DNA of 64,000 nt from Lachnospiraceae bacterium (GTDB taxonomy: Bacteria; Bacillota; Clostridia; Lachnospirales; Lachnospiraceae), in the NCBI GenBank assembly GCA_017468395.1, contig JAFUIR010000011.1, positions 1 to 64,000 on the forward strand, written 5' to 3'. Below, piece by piece: positions 1 to 64,000 of this stretch (the stretch's first letter is position 1; every line of letters begins with the position of its first letter). A program made the translations under genes and the position numbers. The notes beneath the pieces are model-generated. The model saw nothing but the letters and a program-made list of their open reading frames with translations. It was not told where the DNA came from and did no database searches.

Positions 1-21
1 ATATCTGCTCCTTTCCGGCTC

Positions 22-915
22 CTATAAATCCCGGTAGCCTATCTTTATACTGTTATTGTTAGGAAAAATCACTCTTACGGAATCGTCCTTGTACACCACT
101 ATCTGCTTTATCAGCTTCCGGTACAGTTCCTCATCAAATTCTCCTATTTCCTCTCTTCCTGCAAGTGCTTCCCTCATTTCCTCTGCCTTGATATCTTCAT
201 CCCTGACTTCCAACGTTTTGTACCTCTCCGAAGCCTGCTTGAATAAAAGTGCCATCATCTTATCGGCTCCCATGTCTTCTGAATCTTCTATACACCTTGT
301 GATTCTGCGATATTCGGGACTGACCTGCTGTTCCTTCTTTTCATATTTCTCTATAAGCCCGGGACTTCGTATCAGCTTATTTATGGCTATAATGCATACC
401 TCTTCCACTTGGCTGTCTGATATAAAACCGCCACCACAGGATACCCTGTTCTGATAAACATAATTTTTGCACTTCCACTTGGGTATTCCATTCACTCTCT
501 TACTGTGTGGCTGGATATGGCTGTAGGGGCATCCGCATTCTGTACATATCAGTACTCCGCTAAATATAAGCCTTTCCCTTTTGTTTGGTCTGTGTTTTCC
601 CCGGCTCCCCGTGGTTCTTACCTGCTCCCGCCTTTTCTGTACCCTCTCAAACAGTTCCTTATCTATAATCTGCTCATAATCTTTTGTTCCAAGATAGTTA
701 TAATTCTCCAGTATCCTGCCTATGGAAGCATGGGACCAGCCCACTCTGTCATGAGCATTTTTTATGCCTCTATCTTTCAAATCCTTTGCTATCCGCAATG
801 CTGAGATTCCGCTGTCATAATCTCTGAAAATCTGCTCTACGATTTTGCGGTGTTCCTCGTAAACCACTATCTTTCCATTCAGAACCTTATACCCGATTGG
901 TGTATGCCACTGCAT
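22..915 (-). CDS. Catalytic-domain-less serine recombinase protein (Recombinase + zinc ribbon domains)
   Basis: The 297-residue protein opens directly with the Recombinase (PF07508-type) DNA-binding domain (residues about 6-95, W-x(6)-I-x(2)-IL-x-NxxYLG pattern), followed by a C4 zinc ribbon (CxxC at about 126-129, then further Cys near 150 and 162) and a C-terminal helical/beta tail. The N-terminal resolvase domain with the catalytic serine is absent, so it cannot catalyse strand exchange alone. The ATG at 915 is chosen over a GTG at 921 because AGGAGG (924-929 complement) is 8 bases away. It directly follows, and overlaps, the end of a second recombinase remnant. In related mobile elements such short proteins can be accessory partners of a full recombinase; here it may simply be a relic. 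Confidence 0.75.
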   Translation of the reverse strand: MQWHTPIGYKVLNGKIVVYEEHRKIVEQIFRDYDSGISALRIAKDLKDRGIKNAHDRVGWSHASIGRILENYNYLGTKDYEQIIDKELFERVQKRREQVRTTGSRGKHRPNKRERLIFSGVLICTECGCPYSHIQPHSKRVNGIPKWKCKNYVYQNRVSCGGGFISDSQVEEVCIIAINKLIRSPGLIEKYEKKEQQVSPEYRRITRCIEDSEDMGADKMMALLFKQASERYKTLEVRDEDIKAEEMREALAGREEIGEFDEELYRKLIKQIVVYKDDSVRVIFPNNNSIKIGYRDL

Positions 916-1316
916 CTTCACTGCCTCCTTCCTCTTCCGTCAGTACCAGACCATTCTTTAGGCAGAAGCTGATTTCATGGTCCGGGGATATGCGAATCTC
1001 CTTTACTGCCATATCAAACAATTCCTCCTTAAATTCCCTCTGGTATCCTTCCTGCTTTAAAAGTCCGATAAGCTGCTCCGTCCTCACAATCTCTTTGGTC
1101 CGCTTATGCTTTCTTGCAAGGAGCGTTTTCCTTCGCCTGCATTCCGCCTGTCTGTGAGCCAGTTGGTTTCCTTTCTCCATAAAAAAGAGCAGAGTCCATA
1201 TATCCCTTCTTCATTACTTGATTCAGGATTCGGCTCTGCTCACTTAAGGAGTGTATCTCATTATCCAGTTTGTAAAAAACAATTTTATATATTTTTAGGC
1301 ATATTCCAATCGGCAA
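887..1316 (-). pseudogene. Frameshifted C-terminal fragment of a large serine recombinase
   Basis: Two overlapping minus-strand reading frames join into one recognisable large-serine-recombinase C-terminus. The first contains LDNEIHSLSEQSRILNQVM and continues to DSALF; the second resumes with MEKGNQLAHRQAECRRRK and ends with a beta strand pair typical of the recombinase tail. The switch lies at about 1178-1184 in a homopolymer (six A on the plus strand), where removing one base restores a continuous frame. Everything N-terminal to the coiled coil is missing, and upstream bases are AT-rich with no homology I recognise. Together with the neighbouring catalytic-domain-less protein this marks the decayed end of an integrative element. 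Confidence 0.6.
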
Positions 1317-1394
1317 ACCGTCTTTGCATATGTCTGTCGTCTTTTAGAGAAATTATGTCACCATCGTTTTGAATATTGGAACATAAATTGAAAA

Positions 1395-1780
1395 TTACCT
1401 GAACTCTTTCGCTAAAAATTCATCTATCGGATTTGTAAGGTTCTTAATTATATGTTCAGAAAACTGCGGAAACAGTTCAAACAACTCTTGCATTTGTCTT
1501 AACCCATAGATTTGGTTTTCAATTTGATGAAGCAATGATTCATCTAAACCTTGTTTTACTACTTCTCCTAACATCCGCTGTGTTTGATATTTATTTTTAA
1601 AACTCTCTATACTATTTTTTAACTCTCCTTTCCCATATCCACCACTACCAGTTCTATTCCGACACTCACAGGAATTTCTCGTTTTAACTCTTTTTCTAAC
1701 ACATTTTCAGCATTTGGTGTAAATACAAAATGGTCGAAAAACTGCGTAAAATCAAGGATTTCTAGGTATCGGTTCTGCAT
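1395..1780 (-). pseudogene. Unrecognised small ORF, apparently frameshifted
   Basis: A minus-strand ATG at 1780 opens a 53-codon frame (MQNRYLEILDFTQFFDHFVF...) ending at 1619. A shifted frame then continues without a stop to 1395 with similar character (QTQRMLGEVVKQGLDESLLH, ending in DEFLAKEFR). A single missing base in the G run at about 1630-1634 would join the two into one protein of about 128 residues. It begins inside the last codons of the upstream methyltransferase gene. I do not recognise the family; it could also be chance coding. Confidence 0.35.
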
Positions 1781-3315
1781 AGCAACACACAGCTCTCCAC
1801 ATGCACCGTATGCGGGAACTGATCCACGGCCCTTACCCGCTTCAGTTCATAGCCGCCCTCACACAAGAACTTCAAATCCCGGGCCAGCGTTGCGGAATCA
1901 CAACTTACATACACAATCCGTTCCGGTGCCATTTTCAGCATGGTGGAAAGGCAGGCCTCTTCGCAGCCTTTGCGGGGCGGGTCTACCACGATTACGTCCG
2001 GGTGCAACATATCTGCAGATGGCGCAGCTTTCGTCTTGTGCACCTGCGTGCCGTTTACACTTCCCTTTTCGTAAAATTTCGGCAATACTTCTTCCACCTT
2101 GCCAACAAAAAAATCTGTATTGTCTAAACCGTTGACCGCCGCATTCTCTTTGGCATCTTCAATGGCCTGGGGAATAATTTCTACGCCGTAAACCTGTTTG
2201 GCAGCAGTGGCCATAAAAAGGGAAATGGTTCCGATGCCACAATACAAATCCCAAACCGTCTCCTTACCTGTAAGTCCTGCATATTCCACCGCCAGACTGT
2301 ACAGTTTTTCCGTTTGGACAGGATTTACCTGATAAAATGACAGCGGAGAAATTTTGAAAGTAAGGCCCCGCTCCTTGGGAATCTGTGACCAGTCAACAGA
2401 ACCTTCTCCCAGCGAAACTTTTCGCTCTGCCCCGGCGCCTGTTCCATAAATGCATAATGTATCCGAAATCGTCGGTTTACCCCAAATGGTGTGCACTTCA
2501 GTGCCCATAATTACGTTGTCTCTGCGGGTGTTCAGGTTGACAGACACACTTGCCATTCCCGGGAAAGTCCGTAACTTGGCAAGTAACTTTTCCTGGGCCG
2601 GAAGCGCCTTAAAATTCTTTGCGTTAATAATCAGGCACACCATGATTTCACCGCTGGCAAATCCGCTGCGAATCAAAATGTGGCGCACCAGACCGGTTCC
2701 TTTTTCTTCATCATAGGCACTGATTTCATTTTCTTTCATATATTCTAAAACGGCTTCCAAAATCTGCTGATTTTCCCGACGACCGAGATGGCACCGGGTA
2801 TTGGAGATAATGGAGTGGGTTCGTCCGGCATAAAAACCGGTAATCAGATTTCCTTCTTTATCCGTTCCCACCGGGTACTGCGCCTTGTTTCTGTAGTAAT
2901 AGGGCTCCTCCATTCCTACCACCGGTTCCATGATTTTTTCAATATAATCCGCATCAAAACCTCCAATGCGAATCAGATTATTTTTCACTTTATTTTCCTT
3001 AAATATCAGTTGCTTTTTATAATCAAAGGCCTGTATCTGGCAACCACCGCATTGTCTGTGAAACTCACAGTTAGGCTGCACGCGAAAAGGAGAAGGTGTC
3101 AAAACCTTCTCGACTCTTGCATAAGCATATTGTTTTTTTGTCTTTGTGATTTTTGCCTCTACGACATCTCCGATAACGGCATCTTTGATGAACAGCAAAA
3201 ATCCATCTATTTTGCCGATACCTTCCCCGTCCGTACCTATATCTGTAATTTCCACGGTGACTAAGTCATTTTTGGCAAAGTTAGCTGTTTGCGGATTCTT
3301 TTTTGTTGCTCCCAT
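1762..3315 (-). CDS. rlmD: 23S rRNA (uracil-5-)-methyltransferase RlmD/RumA family
   Basis: SAM-dependent m5U methyltransferase of the TrmA/RumA family, 517 residues. A TRAM RNA-binding domain occupies about residues 17-75. An iron-sulfur cluster signature follows (C83, C89, C92, with C175 as likely fourth ligand). The C-terminal Rossmann methyltransferase domain has a DLYCGIGTISL SAM motif, DPPRKG, and the catalytic cysteine in YVSCDSATLARDL (about C472). The ATG at 3315 is preferred over a GTG at 3324 because AAAGG is correctly spaced. It is last in a minus-strand run with yhaM (43-bp gap). Firmicutes carry several paralogues modifying U747 and/or U1939, so target position is not certain. 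Confidence 0.9.
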   Translation of the reverse strand: MGATKKNPQTANFAKNDLVTVEITDIGTDGEGIGKIDGFLLFIKDAVIGDVVEAKITKTKKQYAYARVEKVLTPSPFRVQPNCEFHRQCGGCQIQAFDYKKQLIFKENKVKNNLIRIGGFDADYIEKIMEPVVGMEEPYYYRNKAQYPVGTDKEGNLITGFYAGRTHSIISNTRCHLGRRENQQILEAVLEYMKENEISAYDEEKGTGLVRHILIRSGFASGEIMVCLIINAKNFKALPAQEKLLAKLRTFPGMASVSVNLNTRRDNVIMGTEVHTIWGKPTISDTLCIYGTGAGAERKVSLGEGSVDWSQIPKERGLTFKISPLSFYQVNPVQTEKLYSLAVEYAGLTGKETVWDLYCGIGTISLFMATAAKQVYGVEIIPQAIEDAKENAAVNGLDNTDFFVGKVEEVLPKFYEKGSVNGTQVHKTKAAPSADMLHPDVIVVDPPRKGCEEACLSTMLKMAPERIVYVSCDSATLARDLKFLCEGGYELKRVRAVDQFPHTVHVESCVLLCRTDT

Positions 3316-3358
3316 ATCCGGCACCTTTCTGTCAGTCTCTTTATGTATGCAGTACTTT

Positions 3359-4303
3359 CTAATTTAATCTGGTTTTACGCAAATTGGATTCAAACAACCG
3401 GTTATATCCCATCCATCCGGTTTCCTGCGTACCGTTTAAAATCTCACTAAAAGTCTGAATCTTTGCATCGGTATCGTCTGCATAATTCAGGGCTACTGCT
3501 TCGATAAGGGCAGGCACTTTCGGGGAACCGTACTCATATTTTCCGTGATGTGCCAAAATACAATGCTTGATTTCTCCTGCCAACCCCGCCGGAAATCCGG
3601 AAATCCGGCGCACTTTTTCGGAAATCATTTCCGAACCCATAACTATATGCCCCAGCAGTTGACCGTCATCGGTGTAATCATTCTCAGGAAAGGGCGACAG
3701 TTCTTTGGTCTTCCCGATGTCATGAAGCATGGCTGCTGCCAAAAGTAAATCCCTATTTAAAACCGGATATGCACTGCAATAATAATCACAGAGTTTTGTT
3801 ACACTCAGACTGTGCTCCAAAAGTCCGCCGATAAATCCATGATGAATAGCCTTTGCCGCAGAAGATTTACGGAAGGCTTTTCCGAATTCATCATCTTCTC
3901 TAAAAAAGGCATTCAGCAGTTTTTTTACATACTCATTTTCCAAACTGTCAATGATACCGAGCAATTCTTTATACATCTCATCAATATTTTTGGAACTGAC
4001 AGGCAGATAATCTGCGGGGTCATACTCACCCTCCTGACACAGACGCACTCTCTTCACATTTACCTGAAGTGCCCCCTGAAAACTGGTAATCTCCCCGTAA
4101 ACTTCCACATAATCCAAGGAATCAAATTCTGCAATTCCCGCGCTGTTGGGTTCCCATATTTTGGCATCAATAGTACCGGTTTTGTCCTGCAAAATCACGT
4201 TGTCATAAGGTTTACCGTTTTTGGTGGTGGCTGACGTTTTATGTTTACAAAGATAAATGTCAAATACTCTGTCGCCGTCTCTGTAATCTTTTATATATTT
4301 CAT
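3359..4303 (-). CDS. yhaM: 3'-5' exoribonuclease YhaM (OB fold + HD domain)
   Basis: A 314-residue protein with an N-terminal OB-fold nucleic-acid-binding domain (about 10-90, including DKTGTIDAKIW) and a C-terminal HD metal-dependent phosphohydrolase domain (H154/H155, H164, HD at 194-195 in MLHDIGKTKE, then HCILAHHGKYEYG). This domain order and length match YhaM/CBF1, a Mn-dependent 3'-5' exoribonuclease of Firmicutes that trims mRNA 3' ends in the cytosol. The start has a good upstream AGAGGAA. It lies 25 bp downstream of the HtrA-like gene and 43 bp upstream of rlmD, so the three probably share a transcript. Confidence 0.9.
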   Translation of the reverse strand: MKYIKDYRDGDRVFDIYLCKHKTSATTKNGKPYDNVILQDKTGTIDAKIWEPNSAGIAEFDSLDYVEVYGEITSFQGALQVNVKRVRLCQEGEYDPADYLPVSSKNIDEMYKELLGIIDSLENEYVKKLLNAFFREDDEFGKAFRKSSAAKAIHHGFIGGLLEHSLSVTKLCDYYCSAYPVLNRDLLLAAAMLHDIGKTKELSPFPENDYTDDGQLLGHIVMGSEMISEKVRRISGFPAGLAGEIKHCILAHHGKYEYGSPKVPALIEAVALNYADDTDAKIQTFSEILNGTQETGWMGYNRLFESNLRKTRLN

Positions 4304-4328
4304 TTTGGTTTCCTCTGCTTTTCCTTTT

Positions 4329-5657
4329 TTATTTTAATTCCTTTCCGGTCAAAGTAACAATGATTTCTATTTGCTTATATTCTTCCTGAACCGCTCTTTC
4401 CACTATTACTGTCACTTCATCCTCCGGCTCATGTTGTAACAGTGCCAAAGTGTAATCAGACATGCCACTGATAGACAAATCATTCATTGATACAACCACA
4501 TCTCCTTTTTGGATGCCCGCCAACATGGCAGGAGAGTCCATGATTACATCCGTTACATATACTCCCAAAGGGACTCCCGTTGCTTCCCGGATTTCCTCGG
4601 ACATATCCATGCCGGTAATGCCCATATAAATTTCCGGTTTCGCATTGGACATTCTGGTTATTACTTTCTTCAACTCGGAAATTCCCAAAGCCGTTACCAG
4701 ATTTTCCATTCCTTTGTCATTTTTTCCGGTTGTGATAATTCCCAGCACTTTATTATCATAGTTAAATAATACGCCGCTGGCATTTTGACTTCCGTAAATA
4801 TCGGTCAATAGCAGTTTATAGTTTGCATCCGTTACAGACCAGACTTTTCCGGAAGCATTGATGATACCGTAACCAACAGAATTACTTACCCCCATAGGGC
4901 TTCCCATGGCTACCACCGGTATTCCCACAAGGTTAGCGAAGTTGGAAGAACCCAGTTCCGCAATGGTCATTTTGTCCGTGGTTTGCCTTGTAATAGTTTG
5001 CAGTGGTACCGCAAATATCGCCAACCCGGTTTCACTGTCATACTGCTTCACATAAGTGGGCACCGTCTGGTTACTACAAAAAGTAACGGAAAGACTGTCC
5101 ATCTCCATAATAGGTGTCCTGTCCGCCAAAATCAGTAACTCTACGCCGTTGTCTGCCAAAATTACTCCCGACACCTGACCGGAACTGTAAGTTGTATCGT
5201 TAAATACATCTGTCCCGGAGGATGTTCCCGTGACGAGTACCATAGAACTGTCCAACTCTTTTTTGTAATTAGACATGGCAGCATACAACTGCGAATAATT
5301 ATCTTTATTCAACTCCCAACCGGATAAGGCTTCTTCAATCTGTCCGCCCTCTTCCAGCACGTTTTCCACCTCCTGCTGAATATCCGGCGTGGTCTCTTCC
5401 ACAATCATATCTCCCGGAAGCATCTCTTCCGTTTCTTCAGGAAATTCTATATATATGGGCTCTTCCTGAGGCTGTGGGTAGAGCCATTTGCTGAACACCG
5501 GTTCCAACAGCAAAAAAGTCAAACATGCTATAAGACCAAAAATAACCGCCATAGCCGCTGTAATTACCGTGCGGCGCAGCAGTTTCTTTTTATTTATGGG
5601 TCTGTCTTTTATTTTTTCAATCATAAAATCCGATTGTTGCGGTTTCTTTTCCTGCAT
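4329..5657 (-). CDS. Membrane-anchored HtrA-like pseudoprotease with PDZ domain
   Basis: A 442-residue protein with one N-terminal transmembrane helix (about 28-51), an acidic linker, a degenerate trypsin-like domain (about 155-340) and a C-terminal PDZ domain (about 343-435). The HtrA fold landmarks are visible: SGVIL, the GLAIFAV strand, MGSPMGVSNSVGYGIINASG and TDIYGSQNASGVLFN. All three catalytic positions are changed: the NNHVV histidine aligns with A178, the DLAV aspartate with G211, and the GNSGGP serine with A293. It is therefore probably a non-proteolytic scaffold or sensor facing outside. Its neighbours are a PpiC-like foldase and a serpin upstream and yhaM downstream. The start follows AAGGAGG. 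Confidence 0.85.
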   Translation of the reverse strand: MQEKKPQQSDFMIEKIKDRPINKKKLLRRTVITAAMAVIFGLIACLTFLLLEPVFSKWLYPQPQEEPIYIEFPEETEEMLPGDMIVEETTPDIQQEVENVLEEGGQIEEALSGWELNKDNYSQLYAAMSNYKKELDSSMVLVTGTSSGTDVFNDTTYSSGQVSGVILADNGVELLILADRTPIMEMDSLSVTFCSNQTVPTYVKQYDSETGLAIFAVPLQTITRQTTDKMTIAELGSSNFANLVGIPVVAMGSPMGVSNSVGYGIINASGKVWSVTDANYKLLLTDIYGSQNASGVLFNYDNKVLGIITTGKNDKGMENLVTALGISELKKVITRMSNAKPEIYMGITGMDMSEEIREATGVPLGVYVTDVIMDSPAMLAGIQKGDVVVSMNDLSISGMSDYTLALLQHEPEDEVTVIVERAVQEEYKQIEIIVTLTGKELK

Positions 5658-5757
5658 GGCAACCTCCTTGGGAAAATGCCTACTACTTCATTAAAAAGTA
5701 TAGCCTATGAAAAAAAGAATGTAAAGAAAAACACTACACCTTTGGTTCCGAAAAACA

Positions 5758-5812
5758 AGAAAAGAAAAACTGCAAGTATCTGACTTTTTGTCATATACCT
5801 GCAGTTTCTGAT
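5758..5812 (-). terminator. Rho-independent terminator after the PpiC-like gene
   Basis: On the minus strand an 18-bp imperfect stem (AAACTGCAGGTATATGAC pairing with GTCAGATACTTGCAGTTT) closes a five-base loop and is followed by a T-rich run. It separates the PpiC-like foldase gene from the HtrA-like gene downstream. Confidence 0.8.
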
Positions 5813-5837
5813 TTTTAATTATACAACTCTTAATTAC

Positions 5838-7343
5838 TTATTTTGCTGCTTCTGTAGATGTTTCGGCGGAAGCAGACTCCTGCGCTGCATAAGCTTCTTC
5901 GTAAGTCAACTTTCCTTTTGTATCTACAACTTCCATAGCATTTGTAATCTCTGTAACATAGGCTTCTGTATCTGCACTGCGAAGTGTTGCGTCAATGGAT
6001 GATTTCCACTCTGCTTCACCCTGTCCTAAATAGTACACTACATAGTAGTAATCGCCGGAAACTGCGATTGCTTCCACGTCGCCGGCCTGTCTAGCTCCGT
6101 CCAAAAGCCATGCACCCAACTCTCCGCTAAGACTTGATGCGGTCAAGTTTTCGAACAAACCGCCTTTAGTTTTTGTATAGGTATCTTCGCTGTATTTTTC
6201 AACCAAAGCGATAAATGCGTCTTCGTTGGCACCGGTACTGTTCCATTCTTCTTTAATGGTTGCGCCCATATCTGTGGATGTTGCAATAACACGTACATTT
6301 ACAGACTTGGTTTCATCCAGGTAACGGTTTTCAAATTTCAAAACATAATAGGAATTGCCGGATGTATTTTCAATTACTGTTGTGTCTCCGGCTTTTCTCG
6401 CCTCATTAAACAACCAGTCAGCATAGTAACCGGACACAGATGCATATTTTGCATTCTTGGTCAATACACCTTCTGTATCAATCACTGCCAATTTACTGTC
6501 TGCTTCTGCTTTTGCCTTTTCCATTGCCGCTGCAATCTGCTCGTCTGTGGGATCTGCAGTTGTTTCTTTACCTTCAGCGTCAGTAGTTTTTTCACCTTCG
6601 GGAAGATCTGCTTCCACAGTAATCAGTTTATAGTCTACGCTGTCAAAATTTTTGGTATTTTCATTGTAGTATGCTGTGATTTCATCGTCAGTAACGTCCT
6701 GACTGTCATACAAATGATCATAATATGCCACCGCATAATAAGATTCTGCAACAATATCCTTTATATTTTTTAATGTTGCATATTCGCCGTAAAGGACTTT
6801 TACATAATTCTTCACAGGCATGTTGTTTGCAGCTGCTTCTGTTTTCATTGTTTCATTATGAAGTTCTACATCTGCGGTTGCATCGTACTCAAAACCGGCT
6901 TCTTTTCCTTCTTTGGCAAGTGCCTTAACCTGACTTAAGTTGTTTACCGCAGTCTGCTGGAAATAATCGTCCCATGTGATATGTTCTGTGTACTGCTGCT
7001 CAGCAAGGTCTTTTGTGGTATCCAGTCCCAAATAAGACAACCAATAACTGTTCTCTGTTACAAAAGTATTAACAGCCATATTATAATAATATTCAAATTC
7101 CAACTCTGTAACTTTGTTCTCACCTATCTCAATATAAGCGGAGGACAGCGCAATACTTTTTCTGATGGGGAAATAAGCAACAACCGCAATTAACACCAGC
7201 ACCACTGCTGTACTGATAATGCGTGATTTTACTTTCTCCTTTTTTGCCTTTAATTCTGCTTCTTTTCTTTTCTGCACCTTTTTATCATATTTAGTCATGA
7301 CCTTTTCCGTTGTTTCGGTCGCAGACTTTTTGTTTTCTGCCAT
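5838..7343 (-). CDS. Membrane-anchored SurA/PpiC-type peptidyl-prolyl isomerase-like foldase
   Basis: A 501-residue protein: a cytosolic, Lys/Glu-rich N-terminus, one transmembrane helix (about 42-61), then an extracytoplasmic SurA/PrsA-like N-terminal helical region (GENKVTELEFEYYYNMAVN), a central acidic linker and a parvulin-like segment near the C-terminus (NVRVIATSTD, the EDAFIALVEKYSEDTYTKTKG helix, then GELGAWLLDGARQAGDV). Such proteins help exported proteins fold outside the membrane. The ATG at 7343 has a strong AAGGAGA; an ORF extension to 7418 has no ribosome site. The parvulin part is divergent, so isomerase activity is uncertain. Upstream (93 bp) is the serpin gene. Confidence 0.8.
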   Translation of the reverse strand: MAENKKSATETTEKVMTKYDKKVQKRKEAELKAKKEKVKSRIISTAVVLVLIAVVAYFPIRKSIALSSAYIEIGENKVTELEFEYYYNMAVNTFVTENSYWLSYLGLDTTKDLAEQQYTEHITWDDYFQQTAVNNLSQVKALAKEGKEAGFEYDATADVELHNETMKTEAAANNMPVKNYVKVLYGEYATLKNIKDIVAESYYAVAYYDHLYDSQDVTDDEITAYYNENTKNFDSVDYKLITVEADLPEGEKTTDAEGKETTADPTDEQIAAAMEKAKAEADSKLAVIDTEGVLTKNAKYASVSGYYADWLFNEARKAGDTTVIENTSGNSYYVLKFENRYLDETKSVNVRVIATSTDMGATIKEEWNSTGANEDAFIALVEKYSEDTYTKTKGGLFENLTASSLSGELGAWLLDGARQAGDVEAIAVSGDYYYVVYYLGQGEAEWKSSIDATLRSADTEAYVTEITNAMEVVDTKGKLTYEEAYAAQESASAETSTEAAK

Positions 7344-7435
7344 GTTAGGTTTCTCCTTCCTTTTTATCGCATGTCCTTTATTATAGCCGAAAACTTCGCA
7401 GATGTGTAGTGTTTTCACTTAAATTTCATAAATTT

Positions 7436-8794
7436 TTATTTTAAAGTGGTCACTTGACCGAGGAATAAGATAATACCTGTCTTCGTATCACGGATAACAT
7501 ATACGAAAGGACTGTTTGCGATAAACTCCAAAACCTCTATGGGCTTTAAAGCGCATGCATCATTGGTCACAATCTCGGTTATTGCTGCCGCACGGGTACC
7601 TTCCTCGCAGACTTCTATTTTGGCACGGTGGGCAATATCCGTCACATATCTTTCCGGCCCGATTTTGTCCAAATCCGCATCCGGCTCAAAAGCCTTTTCC
7701 ATTCCCAAGTCCTTCAATATCTCCGGCAGACCCTGAATACTTAAATCCATGGTAAAGGCAGGCATCATCAAAGTATCCAGTTTTTTTGGCTGTACCGTAT
7801 CAAACTGACCCCAAAGTGCTTCCTGTTCTTCCAAAGAAAGATTATGATAATCCATAATGTTATCTGTTTTTGGCAGCAGGATATCCATAACCAGTGTACT
7901 GTCTTTGTAAGGGAGTTCCACTCCCTGGAAAGAATCGTTCTCAAAATAGCCAAGAGTAATATTCCATTGCTTCATCATGGGCACATCCCGCTCCCAGTCA
8001 CCCTTTGCATTTCTGAAACTGCCATCCGCCTGTGTGTCTTTACCTTTGAACGGATATTCCCATTTCCCCTCAAAAAAGACTGCATTAATAATGGACATGG
8101 CAGTATTTTTATCCGAAGCGGTTTTATAATCCGGAATCATTCCATCTGTGTTTTTATTTACCCACGCTGTAATTTGTTTGGAGACGGTGTCTAAATTGTT
8201 TTTAAAATCAGCCTCAAATACCTCACAATTATAGTAAAACAGCGCCGGAGCAAAAAAATCTGTCTCCACATTTTCTGCCCATTCGCTACCGGGATTGGCC
8301 CAAAGGGAATTGGCCGTAAGAAGATAAGTATCTTCACTCCACTCCTTTGATAAAAAAGCCTCCATCTGCATGTTCCAACTGCTTAAGTCATCAATGCCCA
8401 GTACTTCTTCCATTTCTTCTTTCGTAGTTCCACCCGCACCGATGTCCAAAATGGAAAGTGCGCCACTGATACTGTAGGGTGAAAAAAATTGATTTTCTTT
8501 CGCTTCCAGTCCGGCAAAAATGTTTAACCCTAACCGGTTGATGCCTGCTGCCAAATCTCCCGTTATTTCCCCGGTGACAGGATAATCTTTGGTTTTAAGC
8601 GCCGCTTTCGTAATCTCACTTTTAGAATCTGCCTCCGGCACTTCTTCTGTATTTTGGGACACATCTGTTTTTATGTCCCCCTTTACATCTCCTTTTGTCT
8701 CTCCGCAGGCTGAACAAAACAAAAGACTTGTTACCACTGCTGCCGCAAGCATTCTCGCCCTTCTTTTCATTTTTCTCATTTTCTTATTTTTCAT
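7436..8794 (-). CDS. Serpin-family protease inhibitor lipoprotein
   Basis: A 452-residue serpin with a lipoprotein signal peptide (basic N-terminus, hydrophobic stretch, putative lipobox ending at C30 in LLFCSAC), so it is probably anchored on the outer face of the membrane. Serpin landmarks: NSLWAN, the INAVFFEGKWEYPF block, the hinge EEGTRAAAITE and the closing SPFVYVIRDTKTGIILFLGQV. Counting from the hinge glycine as P15, the scissile pair falls at Ala-Cys in TNDACALKP. Ala at P1 would suit elastase-like targets (inference). The ATG at 8794 with GGGAGGG is preferred to a longer start at 8857. It precedes the PpiC-like foldase gene. Confidence 0.93.
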   Translation of the reverse strand: MKNKKMRKMKRRARMLAAAVVTSLLFCSACGETKGDVKGDIKTDVSQNTEEVPEADSKSEITKAALKTKDYPVTGEITGDLAAGINRLGLNIFAGLEAKENQFFSPYSISGALSILDIGAGGTTKEEMEEVLGIDDLSSWNMQMEAFLSKEWSEDTYLLTANSLWANPGSEWAENVETDFFAPALFYYNCEVFEADFKNNLDTVSKQITAWVNKNTDGMIPDYKTASDKNTAMSIINAVFFEGKWEYPFKGKDTQADGSFRNAKGDWERDVPMMKQWNITLGYFENDSFQGVELPYKDSTLVMDILLPKTDNIMDYHNLSLEEQEALWGQFDTVQPKKLDTLMMPAFTMDLSIQGLPEILKDLGMEKAFEPDADLDKIGPERYVTDIAHRAKIEVCEEGTRAAAITEIVTNDACALKPIEVLEFIANSPFVYVIRDTKTGIILFLGQVTTLK

Positions 8795-8892
8795 TTTTAC
8801 CCTCCCAAGTAGCACTTCCAAAATTTTACTTTCATCATAGATACGGGCAAAACTCATTTTATTTATTGATAGTACTGCGAAAAAATTTGTAT

Positions 8893-8898
8893 TATAAT
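8893..8898 (+). promoter_or_regulatory. Likely -10 element for the SGNH hydrolase gene
   Basis: A consensus TATAAT lies about 50 bases before the SGNH hydrolase start, in the 155-bp region divergent from the serpin. No convincing -35 hexamer is seen at the usual spacing. Confidence 0.45.
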
Positions 8899-8949
8899 GT
8901 TTTTATGGTACGCTGTTTCATACACGGTTTTTATTTCACAGGAGGTTTT

Positions 8950-9606
8950 ATGGAAGAAAAGAAAGTACTGACAGACAAAGAAATGAAAGTGGCACGCTAC
9001 CGCGAACTGAACAAATCAGCAAAGCCCGGACAAATCGTTTTTGCAGGTTCTTCTTTGATGGAAATGTTCCCAATTAACAAATTTCTGGAGGAACGCGGGA
9101 TAGACACCCTTATCTACAACCGTGGTATCGGCGGTTTTGTGACAACCGAACTGCTGGAAGTGCTGGATGTCTGCGTTTTGGATCTAAAACCACGCAGGCT
9201 TTTTATCAACATCGGCACCAATGATTTAAGCAATGCAGACATCCCCATAGAAACCATGATTGACACTTACGACCGGATTGTTACAACTGTGGAACAGAAC
9301 ATTCCCGGCATCGAAATTTACTTTATGGCTTACTACCCCATTAACTATGAGGCTGCCACCGAAGAAATGAAGGAGTGCTTGAAAGTCCGCACCAACGAAA
9401 AAATCAATCTGGCTAATGCAGAGGTGGCCAAACTGGCAGAAAAGCACCATCAAAGATACATCGATGTGAACAAAAATTTAAAAGATGAGCAGGGCAGGTT
9501 GAAAGCAGAATACACCATCGAGGGCATGCACATTTTCGAAGAGGGCTACCGCGTTATTTTTGAAGATGTCATGAAATATGTAAACGAACCTGCCTGGAAT
9601 AATTAA
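8950..9606 (+). CDS. SGNH/GDSL-family hydrolase (esterase/lipase-like)
   Basis: A 218-residue cytosolic protein (no signal peptide) with the SGNH blocks: FAGSSLMEMF (block I, GSS replacing GDS, catalytic serine), a conserved glycine in GIGGF (block II), INIGTNDLSN (block III, the Asn of the oxyanion hole) and EGMHIFEEGY (block V, catalytic His, with Glu in place of the usual Asp). Family members hydrolyse lysophospholipids or acetylated sugars; the substrate is not predictable. The ATG at 8950 follows AGGAGG; a longer frame upstream runs over the serpin promoter and is not credible. Confidence 0.85.
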   Translation: MEEKKVLTDKEMKVARYRELNKSAKPGQIVFAGSSLMEMFPINKFLEERGIDTLIYNRGIGGFVTTELLEVLDVCVLDLKPRRLFINIGTNDLSNADIPIETMIDTYDRIVTTVEQNIPGIEIYFMAYYPINYEAATEEMKECLKVRTNEKINLANAEVAKLAEKHHQRYIDVNKNLKDEQGRLKAEYTIEGMHIFEEGYRVIFEDVMKYVNEPAWNN

Positions 9607-9616
9607 TTCCTTAAAC

Positions 9617-9671
9617 AAAAAACCCGAAATTACTTCTATTTTTTAAAAATAAGTAATTTTCGGGTTTTTTA
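9617..9671. terminator. Bidirectional terminator between convergent genes
   Basis: The stem ACCCGAAATTACTT / AAGTAATTTTCGGGT is flanked by an A run and a T run, so it can end the SGNH gene on the plus strand and the M3 peptidase gene on the minus strand. Confidence 0.85.
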
Positions 9672-9679
9672 ATAGTTTT

Positions 9680-11353
9680 TTACTTAATTTTCTTTTCCAG
9701 TTTCTCTACCATGTCTTTGATACATCCCTCTTCAAAAGGATTCACCAAACCTACAGCGGGTATCATATTGGTAAAGAAGTCGCTGGCGGAAAGGTTACAC
9801 AGTTTCAGATAACTTTGCCATGCCTTATCAAAATCTTCATCCATCATTACTTTATATTCCATTGCACAAGTCTGGGCAATACAGTAATCAATGTAATAGA
9901 ACGGATAATTATAAATGTGCAATTGTTTCTGCCAAAAGCCGCCCTCAGCGAAACGCTTGCAATCACCGTAATCCAGGTGGGGCTTGTATTCTTTTTCCAG
10001 TCTTGACCACGCCGCATTTCTCTGAGCAGGCGTCAGACCTGGATTTTCATAAACAATATGCTGGAACTCATCTACCATACAGCCGTAAGGGATAAAGGCA
10101 GCCGCATCTTCCAAGTGCATGGAAAGATAGTCTTCTGCTCTGTCACCAAAAAACAGTTCCATCCATTTTTCCGTAAAGAACTCCATGGACATGGAATGAA
10201 TTTCTGCTGTCTCCATGGTAATGTCTGCGTGCTCCCGGATAGGGTCTTTACCGGACAAAAAGCCCTGAAAAGCATGACCGCACTCGTGAGTAATAACGTC
10301 CACGTCTCCGCTGGTTCCGTTAAAGTTGGCAAAAATGAAAGGCGAATTATAAACAGGCAGGTAGGTCATATAGCCACCGGCTTTTTTGGTCTTTCTTCCC
10401 AGCACATCAAACAACTCATTCTCCATCATAAACTCAAAAAATTCCTTGGTTTCAGGAGAAAGTTCCCTGTACATTTTCAGGCCGCTCTCCATGATTTCTT
10501 CCGGTGTTCCCGTAGGCGCCGGGTTACCGTTTAAGAAATATACTCCCTCATCGATATAAGAAAGTTTGTCCAGACCCAGACGTTTTCTTCTGCGGTCATG
10601 GAGTTTACTTGCAAAAGGAACGAAATATTCTTTAATCTGGTTGCGGAAAGTCTCTACTTCCTTGTTGCCGTAGCAGTTACGGTTCATACGATAGTAACCC
10701 AGTTCCAGATAGTTTTCATAACCCATGGCCTTTGCCTGCGCATCACGGTTTTTTACCAGTTTGTCGTAGATTTCATCCAGTTTGTCACCGTTTTCCTCAA
10801 AGAATGCTGCATATTTTTTCCAGGCTTTAGCACGGATTTCCCTATCCACATGAGTGAGGTACGGGCGCATCAAAGAAAGGTTCAAAGTTTCGCCTTCCCA
10901 ATCAATCTGTGCACTTGCAATCAATTTGTTATATTCGGTAACCAATGCATTTTCTTCCTGCATAAAAGGAATCAACTTCTCATCAAAAGATTTCAAATTA
11001 ATTTCCATGTTTTTGAAAGCCACTTTACCGATTTTGCTCTCCAGATAATCACGGTAAGGCGACTCATACATCTTTTTCTGATAGGCAATCACCAGATTGC
11101 TGAATATGGGACCTTGCTCATCGTAGTATTCCTGTTCCTTATCATAAAACTCATCCGTAGTATCCACGTCATGACGAATGTGGGCAATAGTCATCAATGT
11201 GCGCACTTTATCAGTCAGTTCATAATATTTCTGATGTACGGCAAACTGCTCTTCCCCACTTTTTGCAGCGTCAAATTCTGCCATGTTTTGGTTCATTTCC
11301 TCTGCGACTTTTCCAAAGTCCACCCGCTCATAAGGCATGTCTTTAAATTTCAT
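9680..11353 (-). CDS. pepF: M3-family oligoendopeptidase (PepF-like)
   Basis: A 557-residue cytosolic zinc metallopeptidase. The catalytic HEXXH motif appears as HECGH in DVITHECGHAFQGF, with the downstream MxEIHSMSMEFF glutamate region that supplies the third zinc ligand. The alpha-helical M3 fold and length match clostridial M3 oligoendopeptidases, which degrade short peptides. The ATG at 11353 is chosen because the protein begins with MKFKDMPYER as in the family; the longer frame to 11476 lacks homologous character and crosses the rubrerythrin terminator. It is convergent with the SGNH hydrolase gene and follows rubrerythrin. Confidence 0.9.
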   Translation of the reverse strand: MKFKDMPYERVDFGKVAEEMNQNMAEFDAAKSGEEQFAVHQKYYELTDKVRTLMTIAHIRHDVDTTDEFYDKEQEYYDEQGPIFSNLVIAYQKKMYESPYRDYLESKIGKVAFKNMEINLKSFDEKLIPFMQEENALVTEYNKLIASAQIDWEGETLNLSLMRPYLTHVDREIRAKAWKKYAAFFEENGDKLDEIYDKLVKNRDAQAKAMGYENYLELGYYRMNRNCYGNKEVETFRNQIKEYFVPFASKLHDRRRKRLGLDKLSYIDEGVYFLNGNPAPTGTPEEIMESGLKMYRELSPETKEFFEFMMENELFDVLGRKTKKAGGYMTYLPVYNSPFIFANFNGTSGDVDVITHECGHAFQGFLSGKDPIREHADITMETAEIHSMSMEFFTEKWMELFFGDRAEDYLSMHLEDAAAFIPYGCMVDEFQHIVYENPGLTPAQRNAAWSRLEKEYKPHLDYGDCKRFAEGGFWQKQLHIYNYPFYYIDYCIAQTCAMEYKVMMDEDFDKAWQSYLKLCNLSASDFFTNMIPAVGLVNPFEEGCIKDMVEKLEKKIK

Positions 11354-11371
11354 TTTACTATACCTCTTTCC

Positions 11372-11407
11372 AAAAAAATATTCCGGAGTACGGCAAGTAC
11401 CCCGGAA
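11372..11407 (-). terminator. Rho-independent terminator after rubrerythrin
   Basis: On the minus strand TTCCGGGGTAC and GTACTCCGGAA form a near-perfect stem followed by TATTTTTTT, ending the rubrerythrin transcript just before the oligoendopeptidase start. Confidence 0.85.
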
Positions 11408-11456
11408 CTCTGTTCTTATTTTACCCCAAATGATGGGTTTTGTAAATCTTTCTGAC

Positions 11457-12062
11457 TTATTTGCCCATCTGTTCATTTGTATAGGGCGCCAACTCCAGTC
11501 TCACAAAATAGCCCTTGTCGTTGTGACACACAGGACAAACCGGAGGCACTACTGTGCCTACATGAATATTTCCGCATTCCATACACATCCACGCCGTCTC
11601 CACGGAAGAAACAAAAAGTTCATTATTCTCCAGCATTTCTGCAAATTTACCGAAGCGGTCGCCGTGAGTTTTTTCAATTTTTGCAATCTGGTAAAAAGAG
11701 GACGCCACTTCCAAGAAACCTTCTTCCTTTGCCTTGTCACCAAAGGCTTTGTAAACGTCGTCATGTTCCTCATATTCGTTGTGTTGTGCCATACGGAGAA
11801 GCTTCGCCACATCCGAACTGATATCTATAGGATAGGAACCTTCGATATGAATATTTTCCCCGCTTAATTTGGATAAATGCTTATAAAAGATTTCAGCGTG
11901 CTCTTTTTCCTGGTCTGCCGTAAAACGGAACACCGCTTCCACAACATAGAGGTTTTGTTTCCTCGCCTCCCCTGCTGCGAAGGTATAACGGTTTCGAGCC
12001 TGACTTTCTCCTGCAAAAGCTTTCATCAAATTCTCTTTCGTAACACTGTCTTTAAATTCCAT
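11457..12062 (-). CDS. rbr: Rubrerythrin
   Basis: A 201-residue non-haem iron protein that reduces hydrogen peroxide in anaerobes. The N-terminal ferritin-like four-helix domain (residues 1-140) carries the di-iron Glu/His ligands (FAGESQARNRY, DQEKEHAEIFY, EVASSFYQIAKIEKTHGDRF). The C-terminal rubredoxin-like domain has two CxxC pairs (MCMECGNIH and PVCPVCHND) for an Fe(Cys)4 site. The single-gene transcription unit ends in its own terminator and is divergent from the OFA carrier gene across 240 bp. Confidence 0.95.
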   Translation of the reverse strand: MEFKDSVTKENLMKAFAGESQARNRYTFAAGEARKQNLYVVEAVFRFTADQEKEHAEIFYKHLSKLSGENIHIEGSYPIDISSDVAKLLRMAQHNEYEEHDDVYKAFGDKAKEEGFLEVASSFYQIAKIEKTHGDRFGKFAEMLENNELFVSSVETAWMCMECGNIHVGTVVPPVCPVCHNDKGYFVRLELAPYTNEQMGK

Positions 12063-12215
12063 TGCCTTACTATTTCCCTTTCTTTAAAAATTTCTTACTC
12101 ATAGTATGGAAATTCTCGGAAATTTTATACCTCTGTAACCTCTTTTTTAAGATATTGTATAATAATAAGTACATTCTTGCTTTTTACAAAATTTAGGAGT
12201 AAAATGGCAAAGGAT

Positions 12216-12233
12216 ATGCTCATTTGTGAGCAT
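12216..12233. promoter_or_regulatory. Perfect 7-bp-arm palindrome, candidate operator
   Basis: ATGCTCATTTGTGAGCAT is an inverted repeat (arms ATGCTCA/TGAGCAT, 4-base spacer) in the intergenic region between rubrerythrin and the OFA carrier, about 70 bases before the carrier start. The size and symmetry fit a dimeric regulator site; the regulator is unknown. Confidence 0.4.
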
Positions 12234-12302
12234 TAATTATTAACAAAATCGCCAGATAAATACATATTTGACGAAACACAAACAGAAATGAGGGAAAGTA
12301 AA

Positions 12303-13664
12303 ATGAACAAATGGAGTAACAAATGGACTCGCGCGGCTATCCCTGCACTGCTTCTTCACTGCAGTATCGGTACCGTTTATTGCTGGTCTATCTTCAGTCA
12401 GGAAATCGCTGATTACATCGGTTTCACAAAGGGTGCAACTGAATGGGCATTCAGTTTCGCAATTTTCTTCCTTGGTATGTCAGCGGCATTCCTTGGAAAC
12501 GTTGTAGAAAAAGATATTCACAAATCATCTTTGATTGCAACCATCTGCTTTGCATTAGGTATGGCAGGAACCGGATTCTTCATCTGGTACGGTGGCCAGA
12601 ATCCCGGTAACATCCTTTCACTGCTCGGTATCTACCTTTGCTACGGTTTCATCATGGGTATCGGTCTTGGTACAGGTTACCTTTCTCCTGTAAAAACCCT
12701 GATGCTTTGGTTCCAGGACAGAAAAGGTCTTGCAACAGGTCTTGCAGTAGCAGGTTTCGGTGCTGCTAAAGCAATTGCCAGCCCTATTATGGAATCTATG
12801 CTTAAAGGTCTTGGCGAAGGCGGAATTTACAAAATGTTCCTGATTCTCGCTGCTATCTACTTTGTAATGATGTTCGTTGGCCATCTGCTTTTGAAAAAAC
12901 CTGAAGGCTGGCATGAACCTCAGAAAAAAGAAAAAGGCCAGGGCATTATGTCTGTTATCAAAACAAGACCTATCACAAACTATATTGGTATTTGGGTAAT
13001 GTTCTATATCAATATTACATGTGGTCTTGCATTGATTTCTCAGGAAAAAATGATTGTAAAATGTATCGGACTGGCTGCATTTGCAGGTGTTATTTCTACA
13101 GTATCCGCTATTTTCAATGCCGGCGGACGTTTAGGTTTGTCTGCAATGGCTGATAAGATGAAAGACAGAAACTCCATGTACAAAATCATTTTCGTGGCTT
13201 CTATCGCTCTTACAGCAGTAGTTATCCTTACAAACGGTATTAATAACGGTGCAACAAGCACAGTATTGATGATTCTCGTACTTGTACTTATTATGGTAGT
13301 AAACGCAGGTTACGGCGGAGGTTTCTCTAACGTTCCTACATTACTTTCCGACCAGTATGGTATGGGTAGCATTTCAGCGCTTCATGGTATTACCTTATCT
13401 GCTTGGGCATTTGCAGGTCTTACAGGTAACCAGCTTGCAAACTGGATTGTAAACAAATTCGGTGAATTTATCGACATGGACAAATGGGTTAATGAAGGAG
13501 TTAAGGTCGTAGTTGACCCCGCTAATCTCCTTGACGGACAGGTTGCTATCAACCCTACCGGTTATCAGACAGTATTGTTTGTAACCATTGCATTATACAT
13601 CGTTGCATTTTTAGCAAGCCTTTTCTTAGTAAAGAAACCCATCGAAGAAAAGAAAGAAGCATAA
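12303..13664 (+). CDS. OFA-family major facilitator transporter (oxalate/formate-antiporter-like)
   Basis: A 453-residue, 12-helix MFS carrier. OFA-family features are visible: the N-terminal HCSIGTVYCWSIF segment, YGFIMGIGLGTGYLSPVKT in helix 4, the WFQDRKGLATGLAVAGFG loop-helix 5 motif and GGRLGLSAMADKMKDR in the central loop. Family members exchange or take up organic anions (oxalate, formate, lactate, pyruvate); the substrate cannot be chosen here. The ATG at 12303 has AGGGAAAG in front; an ATG at 12288 lacks a site. The gene stands alone, divergent from rubrerythrin, and ends in a bidirectional terminator. Confidence 0.9.
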   Translation: MNKWSNKWTRAAIPALLLHCSIGTVYCWSIFSQEIADYIGFTKGATEWAFSFAIFFLGMSAAFLGNVVEKDIHKSSLIATICFALGMAGTGFFIWYGGQNPGNILSLLGIYLCYGFIMGIGLGTGYLSPVKTLMLWFQDRKGLATGLAVAGFGAAKAIASPIMESMLKGLGEGGIYKMFLILAAIYFVMMFVGHLLLKKPEGWHEPQKKEKGQGIMSVIKTRPITNYIGIWVMFYINITCGLALISQEKMIVKCIGLAAFAGVISTVSAIFNAGGRLGLSAMADKMKDRNSMYKIIFVASIALTAVVILTNGINNGATSTVLMILVLVLIMVVNAGYGGGFSNVPTLLSDQYGMGSISALHGITLSAWAFAGLTGNQLANWIVNKFGEFIDMDKWVNEGVKVVVDPANLLDGQVAINPTGYQTVLFVTIALYIVAFLASLFLVKKPIEEKKEA

Positions 13665-13679
13665 TCAATTAATAAAAAT

Positions 13680-13722
13680 CCCGGATACTCTAACCATCAT
13701 ACAGAGTACCCGGGTATTTTTT
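13680..13722. terminator. Bidirectional terminator between OFA carrier and CPBP protease genes
   Basis: The stem CCCGGATACTCT / AGAGTACCCGGG with a 12-base loop is followed by a long T run on the plus strand and preceded by an A run for the minus strand. Confidence 0.85.
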
Positions 13723-13731
13723 TGCCCTTTA

Positions 13732-14484
13732 TTAAATAAATAAAATCCAAATTACTTTAGACACAATATGACATCCCATATGTGCCACCATAGAATATTG
13801 AATACCATGCTTACGGTATAACCATCCAAACAACAGTCCGAAACCGCCGTTTAAAAGAAAACACCTAAATAAAATCAGCGGCGTAATCTCACCAAAAGCC
13901 AAAACCGTAGACGGCAGATGTCCTGCGGCGAAAACAATCGCTGCAATCACATTTGCTGCAATTACTATTCCTGTAGATGCTTTCTCATTCTTTCTATCAA
14001 ATATTTTCCAAAGAATAAATGCTATCAGTGACATGAAAAATAGCCTGAGCATTATTTCTTCCAAAATACCACCATACAGTACAGAGGCAATAAACGCTTC
14101 CACTGTAATTCCCGCAGTGTAACTATTGCCTATTCCCGGAATAATTTTTCCAAAAGTCCAGTAATCCAGACTAAACAAAATACCTGCCACAACTGTAACA
14201 ATAAGCACCTTGCATAACCTTTTCTTTTCAAAAGAAAAAACTTTCAAAATCCCTGTCTTTTCGGCTAAAATATATCCAAAGAAACTACAAATAAGACTAT
14301 ATCCGGCCACTTGAATTGTGGAAATGACCATCAGCACTTCTTTACTACCCAGTTGGGCAATAGCCTCTGCCAGTATATCTTCCGCATACAAATCAAATTG
14401 ATACAGACAGGTAAAAATTCCGCCCAGTACTGTGAAAGGTAAAAGAACCAGAGAAAAAATAAGAGGTTTTTTTAATTTACTCAT
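13732..14484 (-). CDS. CPBP-family intramembrane glutamic endopeptidase
   Basis: A 250-residue polytopic membrane protein with about eight hydrophobic segments. The CPBP/Abi signature is present: EEIMLR (the EExxxR motif, paired glutamates catalytic), FAAGH (second motif histidine) and HMGCH near the C-terminus. Such Rce1-like proteases cleave membrane proteins or peptides and are often linked to bacteriocin immunity or stress signalling. The start overlaps the end of the MerR-type regulator by 8 bp with GGAGGAAG upstream, indicating translational coupling. The substrate is unknown; the coupled regulator may itself be a target because it is membrane-embedded (inference). Confidence 0.88.
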   Translation of the reverse strand: MSKLKKPLIFSLVLLPFTVLGGIFTCLYQFDLYAEDILAEAIAQLGSKEVLMVISTIQVAGYSLICSFFGYILAEKTGILKVFSFEKKRLCKVLIVTVVAGILFSLDYWTFGKIIPGIGNSYTAGITVEAFIASVLYGGILEEIMLRLFFMSLIAFILWKIFDRKNEKASTGIVIAANVIAAIVFAAGHLPSTVLAFGEITPLILFRCFLLNGGFGLLFGWLYRKHGIQYSMVAHMGCHIVSKVIWILFI

Positions 14485-15211
14485 TTTCTTCCTCCTTTAC
14501 ACCATATGTTTCCACGCAGAAACCTTTATGCCCACATTTGGGACAGGTAAGTTTTCTGGTTTTGGGTGTATGGGACGCAAAAAATACTTCTTTTAACGAA
14601 GGTCTGAATATTTCGTGACACTGTGGACAGATATACATGGTGTGCTTGTAGTAATAAACACTAATCCATACGCCTAATGCCACTACAATGGACATTCCAA
14701 CCACAAAAGGCCACCAAATTCCCTTAGATATCCACAGAAGCAGCGTTGCCACTTCCACAATATCCATAAAAATTCCTACAGTAATAACCAACGCTCTCAC
14801 TTTGTTCAATTTTTTCTTGTTTTCCATAATATGCGCTATGTCACCGATGGATTCAACAGAGATATGGTCGTTTCCTTTTAACTCGGATTTCAGTTCCCCC
14901 AATACCTGCAATTTTTCCTGTCTGGATTTCATTTCACTGCGAAGTATTTCCTCCTGCTGCTCCAGCAAAATAGAAATAACACTTCCCGGATTCTTTTCCT
15001 CCAACAGTTCTTTGATACTATTGATAGGCAAGTCGATACTTCGAAGAAAGCAAATAATTTTCAATTTCTTTAAATCTGCTTCCGTGTATAATCTTCTTCC
15101 GCCCTCTGTTAAATCGCTAGGAACAAGAATTCCCCTATCATCATAGTACTGCACCGTTCTTACAGATACATCACAGAGTTTTGCCATTTCTCCCGTTGTG
15201 TAATTTGACAT
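14477..15211 (-). CDS. Membrane-anchored MerR-family regulator with zinc ribbon
   Basis: A 244-residue protein. The N-terminal MerR winged-helix domain (YTTGEMAKLCDVSVRTVQYYDDRG, then LKIICFLRSIDLPINSIKELL) is followed by a coiled coil, two hydrophobic segments (about 135-185) and a C-terminal zinc ribbon (CPQCHEIF ... CPKCGHKG). A membrane-tethered MerR with a zinc ribbon is an unusual one-component sensor. The ATG at 15211 is 8 bases from GGAGG; a GTG at 15220 abuts the site. It is coupled to the CPBP protease gene and has two direct TTACGCAG repeats in its promoter region. Confidence 0.88.
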   Translation of the reverse strand: MSNYTTGEMAKLCDVSVRTVQYYDDRGILVPSDLTEGGRRLYTEADLKKLKIICFLRSIDLPINSIKELLEEKNPGSVISILLEQQEEILRSEMKSRQEKLQVLGELKSELKGNDHISVESIGDIAHIMENKKKLNKVRALVITVGIFMDIVEVATLLLWISKGIWWPFVVGMSIVVALGVWISVYYYKHTMYICPQCHEIFRPSLKEVFFASHTPKTRKLTCPKCGHKGFCVETYGVKEEENE

Positions 15212-15245
15212 AGTTTTCACCTCCTTATGGTCTCACTTTACAATA

Positions 15246-15280
15246 TTACGCAGCGTCATAAGCAATAGGTTACGCAGGGT
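15246..15280. promoter_or_regulatory. Direct repeats in the MerR-type gene promoter
   Basis: TTACGCAGCGT (15246-15256) and TTACGCAGGGT (15270-15280) are spaced 24 bases apart just upstream of the MerR-type gene. MerR regulators commonly bind GACGC/GCGT-like symmetric elements in their own promoters, so these may be autoregulatory sites. Confidence 0.4.
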
Positions 15281-15297
15281 GATTTTTTAAAAATTTT

Positions 15298-15341
15298 AAA
15301 AAAACAGTCCTGTACCACAGATTTTGCTCCGGTACAAGACT
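15298..15341 (-). terminator. Terminator of the tRNA-Arg transcript
   Basis: On the minus strand AGTCTTGTACC pairs with GGTACAGGACT, followed by G and a long T run, 7 bases after the tRNA 3' end. Confidence 0.85.
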
Positions 15342-15347
15342 TTTTGA

Positions 15348-15419
15348 TGTTCCCTGGGGGAATCGAACCCTCAACTGCCCCTTAGGAGGGGGCTGTTATA
15401 TCCATTTAACTAAGGAAAC
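15348..15419 (-). tRNA. tRNA-Arg (anticodon CCT)
   Basis: The minus strand folds into a standard 72-nt cloverleaf: acceptor GTTTCCT/AGGGAAC with discriminator A, a short D arm, anticodon stem GCCCC/GGGGC with loop CTCCTAA (anticodon CCT, decoding AGG), and a T arm with GGTTCGATTCC. CCA is not encoded. Confidence 0.95.
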
Positions 15420-15476
15420 CCATATTCGGGCAATTTGAAATAAATTACCTCACAACAGTATCAAATTATATCATAC

Positions 15477-15506
15477 CCGGACAGAACGTGCAATCATTCT
15501 GTCCGG
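15477..15506. other. Strong hairpin between the DUF3881 gene and tRNA-Arg
   Basis: CCGGACAGAA (15477-15486) and TTCTGTCCGG (15497-15506) form a perfect 10-bp stem with a 10-base loop just downstream of the DUF3881 stop codon. There is no T run after it on the minus strand, so it may stabilise the mRNA 3' end or be a weak terminator. Confidence 0.6.
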
Positions 15507-15537
15507 ATTCTGATAAACAAAATTTGTTCCCATTTAA

Positions 15538-16422
15538 TTATTCTGTAGGAAAGTTAATAAATCCCTGCAACCATATGGTTCCTTTAAATCTTCGGCCTGC
15601 TGCCGGTTCCCCGTATAAATCCTGCTGATTGATACAAAGGTCAAAGGTAAGTTCGTTGCAGTTTATTGTCATATGGTACAGTTCCTCCCCGGTCATTTTA
15701 TTTCTCACCGGATGAACATCCAAAATCTCCCCTAAAATGGAATATTGGTCACATTCCACTCCATAGGGCATAAAATAAGTATCTACCAAACTAAATACAT
15801 CTTCTTTTTGAATTTTTTTGGATATAGTTGTGTAAATATCCATATCCTCAAACGTCAAAGTTTCAATTGCCTCCTCATCGCCTTTTCTGGCAGCAGCAAT
15901 CAGATTTCTTCTGTTTGTGGACTCTTTCTTAACCTGCCTCTTTTGCTCCTCGTTTTTCTGGATAGGCATCATAATGGTTCCTTGCAAGGAAAGCGCAGAG
16001 AGAGTCAGCGTTGTTCCCCTGATAGGAAGCTGCCTGCTTACCTGGGCTTTCACATATGGAATCATATTCTGCAAATAAAAGATAAGTGATACGCCTACTT
16101 TGGAATCGTCACATATTCCGGCATAAGATTCCTTGGCTGCATGACGCTCCACGGAAACATCCTCTTCCGAAGAAATTCCGGTGCCTCTCAAATATGGATA
16201 ATAGTAATCATAGATGAACTTATCTGCCTCATCAAATTGACCACAAACAGCCATTCCTATGTTTTCTCCATAATCCTTGCAAAATTCTCCAAGCAAAATT
16301 TCGTCTGCATTGGTGGTATATGCCCGGGTTGTAGCGTTCAATACGATATCCGAAATCATTTCTTTCATTTTTTTTCTATCCGTATATTCACTGAAGCCGA
16401 TGGCGCGCAAATATTTATGCAT
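15538..16422 (-). CDS. DUF3881-family protein
   Basis: A 294-residue soluble protein matching the DUF3881 family, which I know mainly from Clostridia: MHKYLRAIGFS at the start, EFCKDYGENIGMAVCG, PYLRGTGISSEEDVSVERH and ESYAGICDDSKVGVSLIFYL. Function is unknown. The ATG at 16422 follows AAGGAAT and matches the family start; a longer frame to 16458 is unlikely. It lies 13 bp downstream of serS and is probably the last gene of the parA-parB-DUF4446-HD-GYP-serS run. Confidence 0.85.
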   Translation of the reverse strand: MHKYLRAIGFSEYTDRKKMKEMISDIVLNATTRAYTTNADEILLGEFCKDYGENIGMAVCGQFDEADKFIYDYYYPYLRGTGISSEEDVSVERHAAKESYAGICDDSKVGVSLIFYLQNMIPYVKAQVSRQLPIRGTTLTLSALSLQGTIMMPIQKNEEQKRQVKKESTNRRNLIAAARKGDEEAIETLTFEDMDIYTTISKKIQKEDVFSLVDTYFMPYGVECDQYSILGEILDVHPVRNKMTGEELYHMTINCNELTFDLCINQQDLYGEPAAGRRFKGTIWLQGFINFPTE

Positions 16423-16435
16423 TGAAATTCCTTTC

Positions 16436-17713
16436 TTAGCCGATCTTCTCCTTGCCACCCATATAAGGCTGAAGTGCTTTTGGAATATTAACGCTTCCGT
16501 CTTCGTTTACGTTATTCTCCAAAAATGCAATCAATCCTCTGGGAGAAGCAAGTACGGTATTATTTAATGTATGCACATAGTATGTTCCGTTTTCGCCTTT
16601 TGTGCGGATACCCAAACGTCTTGCCTGAGCATCACCAAGAGTAGAGCAGGAACCAACTTCAAAATACTTCTTCTGTCTGGGGCTCCATGCTTCTACATCA
16701 CAGGATTTTACTTTCAAATCTGCCAAATCGCCACTACAACATTCCAGTGTACGCACAGGAATGTTTAAACTGCGGAAAAATTCAACTGTATAAGACCACA
16801 TTTTGTTATACCAGTCCATAGACTCCTCAGGTTTACATAACACAACCATTTCCTGCTTCTCAAACTGGTGCACACGGTAAACACCTCTTTCTTCGATACC
16901 ATGGGAACCAACTTCTTTTCTAAAACAGGGAGAGTAAGAAGTCATAGTTACGGGAAGGCTGCTCTCCTGCACAATCTGACCTTTAAACTTACCAATCATA
17001 GAATGCTCGGATGTACCGATGAGGAAAAGGTCTTCTCCTTCGATTTTGTACATCATTGCTTCCATTTCTGCAAAACTCATAACGCCATTAACAACACTGC
17101 TGCGAATCATGAAAGGAGGAATACAATAAGTAAATCCTTTATCAATCATGAAATCTCTGGCATAACTAATCATAGCAGAGTGAATTCTCGCCGCATCGCC
17201 CATGAGGTAATAGAAACCGTTACCGCTGGTACGTCCTGCTGCATCTTTATCCAAACCGCTCATTTTATCCAAAATATCTGCATGGTAAGGAACCTCAAAA
17301 TCGGGAACCACAGGTTCGCCATATTTCTGGATTTCCACATTTTCACTGTCGTCTTTACCTACGGGAACAGAAGGATCGATAATATTAGGAATAGTCATCA
17401 TAATTTTTGTGATTTTTTCCTGAAGTTCACCTTCCAGTACTTCCAGTTCAGCCAGTCTCTTTGCACCTGCTGCTACCAGTGCTTTCTTTTCTTCTGCCTC
17501 TTCTTTTTTGCCCTGAGCCATCAGCGCACCGATTTCTTTTGAAATCTTATTGCGGTTTGCGCGCAAATCATCTGCTTCCTGCTGGGTTTTACGGCTCTGC
17601 AAATCCAACTCTATTACTTCATCAACCAAGGGCAGTTTCTGATCCTGAAATTTCTTTTTGATGTTTTCCTTTACCACATCCGGGTTTTCTCTTAAAAATT
17701 TGATGTCTAACAT
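16436..17713 (-). CDS. serS: Serine--tRNA ligase
   Basis: Class II aminoacyl-tRNA synthetase of 425 residues, usual length. The N-terminal long antiparallel coiled coil (about 1-105) grips the tRNA-Ser variable arm. The catalytic core follows with motif 2 (SPCFRKEVGSHGIEERGVYRVHQF, split here by the usual loop), a TSEHS serine-binding motif and motif 3 (NNTVLASPRGLIAFLE). It charges tRNA-Ser and tRNA-Sec in the cytosol. There is no T-box leader: only 25 bp separate it from the HD-GYP gene upstream. The start has AGGAGA. Confidence 0.97.
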   Translation of the reverse strand: MLDIKFLRENPDVVKENIKKKFQDQKLPLVDEVIELDLQSRKTQQEADDLRANRNKISKEIGALMAQGKKEEAEEKKALVAAGAKRLAELEVLEGELQEKITKIMMTIPNIIDPSVPVGKDDSENVEIQKYGEPVVPDFEVPYHADILDKMSGLDKDAAGRTSGNGFYYLMGDAARIHSAMISYARDFMIDKGFTYCIPPFMIRSSVVNGVMSFAEMEAMMYKIEGEDLFLIGTSEHSMIGKFKGQIVQESSLPVTMTSYSPCFRKEVGSHGIEERGVYRVHQFEKQEMVVLCKPEESMDWYNKMWSYTVEFFRSLNIPVRTLECCSGDLADLKVKSCDVEAWSPRQKKYFEVGSCSTLGDAQARRLGIRTKGENGTYYVHTLNNTVLASPRGLIAFLENNVNEDGSVNIPKALQPYMGGKEKIG

Positions 17714-17738
17714 GACAGGTTCTCCTTATATTTAAATT

Positions 17739-18788
17739 TTAATCAATAACACTTTCAATGTAAGTCGTTTCAGTTTCCAATAAGTCTTTCGTTATATCCG
17801 TCGTTACATTATTCCCTAAGCGGTCCTTCAAAATTCGGATTACCGGCCTGTCCGGTTCTTTATTTTGCCGGATAACTATGGCCGTTTCACCTTCATTGGT
17901 AAGAACCATGGTTCCCGCCGGATAAACCGCTGCGATATTTAAAAATTCATCTACAATTTTGGAATCAAATTTTATTCCTTTATTTTGCTTCAAATACCGG
18001 ACTGCTTCATGGACTTTCACTTTTTTACATCCCACACCGCAAATCATTTCATCAAAAGTATCACACACTTGTACAATACCCATTTCTTCTGAAATGTTCG
18101 TGGCTCTTAAAGGATATCCCGAACCATCTTTTCTTTCATGATGATACAAAATAATATTTTTACTGACTTCCGATATCCAACTTTCTTCTTTCAAGGCAGA
18201 GTAAGCGTAAATCGGATGTTTCTTAAACTCCGTTAAATCCTGCGGACTCAATGTTTTAATATCCTGGTCTGCATAATCAATGGTAAGATAGCGCAGACCC
18301 AAATCATGTAACAGACAAGCAACGCCCATATCATGAATTTTATCTTCAGAAAGTCCCAATTTGCAAGCTGTAACAACAGATAAAGAACACAAATTTAAAG
18401 AATGCTCATATACGTCCGCACTTCGCTCTTTAATATCGTAGACCTTTTCTACGACTTCCTCTTCTTCCATAATATTTGAAATAACATTTTCCGCTTCATG
18501 GATTAATTCTTCCAATTCACCACTGTTTTGATAAGTGTGATGCTCTAAAACTTCTTTTACTTTTTCTTTAACCTTATTTTGTACATCTGCTTTTAGAATA
18601 ACTACTTCTTCAGTAATAGGTGTGTCATCTTTGGTAAAAACTTTTTGTATCCCCAACTCTTCCAATTTTTGGATGTATTCAGGTTTTAAGACCGCACCTT
18701 CCGGTAAAATTACCTGATATTCTGAAGAAATAATAGCTCTTCCCAAAACTTCCGTTCCGCAAAGTTCCGTTAATTTCTTCTCTAACAT
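17739..18788 (-). CDS. HD-GYP domain phosphodiesterase-like protein
   Basis: A 349-residue soluble protein. The C-terminal HD-GYP domain (about 115-300) contains HSLNLCSLSVV, LLHDLGLRYL (HD pair), HPIYAYSAL and YHHERKDGSGYP (HHE...GxGYP signature). The HDIGK lysine position is leucine-arginine, a modest divergence. Such domains hydrolyse cyclic di-GMP or related dinucleotides. The N-terminal 110 residues form an uncharacterised region resembling those of other Firmicute HD-GYP proteins. It sits between the DUF4446 gene and serS in a chromosome-partition operon. Catalytic activity is likely but not proven. Confidence 0.88.
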   Translation of the reverse strand: MLEKKLTELCGTEVLGRAIISSEYQVILPEGAVLKPEYIQKLEELGIQKVFTKDDTPITEEVVILKADVQNKVKEKVKEVLEHHTYQNSGELEELIHEAENVISNIMEEEEVVEKVYDIKERSADVYEHSLNLCSLSVVTACKLGLSEDKIHDMGVACLLHDLGLRYLTIDYADQDIKTLSPQDLTEFKKHPIYAYSALKEESWISEVSKNIILYHHERKDGSGYPLRATNISEEMGIVQVCDTFDEMICGVGCKKVKVHEAVRYLKQNKGIKFDSKIVDEFLNIAAVYPAGTMVLTNEGETAIVIRQNKEPDRPVIRILKDRLGNNVTTDITKDLLETETTYIESVID

Positions 18789-18807
18789 ACCCTTTCACCC
18801 GATTTAC

Positions 18808-19338
18808 TTATTCTCCCATAGCAATACTCAATGCTTTCTTTTCCTCTGTTCCAAGGTCAATATCGCATTCGCCGTTTTGAATAACTTTTGTATAAGTGTA
18901 ACATCCGTCAGTACTATGAACAGAATTCATAACGAAACCATCATTGTTTTCATTTAAAAGTGCAAGACAAAAACTAAGACTTCCCCCCATTTGACGGAAT
19001 GCATCATATTTTACAACACCAATTTTTTGGAATGTTGTTTCCATGTTTTTATACAAAATGCGAATGTCTTTTTTGTTTTTTTCTGTAATTCCTTTCAGGA
19101 ATTTATTATCTTCATATAAAGCAATAATATCTTTTTCAAGACTTTTTCCGTTTTTACCTAAAACGAATTTATCCAATCTTTCTTTTAACTTATTTGTCTT
19201 TACAATCTGGACAATTAATAAAATTATCAAAATCAATACTGCAGCAAAGAGTCCAATAAAAAGATAACCAATATCCAATCCTCCCAATCCCATATCAGTC
19301 AAAATTTTGCTGGCAGTCGGTGTATTTGTGGCTGTCAT
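18808..19338 (-). CDS. DUF4446-family membrane protein
   Basis: A 176-residue protein with one N-terminal membrane helix (about 19-45), a short coiled coil and a C-terminal domain with GVVKYDAFRQMGGSLSFCLALL, NGFVMNSVHS-like and CYTYTKVIQNG segments typical of DUF4446. Family members are regularly found next to parB/spo0J in Firmicutes, but the role is unknown. It lies 28 bp downstream of parB; the start follows AAAGGAGCGG. Confidence 0.88.
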   Translation of the reverse strand: MTATNTPTASKILTDMGLGGLDIGYLFIGLFAAVLILIILLIVQIVKTNKLKERLDKFVLGKNGKSLEKDIIALYEDNKFLKGITEKNKKDIRILYKNMETTFQKIGVVKYDAFRQMGGSLSFCLALLNENNDGFVMNSVHSTDGCYTYTKVIQNGECDIDLGTEEKKALSIAMGE

Positions 19339-19366
19339 TTGTCTTTCCGCTCCTTTGTTATGTCAA

Positions 19367-20263
19367 CTAGTTCTTATGCAATAATAAATCCATCAGGCGC
19401 TCCAAATCATCATGACTATAGAATTCTAACTCAATCTTTCCGGCACCTTCACCTTTTGAAGTAACAGATACTTTTGTACTCAGTGCCACCTTTAATTTTT
19501 CAGCAATATCCTGATAAATTACTTCTAAAGTCTTATCGTCCAACTTCTTAGGCTTTGCAGGCTTATGAAGATTTTTCACCATTTTTTCAACATCACGTAC
19601 ACTTAACTTCTCATCGAACACCTTTTGGGCAACAGTATACTGCTCTTCCGGGTCTTCAATTGCAAGCAGGGCCCGCGCATGACCGGTAGTAATCATTTCA
19701 TTGATTACCATTTGTTGTACTTCATCACAAAGTTTCAGAAGACGCATTGAGTTTGTAACGGCAGTTCTACTCTTTGATACACGCTCCGCTACCTCATCCT
19801 GTTTCAGATTAAACTCTGTCAAAAGTTTTTTATACGCCTGCGCTTCTTCAATGGGATTCAAGTCCTCACGCTGGATATTTTCAATCAATGCAATTTCTAC
19901 AATTTCCTGCTCTGTGTAATTTTTAATAATAACAGGGACTTCCTTAAGACCGGCAATCTTTGCAGCACGCCATCTGCGTTCACCTGCAATAATTTCATAA
20001 TGGTCTTTTCTATCCTGAACCAAGATAGGCTGTAACAATCCAAATTGTTTAATGGAATCAGCCAGTTCCAACAAAGCATCTTCATCGAAATTTTTACGGG
20101 GCTGTTCCCTATTAGGTTCTACTTTTGTAATCTTTACTAAAGTTTCTGCACCCTTTTCTTCCGTTGCCTTATTAGATACTGTCTCTTTCTTACTCTTGGA
20201 CTCTGCCACCGGTACATTTGCAGGAATCAGAGAATCTAAACCTTTACCTAAACCTCTTGCCAT
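19367..20263 (-). CDS. parB: Chromosome-partitioning protein ParB (Spo0J)
   Basis: A 298-residue CTP-dependent DNA clamp that loads at parS and recruits condensin. It has the C-terminal-of-ParA recognition segment at the N-terminus (ARGLGKGLDSLIP), the ParB/Srx CTP-binding domain with GERRWRAAK, the IENIQREDLNPIEEAQAYKKLL box, a helix-turn-helix (KQDEVAERVSKSRTAVTNSMRLL) and a C-terminal dimerisation domain. It follows parA by 15 bp. Two perfect parS sites lie about 1 kb away, upstream of parA. Confidence 0.96.
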   Translation of the reverse strand: MARGLGKGLDSLIPANVPVAESKSKKETVSNKATEEKGAETLVKITKVEPNREQPRKNFDEDALLELADSIKQFGLLQPILVQDRKDHYEIIAGERRWRAAKIAGLKEVPVIIKNYTEQEIVEIALIENIQREDLNPIEEAQAYKKLLTEFNLKQDEVAERVSKSRTAVTNSMRLLKLCDEVQQMVINEMITTGHARALLAIEDPEEQYTVAQKVFDEKLSVRDVEKMVKNLHKPAKPKKLDDKTLEVIYQDIAEKLKVALSTKVSVTSKGEGAGKIELEFYSHDDLERLMDLLLHKN

Positions 20264-20278
20264 TTTTCGTCCCTTTCT

Positions 20279-21043
20279 CTACTCGTTGTACTTAATTACT
20301 TCCTCTGCCAGTTTCATGTATGCTTCTGCACCGGCTGATTTCGGATCATAAATATTGATTGGTTGTCCGTAACTGGGTGCCTCTGCCAATCTGATATTTC
20401 TGGGAATCAAAGTGTTATACACTGTTTGATTTAGATGATTTTTTACATTTTCTACTACCTGCGTAGAAAGATTGGTTCTGGAATCAAACATAGTAAATAC
20501 AACACCTTCCATATCTAAATCCGGATTCAGTCTTTCCTTTACAAGATTTACAGTATGTATTAACTGGCTCAATCCTTCCAACGCATAATATTCACATTGG
20601 ATAGGAACTAACACGCTGTCCGCTGTAGTAAGTGCATTGATAGTCAATGTATTTAATGAGGGAGGACAATCAATAATGATAAAATCATATTGGTCTTTTA
20701 CCCAATCCACTTCTTTCTTTAAAATATACTCTTTTCTTTCTACGCCTATTAATTCAATCTCTGCTGCAGCAAGATTTACGTTTGAAGGCAAAATTGAAAC
20801 ATTTGCTACAACATCTTTAATAATACAGTCTTCTATAGAACACTCTCCGAGAATTAACTCATAAATAGTGTCATCCAAATCATTTTTGTCTACACCAAAA
20901 CCACTGGTGGTATTACCCTGAGGATCTGTGTCAATTACTAATACTTTCTTTCCTTTTTCTGCTAAAGATGCAGAAAGATTAATAGAAGTAGTTGTTTTAC
21001 CTACTCCGCCTTTTTGGTTTGCAATTGCAATAATTCTTCCCAT
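20279..21043 (-). CDS. parA: Chromosome-partitioning ATPase ParA (Soj)
   Basis: A 254-residue Walker-type ATPase that works with ParB in origin segregation and in control of DnaA. The deviant Walker A motif is KGGVGKTTTSIN, with DTDPQGN (A') and IIIDCPPSL (Walker B). The ATG at 21043 gives the standard family start MGRIIAIANQKGG; a longer frame to 21073 is not needed. It is the first gene of the partition operon, with the parS cluster immediately upstream. Confidence 0.96.
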   Translation of the reverse strand: MGRIIAIANQKGGVGKTTTSINLSASLAEKGKKVLVIDTDPQGNTTSGFGVDKNDLDDTIYELILGECSIEDCIIKDVVANVSILPSNVNLAAAEIELIGVERKEYILKKEVDWVKDQYDFIIIDCPPSLNTLTINALTTADSVLVPIQCEYYALEGLSQLIHTVNLVKERLNPDLDMEGVVFTMFDSRTNLSTQVVENVKNHLNQTVYNTLIPRNIRLAEAPSYGQPINIYDPKSAGAEAYMKLAEEVIKYNE

Positions 21044-21186
21044 ATGCTTTTCGCCTTTCATTCGGTCAGACAAACCGTTTCTTTTCCTCGTATTGTGCTT
21101 TTCAATTATATCACTAAAAACTGTTAGAATCTATAGTTTTTTATTTCCTTTTATAAAAGTAACAAAGAAAAATACTTAAATAAAAA

Positions 21187-21229
21187 TGTTTCACGCCTAT
21201 AAATAGTGGGTTTCCTAGAATGTTTCACG
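21187..21229 (+). other. Two parS half-sites
   Basis: The nonamer TGTTTCACG, exactly the left half of parS, occurs at 21187-21195 and 21221-21229 in the same orientation as the two full sites downstream. The second half is not conserved. They may be decayed parS copies or low-affinity ParB contacts. Confidence 0.6.
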
Positions 21230-21257
21230 GATTTTGTCACAACATCTTGGGCAAAAA

Positions 21258-21273
21258 TGTTTCACGTGAAACA
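21258..21273. other. parS: parS site 1
   Basis: TGTTTCACGTGAAACA is identical to the 16-bp consensus centromere-like site bound by ParB/Spo0J. It lies 215 bp upstream of the parA start. Confidence 0.95.
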
Positions 21274-21307
21274 TTATCTTGTGTTTCCATATACTAAAAC
21301 ATCCCAA

Positions 21308-21323
21308 TGTTTCACGTGAAACA
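21308..21323. other. parS: parS site 2
   Basis: A second perfect TGTTTCACGTGAAACA, 50 bases from the first. Its flanks extend the symmetry to a perfect 28-bp palindrome (21302-21329), which could also act as a transcription end signal for the response-regulator gene on the minus strand. Confidence 0.95.
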
Positions 21324-21353
21324 TTGGGACATCTATAAACAATCTCAATTCAA

Positions 21354-22007
21354 TTAAAAAAGTTTAATAATATCATTTCTTATTGCAAATACTGCTGCCT
21401 GGGTGCGGTCTGCAACTTCAATTTTCTTAAAGATATTAGAAATATGATTTTTAACGGTACGTTCGCTAATATCAAGTGCAAGAGCAATTTCCTTATTAAA
21501 CATTCCATTAGCTACTTGAACTAATACTTCTAATTCTCTTTTAGTTAATTGTTCAATCTTATCTTTGTCCGAATCTCTTGAAACTAATCTGGAGTTCAAT
21601 GCAGGAATCAAATCAGCCTGAATGTAACTTTCATCATTCATCAAAGCATTAATTGCTTTCTTAAGTTCCACAGAACCGGAATCTTTTAAGATATATCCGT
21701 CCACCCCAATATCAACCGCTTTCAACAGATATTCCACCTCATTGTGAACAGTTAAAATCAAGACTTTCATTCCATCGTGAATTTTCTTTTCTTTCAACTC
21801 CTGCAATACTTCTATACCATTTTTCTTAGGCATATTAATATCCAATAGAAGTACATCCGGATCTACATTTTGCAAATTCAAAACTCGCAAACATTCATCA
21901 CCATCGGATGCCTCTCCAACAATTCTAAAATTTCCGTCAAACTCCAGTAATTGTTTAATACCTTCTCTCATTAAACTGTGGTCATCAACGATCATTACTT
22001 TTACCAT
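21354..22007 (-). CDS. NarL/LuxR-family response regulator (DegU-like)
   Basis: A 217-residue regulator. The receiver domain (1-120) has the acidic pair in VDDHS, the phospho-acceptor D54 in DVLLLDINMPKKNG, and the Thr/Lys switch residues (ILTVHN, ILKDSG). The C-terminal LuxR-type helix-turn-helix is LTKRELEVLVQVANGMFNKE followed by ISERTVKNHISNIFKK. It overlaps the kinase gene by 7 bp, so the two are translated together. Targets are unknown; the DegS/DegU family governs exoenzymes, motility or stress. Confidence 0.92.
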   Translation of the reverse strand: MVKVMIVDDHSLMREGIKQLLEFDGNFRIVGEASDGDECLRVLNLQNVDPDVLLLDINMPKKNGIEVLQELKEKKIHDGMKVLILTVHNEVEYLLKAVDIGVDGYILKDSGSVELKKAINALMNDESYIQADLIPALNSRLVSRDSDKDKIEQLTKRELEVLVQVANGMFNKEIALALDISERTVKNHISNIFKKIEVADRTQAAVFAIRNDIIKLF

Positions 22008-23035
22008 TCTGATTTCTCCTCTATTTTTTTAAGTGGAATAATAATATATATTTCCGTTCCACTTTCGTTGGAATCTATTTTAATAGTTCCACCAATTAAT
22101 TGAATTCTCTCAGTAATAATAGATAATCCAAAATGTTTCTCTTTTTTATAAAACATTTCTTGTACATTAAAACCGGTACCATTATCTTTTACAGTAATCA
22201 CACAATCTACATCATCTTTTTTAAGAGAAACATAAATGTGGTTTCCTCCGGAATGTTTTAAAGAATTTAAGCAACATTCCCGAATCACTCTATAAATAGT
22301 CATCAAAATTAAATCATTTCCAGATTCAATTTCATCTAAATCAGATTCAAAATCAAAAGATGTGTTTGCATGTTTTAAATTGATTAATAATCTTTCCAAG
22401 CAATCCTTTAACCCTAAATCATCAAATGTCATTGGACGCATATCAAAAATTGTATTTCTGATTTCATCAATTACGACTTTCAAATTCTTATTTACAGATG
22501 CCAATTCCAATTTTGCTCTTAACGGGTCTTGGTCAATAAACATAGAACTAAGTTCTATTTTATGTACTATGTGTGCAAGGTTCTGAAGAGAAGAATCATG
22601 CAAATCTCTTGCAATTCTTTGTCTTTCTTTTTCCTGTACATCCAAAATTTTTAAACTATTTTGGTTATCATTACAAATTGATGGAGAAACCACAAATGAT
22701 TCCAGGCTCTCAGAAAAATTTTCTTTTTTTTGATAAATTTCCTTTAATCCACTTAAATATCTATCTAATTGGTTCAGGCGTTTATAATGTGATCTGTTCT
22801 CAATTTCAAGTGAATGTTTTTCCGATTTGTTTTTATCAATATTTTCTTTATAGATATTTTCCACACTTCTGGGCGAAAAAATCTTAAAGTCAGAATCTTC
22901 TTTCTCATATATGGATTTCAAATATTCTTCTATTTCAGTTATCCTGGTAAGATTGAGATTTAATAATTTTTGTACTTCTTCCCGCTCATTAGACAACTGC
23001 TCATATAAATCTTTTATTATGTTATTTTCTTCCAT
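22001..23035 (-). CDS. Soluble HisKA_3-type sensor histidine kinase (DegS-like)
   Basis: A 344-residue kinase without membrane segments. A long N-terminal coiled coil (about 1-130) is followed by the HisKA_3 phosphorylation motif RIARDLHDSSLQNLAH (phospho-His at about 145) and an HATPase_c domain with the N box (ECCLNSLKHSG), G1 (VKDNGTGFN) and G2 (FGLSIITERIQLIGG). The layout matches DegS, a cytosolic kinase with a coiled-coil sensor. Its promoter region is shared with the divergent hydrolase gene and contains a GTAC-TTTA-GTAC repeat. Confidence 0.9.
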   Translation of the reverse strand: MEENNIIKDLYEQLSNEREEVQKLLNLNLTRITEIEEYLKSIYEKEDSDFKIFSPRSVENIYKENIDKNKSEKHSLEIENRSHYKRLNQLDRYLSGLKEIYQKKENFSESLESFVVSPSICNDNQNSLKILDVQEKERQRIARDLHDSSLQNLAHIVHKIELSSMFIDQDPLRAKLELASVNKNLKVVIDEIRNTIFDMRPMTFDDLGLKDCLERLLINLKHANTSFDFESDLDEIESGNDLILMTIYRVIRECCLNSLKHSGGNHIYVSLKKDDVDCVITVKDNGTGFNVQEMFYKKEKHFGLSIITERIQLIGGTIKIDSNESGTEIYIIIPLKKIEEKSEW

Positions 23036-23113
23036 TTTGTACCCTCTTAGAATAGTACTTTAGTACATAATAATATCATATCTTAAAACTTTCAAGAAGT
23101 AAATGTTTAATTC

Positions 23114-23142
23114 TTGTACCAAAAGGTATTTTCTATTATAAT
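23114..23142 (+). promoter_or_regulatory. Promoter of the alpha/beta hydrolase gene
   Basis: TTGTAC (23114-23119), a 17-bp spacer and consensus TATAAT (23137-23142), 43 bases before the start codon. Confidence 0.7.
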
Positions 23143-23184
23143 TATTATAATAAAGAAAAAGTACGGAACAAAGAAAGGAATAGT

Positions 23185-24132
23185 ATGAGTCAAAAAGGAA
23201 AAACAATCGTTGCATTAACCGGTCTTGCCGTAATATCTATTCATGTTATTAATCGTCTTCAATATTCTCATGCCACATCCAAAAATATCTTGGCATGTTC
23301 TGAGAATAATTATTATGAATGGCGCTTTGGAAAAATTCGTTACACTAAAAAAGGAAACGGAACTCCCATTTTGCTTTTGCATGATTTAACTGTAGGCAGT
23401 TCCAATTATGAATTTCATAGCATAATTAATTCTCTTTCCAAAGACCATGAAGTATATGCCATTGATTTTTTAGGCTATGGTCTTTCCGACAGACCTAATA
23501 TGACATTTACTAATTTTTTGTATGTTCAATTGATTAGCGATTTTATCAAAAATGTCATTGGAAAAAGAACAGATATCATTGCCACAGGTGATGCTGCCCC
23601 TGTTTCTATTATGGCTTGTCATAATGATTTTGACTTAATTAATAAAATGATTTTCATTAATCCTACGGGATTATTTGACTTAAATAAAATTCCTTCCAAA
23701 CGAACAAAAGCATTGAAATTACTTTTTGACAGCCCTATTATCGGAACCTTACTTTATAATCATCTGACAAGTAAAACTGCTATTGAAAAAACTTTCCGGG
23801 AAGAATATTTTTATGATTCATATAAAATTCAGGAAAAAGATATTCTTTCTTATGTAGAGGCAGCTCATACTTCAGATTATAATTCAAAATTTTCTTTTAC
23901 CAGCCATGTAGCACATTACATGAATTGCAATATTATTCATGCTCTGAAGGAAATCAATAATAGCATTTATATTATTGGTGGAAAAGAGAAGGATAATATT
24001 GAAACTACCGTTGACAATTATATTTATTACAATAGTTCCATTGAGTCAGATTATATTGAAAAAACAAAACATCTGCCTCACTTGGAAAGACCGGAAGAAG
24101 TAATAAAACTTCTGGAATTATATTTGAATTAA
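23185..24132 (+). CDS. Alpha/beta-hydrolase fold protein lacking a canonical nucleophile elbow
   Basis: A 315-residue protein with an N-terminal hydrophobic segment (about 8-26, possible membrane anchor) and an alpha/beta-hydrolase core: LLLHDLTVGS (oxyanion HD/HG region), DFLGYGLSDRP, and the catalytic-His region KHLPHLERPEEV near the end. The nucleophile elbow, normally GxSxG, reads ATGDAAPVSI, so there is no serine at the expected place; aspartate is the only plausible nucleophile. It may be a pseudoenzyme or an Asp-type hydrolase. Single gene with its own promoter and a bidirectional terminator. AT-rich relative to neighbours. Confidence 0.8.
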   Translation: MSQKGKTIVALTGLAVISIHVINRLQYSHATSKNILACSENNYYEWRFGKIRYTKKGNGTPILLLHDLTVGSSNYEFHSIINSLSKDHEVYAIDFLGYGLSDRPNMTFTNFLYVQLISDFIKNVIGKRTDIIATGDAAPVSIMACHNDFDLINKMIFINPTGLFDLNKIPSKRTKALKLLFDSPIIGTLLYNHLTSKTAIEKTFREEYFYDSYKIQEKDILSYVEAAHTSDYNSKFSFTSHVAHYMNCNIIHALKEINNSIYIIGGKEKDNIETTVDNYIYYNSSIESDYIEKTKHLPHLERPEEVIKLLELYLN

Positions 24133-24209
24133 AAATAACTCGGTTTCATATGAAGTGATTTTAAATCCAACTTTTTTAGTCACTTAAATAATGAAACCGA
24201 GTCTTTTTT
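24133..24209. terminator. Bidirectional terminator between hydrolase and rsmG
   Basis: ACTCGGTTTCAT (24138-24149) and ATGAAACCGAGT (24191-24202) form a perfect 12-bp stem with an inner AAGTGA/TCACTT pair, flanked by A and T runs on the two sides. Confidence 0.85.
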
Positions 24210-24936
24210 ATTTTAATGGTTCTTTAGCAGGAAGACCTGCTTTTCTTGGATATTTTTTTGGAGTCTCTTTTTCCTTCTTGATAATAAATAAATTTCTGTA
24301 AATATCTGAATCCGGTAAATGAAACTCTACCTGACCTTCTACTTTTCCTCCAAGAACAGATATTGCTTTTCCGGCTGTTTCCATTTCCTCTGTAATTTTC
24401 TCAGATTTGTAAGAAATAAATTTTCCTCCCACTTTTACAAAAGGCAGACAATACTCAGAAAGAGTGGACATATTCGCTACAGCCCTGGAAACACACAAAT
24501 CATATTTTTCTCTGAGTTTGTCAGGCTTTGCAAAATCTTCCGCTCTTCCATGGACGGTATCAATACCTATCAATCCTAATTTTGCAATTACTTCATCTAA
24601 AAATTTAATTCTCTTATTCAAAGAATCCAATAAAGTGACTTGCAAAGCAGGATAAGCAATTTTCAAAGCAAGTCCGGGAAATCCCGCACCTGTCCCTACA
24701 TCAATCACCTTCACATTTTTTGATACATCATAGGCTTTAATCAGAGACACACTATCAACAAAATGCTTTTTCATTACATCATCAAATTCTGTGATGGCAG
24801 TTAAATTCATAAATTCATTCCATTCCACCAGCATTTCATAATATGTTAAAAACTGATGAATCTGTTCTTCACTAAGATGCACATTTAAAGCCACAAGATC
24901 CTTTTCAAATTGAGTAGTATCGTATTTCTTTTCCAA
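24208..24936 (-). CDS. rsmG: 16S rRNA (guanine-527-N7)-methyltransferase RsmG
   Basis: A 242-residue SAM-dependent enzyme (GidB). Landmarks are LVEWNEFMNLTAITE, the KHFVDSVSLI helix, the SAM loop VIDVGTGAGFPGLALKIA, DSLNKRIKFLDEV, and VSRAVANMSTLSEYCLP. Modification of G527 affects streptomycin sensitivity in many bacteria. The only in-frame start near the family N-terminus is a TTG (24936), with a weak AAAGG about 11 bases before it. It follows mnmG by 52 bp, the usual gid order. Confidence 0.95.
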   Translation of the reverse strand: MEKKYDTTQFEKDLVALNVHLSEEQIHQFLTYYEMLVEWNEFMNLTAITEFDDVMKKHFVDSVSLIKAYDVSKNVKVIDVGTGAGFPGLALKIAYPALQVTLLDSLNKRIKFLDEVIAKLGLIGIDTVHGRAEDFAKPDKLREKYDLCVSRAVANMSTLSEYCLPFVKVGGKFISYKSEKITEEMETAGKAISVLGGKVEGQVEFHLPDSDIYRNLFIIKKEKETPKKYPRKAGLPAKEPLK

Positions 24937-24988
24937 TGTATTAACAACCTTTCATAAAAGCATTACTAAAAACAATTTTCCATAAACT

Positions 24989-26881
24989 CTACTTATGTTT
25001 CACATGCTCCAAATAAACCAAAAGTACAGATACATCTGCCGGTGAAACACCTGAAATTCTGGAAGCCTGACCAACAGACACAGGTCTGAATAATTTTAAC
25101 TTCTGTCTTGCTTCTAATCTGAGAGAAGGAATATCATCATAATCCAAATCTTCGGGAATCTTTTTTTCTTCCATTTTCTTATACTGCTGAACCTGACGAA
25201 GTTGTCTCACAATATATCCTTCATATTTAATCTCAATCTCTACCTGTTCAATAACATCTTCAGGTAAAGGTTTTCTATCAGGATCAATTTCCGCCAAAAT
25301 TTCGTAGGAAAGTTCCGGTCTGCAAATAAGTTCCGCCAAACTGGCCGCAGTTTTCAAAGTTGATGTTCCGTGAGAAATCATAAACTCCTGAATATTTTTA
25401 GAAGCACCAACATTTGTATTTTTCAGTCTTTCAATTTCTTCTTTAATCTGAGTTTCTTTTTTAAGCAAAGCCTGATATTGTTCTTCAGAAATCAGTCCCA
25501 CTTCATAACCTTTCTTACGAAGGCGCAGGTCAGCATTGTCCTGTCTTAAAATTAATCTGTATTCTGCTCTGGAAGTCATCATACGATAAGGTTCTCTGTT
25601 ATCTTTTGTAACCAAATCATCAATTAAAACTCCGATATAACTTTCACTGCGGTCCAAGATAATAGGCTCTTTTCCTTTAATTTCCATAGCTGCGTTAATT
25701 CCCGCAATCAGCCCCTGAGCTGCTGCCTCTTCATAACCGCTGCTTCCGTTAAATTGTCCGCCGCTGAAAAGACCCTTAATATTTTTAAATTCCAAGGAAG
25801 GGTATAACTGTCTTGCATTAATGCAATCATATTCAATTGCATACGCATTTCTTACAATTTTGCAGTTTTCCAATCCAGGGACTGTGCGATACATTGCAAG
25901 CTGCACATCTTCCGGAAGAGAAGACGACATACCACCCACATACATTTCATTGGTATGGATTCCTTCCGGCTCCAAAAATACCTGATGTCTTTCTTTATCG
26001 GCAAACTTAACAACTTTATCTTCGATAGAAGGACAGTATCTGGGACCTGTACCTTCAATAATTCCTGCATAAATAGGGGAACGGTCCAAATTTCCCCTAA
26101 TAATCTCATGTGTCTTTTCATTTGTATAAGTAAGCCAGCAGGAAACCTGTTCTTTTTGGATAGACTCCGGGTCAGTGGAAAAAGAAAAAGGTACAACTCT
26201 CTCATCACCAAATTGTTCTTCCATTTTAGAAAAATCAATAGACCTTTTATCCATTCTGGCAGGAGTTCCTGTTTTAAATCTCTGAATTTCAATTCCAAGA
26301 TTCAGCAGAGAGTCTGTCAAATGGTTAGCAGCCTGAAGACCGTTAGGACCGGTATAAGTAATGGCTTCCCCACAAAGACATCTTGCTTTTAAATAAGTTC
26401 CTGTACAAAGAATCGCTGCCTTACATTCATAAACAGCTCCGGTAAAAGTTTTAACACCTGTTACTATTTTACCTTTTTCAGTTTCCTGCGTAAGAATTTC
26501 GCAAACTTCAGCCTGTTTAATAGTCAGATGCTCCTGATTTTCCAAAACTTTTCTCATTTCTCTGGTATAATCAGCCTTGTCAGCCTGAGCACGCAAAGAA
26601 TGAACCGCAGGCCCTTTTGACACATTCAGCATTTTGGACTGAATAAAAGTCTTATCGATATTTTTGCCCATTTCACCGCCAAGCGCATCAATTTCTCTTA
26701 CCAAATGACCTTTGGAAGAACCACCAATATTCGGATTACAGGGCATCAGCGCAATACTATCCACGCTCACCGTAAAAATCACTGTTTCAAGTCCGAGTCT
26801 GGCACTGGCAAGAGCTGCTTCACATCCGGCATGACCGGCACCTATTACGCACACATCAACTTTTTCTCTAATTTCGGGCAT
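24989..26881 (-). CDS. mnmG: tRNA uridine-34 5-carboxymethylaminomethyl modification enzyme MnmG
   Basis: A 630-residue FAD-dependent protein (GidA) that with MnmE builds the cmnm5 group on wobble U34. The FAD-binding [17 protein letters not shown] motif is at the N-terminus, with the [23 protein letters not shown] segment and the conserved C-terminal domain ending [11 protein letters not shown]. Length is normal. The start follows AGGAGA. It is 37 bp downstream of mnmE, so the pair is co-expressed in the right proportion for the MnmE-MnmG complex. Confidence 0.97.
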
Positions 26882-26917
26882 TTTCTAATTTTCTCCTCAT
26901 TAAATCAACTATAAAAA

Positions 26918-28327
26918 TTATTTTCCCATACAAAACTTTGAGAAAATCTCATTTACCAAATCATCATCCACTTCTTCACCAATAATAAATCCAAGTGAAG
27001 AATACGCACTCATCAAATCAATAGAATAAAAATCTTCCGGCATTTCATCTTCCAGACTTTGTTTTACCTGAAGCAAACTGTTATAAGCATCCATAAGTGC
27101 TTCTTTATGGCGCATATTTGTAATACAGACTTCATCATCTATGGTAATTTTACCACTAAAGAACATTTCTTTAATGGTTTCTTCAAAATCATCAATTCCT
27201 ACATTTTCTTTTGTGGATGTTTTTATAATTTGAATACTGTCCGTAACAAAATTTTCCTCAAAAACCTTCTTCAAATCTTCTTCTGTTACCTTTTGTTCCA
27301 AATCTGTTTTATTCAAAAGTGCAATACATTTTTTATTTCCTATAATTTGAATAATGTCTTTATCATTTTCATCCAAAGGAACGGAACTATCTACAACATA
27401 AATAACGAGATCCGCATCCTGTGCATATTTTCTCGCCTTTTCCACACCAATTTTTTCTACAATATCTTCCGTATCCCTGATACCGGCTGTATCTATCATG
27501 TTCAAACTGATACCATGCAACCTTATACTTTCTTCCAACACATCTCTGGTAGTTCCGGCCACATCAGTAACAATTGCTTTTTCTTCACCTACTAAAATAT
27601 TTAAAAGAGAAGATTTTCCTGCATTTGGCTTTCCTACTATAACAGTATTAATGCCTTCTTTCAACATTTTTCCGTTATCTGCGGAATCAATTAATTTTTT
27701 TATCCGGTCTAAAAGATTATTATTTTTACTATATAATTTTTCAACATATCCATCCAAACTGATATGTTCCGGGTCATCCAGTGCAGATTCTATAAAGGCA
27801 ATCTCATACAAAATTTCTTCCCGAAGTTTTTTTACGGAATCAGAAACAGAGCCTTTCAACTGATGCACCGAGTTTTTTAGTGCAAACTCATTCTTGGAAT
27901 GGATAATATCAATAACTGCCTCTGCTTTCGATAAATCAATTCTTCCGTTTAAAAATGCTCTTTTTGTAAATTCACCGGGCTCGGCCAATCTTGCTCCCGC
28001 TTTTAATACAATTTCCAAAATACGGCGCATCATAAGAACACCGCCGTGACAGTTAATTTCTACAGTATCTTCTGTTGTATAACTTCTGGGCGCTTTAAAA
28101 ACAGAAACCATTACTTCATCAATGATATTTTCGTTTTTTTCTGCATTATCCACAATATAACCATAGTGAACCGTATGACTATCCACATTTAATAAAATTT
28201 TCTTTCCACTCTTTGTAGAAAAAATTTTATCAGCAATTTCTATAGATTCATCACCACTGATTCTGATAATACCAATACCGGAATCAGACATTGCAGTTGC
28301 AATCGCAGCAATTGTATCTGTTTTCAT
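26918..28327 (-). CDS. mnmE: tRNA modification GTPase MnmE
   Basis: A 469-residue GTPase (TrmE). The N-terminal tetrahydrofolate-binding domain (about 1-118) starts DTIAAIATAMSDSGIGIIRISG. The G domain has GKPNAGKSSLLN (G1), DVAGTTRDVLEE (G2), DTAGIRDT (G3) and NKTDL (G4). The protein ends in FCMGK, the C-terminal C(I/M)GK motif needed for tRNA modification. The ATG at 28327 has GGAGTG four bases away; an upstream ATG lacks a site. It has its own promoter (28376-28404) behind the jag terminator. Confidence 0.97.
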   Translation of the reverse strand: MKTDTIAAIATAMSDSGIGIIRISGDESIEIADKIFSTKSGKKILLNVDSHTVHYGYIVDNAEKNENIIDEVMVSVFKAPRSYTTEDTVEINCHGGVLMMRRILEIVLKAGARLAEPGEFTKRAFLNGRIDLSKAEAVIDIIHSKNEFALKNSVHQLKGSVSDSVKKLREEILYEIAFIESALDDPEHISLDGYVEKLYSKNNNLLDRIKKLIDSADNGKMLKEGINTVIVGKPNAGKSSLLNILVGEEKAIVTDVAGTTRDVLEESIRLHGISLNMIDTAGIRDTEDIVEKIGVEKARKYAQDADLVIYVVDSSVPLDENDKDIIQIIGNKKCIALLNKTDLEQKVTEEDLKKVFEENFVTDSIQIIKTSTKENVGIDDFEETIKEMFFSGKITIDDEVCITNMRHKEALMDAYNSLLQVKQSLEDEMPEDFYSIDLMSAYSSLGFIIGEEVDDDLVNEIFSKFCMGK

Positions 28328-28375
28328 AATACACTCCATTTTACATGATATAAAAGAATAAATTTTTACACGAGG

Positions 28376-28404
28376 ATTATATCACATTCTTTTTTATATA
28401 GCAA
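28376..28404 (-). promoter_or_regulatory. Promoter of mnmE
   Basis: On the minus strand TTGCTA, a 17-bp spacer and TATAAT lie about 50 bases before the mnmE start, overlapping the end of the jag terminator. Confidence 0.65.
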
Positions 28405-28434
28405 AAAAAATGCACGGCAAAAACCGTGCATTTT
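28403..28434 (-). terminator. Terminator after khpB (jag)
   Basis: AATGCACGG and CCGTGCATT form a perfect stem on the minus strand followed by eight T, ending the rpmH-to-jag transcript. Confidence 0.9.
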
Positions 28435-28447
28435 CCATTATAGTATT

Positions 28448-29071
28448 TTATTTTTTCAAAGTAACAACAACTCTTCTGAAAGGTTCTTCGCCCTCACTGT
28501 GAGTAGTAACATATTTATCATTCTGAAGAGCAGAGTGGATAATTCTTCTCTCATAAGGATTCATGGGCTCAAGAGAAACAGATTTTTTTGTTCTCTTAAC
28601 TTTGAAAGAGATGTTCTTAGCCAGATTTTCAAGAGTTTCTTTTCTTCTCTGTCTGTAATTTTCTGTATCAACTTTTACTCTGATATAATCTTCGGAATCT
28701 TTATTAACAACCAAAGATACTAAATACTGGAGAGAATCTAAAGTTTGTCCTCTTTTACCGATAAGAACACCCATTTCATCGCCACTAAGGTCAATATCCA
28801 TGGTCTTTTCATCTTCATTAAATTTAATATCAATTACTACAGTCAGTTCCATTGCTTCAAAAACTTCTTTTAAAAAGTTTTTCGCAATATCAGAAATAGA
28901 ATTTTTTACTCTTGCTTTAATCACTGCTGCTTTTGAACCGATACCTAAAAATCCTGCAGAACCTTCTTCTACAACTTCATATTCCAATTTATCACTTGTA
29001 ACAGTAAATTTCTGGCAAGCTTCTGTAATAGCTTCATTTACTGTTTTAGCAGAAAACTCTAAAAATTCCAT
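28448..29071 (-). CDS. khpB: RNA-binding protein KhpB/EloR (Jag; KH and R3H domains)
   Basis: A 207-residue protein with the Jag-N domain (about 1-52, ending GFLGIGSKAA), a linker, a KH-like domain with the GKRGQTLDSLQYL loop, and a C-terminal R3H domain (MNPYERRIIHSALQ ... THSEGEEPFRRVVV). In streptococci EloR/KhpB regulates cell elongation through RNA binding. It follows yidC by 28 bp, the conserved spoIIIJ-jag order. The ATG at 29071 follows GGAGGAC. Confidence 0.93.
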   Translation of the reverse strand: MEFLEFSAKTVNEAITEACQKFTVTSDKLEYEVVEEGSAGFLGIGSKAAVIKARVKNSISDIAKNFLKEVFEAMELTVVIDIKFNEDEKTMDIDLSGDEMGVLIGKRGQTLDSLQYLVSLVVNKDSEDYIRVKVDTENYRQRRKETLENLAKNISFKVKRTKKSVSLEPMNPYERRIIHSALQNDKYVTTHSEGEEPFRRVVVTLKK

Positions 29072-29099
29072 TACTATGTCCTCCAAACATTATAAAACA

Positions 29100-30500
29100 T
29101 TATTGTTTATTATTTTTTTCATTAAAATCTTTTACCATATTTGCTCTTGCCATCAAACTTCCGGGTTTAGCATTAGAAGTTTTTGTAGAAGTTGAAGTTG
29201 AAGAATTATTATTTAATTTTTCATTTGCTTCTTTAACTTTTTGAGCATAAATATCTTTTGCACTAAGATTTCTTGTGTTCATGGCAGCATATTCAGCATA
29301 TTTCTTTTGTTGTTCCTGAATTTTTGCCATTTTCTTTGCACTTTTTTCTTTATTCTTTTCGATGATTTCATTCAAATCCATCTTATCAAAGTGCTTATTA
29401 ATCACAATCTGCTGAATTGTTCTTACTACAGAACCGGCAATCCAGTACAGACCCATACCTGCAGGAAGTGACCAGCAGAAAAATGCAGACATAAGAGGCA
29501 TCATCATATTCATCATTTTCATGGAAGAAGCCATAGATGCTGCCGGATCGTCTTTATTTGTATTATCTGTAGCCTGAGAAGGCATAAGTTTTACATTAAT
29601 CCACTGTGTAATAGCAGCAAGCGCAGGAATAGCGATGGCAGCAACAACCATCAACCAGGCACCTGTAGAGATTGCTTCATTCACCATATAAGAAGGTGAG
29701 TTACCCATGTTAAGACCAAGGAAATTATTATAAGTATCAATCAGACCTGTTGTACCTTCAATATTTGTACTTAAAATGTATTCTCCTTCAATCATAAGGT
29801 CATTTAAACCATAATGGTTTGCAATAACACTCATATCTGTAGAAGATAATTTATTTAATACATCAATAATTCCGTTCTGGACATCTACTTCTGTTGCACC
29901 GGTACTGATTTGCTGACCGTACATTTGAACTGTTTTTGCAATAGATTCAACAACGCTCTCATTAATAACAGTTCCTTCTCCTGCCAATTTTTCAGCAGTA
30001 TTTACTGTATCTGTAAGAATATCAAGTCCTTTTTCTGATCCGGCAATTTCTTTTGCCAATACTCTGAATGTGTCACCAATTTTTCTTACATATGCAGGCA
30101 TTTTGTAAATAACCGGATAAAGTGCAAACAAAATAGGCATCTGAATTAAAAGCTGCACACAACTACCGGAAGGAGAAACACCATATTTTGCATAAACTGC
30201 CTGTGTTTCAGCATTCATCTGCATAGCAGATTCGTTGTCTCTTCTATTTTTATATTTCTCACGGATAGCATTAAGCTCCGGATTCATCTTTGCAGACAAT
30301 TTAGAAAATTTCTGCTGCTTAATAGTCAAAGGCAACATAAGCAGATAAACAACAATAGTAAATAAAATAATTGAAAGACCTACATTTGGAATACCAATGA
30401 AATCCAGAACATTGAAAATTCCTTCCATAATGTATCCCAAAATGTCAGAAATAAATCCGATAAAAAAAGTATCAGATTTTGTTAAAAAAACAGTATTCAT
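29100..30500 (-). CDS. yidC: Membrane protein insertase YidC (SpoIIIJ/OxaA)
   Basis: A 466-residue insertase, far longer than the roughly 260-residue Bacillus SpoIIIJ. The conserved core is present: the first membrane hairpin, QKFSKLSAKMNPELNAIREKY, GVSPSGSCVQLLIQMPILFALYPV, and the late WSLPAGMGLYWIAGSVVRTIQQ. The extra length is a large predicted extracytoplasmic insertion (about residues 110-260) and a basic, Asn/Ser-rich cytosolic tail that may bind ribosomes. The ATG at 30500 is preferred over an upstream TTG. It is preceded by yidD and rnpA. Confidence 0.95.
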   Translation of the reverse strand: MNTVFLTKSDTFFIGFISDILGYIMEGIFNVLDFIGIPNVGLSIILFTIVVYLLMLPLTIKQQKFSKLSAKMNPELNAIREKYKNRRDNESAMQMNAETQAVYAKYGVSPSGSCVQLLIQMPILFALYPVIYKMPAYVRKIGDTFRVLAKEIAGSEKGLDILTDTVNTAEKLAGEGTVINESVVESIAKTVQMYGQQISTGATEVDVQNGIIDVLNKLSSTDMSVIANHYGLNDLMIEGEYILSTNIEGTTGLIDTYNNFLGLNMGNSPSYMVNEAISTGAWLMVVAAIAIPALAAITQWINVKLMPSQATDNTNKDDPAASMASSMKMMNMMMPLMSAFFCWSLPAGMGLYWIAGSVVRTIQQIVINKHFDKMDLNEIIEKNKEKSAKKMAKIQEQQKKYAEYAAMNTRNLSAKDIYAQKVKEANEKLNNNSSTSTSTKTSNAKPGSLMARANMVKDFNEKNNKQ

Positions 30501-30528
30501 AAAAAACTCCAATCTGTATGACTGCTAT

Positions 30529-30738
30529 TTAAGGAACCGGGTCATATCCTCCTTTAGAAAAAGGATTACACCTAAGGATTCTCCATAACGCAAGTAATCC
30601 TCCCTTAAAAGCACCATGTTTTTGAACAGCCTCTAACCCATATTGAGAACAACAAGGATAATAAGGACATTTTGTACTTTTTAAAGGAGATAAATACTTT
30701 TGATAAAATTTTATAGCAGCAATCAATAATTTTTTCAT
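30529..30738 (-). CDS. yidD: Membrane protein insertion efficiency factor YidD
   Basis: A 69-residue protein with the family pattern [37 protein letters not shown], then [18 protein letters not shown], including the three conserved cysteines. YidD is an amphipathic membrane-associated helper of YidC. The ATG at 30738 gives the usual length; an ATG at 30774 would add 12 residues. It lies between rnpA and yidC. Confidence 0.93.
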
Positions 30739-30818
30739 ATCTTTATTAAATACCAAATAACTCCAACATACCATAAAAAAACTATTAAAATTCTATTACT
30801 TCTATATATAAATAGAAA

Positions 30819-31166
30819 TTAATACAAATAGATTTTTATAATTTCATGGAGCTTTGCAAGGTGTAAAAGTGCTTGTTCAATTTCTTCATAAGAAGCTGAT
30901 GCAGCACCGGCTCTCGCGACGATTACTATATCCAAACCACTATTGAATATATTTTCATGTAACCGATAACTTTCTCTTACCAGTCTTGTAACGCGATGTC
31001 TTACAACACTGTTTCCTACTTTTTTACTCACACTGATACCGATTCTGTTTGTCTGTGTGCCATTTTCCTTCTTATACATAACAAGATATTTATTTGCATA
31101 AGATTTACCATATTTATAAACGAACCGGAACTGGTGATTTTTCTTTAAAGACTCTGAGAATTTCAT
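30819..31166 (-). CDS. rnpA: Ribonuclease P protein component
   Basis: A 115-residue basic protein that assists the RNA subunit in 5' maturation of tRNA. It has the start FSESLKKNHQFRFVYKYGKS, the RNR-type signature region RIGISVSKKVGNSVVRHRVTRLVRESYR, and DIVIVARAGAASASYEEIE. Normal length. ATG at 31166 with AGGAGG; a TTG three bases upstream is the alternative. A hairpin terminator lies between rpmH and rnpA. Confidence 0.96.
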   Translation of the reverse strand: MKFSESLKKNHQFRFVYKYGKSYANKYLVMYKKENGTQTNRIGISVSKKVGNSVVRHRVTRLVRESYRLHENIFNSGLDIVIVARAGAASASYEEIEQALLHLAKLHEIIKIYLY

Positions 31167-31190
31167 CAAAAACCTCCTAATCTTTCAGAG

Positions 31191-31215
31191 AAAAAAAGGT
31201 CACATTTCTGTGACC
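31191..31215 (-). terminator. Terminator/attenuator between rpmH and rnpA
   Basis: On the minus strand GGTCACAGAAATGTGACC is followed by seven T. Its 5' arm begins in the rpmH stop codon. It should end a large part of transcripts after rpmH, matching the much greater need for L34 than for RnpA. Confidence 0.8.
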
Positions 31216-31349
31216 TATGCTGATAATTTCTTTCTTCCTTTTGCACGTCTTGCTGCCAATACTTTTCTTCCGCCCGGAGTACTCATTCTTGCTCTGAAAC
31301 CGTGTACTTTAGATCTGGATCTTTTTTTAGGCTGAAATGTCATTTTCAT
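31215..31349 (-). CDS. rpmH: 50S ribosomal protein L34
   Basis: A 44-residue highly basic protein, [20 protein letters not shown] at the N-terminus, then [20 protein letters not shown], the L34 sequence. AGGAGGTG lies seven bases upstream of the ATG. The gene keeps its conserved place at the origin, but is separated from dnaA by a lipoprotein gene and oriC. Confidence 0.97.
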
Positions 31350-31533
31350 TAGAAAGCACCTCCTTCTCTTAACCTTAATCTATATAAGGTAAACTAATTT
31401 TTTTGTTAAAACGACATCTATACAGATGCCATTCTATTTGGAAAATAGCATATTGTATTGTAAAGTATAAAATAATTTATGTCAAGCATTTTTAAGCGAC
31501 AAACACTATTTTTTCCTTGATAATTCCATAATT

Positions 31534-33327
31534 CTAATTACTTTTTGGAATCTTTTTATATTCGTACTCTACCCAATTACCATATCCTGAAACATCATGC
31601 GACATTTCTTTTAATAAATTACCAAATTTATCGTATTCATACTCTGTCCAAGACTCCTGTGACATAGGTCTGCTTTTCTTCACTAAATTACCATTAGAAT
31701 CGTACTCATATTCTGTAACAGAGTTATCTGTCCCATCACTATTTTTATAAATATCTTTTAGTAAATTACCTGCTGCATCATATTCTCTTTCACGCCAATG
31801 TTCAATCACATCATTTTTCTTTTCTATTTCTTTTGTCTGATTTCCATTGGCATCGTATTCATATATACGTTCTTCCTGCCAAAAAGCTTCAAAGGTTCTT
31901 ATTGTGCGACCTTCAGAATCGTATTCTTTAATAGAACTAATACTTCCATCTTCCTTATATAATGTTTCTTTTATTAAATTATTATTTGAATCATATTCAT
32001 ATTCAGTATAACTATCTATATTTACATATACTAAACGATAATCAATTTTTTCTTGCTTATAGTCTATTTCTTTTATTAAATTACCTCTTTCATCATATTC
32101 ATACTCTGTCCCATCATTCAAACTACCGTCTGCATTGTAAGATACCAAATGTTCTCTTCTATTTTTTTCTGAATCGACATTATAATCATATTCTTCCCAA
32201 CCTTTATTTTTACCATCTCCGGAATATGATATTTCTTTTACTCTATTTGTTACATCATTGTATATAAAATCATGCCAATAATTAATATTTCCTTCTTTAT
32301 TATACCCAATATACTTTACAAGTCTGTTTAAATCATCATACTCATACTCAGACCAATTATCAATATTTCCTTCTTTATCATACTCAATATACTTTACAAG
32401 TCTGTTAAACTCATCATATTCATACTCTACATAATCATTATATTTTGAAGGATTTTCTTCATCCATATAAAAAATTTCCTTTATCACATTTCCTGCAACA
32501 TCATACTCATATTCATACCAATAATCCCAAACACCTTGTTCATCACATTTTATATCTTTAGTCATATTTCCTGCTGCATCATATTCATACAACCTCCATT
32601 TTTCTACTTTCCAATTTGAACCATACTCTACATGCTTTATCTGGTTTCCCTGAGAATCATATTCATTTTCTTCACCTTCATTAAAATTACCACTACGTTC
32701 ACGCACATACTTTAAAAGATTTCCTGCGGTATCATATTCCCAAATATTTTTTTCTAAAGCTACAGTCTCATCCGTATCATACATTGATTCTTCTATCAGG
32801 TTACCGGATGCATCATAAATATAAATATGTTTTCCTGTATAATCATCTTCTTCATTAAAACTGTTACTTATTTTCTCAATTAAATTTCCTGCAGTATCAT
32901 ATTTATATTCTAATTTTGTAGTTCTGCCGTTTTGATAATAAATCGTTTCATTAATTAAATTATCATCTTCGTTATATTCCCACTCATTACCTACTTTTAA
33001 GATACTATCAGGATAACCTTCTCTATACATAACATCTTTAATCAATCTGCCGGCATCATCATAATCATATTCATGCTTTACAAATGTTTCCCCATTTCTA
33101 GAATGTTTTGTAACCTTAACCAAAGCAAGTGTTGTATCTTCTTCCAATTCATCTGAGGATACTTTTTCGTTACCATCATTTTTTGCTAAATTATCTGTCT
33201 CCTCATTTATAAAACTACTTTCCTCAATATCTTTATTTTCTTTACCTGTTTCGCCACATCCTGTAAAACAGCCAATTGTCAAAACAAAAGAAAACATTAC
33301 GCATAATTTCTTTAGTAAATTTTTCAT
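31534..33327 (-). CDS. YD/RHS-repeat lipoprotein
   Basis: A 597-residue secreted lipoprotein. The signal peptide ends in a lipobox-like LTIGCFTGC. After an acidic linker (about 26-75) the rest consists of about 19 degenerate YD repeats with core YEYDxxGNLxKE, spaced mostly 20-35 residues. YD repeats form beta-strand spirals that can bind carbohydrate or wrap cargo. There is no RHS core or C-terminal toxin domain: the protein stops right after the last repeat. The start has GGGAGGA. It lies between rpmH and oriC and is strongly AT-rich. Its promoter spacer is filled by a palindrome (33372-33391), suggesting specific repression. Confidence 0.85.
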   Translation of the reverse strand: MKNLLKKLCVMFSFVLTIGCFTGCGETGKENKDIEESSFINEETDNLAKNDGNEKVSSDELEEDTTLALVKVTKHSRNGETFVKHEYDYDDAGRLIKDVMYREGYPDSILKVGNEWEYNEDDNLINETIYYQNGRTTKLEYKYDTAGNLIEKISNSFNEEDDYTGKHIYIYDASGNLIEESMYDTDETVALEKNIWEYDTAGNLLKYVRERSGNFNEGEENEYDSQGNQIKHVEYGSNWKVEKWRLYEYDAAGNMTKDIKCDEQGVWDYWYEYEYDVAGNVIKEIFYMDEENPSKYNDYVEYEYDEFNRLVKYIEYDKEGNIDNWSEYEYDDLNRLVKYIGYNKEGNINYWHDFIYNDVTNRVKEISYSGDGKNKGWEEYDYNVDSEKNRREHLVSYNADGSLNDGTEYEYDERGNLIKEIDYKQEKIDYRLVYVNIDSYTEYEYDSNNNLIKETLYKEDGSISSIKEYDSEGRTIRTFEAFWQEERIYEYDANGNQTKEIEKKNDVIEHWREREYDAAGNLLKDIYKNSDGTDNSVTEYEYDSNGNLVKKSRPMSQESWTEYEYDKFGNLLKEMSHDVSGYGNWVEYEYKKIPKSN

Positions 33328-33368
33328 TTTATTTTCCTCCCAATGTATATTAAATTTTTACATTTATC

Positions 33369-33397
33369 ATTATGCTACCATTTGGTAGCATTGTCAA
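33369..33397 (-). promoter_or_regulatory. Promoter with operator-like palindrome for the YD-repeat gene
   Basis: On the minus strand TTGACA (33392-33397), a 17-bp spacer and CATAAT (33369-33374). The spacer is occupied by the perfect inverted repeat ATGCTACCA-TT-TGGTAGCAT (33372-33391), so a bound repressor would block RNA polymerase. Confidence 0.65.
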
Positions 33398-33414
33398 TTT
33401 TTAAAAATTTTTAA

Positions 33415-33740
33415 AAAAGTTATCCACATACATTTTCCACATAATTAATTTACATAACAGTATCCACATAATGTGTATAAATTGTGGATAATCTTTATTT
33501 TTATTGTGTATTCTATGTGTAAAAAATCGAAAAATCCTTTATTTTAGCCTTTTCTAATATTTATAAATCATTTTAAATTTATCCACATACAAATTAACCC
33601 ATAAAAATAATATGTCAACTTATAAACTGAGTTATCAACAATTTGTGGATAACTTTCGGATTAAGTTCCATTTGAAATATTTAATTATTTATATTAATAT
33701 ATATTTGAGATATTTTCGTTAGTAGAAAGAGGTAGTATTC
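33415..33740. other. oriC: Chromosomal origin of replication (oriC), dnaA-upstream part
   Basis: A gene-free, AT-rich stretch immediately before dnaA with clustered DnaA boxes. TTATCCACA occurs at 33420-33428 and 33579-33587, and its complement TGTGGATAA at 33483-33491 and 33644-33652. One-mismatch boxes are at 33433-33441, 33460-33468 and 33632-33640. The run 33655-33720 is almost pure A/T and is the likely unwinding element. Gene order (rpmH side, dnaA-dnaN-recF-gyrB-gyrA) and the strand switch here agree. Confidence 0.92.
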
Positions 33741-35114
33741 ATGGAATTAATCAAAGAACAATGGGAATTAATTAAAGAGACCGTCAGAGATGAATATAAT
33801 CTCACAGATGTTTCCTACAAAACCTGGATAAATCCTTTGGAAATTCACTGTGTAAAAGATAAAAATGTTTATATCATTATTCCCTCAGATAAAGCCGGTG
33901 CTTCTGATTACATTTCAAAAAAGTATAAAATGTTTTTTCAGGTTACCATATCTGAAATGTTCAGCGATAACTATGATGTTACTTTTATTCTTGAAAAAGA
34001 CACAATAGGAATTGACAAAAAAAATGCTGAAATGAACAGTCATACTCCTGTTTACAACATCAATTATGAAAATGCCAATCTGAACCCTAAATATAAATTT
34101 GATACATTCGTAGTAGGAAGTAACAATAAATTTGCCCATTCCGCATCTTTGGCCGTTGCCGAATCACCGGGCGAAGCCTACAATCCTCTCTATTTATATG
34201 GAGGAGCCGGACTTGGTAAAACTCACTTGATGCATTCCATCGGACATTTTATTTTGGAACAGGATCCCAACAAAAAAGTACTTTATGTTACTTCCGAAGA
34301 TTTTACCAACGAAGTGATTGAGTCTATCCGTTCCGGTAACGCTGCAGCTATGACTAAACTCAGAGACAAATACAGAACTGTTGATGTTCTCATGGTCGAT
34401 GACGTTCAATTTATTATTGGTAAAGAAAGTACACAGGAAGAATTTTTCCACACTTTCAATGTCCTTCATTCTGCCGGAAAACAGATTATTATATCCTCTG
34501 ATAGGCCTCCCAAAGAAATGGAAACTTTGGATGAAAGATTCCGTTCCCGTTTTGAATGGGGATTAATCGCTGATATTCAGGCACCTGATTATGAAACCAG
34601 AATGGCTATTTTGCGTAAAAATGCAGAGGGCTATGACAAAAAAATAGACGAAGAAATTATTAATTATATTGCTACAAATATTAAATCCAACATCAGGGAA
34701 CTGGAAGGTGCTTTTAACAAGATTATTGCTTTCGTCCGATTAAATAATATTTCATCAGAAGACCTTAGTATTCAGGTTGCCGAAGAAGCATTGAAAGATA
34801 TTATTTACCCGGACAAACCAAAGGAAATTACTCCTTCCCTTATCCTTAATGTGGTATGTGAACATTTTGGAGTAAAACCTGAAGACATTACTTCTAAAAA
34901 GAGAAATTCCGAGTTTGTTCTTCCAAGACAAATTGTTATGTATCTTTGCAGAACTTACACCGCTACTTCTCTCCAGGGAGTAGGTAAATTATTAGGTAAA
35001 AAAGATCACACAACAATTATTCACGGTGTGGAAAAAATTAAAGAAGAACTTGAGACAAACGAAGAACTTAGAAATAAAGTAGAAATTATAAAAAAGAAAC
35101 TTAATCCCTCTTAA
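33741..35114 (+). CDS. dnaA: Chromosomal replication initiator protein DnaA
   Basis: A 457-residue AAA+ initiator. Domain I (1-85, SYKTWINPLEIHC) and short domain II precede the ATPase core with Walker A GGAGLGKTHL, Walker B VLMVDDVQF, sensor FRSRFEWGLIADI and IKSNIRELEGAFNKI. Domain IV carries the DnaA signature CRTYTATSLQGVGKLLGKKDHTTIIHG for box recognition. Normal length. AGAGGTAG precedes the ATG. It starts the dnaA-dnaN-yaaA-recF-gyrB-gyrA block. Confidence 0.98.
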   Translation: MELIKEQWELIKETVRDEYNLTDVSYKTWINPLEIHCVKDKNVYIIIPSDKAGASDYISKKYKMFFQVTISEMFSDNYDVTFILEKDTIGIDKKNAEMNSHTPVYNINYENANLNPKYKFDTFVVGSNNKFAHSASLAVAESPGEAYNPLYLYGGAGLGKTHLMHSIGHFILEQDPNKKVLYVTSEDFTNEVIESIRSGNAAAMTKLRDKYRTVDVLMVDDVQFIIGKESTQEEFFHTFNVLHSAGKQIIISSDRPPKEMETLDERFRSRFEWGLIADIQAPDYETRMAILRKNAEGYDKKIDEEIINYIATNIKSNIRELEGAFNKIIAFVRLNNISSEDLSIQVAEEALKDIIYPDKPKEITPSLILNVVCEHFGVKPEDITSKKRNSEFVLPRQIVMYLCRTYTATSLQGVGKLLGKKDHTTIIHGVEKIKEELETNEELRNKVEIIKKKLNPS

Positions 35115-35404
35115 TCCACAATTTTATGTGGGTAAAATGTTAATTAATTGTGGTTTTATGTGTATATTATTTTAAGTTAATTTTTTACTTAAAGAGTGAT
35201 TGTGAATAACTTAGATTTTTCCTCAAACTTTATGTGAATTATCAACATAGTTTTACTACCATTTTTTGCTGATAAATGCTATAATAGAAAGGGTTTTACA
35301 CATATCCACAACCCCTAATATTAATTACTATTAATTTCTTTATATTTTATTATTATTTGCGCATAAAAAATTCAATTTTTTCACTGAAGGGAGTTATACA
35401 CATT
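35115..35404. other. dnaA-dnaN intergenic region with near-consensus DnaA boxes
   Basis: A 290-bp non-coding stretch. One-mismatch DnaA boxes lie at 35201-35209 (TGTGAATAA), 35239-35247 (TTATCAACA) and 35302-35310 (ATATCCACA), suggesting a bipartite origin flanking dnaA, as in Bacillus. A TATAAT at 35280-35285 may be the -10 of dnaN. Confidence 0.55.
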
Positions 35405-36514
35405 ATGAAATTAGTATGTTCTAAAGCTAATCTTTTGAATGGAGTACAAATTGTTTCAAAAGCAGTTCCTAACAAAACAACCATGTCTATTCTGGAATGT
35501 ATTTTAATTGATGCTTCTAAAGGAGTTATCAAATTAACCGCTAATGATATGGAACTCGGAATTGAAACAACTATTGAAGGAGACATTGTAGAGCAGGGTG
35601 TTATTGCTATTGATGCAAAAATTTTCCTTGAAATTGTCCGTAAACTTCCTGACAGCGATATTACAGTAGAAACAGATTCTAATTATAAAATGACTATTAC
35701 TTGTGAGAAAGCAAAGTTTAATATCATTGGTAAATCAGGAGAGGATTTCTCTTATCTTCCTAATATTGAAAGACAAGACAGCGTAATCGTTTCCCAGTTT
35801 ACTTTAAAAGAAGTTGTAAGACAGACTATTTTCTCTATTTCCGATAATGATAACAACAAACTTATGACAGGTGAATTGTTTGACATCAACGGAAACATTT
35901 TAAAAGTAGTTTCTCTTGACGGACACCGTATTTCTATCAGAAAAATAGAACTGAAAAATTACTATGAAGCAAAAAAAGTTGTTGTTCCCGGCAAAACTTT
36001 GAATGAAGTAAGTAAAATTCTTTCCGGTGACACAGACAAAGATGTAAATATTTTCTTTACACCTAAGCATATTGTATTTGAATTTGACAATACCACTGTT
36101 GTGTCCAGATTGATTGAAGGTGAATATTTCAAAATTGATCAGATGCTTTCCAGTGATTATGAAACAAAAGTTAAAATTAATAAAAAAGAATTATTAAGTT
36201 GTATTGACCGTGCTACTCTTCTTGTAAAAGAAGGAGATAAAAAACCTATCATTATCAACATTACCGATGGCTCCATGGAACTGAAAATTAATTCTATTAT
36301 TGGTAGCATGAATGAAGATATTGATATTGAAAAACAAGGTAAGGATTTGATGATTGGATTTAATCCTAAATTCCTTATTGATGCGCTGCGTGTAATTGAT
36401 GATGAAGAAATAGATATTTATTTGGTAAATCCCAAAGCTCCCTGCTTTATAAAGGATGCTGATGAAAAATATATTTATCTGATTCTTCCTGTAAACTTTA
36501 CTACAGTTAGTTAG
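35405..36514 (+). CDS. dnaN: DNA polymerase III subunit beta (sliding clamp)
   Basis: A 369-residue clamp with the three repeated beta-clamp domains. Recognisable segments: SKAVPNKTTMSILECILI, ANDMELGIET, SGEDFSYLPNIE, the SLDGHRISIRKIEL region and the C-terminal YLILPVNF. It forms a ring dimer that tethers polymerase. The ATG at 35405 gives the family start MKLVCSKANLL; AAGGGAG is about 12 bases upstream. Upstream in-frame codons have no ribosome site. Confidence 0.97.
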   Translation: MKLVCSKANLLNGVQIVSKAVPNKTTMSILECILIDASKGVIKLTANDMELGIETTIEGDIVEQGVIAIDAKIFLEIVRKLPDSDITVETDSNYKMTITCEKAKFNIIGKSGEDFSYLPNIERQDSVIVSQFTLKEVVRQTIFSISDNDNNKLMTGELFDINGNILKVVSLDGHRISIRKIELKNYYEAKKVVVPGKTLNEVSKILSGDTDKDVNIFFTPKHIVFEFDNTTVVSRLIEGEYFKIDQMLSSDYETKVKINKKELLSCIDRATLLVKEGDKKPIIINITDGSMELKINSIIGSMNEDIDIEKQGKDLMIGFNPKFLIDALRVIDDEEIDIYLVNPKAPCFIKDADEKYIYLILPVNFTTVS

Positions 36515-36594
36515 TGAAATTTAATGTTAATAAAAACATAAATTAAATAAATAAATTAAATAAATAAACACATTCTTGTATAAAAAGGTAAATT

Positions 36595-36804
36595 ATGGAA
36601 ACAATCAGAATTAAAGACGATTTTATTAAACTTGGACAGGCGCTGAAACTGGCCGGTCTTGTAGAGTCCGGTGTGGATGCAAAAATAGTGATTCAGGATG
36701 GGCTTGTAAAAGTAAACGGTGAAATTGATACCCGCCGCGGTAAAAAATTAGTAAACGGAGATATTATTGAATTTGATGGAAATCAAATCAAGATAGAAGG
36801 TTAA
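36595..36804 (+). CDS. yaaA: S4-domain RNA-binding protein YaaA/RlbA
   Basis: A 69-residue protein consisting of one S4 domain (FIKLGQALKLAGLVESGVDA, then LVKVNGEIDTRRGKKLVNGD). Conserved between dnaN and recF in Firmicutes; the Bacillus homologue is linked to 50S subunit assembly. AAAAGGT precedes the ATG; four bases separate its stop from recF. Confidence 0.93.
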   Translation: METIRIKDDFIKLGQALKLAGLVESGVDAKIVIQDGLVKVNGEIDTRRGKKLVNGDIIEFDGNQIKIEG

Positions 36805-36808
36805 TGAA

Positions 36809-40080
<3,272 letters not shown>

Positions 40081-40141
40081 AATTTATATTTCAATGCAAA
40101 ACCTCTGCTAAAAATCCGGCAGAGAATGGAGGCAAAAAATA

Positions 40142-42733
40142 ATGGATGATCAAATTTTTGATAAAACCGGTGAACAGGAATTAGATAAGGTCCAAGTAGT
40201 CGATTTAAAAGAAAGAATGGAAACTTTTTATATCGATTATGCTATGAGTGTTATCGCTGCCCGTGCTCTTCCTGATGTAAGAGACGGTCTGAAACCGGTA
40301 CAGAGACGTGTTTTATATTCCATGATTGAACTGAATAACGGTCCGGATAAGCCTCATCGTAAGAGCGCCCGTATCGTCGGTGATACCATGGGTAAATATC
40401 ACCCTCATGGTGACAGCTCCATTTATGGCGCTTTGGTTAATATGGCCCAGGAGTGGAATACAAGATATCCTTTGGTAGACGGACATGGTAACTTTGGTTC
40501 TATGGACGGTGACGGCGCTGCTGCTATGCGTTATACAGAGGCACGTCTCTCCAAAATTTCTATGGAACTTTTGGCTGACATCAATAAAGATACTGTAAAA
40601 TTTGTGCCTAACTTTGATGATACAGAAAAAGAGCCTGCTGTTTTGCCCAGCCGTTATCCGAACCTTTTGGTAAACGGTACTACCGGTATTGCGGTAGGTA
40701 TGGCTACGAATATCCCTCCTCACAATTTGCGTGAAGTGGTAAATGCAGTAGTAAAAATTATTGATAACCGTGTACAGGAAGACAGAGAAACTACTATTGA
40801 AGAGGTTCTTGATATTGTAAAAGCTCCTGATTTCCCTACCGGCGGACTTATTTTAGGTACCAGAGGATGCGACGAAGCATATAGAACCGGCCGCGGAAAA
40901 ATCAGAGTCCGTGCTGTGACAGACATTGAAACATTGCCTAACGGTAAAACCCAGATTATCGCTACTGAATTACCTTATATGGTAAATAAAGCAAATCTGA
41001 TTATGAAGATTGCCGAGTTGGTAAAACTGAAAAAAATTGATGGTATCACTGATATCAGAGATGAATCTAACCGTGAAGGTGTAAGGGTTGTTATTGAACT
41101 TCGCCGTGATGCAAACGCCAATGTTATTTTGAACCAACTTTATAAACATACACAGTTGCAGGATACATTTGGCGTAATTATGCTTGCTTTGGTTAATAAC
41201 GAACCTAAAGTTATGAATCTTCTTGAAATGCTCAAACATTATTTGGCTCATCAGGAAGATGTTGTAACAAGACGTACCAAATATGACTTGAACAAAGCAG
41301 AAGAAAGAGATCATATTTTACAGGGTCTTTTAAAGGCACTTGATTTTATTGATGAAGTTATTTCTATCATCAGAAGTAGCCAGAATACACAGATTGCAAA
41401 AGAAAGATTGATTGAACGTTTTGAACTTTCCGAAGTACAGGCTCAGGCTATCGTTGATATGCGTCTGCGCGCCCTTACCGGTTTGGAAAGAGAAAAACTG
41501 GAGAATGAGCATCAGGAACTTTTGGCAAAAATTCAGGAGTTGCAGGCGATTCTTTCAGACAGAAAAGTACTCCTTGGCGTCATCAAAGAAGAAATTATGA
41601 TTATTGCTGAAAAATTCGGTGATGACAGACGCAGTAAAATTGGTTTTGATGTGTTTGATATAGGTATGGAAGACCTTATTCCTAACGAAAATACTGTAAT
41701 TGCAATGACCAAACTTGGTTATATTAAGCGTATGACAGTAGATAATTTCAAAGCGCAGAACCGCGGCGGTAAAGGAATTAAAGGAATGCAGACTATCGAT
41801 GAAGATTACATTGAAGATTTGATGATGACCACAACCCATCATTATCTGAACTTCTTTACAAATACCGGTCGTGTTTACAGATTAAAAGCTTATGAAATTC
41901 CTGAAGCCAGCAGAACTGCAAGAGGTACCGCTATTGTAAATCTGCTTCAACTTGCGCCCGGTGAAAAGATTACAGCTATGATTCCCATTAAGAATTATGA
42001 GGATGAAAAGAATCTTTTCATGGTTACCAAGAAAGGTATCGCAAAGAAAACATCTCTTATGGAATATAGTAATGTCCGCAAAAATGGATTGAATGCTATT
42101 AATCTTAGGGATGATGATGAACTGATTGAAGTAAAAATCACAGATAAAGACAGTGAAATTTTACTTACTACCAAATTTGGTATGTGTATCCGTTTCAAAG
42201 AAACAGATGTGAGAAATACCGGACGTGCTTCCATGGGTGTTATCGGTATGAACCTCTCTGACGGTGATGAAATTGTAGGCATGCAGCTTCAGACTCAGGG
42301 AGATGCCCTTCTCTTTGTATCTGAAAACGGTCTCGGTAAGAGAACGGATATGAATGAATTTAATGTTCAGAACCGTGGCGGTAAAGGTGTAAAATGCTAC
42401 AAGATTACTGAAAAAACAGGAAATTTGGTAGGTGTTAAAGCTGTAAGGCAGGAAAATGAAATCATGATTATTACTACAGAAGGTATTATTATTCAGCTTC
42501 GTGTAGAGGATATCAACGTTCTTGGCCGTATTACTTCCGGCGTCAAATTGATTAACTTGGATGAGGATGTGAAAGTTGCTCAATTTGCAAAAGTCAGGGA
42601 AAAAATCTCAAATGGCGAACAGGAATTTGAAAATATCGAGGATGCCATGGTAGAAATCCCGGAAGAAGAAAGAAATCCTGTGGATTTTGATGATGAAGAA
42701 GTGACACTTCCTGTAGAAGAGGAAGAAGAATAA
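40142..42733 (+). CDS. gyrA: DNA gyrase subunit A
   Basis: An 863-residue subunit with the winged-helix breakage-reunion domain (catalytic tyrosine in [10 protein letters not shown]) and six-bladed C-terminal beta-pinwheel, whose GyrA box is [11 protein letters not shown] (a related [10 protein letters not shown] occurs later in the pinwheel). The quinolone region reads [15 protein letters not shown]: the serine at E. coli position 83 is present (S92), but position 87, usually acidic, is Gly96. A long acidic C-terminal tail ends in EEEEE. It closes the origin operon with a strong terminator. Confidence 0.98.
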
Positions 42734-42752
42734 CTTAAAACTTTTAGTTTAA

Positions 42753-42793
42753 CAAAAAGAGAGGAGATCCGATTAGGTCTCCTCTCTTTTTAA
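42753..42793. terminator. Bidirectional terminator between gyrA and the chemoreceptor
   Basis: AAAAAGAGAGGAGA and TCTCCTCTCTTTTT form a 14-bp perfect stem with a 10-base loop; usable on both strands by the convergent genes. Confidence 0.9.
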
Positions 42794-42801
42794 ATTTCTT
42801 C

Positions 42802-44190
42802 TTAGAATTTTGTTTCTTCACTGTCACCGGTGGCTCTGACAACATCACGCAACTTCTGAATGGCAGGTATAAATTTTTGATATGCTGCATAAGCAAGATT
42901 AAAGTGATAAAGTGCTTTTTCTCTGTCACCTTCATCTTTGGCATACCAGGAATCACAGCAATGGCTATGTACTTCTTCATGAATCTGCATAAGATTACGG
43001 AATTCAGAAGAATTGGTAATACGGGGATCAGTCTGTTCGCCCATCCATTTACCAAGTTTACAGCCTTTTGGATTGTTAAGCTGGGTAATAACCAGTTTTT
43101 CAAAGTCTGCAAGGTTGTTATAAACACGCCATGTAAAGATTAAATGGTCAATTTCAAAGATTGTCAGCCAGTCCAAAGTAGAAAGTTTGGAGTTATTTCT
43201 CGCTACATTTCCTCTGATGGAGTCAACTTCACGGCTGATACGGTAGAACTGGTCACCGGTCTTTAAGCATTCCTCAGAAAGCATATTGTAACTTTCTGCG
43301 ATAGAATCAACAGATGCAACAAAGTGCTGAGTCAACGCAGACTGATTCTGAATTTCATTAGAAATATCATCCATAGCAAGGCTGATGGAATTGATTTTAT
43401 CGTTTACAATATTGATTTCGTCTACAGAATGGTGAACGCTGTCAGCACTGAGAGCAAGTTGTTTTGTGGTAGCTTCTACTGATTTTACCAAATCATTGAT
43501 ACCGTCCTGAATCTCAGTAACATACTTTACTACGTCTTCTGTAGATTGGGTAGTGTTAGCGGAAAGGTCTTTAATTTGATTTGCTACAACTGCGAAACCA
43601 CGACCTGCTTCGCCGGCTCTTGCTGCTTCAATAGAAGCATTAAGTGCAAGCAGACCACTCTTTTGGGCAATCTTTTTAACCATATCGATGATTTCAGTAA
43701 TTTTAATTGTTTTTTCCTGAAATGCAATAATTTGTTCATTAATAGCGTGAACCTGTTTTGTAGATTCATCTACAAGACGGATACTGTTTTCCATGTTATT
43801 AACACCATCAGAAGATGCAACCATAGCATCATGGGTATTCTTCTGTACAGTCTGCACGGAGTAAACAATGTTCTCGATAGATTCACCCATATCCTGACTG
43901 GAACCGCGCATATCGGTAATTGCGGTAGTTTGGGAATTGACCTGTTCAATCATTTCCTTAACATTGGAACTGTCACCGATACGGGCCATAGAGTTATTTA
44001 ATTTCATAACAAAACCATTGTTAGATTTCATAAAAGAATCTAACATCTGGTTATATAAAATAGCAATTTCCGGATCATTGAAAGCGCTTACATCAATTGG
44101 AATAAATTCTCCCTTTACAGCCTTTCTCATGCTCTCGATTAATTTCTGTTTATCTTCCTGTAAAGAAATTAAAGGTTTTTTCTGTTTCAA
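42802..44190 (-). CDS. Soluble methyl-accepting chemotaxis-type receptor with CZB zinc domain
   Basis: A 462-residue cytosolic receptor without membrane helices. The MCP signalling hairpin tip is [32 protein letters not shown]. The C-terminal CZB domain carries the zinc ligands: an early His in [16 protein letters not shown], and [11 protein letters not shown] domains sense zinc or, via zinc-cysteine chemistry, reactive chlorine species. The start is a TTG at 44190 placed five to seven bases after AGGAGGAG; an ATG further upstream gives an implausible hydrophobic extension. No chemotaxis genes are nearby. Confidence 0.88.
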
Positions 44191-44352
44191 AACATCTCCT
44201 CCTAACAATAAATACAAAACTATCACTAATAACATTTTACCAAAAAAAAGCAACGGATGCTATACATTTTTTATAAATTTGACAATTTTTATTGTTGAGA
44301 ATAGAATGAAAGTAGATTTCGTATAAATATTTAGTGAGAAAGACTGTTAAAT

Positions 44353-45738
44353 ATGAATGTAAGTACTATGAATCGAGAAGAAAAAATAAATTATATGACA
44401 ACAAAACCGGTTCCGGGTCTTGTATGTCAAATGGCGGTACCGACCATCATCAGTATGTTGGTATCTTCTTTTTATAACATGGTCGATACATATTTTGTGG
44501 GAAAGTTAGACACCAATGCAACGGCAGCAGTAGGAGTTGTTTTTTCGGTAATGGCACTGATTCAGGCCTGTGGTTTCTTTTTCGGGCATGGGTCGGGAAA
44601 TTATATTTCCAGAAAGTTAGGTGCCGGAGAATATGAAGATGCAAATTTTATGGCCGCATATGGTTTTTTCTGTGCTTTTTTTGCCGGAATCGTAATAAGT
44701 GTATTAGGATTGATTTTTTTGGAGCCTCTGGCTATGCTTTTGGGTGCAACTTCGGATTTTATGGAGCCAACAAAGCAATATTTGGGCATTATCCTTTTAG
44801 GAGCGCCCTTTATGATGTCCCAATTTGTATTGAATAATCAGCTTAGGTTTCAGGGAAGTGCTTCTTATGCCATGGTAGGTATTGTGTCCGGAGCAGTAAT
44901 TAATATTGTTTTGGACCCTATTTTGATTTTTGTATTTCATATGGGTGTTTCAGGGGCAGCAGTGGCTACTGTAATCAGCCAAATTATCAGTTTTTGTATT
45001 TTGTGGAGAGTAAGCCGTAAAGGTGGAAATATTAAAGTAGAATGGAAAAATTTTCATCCGGATTTTCGGTCTTTTCAGGAAGTATTTAGAGGGGGATTTC
45101 CCTCTTTATGCAGGCAGGGACTTAACAGTCTGGCCACGATTTGTCTGAACAGATCAGCGGGAATGTTTGCAGGCGAATATACAGTACAGGCTATTGCTGC
45201 CATGTCTGTAGTTACCCGAATTACTATGTTTGCCAATTCGGCACTGATTGGTTTTGGACAGGGTTTCCAGCCGGTTTGCGGTATGAATTATGGAGCAAAA
45301 AAATACGGAAGAGTAAGGGAAGCTTATTGGTTTTGTGTGAAAGTTGCGTTTGTTTTCCTTTTGGCGATTTCTGCAGTAGGTTTTGTGTTTGCAGAACCTT
45401 TACTGACTCTTTTTAGAAAAGATGATGCAGAGGTAATAAGAATCGGAACGGTAGCACTTCGAATGCAATGTGTCTCTTTTCCCTTGAATTCTTGGATTGT
45501 TATCTGTAATATGTATTTACAGTCCATCGGTAAAGCTACAAAGGCTTCTATCGTGGCTGCATCCAGACAGGGAATTTTCTTTATTCCGCTGATTTGGATT
45601 TTGCCTTTCTTTTTGGGACTTCAAGGAGTGCAAATCACGCAAATGATTTCGGATATTTGTGCTTTTGTATTATCAATTCCCTTAGGCATCAGTGTGCTTA
45701 GGAAGATGAAGAAGCAGGAAAGTGAATTTATTCAATAA
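44353..45738 (+). CDS. MATE-family efflux transporter (first copy)
   Basis: A 461-residue, 12-helix multidrug and toxin extrusion protein. Typical segments: PTIISMLVSSFYNMVDTYFVGK, a glycine-rich helix 2 region (GHGSGNYISRKLGAGE), FQGSASYAMVGIVSGAVINIVLDPILIF and GFGQGFQPVCGMNYGAK. Exports cationic compounds using a sodium or proton gradient; substrate unknown. It starts a two-gene unit with a HAD phosphatase 17 bp downstream and is divergent from the chemoreceptor. Confidence 0.93.
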   Translation: MNVSTMNREEKINYMTTKPVPGLVCQMAVPTIISMLVSSFYNMVDTYFVGKLDTNATAAVGVVFSVMALIQACGFFFGHGSGNYISRKLGAGEYEDANFMAAYGFFCAFFAGIVISVLGLIFLEPLAMLLGATSDFMEPTKQYLGIILLGAPFMMSQFVLNNQLRFQGSASYAMVGIVSGAVINIVLDPILIFVFHMGVSGAAVATVISQIISFCILWRVSRKGGNIKVEWKNFHPDFRSFQEVFRGGFPSLCRQGLNSLATICLNRSAGMFAGEYTVQAIAAMSVVTRITMFANSALIGFGQGFQPVCGMNYGAKKYGRVREAYWFCVKVAFVFLLAISAVGFVFAEPLLTLFRKDDAEVIRIGTVALRMQCVSFPLNSWIVICNMYLQSIGKATKASIVAASRQGIFFIPLIWILPFFLGLQGVQITQMISDICAFVLSIPLGISVLRKMKKQESEFIQ

Positions 45739-45755
45739 GATAAAAGGAGTTAATC

Positions 45756-46568
45756 ATGGCTGAGAAAATATTGGTTCTTGATATAGACGGAACTCTTACT
45801 ACATCTCAAAAAGATATTTCGCCGGAAACCAAAAAAGGAATTATGTCCATTCAGGAGAGGGGACATCTGGTGATGCTTGCCTCCGGCAGACCCACACCGG
45901 GAATGATGAGATATGCAAAAGAACTGGAATTGGAAAAATACGGCGGATATCTGCTTTCCTTTAATGGCGCCAGAATTATTAATTGTAAGACCGGGGAAAT
46001 CGTATTTCAAAAGATATTGCCCAGACAGGTGCTTCCCGGACTTTACAAATTTGCCGTGGAACATGATTTAGGACTGCTGACTTATTTCGGTGATTATATC
46101 GTGCTTGGAACAAGGTCTGACGAATATGTGGAAATTGAGTCCAGAATTAACGGGATTCCTGTGCGTAAGGTCAATGACTTTGTGAATTTTATAGATTTTG
46201 ATGTGAATAAATGTCTTATGACCGCACCGCCTGAAAAAGCGGAAAAGTGCATGAAACTGTTACAGGAAAAATATAAGGATTCCCTCAGCATTTACCGTTC
46301 AGAGCCTTTTTTTATTGAGGTTATGCCTAAGGATGTGGATAAGGCCACTTCTTTGGACCGGATGCTGGAAACAGTAGGTTTAAAACGGGAAAATGCAATT
46401 TGCTGCGGTGACGGATACAATGATATTTCCATGATTTCCTATGCAGGTGTGGGTGTTGCCATGAAAAATGCCAGAGAAGAGGTAAAAGAGGCGGCAGATT
46501 ACATCACCGACAGAACCAACGATGAAGATGGATTATTGGATGTAATTGATAAATTTATTCCCATGTAG
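45756..46568 (+). CDS. Cof-type HAD-IIB phosphatase
   Basis: A 270-residue cytosolic HAD hydrolase. Motif I is LDIDGTLTTS with the nucleophile Asp, motif II LASGRPTPGM, motif III Lys near PKDVDKATSL, and motif IV CCGDGYNDISMISYAG. A type-IIB cap lies between motifs II and III. Related enzymes dephosphorylate sugar phosphates, flavin precursors or pyridoxal phosphate. AAAAGGAG precedes the ATG; co-transcribed with the MATE gene. Confidence 0.92.
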   Translation: MAEKILVLDIDGTLTTSQKDISPETKKGIMSIQERGHLVMLASGRPTPGMMRYAKELELEKYGGYLLSFNGARIINCKTGEIVFQKILPRQVLPGLYKFAVEHDLGLLTYFGDYIVLGTRSDEYVEIESRINGIPVRKVNDFVNFIDFDVNKCLMTAPPEKAEKCMKLLQEKYKDSLSIYRSEPFFIEVMPKDVDKATSLDRMLETVGLKRENAICCGDGYNDISMISYAGVGVAMKNAREEVKEAADYITDRTNDEDGLLDVIDKFIPM

Positions 46569-46687
46569 GAAAAATTATTGTGAAAAATGGCAATAAATGC
46601 ACAAAATATGATAAAAATTTAAGAGAAAATCTCCCATAAATGGATTATGCTGATAAAAAGGCAGAAAATGCATTGTGGGAGGTTTTT

Positions 46688-48886
46688 ATGTTTAAAAAAT
46701 TAGTACGTTTGTCAGCAGTTTTGTTGGCAGGAATGTTACTGTGGGGTTCTGTGGACATTAATGTGTTACAGGTTTGGGCAGACAGTTATGGAGAAAATGT
46801 CATTATCAATCCTAATTTTGCAGACAGTGATGTATCTGCATGGGGTGCAGCTCAGGGAAAAGCAACTATTACGGCTGTTCAGGGTGAGGATGAGATTTTC
46901 GAGGAAGTGACTACTTATGGTATGATTTCGGACAGAACATCACCTTATGAGTGTATTGCTCAGGATATTACCAATCTGGTGGAAAACGGAAAGGAATATG
47001 AATATTCTTTTTTTGCGAAGCTTTCTTGGGATTATGATGGTGCTCCCGCAGACCAGAGAGAATTGCATTTTGCACCTTATGTAACAATTAATGGGGCTAC
47101 CAGTTATCTGGGCTCTTATTCAGAGGAACTTAAGGGAACATGTACCCGGACATTGGTACCGGGGGAGTGGACCTATTATAAGGGTACTTTTAAGATTGAT
47201 TACAGTGGTAACATCGACCAGATAGTGATTCGTTTGTTAGAGCAGGGTAACAATTTCGGGCAAGGAGATTGTGTGCTGGGGGATTATTATATAACCGGCG
47301 TTTCCCTCAGGGAAATCCAAAAGGACCCCATTGTTTTGGAGGATGTGGTTCCTGTTAAAGATGCTGTGACACAGGTAATGGGCGACGATTTCAGAGTAGG
47401 TGCGGCAGTAACGGTTACAGAATTTGCAGATCAGGGCGTGGAAGCCATTATTAAAAAGCATTTTAATGCACTGACTATAGGTAATGAGTTGAAACCGGAT
47501 GCGCTTTTTGGTTATAGTAATGCCAAATGTCCCGGTACAACTACCGCTGTTTTAAACGGCGAGGAACTGGTTGTGCCGAAATTGGATTTTAGCAGAGCCG
47601 AAAAGATTTTGAATAAAATCAAAAAATGGAATGAGGCAAACCCTGACAACCAGATTAAAATGCGTGGTCATGTACTGCTTTGGCATTCCCAGACGCCGGA
47701 GTGGTTTTTCCATGAAAATTATGATGCTTCCAAGGATTATGTAAGTGTGGAAGTTATGAATAAGCGTTTGGAATGGTATATAAAGACAGTACTGGAGCAT
47801 TTTACCGGCGCAGACAGCCCTTATAAGGGAATGTTTTACGGTTGGGATGTAGTAAATGAGGCGGTTAGTGATGCTACAGGTACATATCGCACAGATAAAG
47901 AAAAGGCGTCGGAAAGTTTAAGCAGTCCTACTCACGGCAGCAATTCCAGTTGGTGGCATGTATATCAGAGCGAAGAATTTATTATTAATGCATTCCGCTA
48001 TGCAAATAAATATGCACCCGCCGATGTGGAGTTATATTATAACGATTATAATGAGTTTGAAACAATTAAAATGAATGGTATTTTGGCTTTGTTAAAAGCG
48101 GTCAAAGAAGCGGAGGGTACCAGACTGGACGGTATGGGTATGCAGGCTCACTACAGTACAGGTTATCCGGATAAATCCAGAATTGAAACTGCCTTAAGAA
48201 AATATGCAGAAGCAGCAGGTTCTGTACAACTTACAGAGTGGGATTACACAGGAAGCGGTACTTACGATGGTACAGAAGCTACCAGAATGACAGAATATGT
48301 GCGCATTGCAAACCGGTACAAGGAATGTTACAACATTATACAAAGTTTAAAGAAAGAAGGCGTCAATATTACCGGCATGACTTTCTGGGGAACCATTGAT
48401 AAATATTCATGGTTACAGAACCGCTCCAATGTGGGCGGAGGTACAGACGGTACCCAAAAGCAATGCCCGATGTTGTTTGATGATAATTATAATGTAAAAC
48501 CTGCCTATTGGGCATTTGTGGATCAGTCTCTGATTGAAACTAACGGTCAAGCGGCAGAAGAGCCGGAAGAAACAAAACAGCCGGAGACAGCAGAGAAACC
48601 GGAAGAATCCCAAACCACGGAAGAATCAAAAACCGTGGAGGAATCCGTTGCTACGGAGGAATCTCAAACTGTGGAGGAATCCCAAGTTACGGAAGAGTCA
48701 CAGACTGTAGAGGAGTCTCAGGTCGCAGAAGAATCCAAGACTACGGAAGAGTCACAAACTGCTGATGAAGCAGAGGACGATTTTCCTTGGACAATTATTA
48801 TTGTAGCAGTAAGTATTGTGGCAGCGATAAGTGTTGGAATATTTGTTGTAACTTTGGTGAAAGAGACCAAAAACAAAGAAAAATAA
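46688..48886 (+). CDS. Cell-surface GH10 endo-1,4-beta-xylanase with N-terminal CBM
   Basis: A 732-residue secreted enzyme. Signal peptide (about 1-31), a CBM4/9/22-like beta-sandwich (about 35-220, starting NVIINPNFADSDVSAWG), then a GH10 barrel (about 240-630). The acid/base Glu is in GWDVVNEAVSD and the nucleophile Glu in QLTEWDYTG; HVLLWHSQTPEWFF and FWGTIDKYSWL are conserved GH10 segments. The C-terminus has a Thr/Glu/Ser repeat linker (about 640-695) and a membrane helix with basic tail, so the enzyme is displayed on the cell surface. It cleaves xylan chains of plant cell walls. Start: ATG at 46688 with GGGAGG. Confidence 0.96.
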   Translation: MFKKLVRLSAVLLAGMLLWGSVDINVLQVWADSYGENVIINPNFADSDVSAWGAAQGKATITAVQGEDEIFEEVTTYGMISDRTSPYECIAQDITNLVENGKEYEYSFFAKLSWDYDGAPADQRELHFAPYVTINGATSYLGSYSEELKGTCTRTLVPGEWTYYKGTFKIDYSGNIDQIVIRLLEQGNNFGQGDCVLGDYYITGVSLREIQKDPIVLEDVVPVKDAVTQVMGDDFRVGAAVTVTEFADQGVEAIIKKHFNALTIGNELKPDALFGYSNAKCPGTTTAVLNGEELVVPKLDFSRAEKILNKIKKWNEANPDNQIKMRGHVLLWHSQTPEWFFHENYDASKDYVSVEVMNKRLEWYIKTVLEHFTGADSPYKGMFYGWDVVNEAVSDATGTYRTDKEKASESLSSPTHGSNSSWWHVYQSEEFIINAFRYANKYAPADVELYYNDYNEFETIKMNGILALLKAVKEAEGTRLDGMGMQAHYSTGYPDKSRIETALRKYAEAAGSVQLTEWDYTGSGTYDGTEATRMTEYVRIANRYKECYNIIQSLKKEGVNITGMTFWGTIDKYSWLQNRSNVGGGTDGTQKQCPMLFDDNYNVKPAYWAFVDQSLIETNGQAAEEPEETKQPETAEKPEESQTTEESKTVEESVATEESQTVEESQVTEESQTVEESQVAEESKTTEESQTADEAEDDFPWTIIIVAVSIVAAISVGIFVVTLVKETKNKEK
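48580..48775 (+). repeat. Degenerate short repeats encoding the TEESQ-type linker
   Basis: About ten copies of an 18-24-base unit encoding variants of (T/V)EESQ(T/V). It forms an acidic, extended spacer between the xylanase catalytic domain and its membrane anchor and is prone to length change by slippage. Confidence 0.75.
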
Positions 48887-48894
48887 AGTGAACT

Positions 48895-48957
48895 AAAAAA
48901 GGACATCTATTATGAATGCATATAAACTGCATGATTGATAGATGTCCTTCTATTTTT
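48895..48957. terminator. Bidirectional terminator between xylanase and ECF S-component genes
   Basis: AAGGACATCTAT and ATAGATGTCCTT form a perfect stem enclosing a smaller TGCAT/ATGCA-like hairpin, with A and T runs at the two ends. Confidence 0.85.
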
Positions 48958-48959
48958 AA

Positions 48960-49559
48960 TTAAAATAGTTTTGCTTTATAGAGTGCGGAACCTACTGCGC
49001 CGGTAATGATGGTGGATGCAATCATTTCAAACACTGCATTGATTCCTACGAAAGAGCAGATAAATATAATTACATTTTCGCCGCCGATGAGATTCTGCAT
49101 ATATTCTGTGTTACCGAACAACAGCACCAGCGCTGTCATAAAGAACACCGTATTTAAAAATGCGGAACAAAATCCTGTTACCAGGCAGGACACATGCACA
49201 TTGCTGGCTTTTTTGACGCCTTTGAATATGTAGCCGAGAAGTAAGCCGTCCAAAAGCCTGGGTACGAAACGCTGTACAAATGCCAAAAAGGGGTTGATGC
49301 CAAACAAAACAACGCCCATTGCACTTGTGCCTCCCACTCCAATACACTGGAGAAAACTGGTGAGACCAAAAATGGCGCCGACAAAAGCACCGCCTGAAGG
49401 ACCCAGCGTGATAGCTGCAATCGCTACAGGAATTACATTGAAGGTGATGGCAAGAGGTCCGATATTCAAATATCCAAGCGGCGTGTAAGCCATCAGAAGC
49501 AGGATACCGGTAAGCAGACCGAGCATTACCATTTTCTTGGTGTTAAAAGTTTTTTTCAT
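48960..49559 (-). CDS. ECF transporter S component, probably for pantothenate
   Basis: A 199-residue protein with six membrane helices and the S-component pattern: a basic N-terminus, TPLGYLNIGPLAITFNVIPVAIAAITLGPSGG (in pieces), then GINPFLAFVQRFVPRLLDGLLLG. S components bind vitamins and share an ECF energising module encoded elsewhere. The gene diverges from coaBC, whose product uses phosphopantothenate, so pantothenate is the most likely substrate; this is inference from context. The start has AAGGAGG. Confidence 0.8.
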   Translation of the reverse strand: MKKTFNTKKMVMLGLLTGILLLMAYTPLGYLNIGPLAITFNVIPVAIAAITLGPSGGAFVGAIFGLTSFLQCIGVGGTSAMGVVLFGINPFLAFVQRFVPRLLDGLLLGYIFKGVKKASNVHVSCLVTGFCSAFLNTVFFMTALVLLFGNTEYMQNLIGGENVIIFICSFVGINAVFEMIASTIITGAVGSALYKAKLF

Positions 49560-49661
49560 ATTTAGTTTTCCTCCTTGTTATCATTCTCCTTCTGGAGATA
49601 CAATACAACTCTCTTATACCACAACTTAACGGAAATGTATACAAAAACTTTTCTAATGTGT

Positions 49662-49667
49662 TATAAT
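49662..49667 (+). promoter_or_regulatory. Likely -10 element of coaBC
   Basis: TATAAT at 49662-49667; transcription would begin at about 49674, placing the whole hairpin cluster in the coaBC leader. The -35 region is weak. Confidence 0.5.
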
Positions 49668-49670
49668 GTA

Positions 49671-49790
49671 CGCGAGCAGAAAACCAAGCGACGCCGCAGG
49701 TGGCATTTGGTTTTCTGCCGCGATAACGAGCAAACAGTCTGCGAAGCAGACAAAAAATGCACGATAGTGCATGTTTGCGAGTGAGCGAAC
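49671..49790 (+). ncRNA. Structured leader element upstream of coaBC
   Basis: A 120-base stretch, richer in G+C than its surroundings, made of perfect inverted repeats. Hairpin 1 is GCAGAAAACCAA (49676-49687) with TTGGTTTTCTGC (49707-49718), extended by CGCG pairs. A three-way junction follows: outer stem GCAAAC (49730-49735) with GTTTGC (49773-49778), enclosing GTCTGC-GAA-GCAGAC and ATGCAC-GATA-GTGCAT. GTTTGC can pair alternatively with GCGAAC (49785-49790). It could be a cis-regulatory RNA or a dispersed palindromic repeat; no known riboswitch class matched by eye. Confidence 0.55.
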
Positions 49791-49837
49791 GTAAGAGAGC
49801 AAAGCAAAATGCATATATACCGAAAGGAGCATAGAAC

Positions 49838-51031
49838 ATGCTGAAAGGAAAACATATTGTATTAGCCGTAACGGGAAGCATTGCTGCTTATAAAATTGCC
49901 AATCTGGCAAGTATGCTGAAAAAACTGAATGCAAATGTGACGGTTATGATGACACAAAATGCTACTAATTTTATTAACCCTATTACTTTCGAGACATTGA
50001 CATCCAACAAATGTCTTATTGATACTTTTGACCGCAATTTCCAGTATAGCGTGGAGCATGTTTCTTTGGCAAAAAGTGCGGATGTGGTTATGATTGCGCC
50101 TGCATCTGCCAATGTTATCGGAAAAATAGCAAACGGTATTGCAGATGATATGTTGACCACCACAGTGATGGCTTGTAAATGTAAAAAAATCGTGGCACCT
50201 GCCATGAATACCAATATGTACGAAAATCCCATTGTGCAGGATAACATTAAAAAGTTACAGCACTATGGCTATGAAGTAATCACACCGGACACCGGATATT
50301 TGGCCTGCGGTGATGTAGGTGCAGGAAAAATGCCCTCCGAGCAGGTCCTTTTAGAGTACATTTTGCGTGAAGTTGCTTACGAAAAAGATATGGTAGGAAA
50401 AAAGGTACTGGTAACAGCCGGACCTACCAGGGAAAGACTGGACCCTGTCCGTTATATTACCAACCATTCCACCGGAAAAATGGGCTATGCCATTGCAAAA
50501 CACTGCATGATGCGAGGAGCACAGGTTACCCTCGTCACCGGAAAAACGGATACGCCGAAACCTCCTTTTGTTAAAATTGTGGAAATAGAGTCTGCCCGGG
50601 ATATGTTTGAGGCAGTAAAAGAGGTTTATGAGGAGCAGGACATTATTATCAAGGCAGCAGCCGTGGCAGATTACAGACCTGCTACTGTTTCCAGCGAGAA
50701 AGTGAAGAAAAAAGATGGGGATTTGTCCATTCCTTTGGAGAGAACAGTGGATATTTTGCAGTTTCTTGGGGATAACCGCAAAGAAGGTCAGTTCCTTTGT
50801 GGATTTTCCATGGAAACCCAGAATATGCTGGAAAATTCCCGTGCGAAATTAGAGAAAAAGCATGTGGATATGATTGTGGCAAACAATTTGAAGCAGGCCG
50901 GCGCAGGATTTGGCACAGATACTAATATTGTTACGTTGATTACAAAAGATGATGTGAAAGAACTTCCCATTATGACTAAGGATGAAGTAGCAAAACAACT
51001 GATAGACACCATTTTAGGAGCACAAAAATAG
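49838..51031 (+). CDS. coaBC: Bifunctional phosphopantothenoylcysteine decarboxylase/phosphopantothenate-cysteine ligase
   Basis: A 397-residue two-domain coenzyme A synthesis enzyme (Dfp). The N-terminal CoaC flavoprotein (about 1-180) has VTGSIAAYKIANLAS, SVEHVSLAKSADVVMIAPASAN and the PAMNTNMYENP catalytic loop. The CoaB ligase (about 185-397) has VTAGPTRERLDPVRYITNHSTGKMGYAIA and KKKDGDLSIPLERTVDIL, then AxNNLKQAG-like VANNLKQAGAGF. AAAGGAG precedes the ATG. It lies behind a highly structured leader and is followed one base later by a MATE gene. Confidence 0.97.
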   Translation: MLKGKHIVLAVTGSIAAYKIANLASMLKKLNANVTVMMTQNATNFINPITFETLTSNKCLIDTFDRNFQYSVEHVSLAKSADVVMIAPASANVIGKIANGIADDMLTTTVMACKCKKIVAPAMNTNMYENPIVQDNIKKLQHYGYEVITPDTGYLACGDVGAGKMPSEQVLLEYILREVAYEKDMVGKKVLVTAGPTRERLDPVRYITNHSTGKMGYAIAKHCMMRGAQVTLVTGKTDTPKPPFVKIVEIESARDMFEAVKEVYEEQDIIIKAAAVADYRPATVSSEKVKKKDGDLSIPLERTVDILQFLGDNRKEGQFLCGFSMETQNMLENSRAKLEKKHVDMIVANNLKQAGAGFGTDTNIVTLITKDDVKELPIMTKDEVAKQLIDTILGAQK

Positions 51032-51032
51032 A

Positions 51033-52376
51033 ATGAACAAGGACCATATGTTTAGTAACAACGCTTTAAAAAAGTTGCTGATACCCATTATTATTGAACA
51101 ATTGTTATCTTCCCTTATCGGAACAGTGGACACCATGATGGTAAGTAATGTAGGCGACGAGGCAATGTCTGCGGTGTCGCTGGTAAACTCCATCAATGTC
51201 CTTGTCATGCAGGCGTTTTCTGCATTGGCAACGGGTGGTGTTATCGTCTGTTCCCAGTACATAGGAAAGAAAGACGATGAAATGGCCAATAAGGCAGCAG
51301 GGCAGTTGCTTTTTTCCGTTGGTTTTCTTTCCGTCATTGTAATGAGTTTTTGCCTTATTTTCCGTACCGGACTTCTGGGGTGGATTTTTGGTTCCGTGGA
51401 AGAGGCAGTTATGGAAAATTCAAAAACATACCTCTTTTATACGGCGTTATCATTCCCTTTCATTGCCGTATACAACTCCGGTGCTGCCATATTCAGGGCA
51501 CAGGGTGTTACCAAAATGCCTATGAAAATATCCATCATTTCCAACCTTATAAATGTGTGCGGAAATGCAATTTTTATCTGGGTTTTCCACTGGGAAGTTA
51601 TGGGTGTGGCTCTTGCCACTTTGATTTCCAGAGTATTTAGTGCAGTGGTTGTCCTTTATTTCTTAAGGCAGCCCAAACAAACTATTGTTGTAAAGAATTA
51701 TCACAAAATCCGTCCGGATTTCAGAATCATAAAAACCGTACTGCGAATCGGAATTCCTTCCGGTGTAGAAAACAGTATGTTCCAGTTAGGTAAACTGATG
51801 ATTCAGTCTACGGTGTCCACCATGGGAACCGCAGCGATTGCAGGTCAGGCAATGACAAGTACCCTTGAGAGCTTGCAGAGTGTTGCGGCATCTTCCGTAG
51901 GTGTGGCTCTTACCACGGTGGTCGGGCAGTGTATCGGTGCCAGCCGCAGGGATGAGGCAAAATACTATGTAAAGAAAATGTCTGTCTGGTCTTGGTGTAT
52001 ATTGGTAACCAGTTGCATAATCGTCTTAATTCTTGTAAGGCCTGTTACGATTCTTGCGGGAATGGAACCGGAAAGTGCAAAAATTTGTGTTTCACTGATA
52101 ACTACCATTGTTCTTGTAAAGCCCTTCATTTGGGTTCCGTCCTTTACTTTTGTGGCAGCCCTTCGTGCAGGCGGAGATGTAAAATACACCATGGTAACAG
52201 CTATTATCAGCATGTGGATATGCAGAGTTGTTTTGTGTATTTTCCTGGTAAGACAGTTCGATATGGGACCTTTGGCAGTTTGGATTGGTATGTTCAGTGA
52301 CTGGACTATGCGCGGAATATTCTTCGGTACCAGACTGCGCAGCGGAAAGTGGTTAAAGCATAAAGTAATCGAATAA
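51033..52376 (+). CDS. MATE-family efflux transporter (second copy)
   Basis: A 447-residue, 12-helix MATE transporter: IPIIIEQLLSSLIGTVDTMMVSNVGDEA (in pieces), GVIVCSQYIGKKDDEMANKAAGQ, FRAQGVTKMPMKISIISNLINVCGNAIFI and GIPSGVENSMFQLGKLMIQ. Its ATG lies one base after the coaBC stop, with AGGAGC inside coaBC, so translation is coupled. A functional link with coenzyme A synthesis is not evident. It differs clearly from the first MATE copy at 44353. Confidence 0.92.
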   Translation: MNKDHMFSNNALKKLLIPIIIEQLLSSLIGTVDTMMVSNVGDEAMSAVSLVNSINVLVMQAFSALATGGVIVCSQYIGKKDDEMANKAAGQLLFSVGFLSVIVMSFCLIFRTGLLGWIFGSVEEAVMENSKTYLFYTALSFPFIAVYNSGAAIFRAQGVTKMPMKISIISNLINVCGNAIFIWVFHWEVMGVALATLISRVFSAVVVLYFLRQPKQTIVVKNYHKIRPDFRIIKTVLRIGIPSGVENSMFQLGKLMIQSTVSTMGTAAIAGQAMTSTLESLQSVAASSVGVALTTVVGQCIGASRRDEAKYYVKKMSVWSWCILVTSCIIVLILVRPVTILAGMEPESAKICVSLITTIVLVKPFIWVPSFTFVAALRAGGDVKYTMVTAIISMWICRVVLCIFLVRQFDMGPLAVWIGMFSDWTMRGIFFGTRLRSGKWLKHKVIE

Positions 52377-52378
52377 AT

Positions 52379-52558
52379 GCGCATTTTATGCGGTTTGCAA
52401 CCGTAAGTTTACACAAAAAATCTCAAACGCAACATGAAATTGGTAGAAGTTGCGCCCGTATAATCATACAATTTTCGTATCAGATCTGTGATACGGGTGA
52501 GTGGTAATACGAGACCTCAAACTCGTCAAATAAAAAAATCGTATAGAAGAGAGGACAT
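52379..52558 (+). promoter_or_regulatory. Promoter and structured leader of the XRE membrane regulator
   Basis: CGCAAC (52428-52433) and GTTGCG (52449-52454) form an inverted repeat over the -35 position of a TATAAT at 52459-52464, which lacks a good -35. Downstream, CGTATCA/TGATACG (52476-52495) forms a 7-bp hairpin and ACGAG/CTCGT another, before GAGAGGA. The arrangement suggests an activator-dependent promoter. Confidence 0.45.
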
Positions 52559-53497
52559 ATGAGTTTAGGAGTAAATTTGCAATTTTTAAGAAAAAGAGAA
52601 AACATGACACAGGAGCAGTTGGCGGAAGTTTTGGGAGTGTCCAGACAGTCCATTTCTAAATGGGAATCCGATACCAGTTTTCCGGAGACGGATAAAATCC
52701 TTCAGATTTGTGATATGTTCCATTGTAATATGGATACTTTGATGCGAGGCAGTCTGGAAGAAACTGTTGTGGAAGATACTGCCAAGTATGATTCGGTTAT
52801 GAACCGTTTCAGTGTGATGGTGGCGCTGGGTGTAGGAATTGTTATTATGGGTGCGGCAACGGCAAGTTTGCTGGAAGGCTTTCAGGTTGTGGAAGCAATT
52901 TGTGATATGACCTTGCTGAGTTTTGTGGCTATAGCAGTTTTCCTTTTTATTATTGCCGGAGTGGAGCGCAGTCAGTTCCGCCAAAAAAACCCTTATATAA
53001 AGCAGTTTTATACGGAAGATGAAATAGACGCCTTTCATAAAAAGTTCCCCTTTATTATCGGTGGTGGCGTGACATTCATTATTTTGGCAGTAATTATTAA
53101 CACCGGCTTGGAAGAAATTACACCGCCTGCGGGATGCACCACAGAACTTTATGGTGGTATTTTCCTTATGATGATTGCTGTTGCAGTGGGCACGTTGGTT
53201 TATGGCGGATTGCAGAAATCCAAGTATGATATTAAATCATATAATGAAGAAACAGAAAAAGAGAACAGTGAGACAAATAAAAAAATTGGTGTATGGTGCG
53301 GCGTAATTATGCTGATCGCCACGATTTTGTTCCTGATTTCCCTGGGCATAGAAATGGGAACTGCCAATTGGAAAATTGACAGTTGGAAATACAGTATCAT
53401 GGCTTACAGTTGGTTAGTGTTTCCTATCGGTGGAATTCTTTGCGGTATAGTAGCAATGATTCTTTCCCTGAAAGACAAAAATAAAACCGAAGAATAA
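52559..53497 (+). CDS. XRE-family regulator fused to six membrane helices
   Basis: A 312-residue protein. The N-terminal helix-turn-helix (NLQFLRKRENMTQEQLAEVLGVSRQSISKWE) is followed by six hydrophobic segments (about 86-105, 120-140, 162-182, 200-220, 240-260, 285-308). Such membrane-bound XRE proteins probably couple membrane or envelope state to transcription; ligand and targets are unknown. GAGAGGACAT precedes the ATG. Single gene with a terminator. Confidence 0.85.
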   Translation: MSLGVNLQFLRKRENMTQEQLAEVLGVSRQSISKWESDTSFPETDKILQICDMFHCNMDTLMRGSLEETVVEDTAKYDSVMNRFSVMVALGVGIVIMGAATASLLEGFQVVEAICDMTLLSFVAIAVFLFIIAGVERSQFRQKNPYIKQFYTEDEIDAFHKKFPFIIGGGVTFIILAVIINTGLEEITPPAGCTTELYGGIFLMMIAVAVGTLVYGGLQKSKYDIKSYNEETEKENSETNKKIGVWCGVIMLIATILFLISLGIEMGTANWKIDSWKYSIMAYSWLVFPIGGILCGIVAMILSLKDKNKTEE

Positions 53498-53507
53498 AAA
53501 TTAACTT

Positions 53508-53555
53508 AAAAAGATTGCAAAGTTGTGCAAATTGTTCAAACTTTGTAATCTTTTT
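53508..53555 (+). terminator. Terminator after the XRE regulator
   Basis: AAAAGATTGCAAAGTT and AACTTTGTAATCTTTT pair with one mismatch, followed by a T run. Confidence 0.85.
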
Positions 53556-53708
53556 TTATTATGCAAATTTCTTTGTTTTAGAGTGGTAGAGTACTAAAAT
53601 TATGCAAAATATCCAAAAAGCAAAATTAAAATATGTTAATTATTTCGGTATATGCTACAAATAACACAATACAATTCAAAAATATATTGTTTATTTTTAC
53701 TTAAACGT

Positions 53709-53737
53709 TTGACATGCAAGAAAGTAAGGTATAAAAT
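53709..53737 (+). promoter_or_regulatory. Promoter of the secreted CBM-like protein
   Basis: Perfect TTGACA (53709-53714), 17-bp spacer, TAAAAT (53732-53737). The -35 overlaps TTAAACGTTTGA (53701-53712), a symmetric LacI-family-like core. Confidence 0.65.
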
Positions 53738-53824
53738 GGAAGACATAGGAAGAATATCTTGGTTCAATCCCGGAATTGCATATCAGGATATCTTCAAAAT
53801 GAAATTTATTATAGGGAGGTCCTT

Positions 53825-55519
53825 ATGAGAAAGAGAGAAGGAATGTTCTTTCACGGCACAGCGAAGAAGTTGGTTGCTGCAGTAGCGGTAGCAGGTCTTG
53901 TATTAACAGGATTTAGCACCACAGCCGTAGCAGCAGAAACTCCTGTGGAAGAGACAAAAATTGAATTGGCGGAAGAAGATGCTACAGAAATTTTCTCCGG
54001 CGACACAAATGAGTCCTATGAATCAAGTGATGCCAGTTGGCTCATGAAGGCTGCGGATGACGATGTTATTACCGTTGTTTACACATGTACAGAAAAAGCA
54101 AACGCCGGTTGGGGTGTTCTCGGCTGGGGTGCAACAATTAATGATGCATGGAAAGATGGTCCCAGTTTGTCATCTTCCGAAAAAAATGCAACAGATGAAA
54201 TGGTTGCAACCATGACAGTTGCTGATTTCAAAAAGACCATGGGCATTACAGACAGTTCTGTTGTAAGTTTCATTAAATTGGGCGCATGGAATGGTGGTAA
54301 AATCATTTCCCTTACCGTTTCAGGTGCCGAAAACGCACCTAAAGTAGAAGGTGCAGAGGAAATCGTAATTGAAGGTCCGAAGGAGCTTAATCCTGCTGAT
54401 TATTTGTATTTATTGGATACAAACTGGTTGGCAGCACATGAAAATAACTTCAGACTTTGGCCCGGTGCATTTTTACCCGGATGGAATCCCGGCGTAACAA
54501 TCTATGTTACTATGGAATTTGAAAGTAATGGACCGTTCATGGGTGCTTACGGAACATGCGTTAACGTACCCGGAGATCCTTGGGCATGGCAGATGGAAGT
54601 ATTCAACTCCGGTTCAGATAATGATCTCACTTGCACATGGTTCCTGACACCGAGACTTGACTATATGGATATCGGAATTTGGTGGATGGGCGGAACACAG
54701 CTCGGTATCAAATCCATCAAAGTAGAAAAGGCAATTGACTACAGCGGTCCTGCTGTTGTTGATGAAGACGACGATGACGATACTCCGACAAGAGCGCCTT
54801 ATGCAGGAAATGCCAATGCCTCTTACTCCGGTTACATTGATCTTACCACTACCGGTGATTGGACTAACAATGTAGTATCTTATAATGATTTGATTGGAAA
54901 TGTAGACCCTACAACCATCACATCCATTGTGTTTAATGGAGAAGCGTCTGTTCAAGTAGGTTATAATTCAACATCTGGATGGACACAGTTTGATGGAATA
55001 ACAACACATACAGCAACAGCTATTGATTTTGCACCGGAAAATTACTATTTGCAGATTGGTTGTGGACCTCTTACAAATAAGAGAGTGACATGGGATGTTT
55101 ATACAAATGGTGCAACACCTGCTGTAGATCCCTCTCAGGGAAATACAGATCCTAATGTTAAAGTTTTAAATTATACACTTACAAAAGACACTACAACAAC
55201 AGAGGTTATAGATTTAAATGCAGCTCTTCCGAATTTAGCAGTTGGTGATCAGGTAAAAATTACTGCAGAAGCTACAGGTGATATCAGTACAGGTTGGTAT
55301 GGTTACTCATTCAATGTAGGTATCAACTCTGATACGGATTCTGATCCTCTTACAAATGCTGTTTGGACACAAGAATCTTTTGAAACTTGGGGTTCAGAAG
55401 ATCTCACTAAGAGTTTTACAATTACCGTACCTTATGCTAGCGGAAACAATGCACAGTTGCAGAGTTATAGCGTTCAGGGTTCAGATATAGCTGTTAAATT
55501 AACATTTGAAAAATTATAA
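53825..55519 (+). CDS. Secreted multi-domain CBM-like protein without catalytic domain
   Basis: A 564-residue exported protein. A signal peptide (about 1-40, ending AVAAETP) is followed by an acidic stretch and at least four aromatic-rich beta domains: about 65-170 (NAGWGVLGWGATINDAW), 185-310 (GAFLPGWNPGVTIYVTMEFE), 330-430 (GYIDLTTTGDWTNNVVSYND) and 440-564. A DEDDDDDTPT hinge links domains two and three. I see no glycosidase motif, dockerin, sortase signal or membrane anchor. The domains resemble carbohydrate-binding modules attached to hydrolases in related bacteria, so it probably binds plant polysaccharide; this is inference. GGGAGG precedes the ATG. Confidence 0.75.
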   Translation: MRKREGMFFHGTAKKLVAAVAVAGLVLTGFSTTAVAAETPVEETKIELAEEDATEIFSGDTNESYESSDASWLMKAADDDVITVVYTCTEKANAGWGVLGWGATINDAWKDGPSLSSSEKNATDEMVATMTVADFKKTMGITDSSVVSFIKLGAWNGGKIISLTVSGAENAPKVEGAEEIVIEGPKELNPADYLYLLDTNWLAAHENNFRLWPGAFLPGWNPGVTIYVTMEFESNGPFMGAYGTCVNVPGDPWAWQMEVFNSGSDNDLTCTWFLTPRLDYMDIGIWWMGGTQLGIKSIKVEKAIDYSGPAVVDEDDDDDTPTRAPYAGNANASYSGYIDLTTTGDWTNNVVSYNDLIGNVDPTTITSIVFNGEASVQVGYNSTSGWTQFDGITTHTATAIDFAPENYYLQIGCGPLTNKRVTWDVYTNGATPAVDPSQGNTDPNVKVLNYTLTKDTTTTEVIDLNAALPNLAVGDQVKITAEATGDISTGWYGYSFNVGINSDTDSDPLTNAVWTQESFETWGSEDLTKSFTITVPYASGNNAQLQSYSVQGSDIAVKLTFEKL

Positions 55520-55526
55520 TAAAAAC

Positions 55527-55561
55527 CCCGAAAGGCGGAACATTTTGTTCCGTCTTTCTTT
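55527..55561 (+). terminator. Terminator after the CBM-like protein
   Basis: AAAGGCGGAACA and TGTTCCGTCTTT with a 3-base loop and T-rich end. Confidence 0.8.
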
Positions 55562-55731
55562 ATGCCCCAAAATACTTGTAAAAATTCCTATGAAAATCAA
55601 GAAAAATAGGAAATTTCTGTGCAATCTGTTGCTTTCGAGCATATTTGAATAGTGCTATAATATGTCCTCGGAGAAACGACCTTTCGAGGCCTTTTAACTA
55701 TTATAAAGTATATCGAAAGAAGGAAATAAAT

Positions 55732-56919
55732 ATGGAAACGGTGTATGGAGTTTTTTGTGACTTAGCAATTATCATTGTATTTGCGAAGTTTTTTGGGTTA
55801 TTGGCCAGAAAATTGAAGGCGCCGCAGGTAGTTGGTGAAATTATTGCCGGATTACTGATTGGTCCCAGTGTTTTGGGTTTGGTGCAGCAAACCGACTTTT
55901 TGGTGCAGATGGCGGAAATCGGTGTAGTTCTTTTGATGTTCTCCGCAGGACTGGAAACGAACTTAAAGGATCTGTTAAAGACAGGCCCCTTGGCTTTGGC
56001 CATTGCCTGTGCAGGCGTTTTTGTTCCACTGGTATGCGGTACATTTTTGTATATGGGATTTTACGGAACGGCACCCTGGGGCTCTGATAAATTTTATACG
56101 GCTGTATTTATAGGGGTTATTTTGACGGCAACTTCCGTAAGTATTACCGTAGAGACACTGAAAGAAATGGGCAAACTGAAAGGCAAAATCGGAACGACTA
56201 TTTTAAGTGCAGCTATCATCGATGATGTTATCGGTATTATTGTGTTGACTTTCGTTATCGGATTTAAAAATCCCGATTCCAAGCCCGGAGAAGTTGTACT
56301 GAATACGATATTATTCTTTGTGTTTGCCATTGTTGTGGGCTACATTATTTACAAAATATTTAAGAAAGTAGATAACAGATATCCTCACACAAGACGTATT
56401 CCTATTATCGGACTGGCACTTTGTTTTAGTTTTGCATTTATTGCAGAAAGATATTTTGGAATCGCCGATATTACTGGCGCTTATGTGGCAGGAATTATTC
56501 TCTGTTCCAGCAGGGATTCCGAATACATTGCTGAGAAGATGGACATTAATTCTTATATGCTTTTCGGACCTGTATTTTTTGCAAGTATTGGCTTGAAAAC
56601 CAGTTTGAATAATGTAGATGCAAGTTTGTTATTGTTTGCAGTCGGCTTTGTTTTGGTAGGTTTGGCATCTAAAATCATCGGCTGCGGACTTATGGCTAAA
56701 ATATGCAGGTTCCGTAGTAAAGACTGTTTGAAAATTGGTGTGGGAATGATGACCAGAGGCGAGGTAGCGCTGATTGTTGCCCAGAAAGGTCTTTCTGTGG
56801 GAATGATAGCGCCGGAGTATTTTACAGCGGTTATCTTGCTTATTATTGTGTCCAGTATCTGTACCCCCATTATTTTAAAATTTCTTTATGCGAAAGACCC
56901 GGAATGTGATGCCGCATAA
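55732..56919 (+). CDS. CPA2-family cation:proton antiporter
   Basis: A 395-residue membrane protein with about 12-13 helices (KefB/GerN type). Landmarks: FGLLARKLKAPQVVGEIIAGLLIGPSVLG, MFSAGLETNLKDLL, TATSVSITVETLKEMGKL, and the ion-binding AAIIDDVIGIIVL Asp-Asp pair. Later FFASIGLKTSL and MMTRGEVALIVAQKG are typical. No C-terminal RCK/TrkA domain is present. It exchanges sodium or potassium for protons. The ATG at 55732 follows AAGGAAAT; TATAAT at 55660-55665 may be its -10. Confidence 0.92.
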   Translation: METVYGVFCDLAIIIVFAKFFGLLARKLKAPQVVGEIIAGLLIGPSVLGLVQQTDFLVQMAEIGVVLLMFSAGLETNLKDLLKTGPLALAIACAGVFVPLVCGTFLYMGFYGTAPWGSDKFYTAVFIGVILTATSVSITVETLKEMGKLKGKIGTTILSAAIIDDVIGIIVLTFVIGFKNPDSKPGEVVLNTILFFVFAIVVGYIIYKIFKKVDNRYPHTRRIPIIGLALCFSFAFIAERYFGIADITGAYVAGIILCSSRDSEYIAEKMDINSYMLFGPVFFASIGLKTSLNNVDASLLLFAVGFVLVGLASKIIGCGLMAKICRFRSKDCLKIGVGMMTRGEVALIVAQKGLSVGMIAPEYFTAVILLIIVSSICTPIILKFLYAKDPECDAA

Positions 56920-56939
56920 GAATTATATAGTGTTTGCAC

Positions 56940-56972
56940 TGAAAGGCGGAGAAAAATCTCCGTCTTTTTTTT
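56940..56972 (+). terminator. Terminator after the antiporter
   Basis: AAAGGCGGAGA and TCTCCGTCTTT with a short A loop and a T run. Confidence 0.9.
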
Positions 56973-57048
56973 GTCATAAAGTTACTTTTGTGGTAAAATT
57001 TAGAAAGTATGTTTTTATAATCACATTTAAAATGGACGGATGTTAATT

Positions 57049-57849
57049 ATGGACTTTTTTTATAGTAAAGAACAATTAAAAACACAATTAAAAGATATGG
57101 GACTGAAATCGACAGATGCGGTAATGATTCATTCCTCTATGAAAGCAATCGGTCATGTGGAAAATGGAGCCGATGATGTGCTGGATGCCCTGATGGAGTA
57201 TTTCTCAGAAGGGCTGCTTATGATGCCTACTCACACATGGAAGCAGATGAGCGAAGAATATCCTATGTTTGATCCCGAGACAGAGCAGGCATGTGTAGGA
57301 CTTCTTCCTAATATGTTTATGAAAAGGCAGGGTGTTTACCGTTCTTTGCATCCCACTCACAGCATTGCTGCATACGGGGCAAAGGCCGAAGAGTATGTGA
57401 GAGGAGAAGAAAATTTGTCAACTCCCTGCGCACCGGAAGGCTGTTGGGGCAGGCTGATGCAGGAAAACGCAAAAATTTTACTTATCGGCGTGACTCACAC
57501 CCGTAATACTTATATTCACGGGGTGGAGGAGATACTGAATGTGCCGGAGCGGCTTACGGAGAAACCTGTGGAATTCCAGGTGAAATTGCCGGATGGCACA
57601 TGGAAAAAAGTAAATATGCATAGACACTACAACCGGATTTCAGATCATATATCGGAAAATTACGATATTATGTTGGAAGGTTATTTTGAAACCGGTGCAG
57701 CAAAAAGGGGAAGTTTTGGTAAGGCACAGTGCATCTTGTGTGACGCAAGAAAAATTTATGAAGTTACCAAGAGAGTAGCTTCCCATAATCCTAATTTCTT
57801 TATTGAATGTACCTGTGTTCCCCGGCAGTGGTACATGGAAGATAAATGA
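57049..57849 (+). CDS. AAC(3)-family N-acetyltransferase
   Basis: A 266-residue protein of the aminoglycoside 3-N-acetyltransferase/YokD fold: VMIHSSMKAIGHVENGADDVLDAL, MMPTHTW, HPTHSIAAYGAKAEEYV, PEGCWGRLMQENAKILLIGVTHTRNTYIHGVEE. The acceptor substrate is unknown; chromosomal YokD-like members need not confer drug resistance. ATG at 57049 is nine bases after GGACGG; an ATG at 57040 abuts it. Single gene. Confidence 0.88.
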   Translation: MDFFYSKEQLKTQLKDMGLKSTDAVMIHSSMKAIGHVENGADDVLDALMEYFSEGLLMMPTHTWKQMSEEYPMFDPETEQACVGLLPNMFMKRQGVYRSLHPTHSIAAYGAKAEEYVRGEENLSTPCAPEGCWGRLMQENAKILLIGVTHTRNTYIHGVEEILNVPERLTEKPVEFQVKLPDGTWKKVNMHRHYNRISDHISENYDIMLEGYFETGAAKRGSFGKAQCILCDARKIYEVTKRVASHNPNFFIECTCVPRQWYMEDK

Positions 57850-57855
57850 AAAAGG

Positions 57856-57884
57856 TTGACATCTCATTTTAAAAAATATACTAT
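57856..57884 (+). promoter_or_regulatory. Promoter of the amino-acid ABC transporter operon
   Basis: Perfect TTGACA (57856-57861), 17-bp spacer, TACTAT (57879-57884), 45 bases before the lipoprotein start. Confidence 0.8.
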
Positions 57885-57929
57885 GACAATGAGTGTTTAG
57901 GCACAAATTTACATTTAAGGAGAGATATT

Positions 57930-58778
57930 ATGAAAAAATTATTGGCAACAGTACTTGCTATGGTTATGGCAGCAACGATGTTGGTAGGATGCGGTTCCAG
58001 CGATTCATCCGCAGAAAAAGTTAGGGTTATTGAAATTGACCTTACTCAGGAAGAGTATGCATTTGGTGTTGACAAAACACAGCCTGAGCTTCTGGAAAAA
58101 ACAAATGAGTTTATCGCAAAAATTATGGAAGATGGTACATTTGATGAAATTTGTAACCATTACTTTGGTGATGGAACACCCGTTGCAGTAAAATCCGCAG
58201 CACTTGATGAATCTAAAGATCAGCTTGTGGTTGCAACAAACGCAGCGTTTGCACCTTTTGAGTATACAGAAGGCGATAATTTCTACGGTATTGATATGGA
58301 AATCGCTGCCGAACTTGCAAATTACCTTGGAAAAGAACTGGTTATCCAGCACATGGATTTTGATGCAGTTTGTTTGGCAGTAGGTCAGCAGAAATGTGAT
58401 ATTGCTATGGCTGGTCTGACAGTAAAAGAGGACAGAAAAGAGTATGTAAACTTTACAAATTCCTACTACAATGCATCCCAGAAATTGATTGTATTGGCAG
58501 AAGATACAACTTTTGATGCTTGCAAAGAGGCAGCAGACGTAGAAGCAATCTTAAATGGTTTTGACAACAGCGTGAAAATCGGTGTTCAGAACGGAACAAC
58601 AGGTCAGTTCTATGTAGAAGGTGATGCAGAATGGGGATTTTCAGGTTATGCAACAACATGCATCGGTTATAAAAACGGCTCACTTGCTGTACAGGATCTG
58701 ATTAACGGAAATATCAACTATGTAATTATTGACTCTGCTCCTGCAGCAGCGGTTGTAGCAGCAATTAACGAACTTTAA
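57930..58778 (+). CDS. Amino-acid ABC transporter substrate-binding lipoprotein, circularly permuted
   Basis: A 282-residue lipoprotein (lipobox LVGC, cysteine at about 21) of the SBP_bac_3 family. The order of segments is rotated. Residues about 30-80 (LTQEEYAFGVDKTQPELLEK ... DGTFDEICNHYFGDG) correspond to the usual C-terminal end of the fold. The usual N-terminal start LVVATNAAFAPFEYTEG appears only at about residue 93, followed in normal order by YGIDMEIAAELANYLGKEL, CDIAMAGLTVKEDRKEYVNF and GVQNGTTGQFYVEG. The protein stops at YVIIDSAPAAAVVAAI, where other members continue. It heads an operon with the permease and ATPase and follows AAGGAGAG. Confidence 0.93.
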   Translation: MKKLLATVLAMVMAATMLVGCGSSDSSAEKVRVIEIDLTQEEYAFGVDKTQPELLEKTNEFIAKIMEDGTFDEICNHYFGDGTPVAVKSAALDESKDQLVVATNAAFAPFEYTEGDNFYGIDMEIAAELANYLGKELVIQHMDFDAVCLAVGQQKCDIAMAGLTVKEDRKEYVNFTNSYYNASQKLIVLAEDTTFDACKEAADVEAILNGFDNSVKIGVQNGTTGQFYVEGDAEWGFSGYATTCIGYKNGSLAVQDLINGNINYVIIDSAPAAAVVAAINEL

Positions 58779-58795
58779 TTTAAAGGAAAAACAGA

Positions 58796-59506
58796 ATGGC
58801 AAATTTTGACCGTAAGGTAGAGAAATTTATTGATATACTGATTAATAAAAATGGATATGTGCAAGTTTTGGAAGGTTTGCAGAACACGCTGATTATTGCG
58901 GTTTTGGGTCTGATTATCGGTACCGTTATCGGTACGGTCATCGCCTCTGTCCGGGTTATGCCCAAATACAAGACCTTGCCTAAAATTTTAAACGGAATCT
59001 GCAGTTTTTATGTGGAACTTTTCCGTGGAACCCCTATTGTGGTGCAGTTACTGATATTTTATTATGTGCTGTTGCCTGTTATAGGAATTAAGATGAACGG
59101 TGTGGATGTATCCATTTTGGTATTTGGTCTAAACAGCGGTGCTTACATATCCGAGATGATGAGGGCAGGTATCCTGTCTGTGGATTCCGGCCAGATGGAA
59201 GCGGGACGTGCGGTGGGTCTTAGTTTCTTTACAACTATGGTCAAAATCGTAATTCCTCAGGCAGTTAAAAATATTCTGCCTACGCTGGGTAATGAATTTA
59301 TTGCTCTGATTAAGGAAACTTCTGTTGTCAGTTTCGTAGGCGCAGCGGATTTGTATGTGGCTTTCAATTTGATTGGTACAAACAGTTACGAATTTATGGT
59401 GCCTTATCTGGCGATGGCAATTATTTATGTAGTGATTGTCCTGATTATCAGTTTTGGTATTAAGATGATGGAAAGGAGCCTGCGAAAGAGTGATAGACGT
59501 AATTAA
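58796..59506 (+). CDS. Polar amino-acid ABC transporter permease (HisM/GlnP type)
   Basis: A 236-residue membrane protein with about five helices: [78 protein letters not shown] (EAA coupling region) and [26 protein letters not shown]. It forms the channel for the lipoprotein-bound amino acid. It overlaps the ATPase gene by 17 bp. Confidence 0.95.
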
Positions 59507-60275
59507 TCTGAAAAAGAACTTTGGCAATGTGGAAGTCTTAAAAGGCATCAATCTCACTATCAATAAGGGAGATATTGTGGCTGTTATCGGACCTTCCGGC
59601 TCCGGAAAAAGTACATTTCTTCGCTGCCTGAACTGTATGGAGGACCCTACAGCCGGACAAATTATTTTCAATGGTGTGGATATTGCAGACATGTCCGTAG
59701 ACATCAATGTCCATAGACGTCACATAGGAATGGTATTCCAGCATTTCAATCTTTTTAATAACAAAACCGTTATTGAAAATATTATGCTGGCGCCGGTTCA
59801 TGTAAGATGTCAGGAACTTAAAAAAGCAAAAAGAAAAAAAGGTGTAGATAAAGCCACTCTTCCCACCAAAAAGCAGATAAAGGAAGAGGCAAGAGAGCAG
59901 GCAATGAATTTGCTGAAACGCATTGGCCTGGAGGATAAAGCGGATGTTTATCCCGCAACCTTATCCGGCGGACAAAAGCAGCGTGTGGCAATTGTAAGAG
60001 CTTTGGCCATGAATCCGGACGTGATTTTGTTTGACGAGCCTACCAGTGCATTGGACCCGGAAATGGTCGGGGAAGTATTGGATCTGATGCGCGCCCTTGC
60101 AGAAGAAGGCATGACCATGATTGTGGTTACCCATGAAATGGGCTTCGCCAGAGAAGTGGCAAACAGAATCCTGTTTATGGATGACGGACTGATTTGCGAA
60201 AGCGGCGATCCGAAAGAATTTTTTGCAAATCCCAAGACAGACCGCGCAAAAGAGTTTCTGTCGAAGGTGTTGTAA
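59490..60275 (+). CDS. Polar amino-acid ABC transporter ATPase (GlnQ/HisP type)
   Basis: A 261-residue ATPase. Walker [17 protein letters not shown]-loop region [10 protein letters not shown], signature [17 protein letters not shown], Walker [15 protein letters not shown] and H-loop [10 protein letters not shown] Lys-rich insertion of about 20 residues ([18 protein letters not shown]) precedes the helical domain, absent from most GlnQ proteins. The start is a GTG at 59490 after AAGGAG, inside the permease gene, so translation is coupled. Confidence 0.95.
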
Positions 60276-60295
60276 GTTATAATAAGAGATTTGAA

Positions 60296-60325
60296 AAGCT
60301 AGGTATGAAAGTACCTAGTTTTTTG
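60296..60325 (+). terminator. Terminator after the ABC transporter operon
   Basis: CTAGGTA-TGAAAG-TACCTAG followed by six T. Confidence 0.88.
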
Positions 60326-60347
60326 TTGATTTATTTTAGGTTATGTA

Positions 60348-60383
60348 TATAATAAAAGTAGGGAAAGTAGGAATATCCCTACT
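60348..60383 (+). promoter_or_regulatory. -10 element and operator-like palindrome of the toxin-antitoxin operon
   Basis: TATAAT (60348-60353) is followed at the expected start of transcription by the inverted repeat AGTAGGGA (60357-60364) / TCCCTACT (60376-60383). AbrB-type antitoxins often repress their own promoters by binding such sites. Confidence 0.6.
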
Positions 60384-60410
60384 TCTGCTATTGAAAGGAG
60401 GTAAATGAAA

Positions 60411-60674
60411 ATGATAGTAGATAACGCAAAAGTAATGTCTAAGGGTCAAATAACATTACCAAAAGAAATAAGGGTGCAATTAGGCATAGATACAGGAGAC
60501 CGGGTGACGCTAATTTGTGAAGGAGATCAAGTAGTTATGATGAATGCTGCTGTTTATGCCATGAAAATGCTTCAACAAGGAATGGCCGGAGAGGCAAAAA
60601 AAGCAGATTTGACAACTGAAGAAGATATTAATGCTCTAATAAAAGAGATGCGAACAAAAGAGGAGGAAGTATGA
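60411..60674 (+). CDS. AbrB/SpoVT-type antitoxin
   Basis: An 87-residue protein. The N-terminal swapped-hairpin DNA-binding domain is VDNAKVMSKGQITLPKEIRVQLGIDTGDRV with a following strand pair. The C-terminal acidic helix (about 55-87, LTTEEDINALIKEMRTKEE) would wrap the toxin. ATG at 60411 is nine bases from AGGAGG; an ATG at 60405 is only three away. It overlaps the PIN toxin gene by 4 bp. Confidence 0.9.
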   Translation: MIVDNAKVMSKGQITLPKEIRVQLGIDTGDRVTLICEGDQVVMMNAAVYAMKMLQQGMAGEAKKADLTTEEDINALIKEMRTKEEEV

Positions 60675-61069
60675 GGGTATTAGTAGATAGTAACATTCTG
60701 ATATCTGCAGCATTAAATGCCAAAGGGACACCTTATAAAGCCTTTTTAAAAGCGGTTACTTATCCAAATAAAGGGGTGATATGTTCGCAGAATCTCGAAG
60801 AATTAAGAAAAATATTCTATAAAAAGTTTCCTAACAAAATTGGTTTATTAGAGCAGTTTTTGTCCATTGCATTACTTGCCATGGAAGTAATTCCAATACC
60901 ATGTGATGCAATGGATGAAGAAAGTTTGGTAAGAGATAAAGCAGACAGACCGATTCTAAGAGCAGCAATCGCTGAGAATGTGGATGTTATAATAACCGGT
61001 GACAAAGATTTTCTTGAATCAGGAATAAGAAAGCCTAAAATCATGACAGCATCGGAATTTCTAAATTAA
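60671..61069 (+). CDS. PIN-domain toxin (VapC-like ribonuclease)
   Basis: A 132-residue PIN protein. The acidic active site is visible: VDSNILISA (D6), a glutamate in SQNLEELRKIFYKKF, the D in RDKADRPILRAA and ITGDKDFLES (two Asp). It matches the 'toxin component, PIN family' group and probably cleaves RNA when free of the antitoxin. ATGA overlap with the antitoxin gene ensures coupled translation. Target RNA unknown. Confidence 0.9.
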   Translation: MRVLVDSNILISAALNAKGTPYKAFLKAVTYPNKGVICSQNLEELRKIFYKKFPNKIGLLEQFLSIALLAMEVIPIPCDAMDEESLVRDKADRPILRAAIAENVDVIITGDKDFLESGIRKPKIMTASEFLN

Positions 61070-61151
61070 TTATTTTATAGTTCTATTGTGAAGTTCAAAT
61101 TATGATATTTCAAAAAATTCCCTAAAATATCTCAAATAAATATTACATAAA

Positions 61152-61472
61152 TTAATCAACACAAACTATCTCCCGGATATCCTCCAGCGGAATTTTTGTA
61201 TTAACCACCTGCATGGTGCGGCTGCTTTCGCATACTTTTACAAAAATGCCGGTAATTTTTATATATTCATCGTTGTGGAAATAAACAACGGAAACCATTT
61301 TGCCGGGTGAGAGGCTATGAAGTGTGCGGTCCAGTTCCTCCATCATCTCCTCGGAGAGTTCTATTTTGGGCACCAGTATGCGCTCTTTTTCCAAAAGGGC
61401 TTCCCGAAAGCCTTTTAAGGCGTCAAAGGGTACAAATTGTTTTGCTCTGCTGACTTTTTCTCTATATGCCAC
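61152..61472 (-). CDS. YolD-like protein
   Basis: A 106-residue protein with the YolD pattern: RAKQFVPFDALKGFREALLEKE followed by a small beta domain (GKMVSVVYFHNDEYIKITGIFVKV, DIREIVCVD). YolD-like proteins are encoded beside Y-family polymerases and are thought to act as their partner, replacing UmuD. GTG start after AGGAGG, lying within the last codons of the polymerase gene. Confidence 0.88.
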   Translation of the reverse strand: MAYREKVSRAKQFVPFDALKGFREALLEKERILVPKIELSEEMMEELDRTLHSLSPGKMVSVVYFHNDEYIKITGIFVKVCESSRTMQVVNTKIPLEDIREIVCVD

Positions 61473-62724
61473 TTTTGTGACCTCCTATCTGTCTGTTGCG
61501 CTCCATGGTAGTAGCATTTTTCTGCAAATCCATTCCCTTTATGATGGCGTTTTTCCCAAACCTTTTTTTGATATCCAAAACTGCGGATTGCACCTTGCGG
61601 TCTTTTTCCGGTTCTCTGGGGTCTGTAAACAAATCGTATTGTTCATAGGCTTCGTCCAACAAATTATTAAAAGAAATGTTCAGCCGTTTGATGGGAACGG
61701 TAGTATTTACAATGCGTCTATACAACTCCGTCATATGTTGCGTAATGATGCGGACGGAATTGGTGGTAACGGGCATGGTAGTAGAACTGTTGGCACTGTC
61801 GATGGTGTTTTTGGCATAACCCACATAAAGAGAAATGGAGTCTGTCACCAGATTTTTTTCTACCAAATCGAGACAAAGCAAGTCCGTCATTTCTTTTACA
61901 ATCAGCAGACCATCCTCATAACTATATTCATGCATCAATACCTGCCCGCTGGATAGGCAGTTGGTTCTGGCCTTGTAAGATTTAATTTCTGCCATAGTGA
62001 CAGGCTCGCGTCCCCAAGCATGGTCGATAAGGTACTGAGCGTCAATTCCGAGAAGCCGGTAAAGCAACTTTTCATCGGCACGGGCCACATCTTCCATATT
62101 AAAAATTCCTACACTTTCCAGCCGCCTTGCGATGCCCGGTCCCACACGCCAAAAATCCGTAAGGGGTTTATGGTTCCAAAGGGTTTTTTGATAAAGTTCT
62201 TCGTCCAGATAGCCAATAAATTCTTTGGAGTGTTTGGCAGTAATGTCCAAAGCCACTTTGGCCAAATAGAGATTTGTGCCGATGCCGCAGGTGGCAACAA
62301 CGCCGATATCCTTTTTAATATCGCTCATAATGCGTTTACCCAGTTCGGTAGCAGTCATGCGATAAAGACCAAGGTAATTGGTGACATCCAAAAAAGCCTC
62401 GTCAATGGAATAGACGTGGATATCTTCTTTTGCAATATATTTCAAATAAATTTCGTAAATTCTGGCGGAATAATCTATATAAAGCTGCATCCGTGGCGGC
62501 GCCATAATGTATTGGATATTTGCGGGAATCTGAAAAACCCTGCAGCGGTTGGACACTCCCAGCGCTTTCATGGAAGGGGATACTGCCAGACAGATAGTGC
62601 CCCGCTCCCGCTCCGGGTCGGCCACTACCAGGTTGGTAGTCATGGGATCTTTTTTGCGCTCCACACATTCCACGGAGGCATAGAAGGATTTTAAATCAAT
62701 ACAAAGATAGATTCGGTTTTCCAC
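61462..62724 (-). CDS. Y-family translesion DNA polymerase (UmuC/UvrX-like)
   Basis: A 420-residue error-prone polymerase. Palm motifs: CIDLKSFYASVE (first metal Asp) and VYSIDEAFLDVT (Asp-Glu catalytic pair); thumb helix-hairpin-helix region VGPGIARRLESVGIFNMED; C-terminal little-finger domain with SLYVGYAKNT. GTG start after AAAGGAG. It copies damaged DNA in the SOS response, supported by the LexA-type box in its promoter. The YolD-like gene follows with an 11-bp overlap. Confidence 0.93.
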   Translation of the reverse strand: MENRIYLCIDLKSFYASVECVERKKDPMTTNLVVADPERERGTICLAVSPSMKALGVSNRCRVFQIPANIQYIMAPPRMQLYIDYSARIYEIYLKYIAKEDIHVYSIDEAFLDVTNYLGLYRMTATELGKRIMSDIKKDIGVVATCGIGTNLYLAKVALDITAKHSKEFIGYLDEELYQKTLWNHKPLTDFWRVGPGIARRLESVGIFNMEDVARADEKLLYRLLGIDAQYLIDHAWGREPVTMAEIKSYKARTNCLSSGQVLMHEYSYEDGLLIVKEMTDLLCLDLVEKNLVTDSISLYVGYAKNTIDSANSSTTMPVTTNSVRIITQHMTELYRRIVNTTVPIKRLNISFNNLLDEAYEQYDLFTDPREPEKDRKVQSAVLDIKKRFGKNAIIKGMDLQKNATTMERNRQIGGHKSGI

Positions 62725-62809
62725 GGGGTCTCCTTTCTGAAAAGTGGGTTGCTACAATGGGTGGGCAGTTGCAACTTGACACCTTTGAGGACAATAACAG
62801 TATACCCAT

Positions 62810-62838
62810 ATTATAGCAAACATATGTTCGGTTGTAAA
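62810..62838 (-). promoter_or_regulatory. SOS promoter with LexA box
   Basis: On the minus strand TTTACA (62833-62838), 17-bp spacer, TATAAT (62810-62815). The spacer contains CGAACATATGTTTG (62817-62830), which matches 13 of 14 positions of the Bacillus-type LexA box CGAACRNRYGTTYC. Confidence 0.88.
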
Positions 62839-62939
62839 TGGATAGTTTTGGGAAATACTTGTGAGGATACTTTAAAAATGGTACAATTTGCATGAGTTTA
62901 TAAATCAAAAGAGAATCAGGACACAAAGGAGCGCTCGGT

Positions 62940-63611
62940 ATGGAACGACAAGTGGACTTAATGGAAATTTCTGACGGAAAATTATACGGCTTAAATGATA
63001 TGGTAAAAGCTTGTGCCAATAATTGTGACGGGTGTAGTGCCTGCTGCCATGGCAGAGGAGATACTATTACTTTAGATCCGCTGGATGTGCATCATCTGAA
63101 AACCGGTTTGCAGACAGGTTTTGAGCAACTCATGACCGGAGGAATCAGTCTGGGCGTGGTAAATGGTATTATCCGTCCCAGCATGATGATGACAGAGGAA
63201 GAGGATTCAAAATGTATTTTCCTAAATGCTCAGGGTAGATGTGGTATTCACAGTTTCCGTCCCGGACTTTGCCGCCTGTTTCCTTTGGGGAGAGTTTATG
63301 AAGAGGATGGAATCAAATACATTTTGCTAACCGGAGAGTGTGTCCGCGAAAACAGAACTAAAGTAAAGGTACGGAAATGGATAGACATGCCGGATATGGA
63401 TGCTTATGAAAAATTTTTAATAGAGTGGCATGATTTTTTGAAGGAAATAGAGGCAGCTGTAACAGATGCAAAAGATGATACTTTTGCAAAAAATCTGAAC
63501 ATGTATGTGCTTCGGAAGTTTTATGTGGAGAATTTTGGCGAGACTGAGGAACAGTTTTACCTGGTTTTTGCGCAAAGATTGCTCGAAGCAAGAAAAATTA
63601 TTTTTGGTTAG
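62940..63611 (+). CDS. YkgJ-family cysteine-cluster protein
   Basis: A 223-residue cytosolic protein with the YkgJ cysteine cluster: CANNCDGCSACCHG near the N-terminus, then CIFLNAQGRCGIHSFRPGLCRLFPLG. The cysteines probably bind zinc or an iron-sulfur cluster. Function is not established. AAAGGAG precedes the ATG by about nine bases. The promoter region is shared with the divergent SOS polymerase gene. Confidence 0.85.
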   Translation: MERQVDLMEISDGKLYGLNDMVKACANNCDGCSACCHGRGDTITLDPLDVHHLKTGLQTGFEQLMTGGISLGVVNGIIRPSMMMTEEEDSKCIFLNAQGRCGIHSFRPGLCRLFPLGRVYEEDGIKYILLTGECVRENRTKVKVRKWIDMPDMDAYEKFLIEWHDFLKEIEAAVTDAKDDTFAKNLNMYVLRKFYVENFGETEEQFYLVFAQRLLEARKIIFG

Positions 63612-63620
63612 GAAATAAAA

Positions 63621-63667
63621 GAGGGATTGGATGCTTTGGTGCACCAAATCCCTTTGAAGTTTTTTTG
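63621..63667. terminator. Terminator between the YkgJ-type gene and the Rpn-type gene
   Basis: GGGATTGG pairs with CCAAATCCC around a TTTGGTGCACCAAA palindrome, followed by a T run. Confidence 0.75.
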
Positions 63668-63672
63668 TGAAT

Positions 63673-64000
63673 TTAAGGTTTCCAATGTTGTTCCAGGTAT
63701 TCTAATGCCTTATTGGTGGTTAGTGAAAAACGCTGCTTAAGCACTGCAAGCGTGTCTTCTTTGGTATGTCCCAGTTCTTGGAGTGAAAGGATTAAAGCCA
63801 TAATTCCGTAATCAATGCCCTCCTGCCGGCACATTTCGTCATGTTCCCAAGATTTCATATAACTAATGCCAACCTCCCTTCGCAACTTTGCGTTTTCTAC
63901 AATGTGATGAATGGTATCAAGATTTTGATTTGTCACATTTTCGTTTATTGTATTCTCCATGTATTGTAACATATCTTTTAATTCTTGACTAGGGTTTCCT
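63673..64000 (-). CDS. Rpn-family recombination-promoting nuclease/putative transposase, C-terminal part (cut by window end)
   Basis: The frame enters from beyond base 64000 and ends at 63673, giving the last 108 residues. The segment (NPSQELKDMLQYMENTINEN, ENAKLRREVGISYMKSWEHDE) matches the C-terminal helical region of Rpn/PD-(D/E)XK-type 'putative transposase' proteins abundant in Lachnospiraceae. The nuclease domain would lie outside the window, so activity and intactness cannot be judged. Confidence 0.75.
   Translation of the reverse strand, partial: GNPSQELKDMLQYMENTINENVTNQNLDTIHHIVENAKLRREVGISYMKSWEHDEMCRQEGIDYGIMALILSLQELGHTKEDTLAVLKQRFSLTTNKALEYLEQHWKP

Follow-up and report, generated by a model that had tools for sequence, protein, structure and literature searches.

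The lipoprotein gene at positions 57930-58778 of the window, the 64,000-nucleotide stretch of Lachnospiraceae DNA analysed here, raises the question of whether a binding protein of the SBP_bac_3 class can carry its ordinary parts in a rotated order and still work beside its transporter partners. In ordinary members of this class the chain runs H1-H2-T, where H1 and H2 are the two blocks of the head and T is the tail. The 282-residue product of the window gene, as read from block profiles and phmmer alignments, has the order T-H1-H2 and is thus a circularly permuted SBP_bac_3 lipoprotein. The gene lies on the + strand, as do the other parts of its operon described below, and begins with an ATG that has AAGGAG 5′ of it; a ribosome-binding site, AAGGAGAG, is recognised by eye at 57917-57924. 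Also by eye, residues 1-21 (57930-57992) form a signal peptide ending in the lipobox LVGC (residues 18-21), and C21 is invariant in 27 of 27 aligned rows. The window protein therefore has what defines a bacterial lipoprotein, a signal peptide with a lipobox cysteine.

The rotated order is recognisable in searches with both domain profiles and solved structures. The Pfam SBP_bac_3 profile (PF00497) matches the window protein significantly (5.2e-30, 104.3 bits against a cut-off of 26.4) in two passing stretches, the top one placing residues 99-226 on positions 1-98 of the 132 in the profile. Phmmer aligns residues 98-276 with positions 11-175 of the solved structure of AncQR (4zv1) and residues 31-81 with positions 183-233, with i-Evalues of 9e-18 and 0.0028, respectively, which places the C-terminal block first. 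Since AncQR has 233 residues, these two stretches cover all parts of an SBP_bac_3 protein, in an order other than the canonical H1-H2-T. Block profiles, built from 44 rotated rows (the window protein and 43 relatives), find one T (residues 30-83), one H1 (96-198) and one H2 (212-281). The initial annotation had proposed a rotation in which nothing is missing, and the swapped-order matches to AncQR, together with the single occurrence of T, H1 and H2, uphold this proposal, with nothing but a loop lacking. A second full copy of the terminal block, named beforehand as the result that would speak against a permutation, was looked for in the window protein with the block profiles and is absent.

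By phmmer and block profiles, T, which is ordinarily the end of the protein, occupies residues 29-83 (58014-58178). A 12-residue linker (residues 84-95, 58179-58214), delimited by the block profiles, connects the old C terminus to the old N terminus. H1 (residues 96-198, 58215-58523) is the first part of lobe 1 and contains N104, F107, F144, T164 and R169, while H2 (residues 212-282, 58563-58775) represents lobe 2 and contains T223, T224 and D268. In the alignments the chain ends close to where T would ordinarily start, and T starts close to where the chain would ordinarily end.

The window protein has this order in common with 45 relatives (L002-L046) and with all 80 named loci, the latter kept from 487 relatives. 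Members of both sets were taken because they matched best or over nearly the full length, and 12 proteins, compared by their last 250 residues, belong to both, so the counts show a genuine, conserved order and do not give its frequency. An artefact of a single assembly is excluded by the recurrence of the order in these loci and relatives. Among the matches to solved structures that were listed (best 60 of 87, 60 of 90 and 60 of 96), none is to a protein already permuted, and only the tandem structure 6h30 aligns through the permuted order. This structure, of the tandem domains of GlnPQ, has T followed by H1 at the junction between its domains, and window residues 43-271 align across it to 187-395. 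Unlike the window protein, GlnPQ has two full domains of ordinary order rather than a permutation of a single domain.

The site of the cut can be placed by alignment to TmArgBP. In the domain description of PMC7589609, domain D1 of this protein comprises residues 20-114 and 207-233, and the KKS motif is located at 232-234 in the sequence given in PMC4022495. Adding 18 to the chain numbers of 6svf gives the published TmArgBP numbering, as checked by eye at the KKS motif. Window residues 92-278 align with 6svf 3-175, and the tail of the relative L059 aligns gap-free with 6svf 162-226. When both alignments are extended without gaps, the two new termini fall at about TmArgBP residue 197, between the two fragments of D1, which would put them in D2 (lobe 2), about 10 residues ahead of the second crossing, where the chain passes from lobe 2 to lobe 1. 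With its termini in this position, T would carry the last strand of lobe 2, the second crossing and the C-terminal part of lobe 1, a lobe assignment that comes through the TmArgBP alignment. L059 itself has a second rotated order, H2-T-H1. Its C-terminal match stops at 6svf 102 and its residues 32-144 align with 6svf 114-226, the start of the other half; since its halves split at 102/114, the cut in this order lies past the first crossing, also in lobe 2. Since both new termini of the window protein fall in lobe 2, its lipid anchor would be shifted there from lobe 1. The initial annotation had instead moved the anchor to the helix that ends lobe 1, a placement that the TmArgBP alignment, with both termini in lobe 2, contradicts.

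Directly 3′ of the window gene are the two partners expected of an intact operon, as the initial annotation had seen. Based on Pfam and NCBIfam, they are a single permease of 236 residues (58796-59506; BPD_transp_1 / HEQRo_perm_3TM, polar amino-acid type) and an ATPase of 261 residues (59490-60275) whose top NCBIfam match is GlnQ, below the cut-off of the GlnQ family. The strong promoter of the same annotation does not hold up. The candidate, a sigma-70-like TTGACA-17-TACTAT at 57856-57884, matches the consensus at 10 of 12 positions, but the region has six promoter-like sites against 7.1 ± 2.1 in shuffles, and promoter strength, being no better than chance, was dropped as evidence. A candidate terminator-like hairpin 3′ of the operon (60292-60325) comes from a sequence scan that found four such sites against 2.0 ± 1.8 in shuffles. 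The operon is flanked directly 5′ by a gene of the Antibiotic_NAT (aminoglycoside 3-N-acetyltransferase) family at 57040-57849, assigned by family match only, and directly 3′ by a MazE-type antitoxin and PIN-domain pair at 60405-61069.

Proteins of the same order are not confined to the window. A nearly full-length T-H1-H2 orthologue is found in 32 of 299 genomes of the family sample (31 of 298 genera; E 1e-76 or better), in 15 of 101 genomes of the window's own genus (1e-120 or better) and in 26 of 391 genomes of the class sample (1e-89 or better), each count including the window's own genome. The class matches are spread over six family codes (f1, f10, f55, f65, f66 and f79), while a phylum sample of 299 genomes, searched at 1e-25, has full-length T-H1-H2 proteins in two genomes, both already counted. 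By title, the named relatives are from Lachnospiraceae and further clostridia, with Eubacterium ruminantium FB3002 (L159) and Acetatifactor among them. In the window's group the permease and ATPase genes lie directly 3′ at 72 of 80 and at 60 of 68 loci, and among the other T-H1-H2 loci they do so at 10 of 11. At L014, L015, L021 and L045 neither gene is found 3′ of the binding-protein gene, despite enough sequence; a few other loci lack one of the two, some of which can be hidden by mechanical ORF starts.

Comparison of the window gene with L002-L004 gives dN of 0.12-0.15 and dS of 1.6-1.9, the latter near saturation, values that indicate purifying selection on this group. In the rotated set A1 (27 rows), N104 is nearly invariant and F107, F144, T164, R169, T223, T224 and D268 are invariant, and these positions are also kept in the rotated set A2 (10 rows) and the ordinary set A3 (9 rows). 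The SBP_bac_3 signature (Asn/Asp, two Phe, Thr, Arg, Thr, Asp) is thus invariant or nearly so in both orders. We take N104, F107, F144, T164, R169 and the other signature positions to have the binding-site roles of their counterparts in GlnH and LAO. Within T, E41, Y43, K49, L54, N59, G69, I74 and Y78 are invariant in 27 of 27 rows. An hhalign comparison of A2 with A3 returned the H1-H2 stretch only.

The strongest support for a circular permutation comes from another clostridial genus, g354 (family f45), because ordinary and rotated relatives are found there at the same locus. The binding-protein gene is present in 74 of 78 g354 genomes. In 20 of them the match to a rotated query starts from residue 1, and in 54 it starts from residue 81 or later, as expected for the ordinary order. 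For 13 of these 54 the order was read by profile and for the other 41 from where the match lies; two in the count, G818 with a short frame and G837 with a long one, are less certain. Block profiles of 35 g354 loci give 20 T-H1-H2 and 15 H1-H2-T, the latter being the 13 just mentioned and two g354 genomes outside that sample. Ordinary L251 and rotated L258 and L259 have the genes on both flanks in common, while rotated L260 has different upstream genes. Between L251 and these three rotated loci, amino acid identity is 82-85% over the H blocks and 69-85% over T, compared with 68-73% for the permease and 83-88% for the ATPase, and DNA identity is 80-85% over H and 75-81% over T. In g354 a single locus can thus hold either an ordinary or a rotated copy, next to partners of one kind, and the rotation is one between orthologues. 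These pairs are far from the window's clade, the window T being 20-25% identical to that of rotated L234-L236 and 31% identical to that of ordinary L249.

The g354 genes also suggest how a rotation may arise in place, by a tandem duplication after which the first copy lost H1-H2 and the second lost T. In rotated L259 the signal peptide matches that of L251 and is joined straight to T, and the linker retains the spacer FTTVE-GKL, which stands before H1 in L251; together these are the residue expected from a duplication plus two losses. By eye, no remnant of T is seen 3′ of three rotated g354 genes, and a duplication intermediate was not found in this genus. A tandem protein, L064, shows that such arrays of binding domains exist in the family, and the older clade of the window may have arisen by the same duplication route. 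In the binding-protein tree of g354 the nine closest ordinary copies (98% SH-aLRT) are nested among rotated copies (forks 89 and 93), and their position in the permease tree is a different one. Given this nesting and discordance, the change may have run in either direction, and reversal or gene exchange may have taken part.

The second order, H2-T-H1, is also widespread. Block profiles of 250 loci, a set picked by similarity that holds duplicates and whose counts are not frequencies, give 159 T-H1-H2, 50 H2-T-H1 and 35 H1-H2-T ORFs, one three-fold tandem and 11 partial ones. An H2-T-H1 query matches 64 of 299 family genomes at 1e-45; nearly full-length collinear matches are found in 61 (61 of 298 genera), a count that excludes G129, G266 and the tandem G294 and has been read by profile only partly. 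Twelve of the 50 H2-T-H1 ORFs have lengths of 499-527 residues, and each of them matches the window permease. In these proteins (L065-L074, L081 and L246) the H2-T-H1 domain is fused N-terminally to a permease. The tandem protein (L064:3410-6313, genome G294) has 967 residues, with three near-identical tandem binding domains, (H1-H2-T)x3, fused to a permease. A different fusion is found in L075:2537-4657 (G330), a protein of 706 residues whose N-terminal domain is a Ser/Thr kinase. By eye it probably also has a membrane segment, and its outer part carries T at residues 442-494 and H1 at 509-610; the profiles find no H2. This kinase may sense amino acids via the rotated binding domain. A search with the kinase matches 37 of 200 genomes at 1e-60; since all listed matches fall inside residues 1-427 and miss the binding-domain part, the kinase fusion is represented by one protein.

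Considered as a whole, the window gene very probably encodes a working polar-amino-acid-binding lipoprotein that is a natural circular permutation. T would fold back within the same molecule via the 12-residue linker and complete lobe 2 with its last strand and lobe 1 with its C-terminal part. The resulting ordinary two-lobe clam would bind an amino acid between its lobes and hand it to the permease, driven by the GlnQ-like ATPase. Since there is one permease gene, the permease is probably a homodimer. T could instead act in trans, each T completing a neighbouring molecule in domain-swapped dimers or membrane chains. TmArgBP dimerises by a swap of its C-terminal helix, as described in PMC4022495, so a part of the tail can act in this way; however, the linker between T and H1 looks long enough for closure within one chain, and the fact that rotated proteins alternate with ordinary orthologues next to permeases of one kind speaks for a unit that has stayed the same, which makes action in trans improbable. 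That the rotated gene is what decay has left of a tandem-domain protein like L064, with T a leftover and the binding protein without function, is hardly credible, even though such a protein exists in the family: T has its eight invariant positions, the dN and dS values point to purifying selection, the operon is retained at most loci and the binding-site positions are kept.

A natural binding protein in rotated order thus remains the preferred reading, and the question becomes how often rotation has occurred. The rotation described in the initial annotation is real and not a lone case; two orders exist, and the tree test speaks against a single event. In FastTree and quick IQ-TREE trees, built with the blocks set in one common order and without L084-L163, T-H1-H2 proteins fall in several places. 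One is the window's clade, close to which lies the long-branched L227. Elsewhere L228-L233 group with ordinary L250 and L234-L236 with ordinary L249, while L046 is placed with three ordinary proteins, L047, L192 and L196. L228-L233 form a second rotated group (family codes f21, f22, f32 and f53), with L250 (f13) as an ordinary relative and a possible comparison pair. Well-supported branches force four changes of order label for T-H1-H2, which may be gains or reversals. The first IQ-TREE had 32 T-H1-H2 rows, the rest of the window's group being left out; 26 of these (without L003, L010, L013, L024, L037 and L045) and 21 chosen ordinary rows were used in the one-clade test, which rejects all T-H1-H2 proteins as one clade (p-AU 1.4e-5), with the group named after the trees had been seen and long branches present. 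For H2-T-H1 the same test gives weak evidence against one clade, with p-AU of 0.039 (26 of the 50 H2-T-H1 rows and 20 ordinary) and 0.0145 for an inner set (18 and 18). A single T-H1-H2 rotation, spread by gene transfer and exchanging parts with local ordinary genes, would explain why the cut of every group lies in one loop, at positions only a few residues apart, and gene exchange is suggested by the discordant binding-protein and permease trees in g354. The H1 of L046 is nearest to that of rotated L232 (75%, against 72% for ordinary L047), and the T of L232 is nearer to ordinary L165 (70%) than to L250 (66%). Against a single rotation stand the rejection of one clade and the behaviour of g354, where T and H1 both side with the local ordinary gene: L235 is 65% identical to ordinary L249 over T and 86% over H1, but 48-52% and 68% identical to rotated L228, L232 and L233. 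A single origin is therefore rather unlikely. It is conceivable, and offered only tentatively, that circular permutation is a recurrent, ongoing and functionally tolerated change in clostridial amino-acid-binding proteins, with at least four well-supported T-H1-H2 topology changes (gains or reversals) and separate H2-T-H1 origins, each kind having its cut in lobe 2. Rotated and ordinary copies would then alternate as interchangeable versions of one locus, and the repeated choice of lobe 2 would reflect selection on the attachment of the anchor or of a fused permease.

GlnH, TmArgBP, AncQR and other SBP_bac_3 proteins have their blocks, binding-site positions and type of operon partner in common with the window protein, but GlnH, TmArgBP and AncQR have the order H1-H2-T and an N terminus on lobe 1. 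Among the papers listed in searches of the open-access literature, none describes an SBP_bac_3 protein that is naturally permuted. The one natural rotation of a binding protein found in print belongs to another class of these proteins. It is Tp0684 (TpMglB-2) of Treponema pallidum, a glucose-binding lipoprotein whose permutation is seen in a crystal structure and for which glucose binding and conformational change have been demonstrated; the same paper gives homologues from Gram-positive gut bacteria as well as from treponemes, and anchoring, too, is a subject of speculation by its authors (PMC4990184). Like Tp0684, the window protein has the same parts in rotated order in a natural protein, and both are ABC binding lipoproteins. 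Tp0684 has the type I / cluster B sugar-binding fold, its permutation concerns the strands of the N-lobe and comes with a fourth crossing, and its moved part has poor sequence similarity, whereas the window protein belongs to SBP_bac_3, is cut in lobe 2 and has a recognisable moved part. Pfam and NCBIfam matches of the window protein are to SBP_bac_3 and amino-acid families rather than to the sugar-binding family of type I / cluster B. The anchor of Tp0684 presumably stays on the N-lobe. Ordinary counterparts at the same locus, in a group related to the window protein, mark a further contrast with Tp0684. Permutation of a binding protein is thus already known, and what differs here is the SBP_bac_3 class and the apparent cut in lobe 2.

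Most natural circular permutations come to light in retrospect, when distantly related proteins are compared. The pairs of ordinary and rotated proteins in one genus are the most useful part of the present finding, since at 82-85% identity over the head blocks they make the effect of rotation on folding, binding, anchoring and docking measurable. Domain searches detect rotated proteins only in part; Pfam, for example, gives one stretch in each g354 form, covering profile positions 1-107 of 132 in rotated L258 and 1-130 in ordinary L251. The repeated cut in lobe 2 raises a testable question about where these proteins place their anchor.
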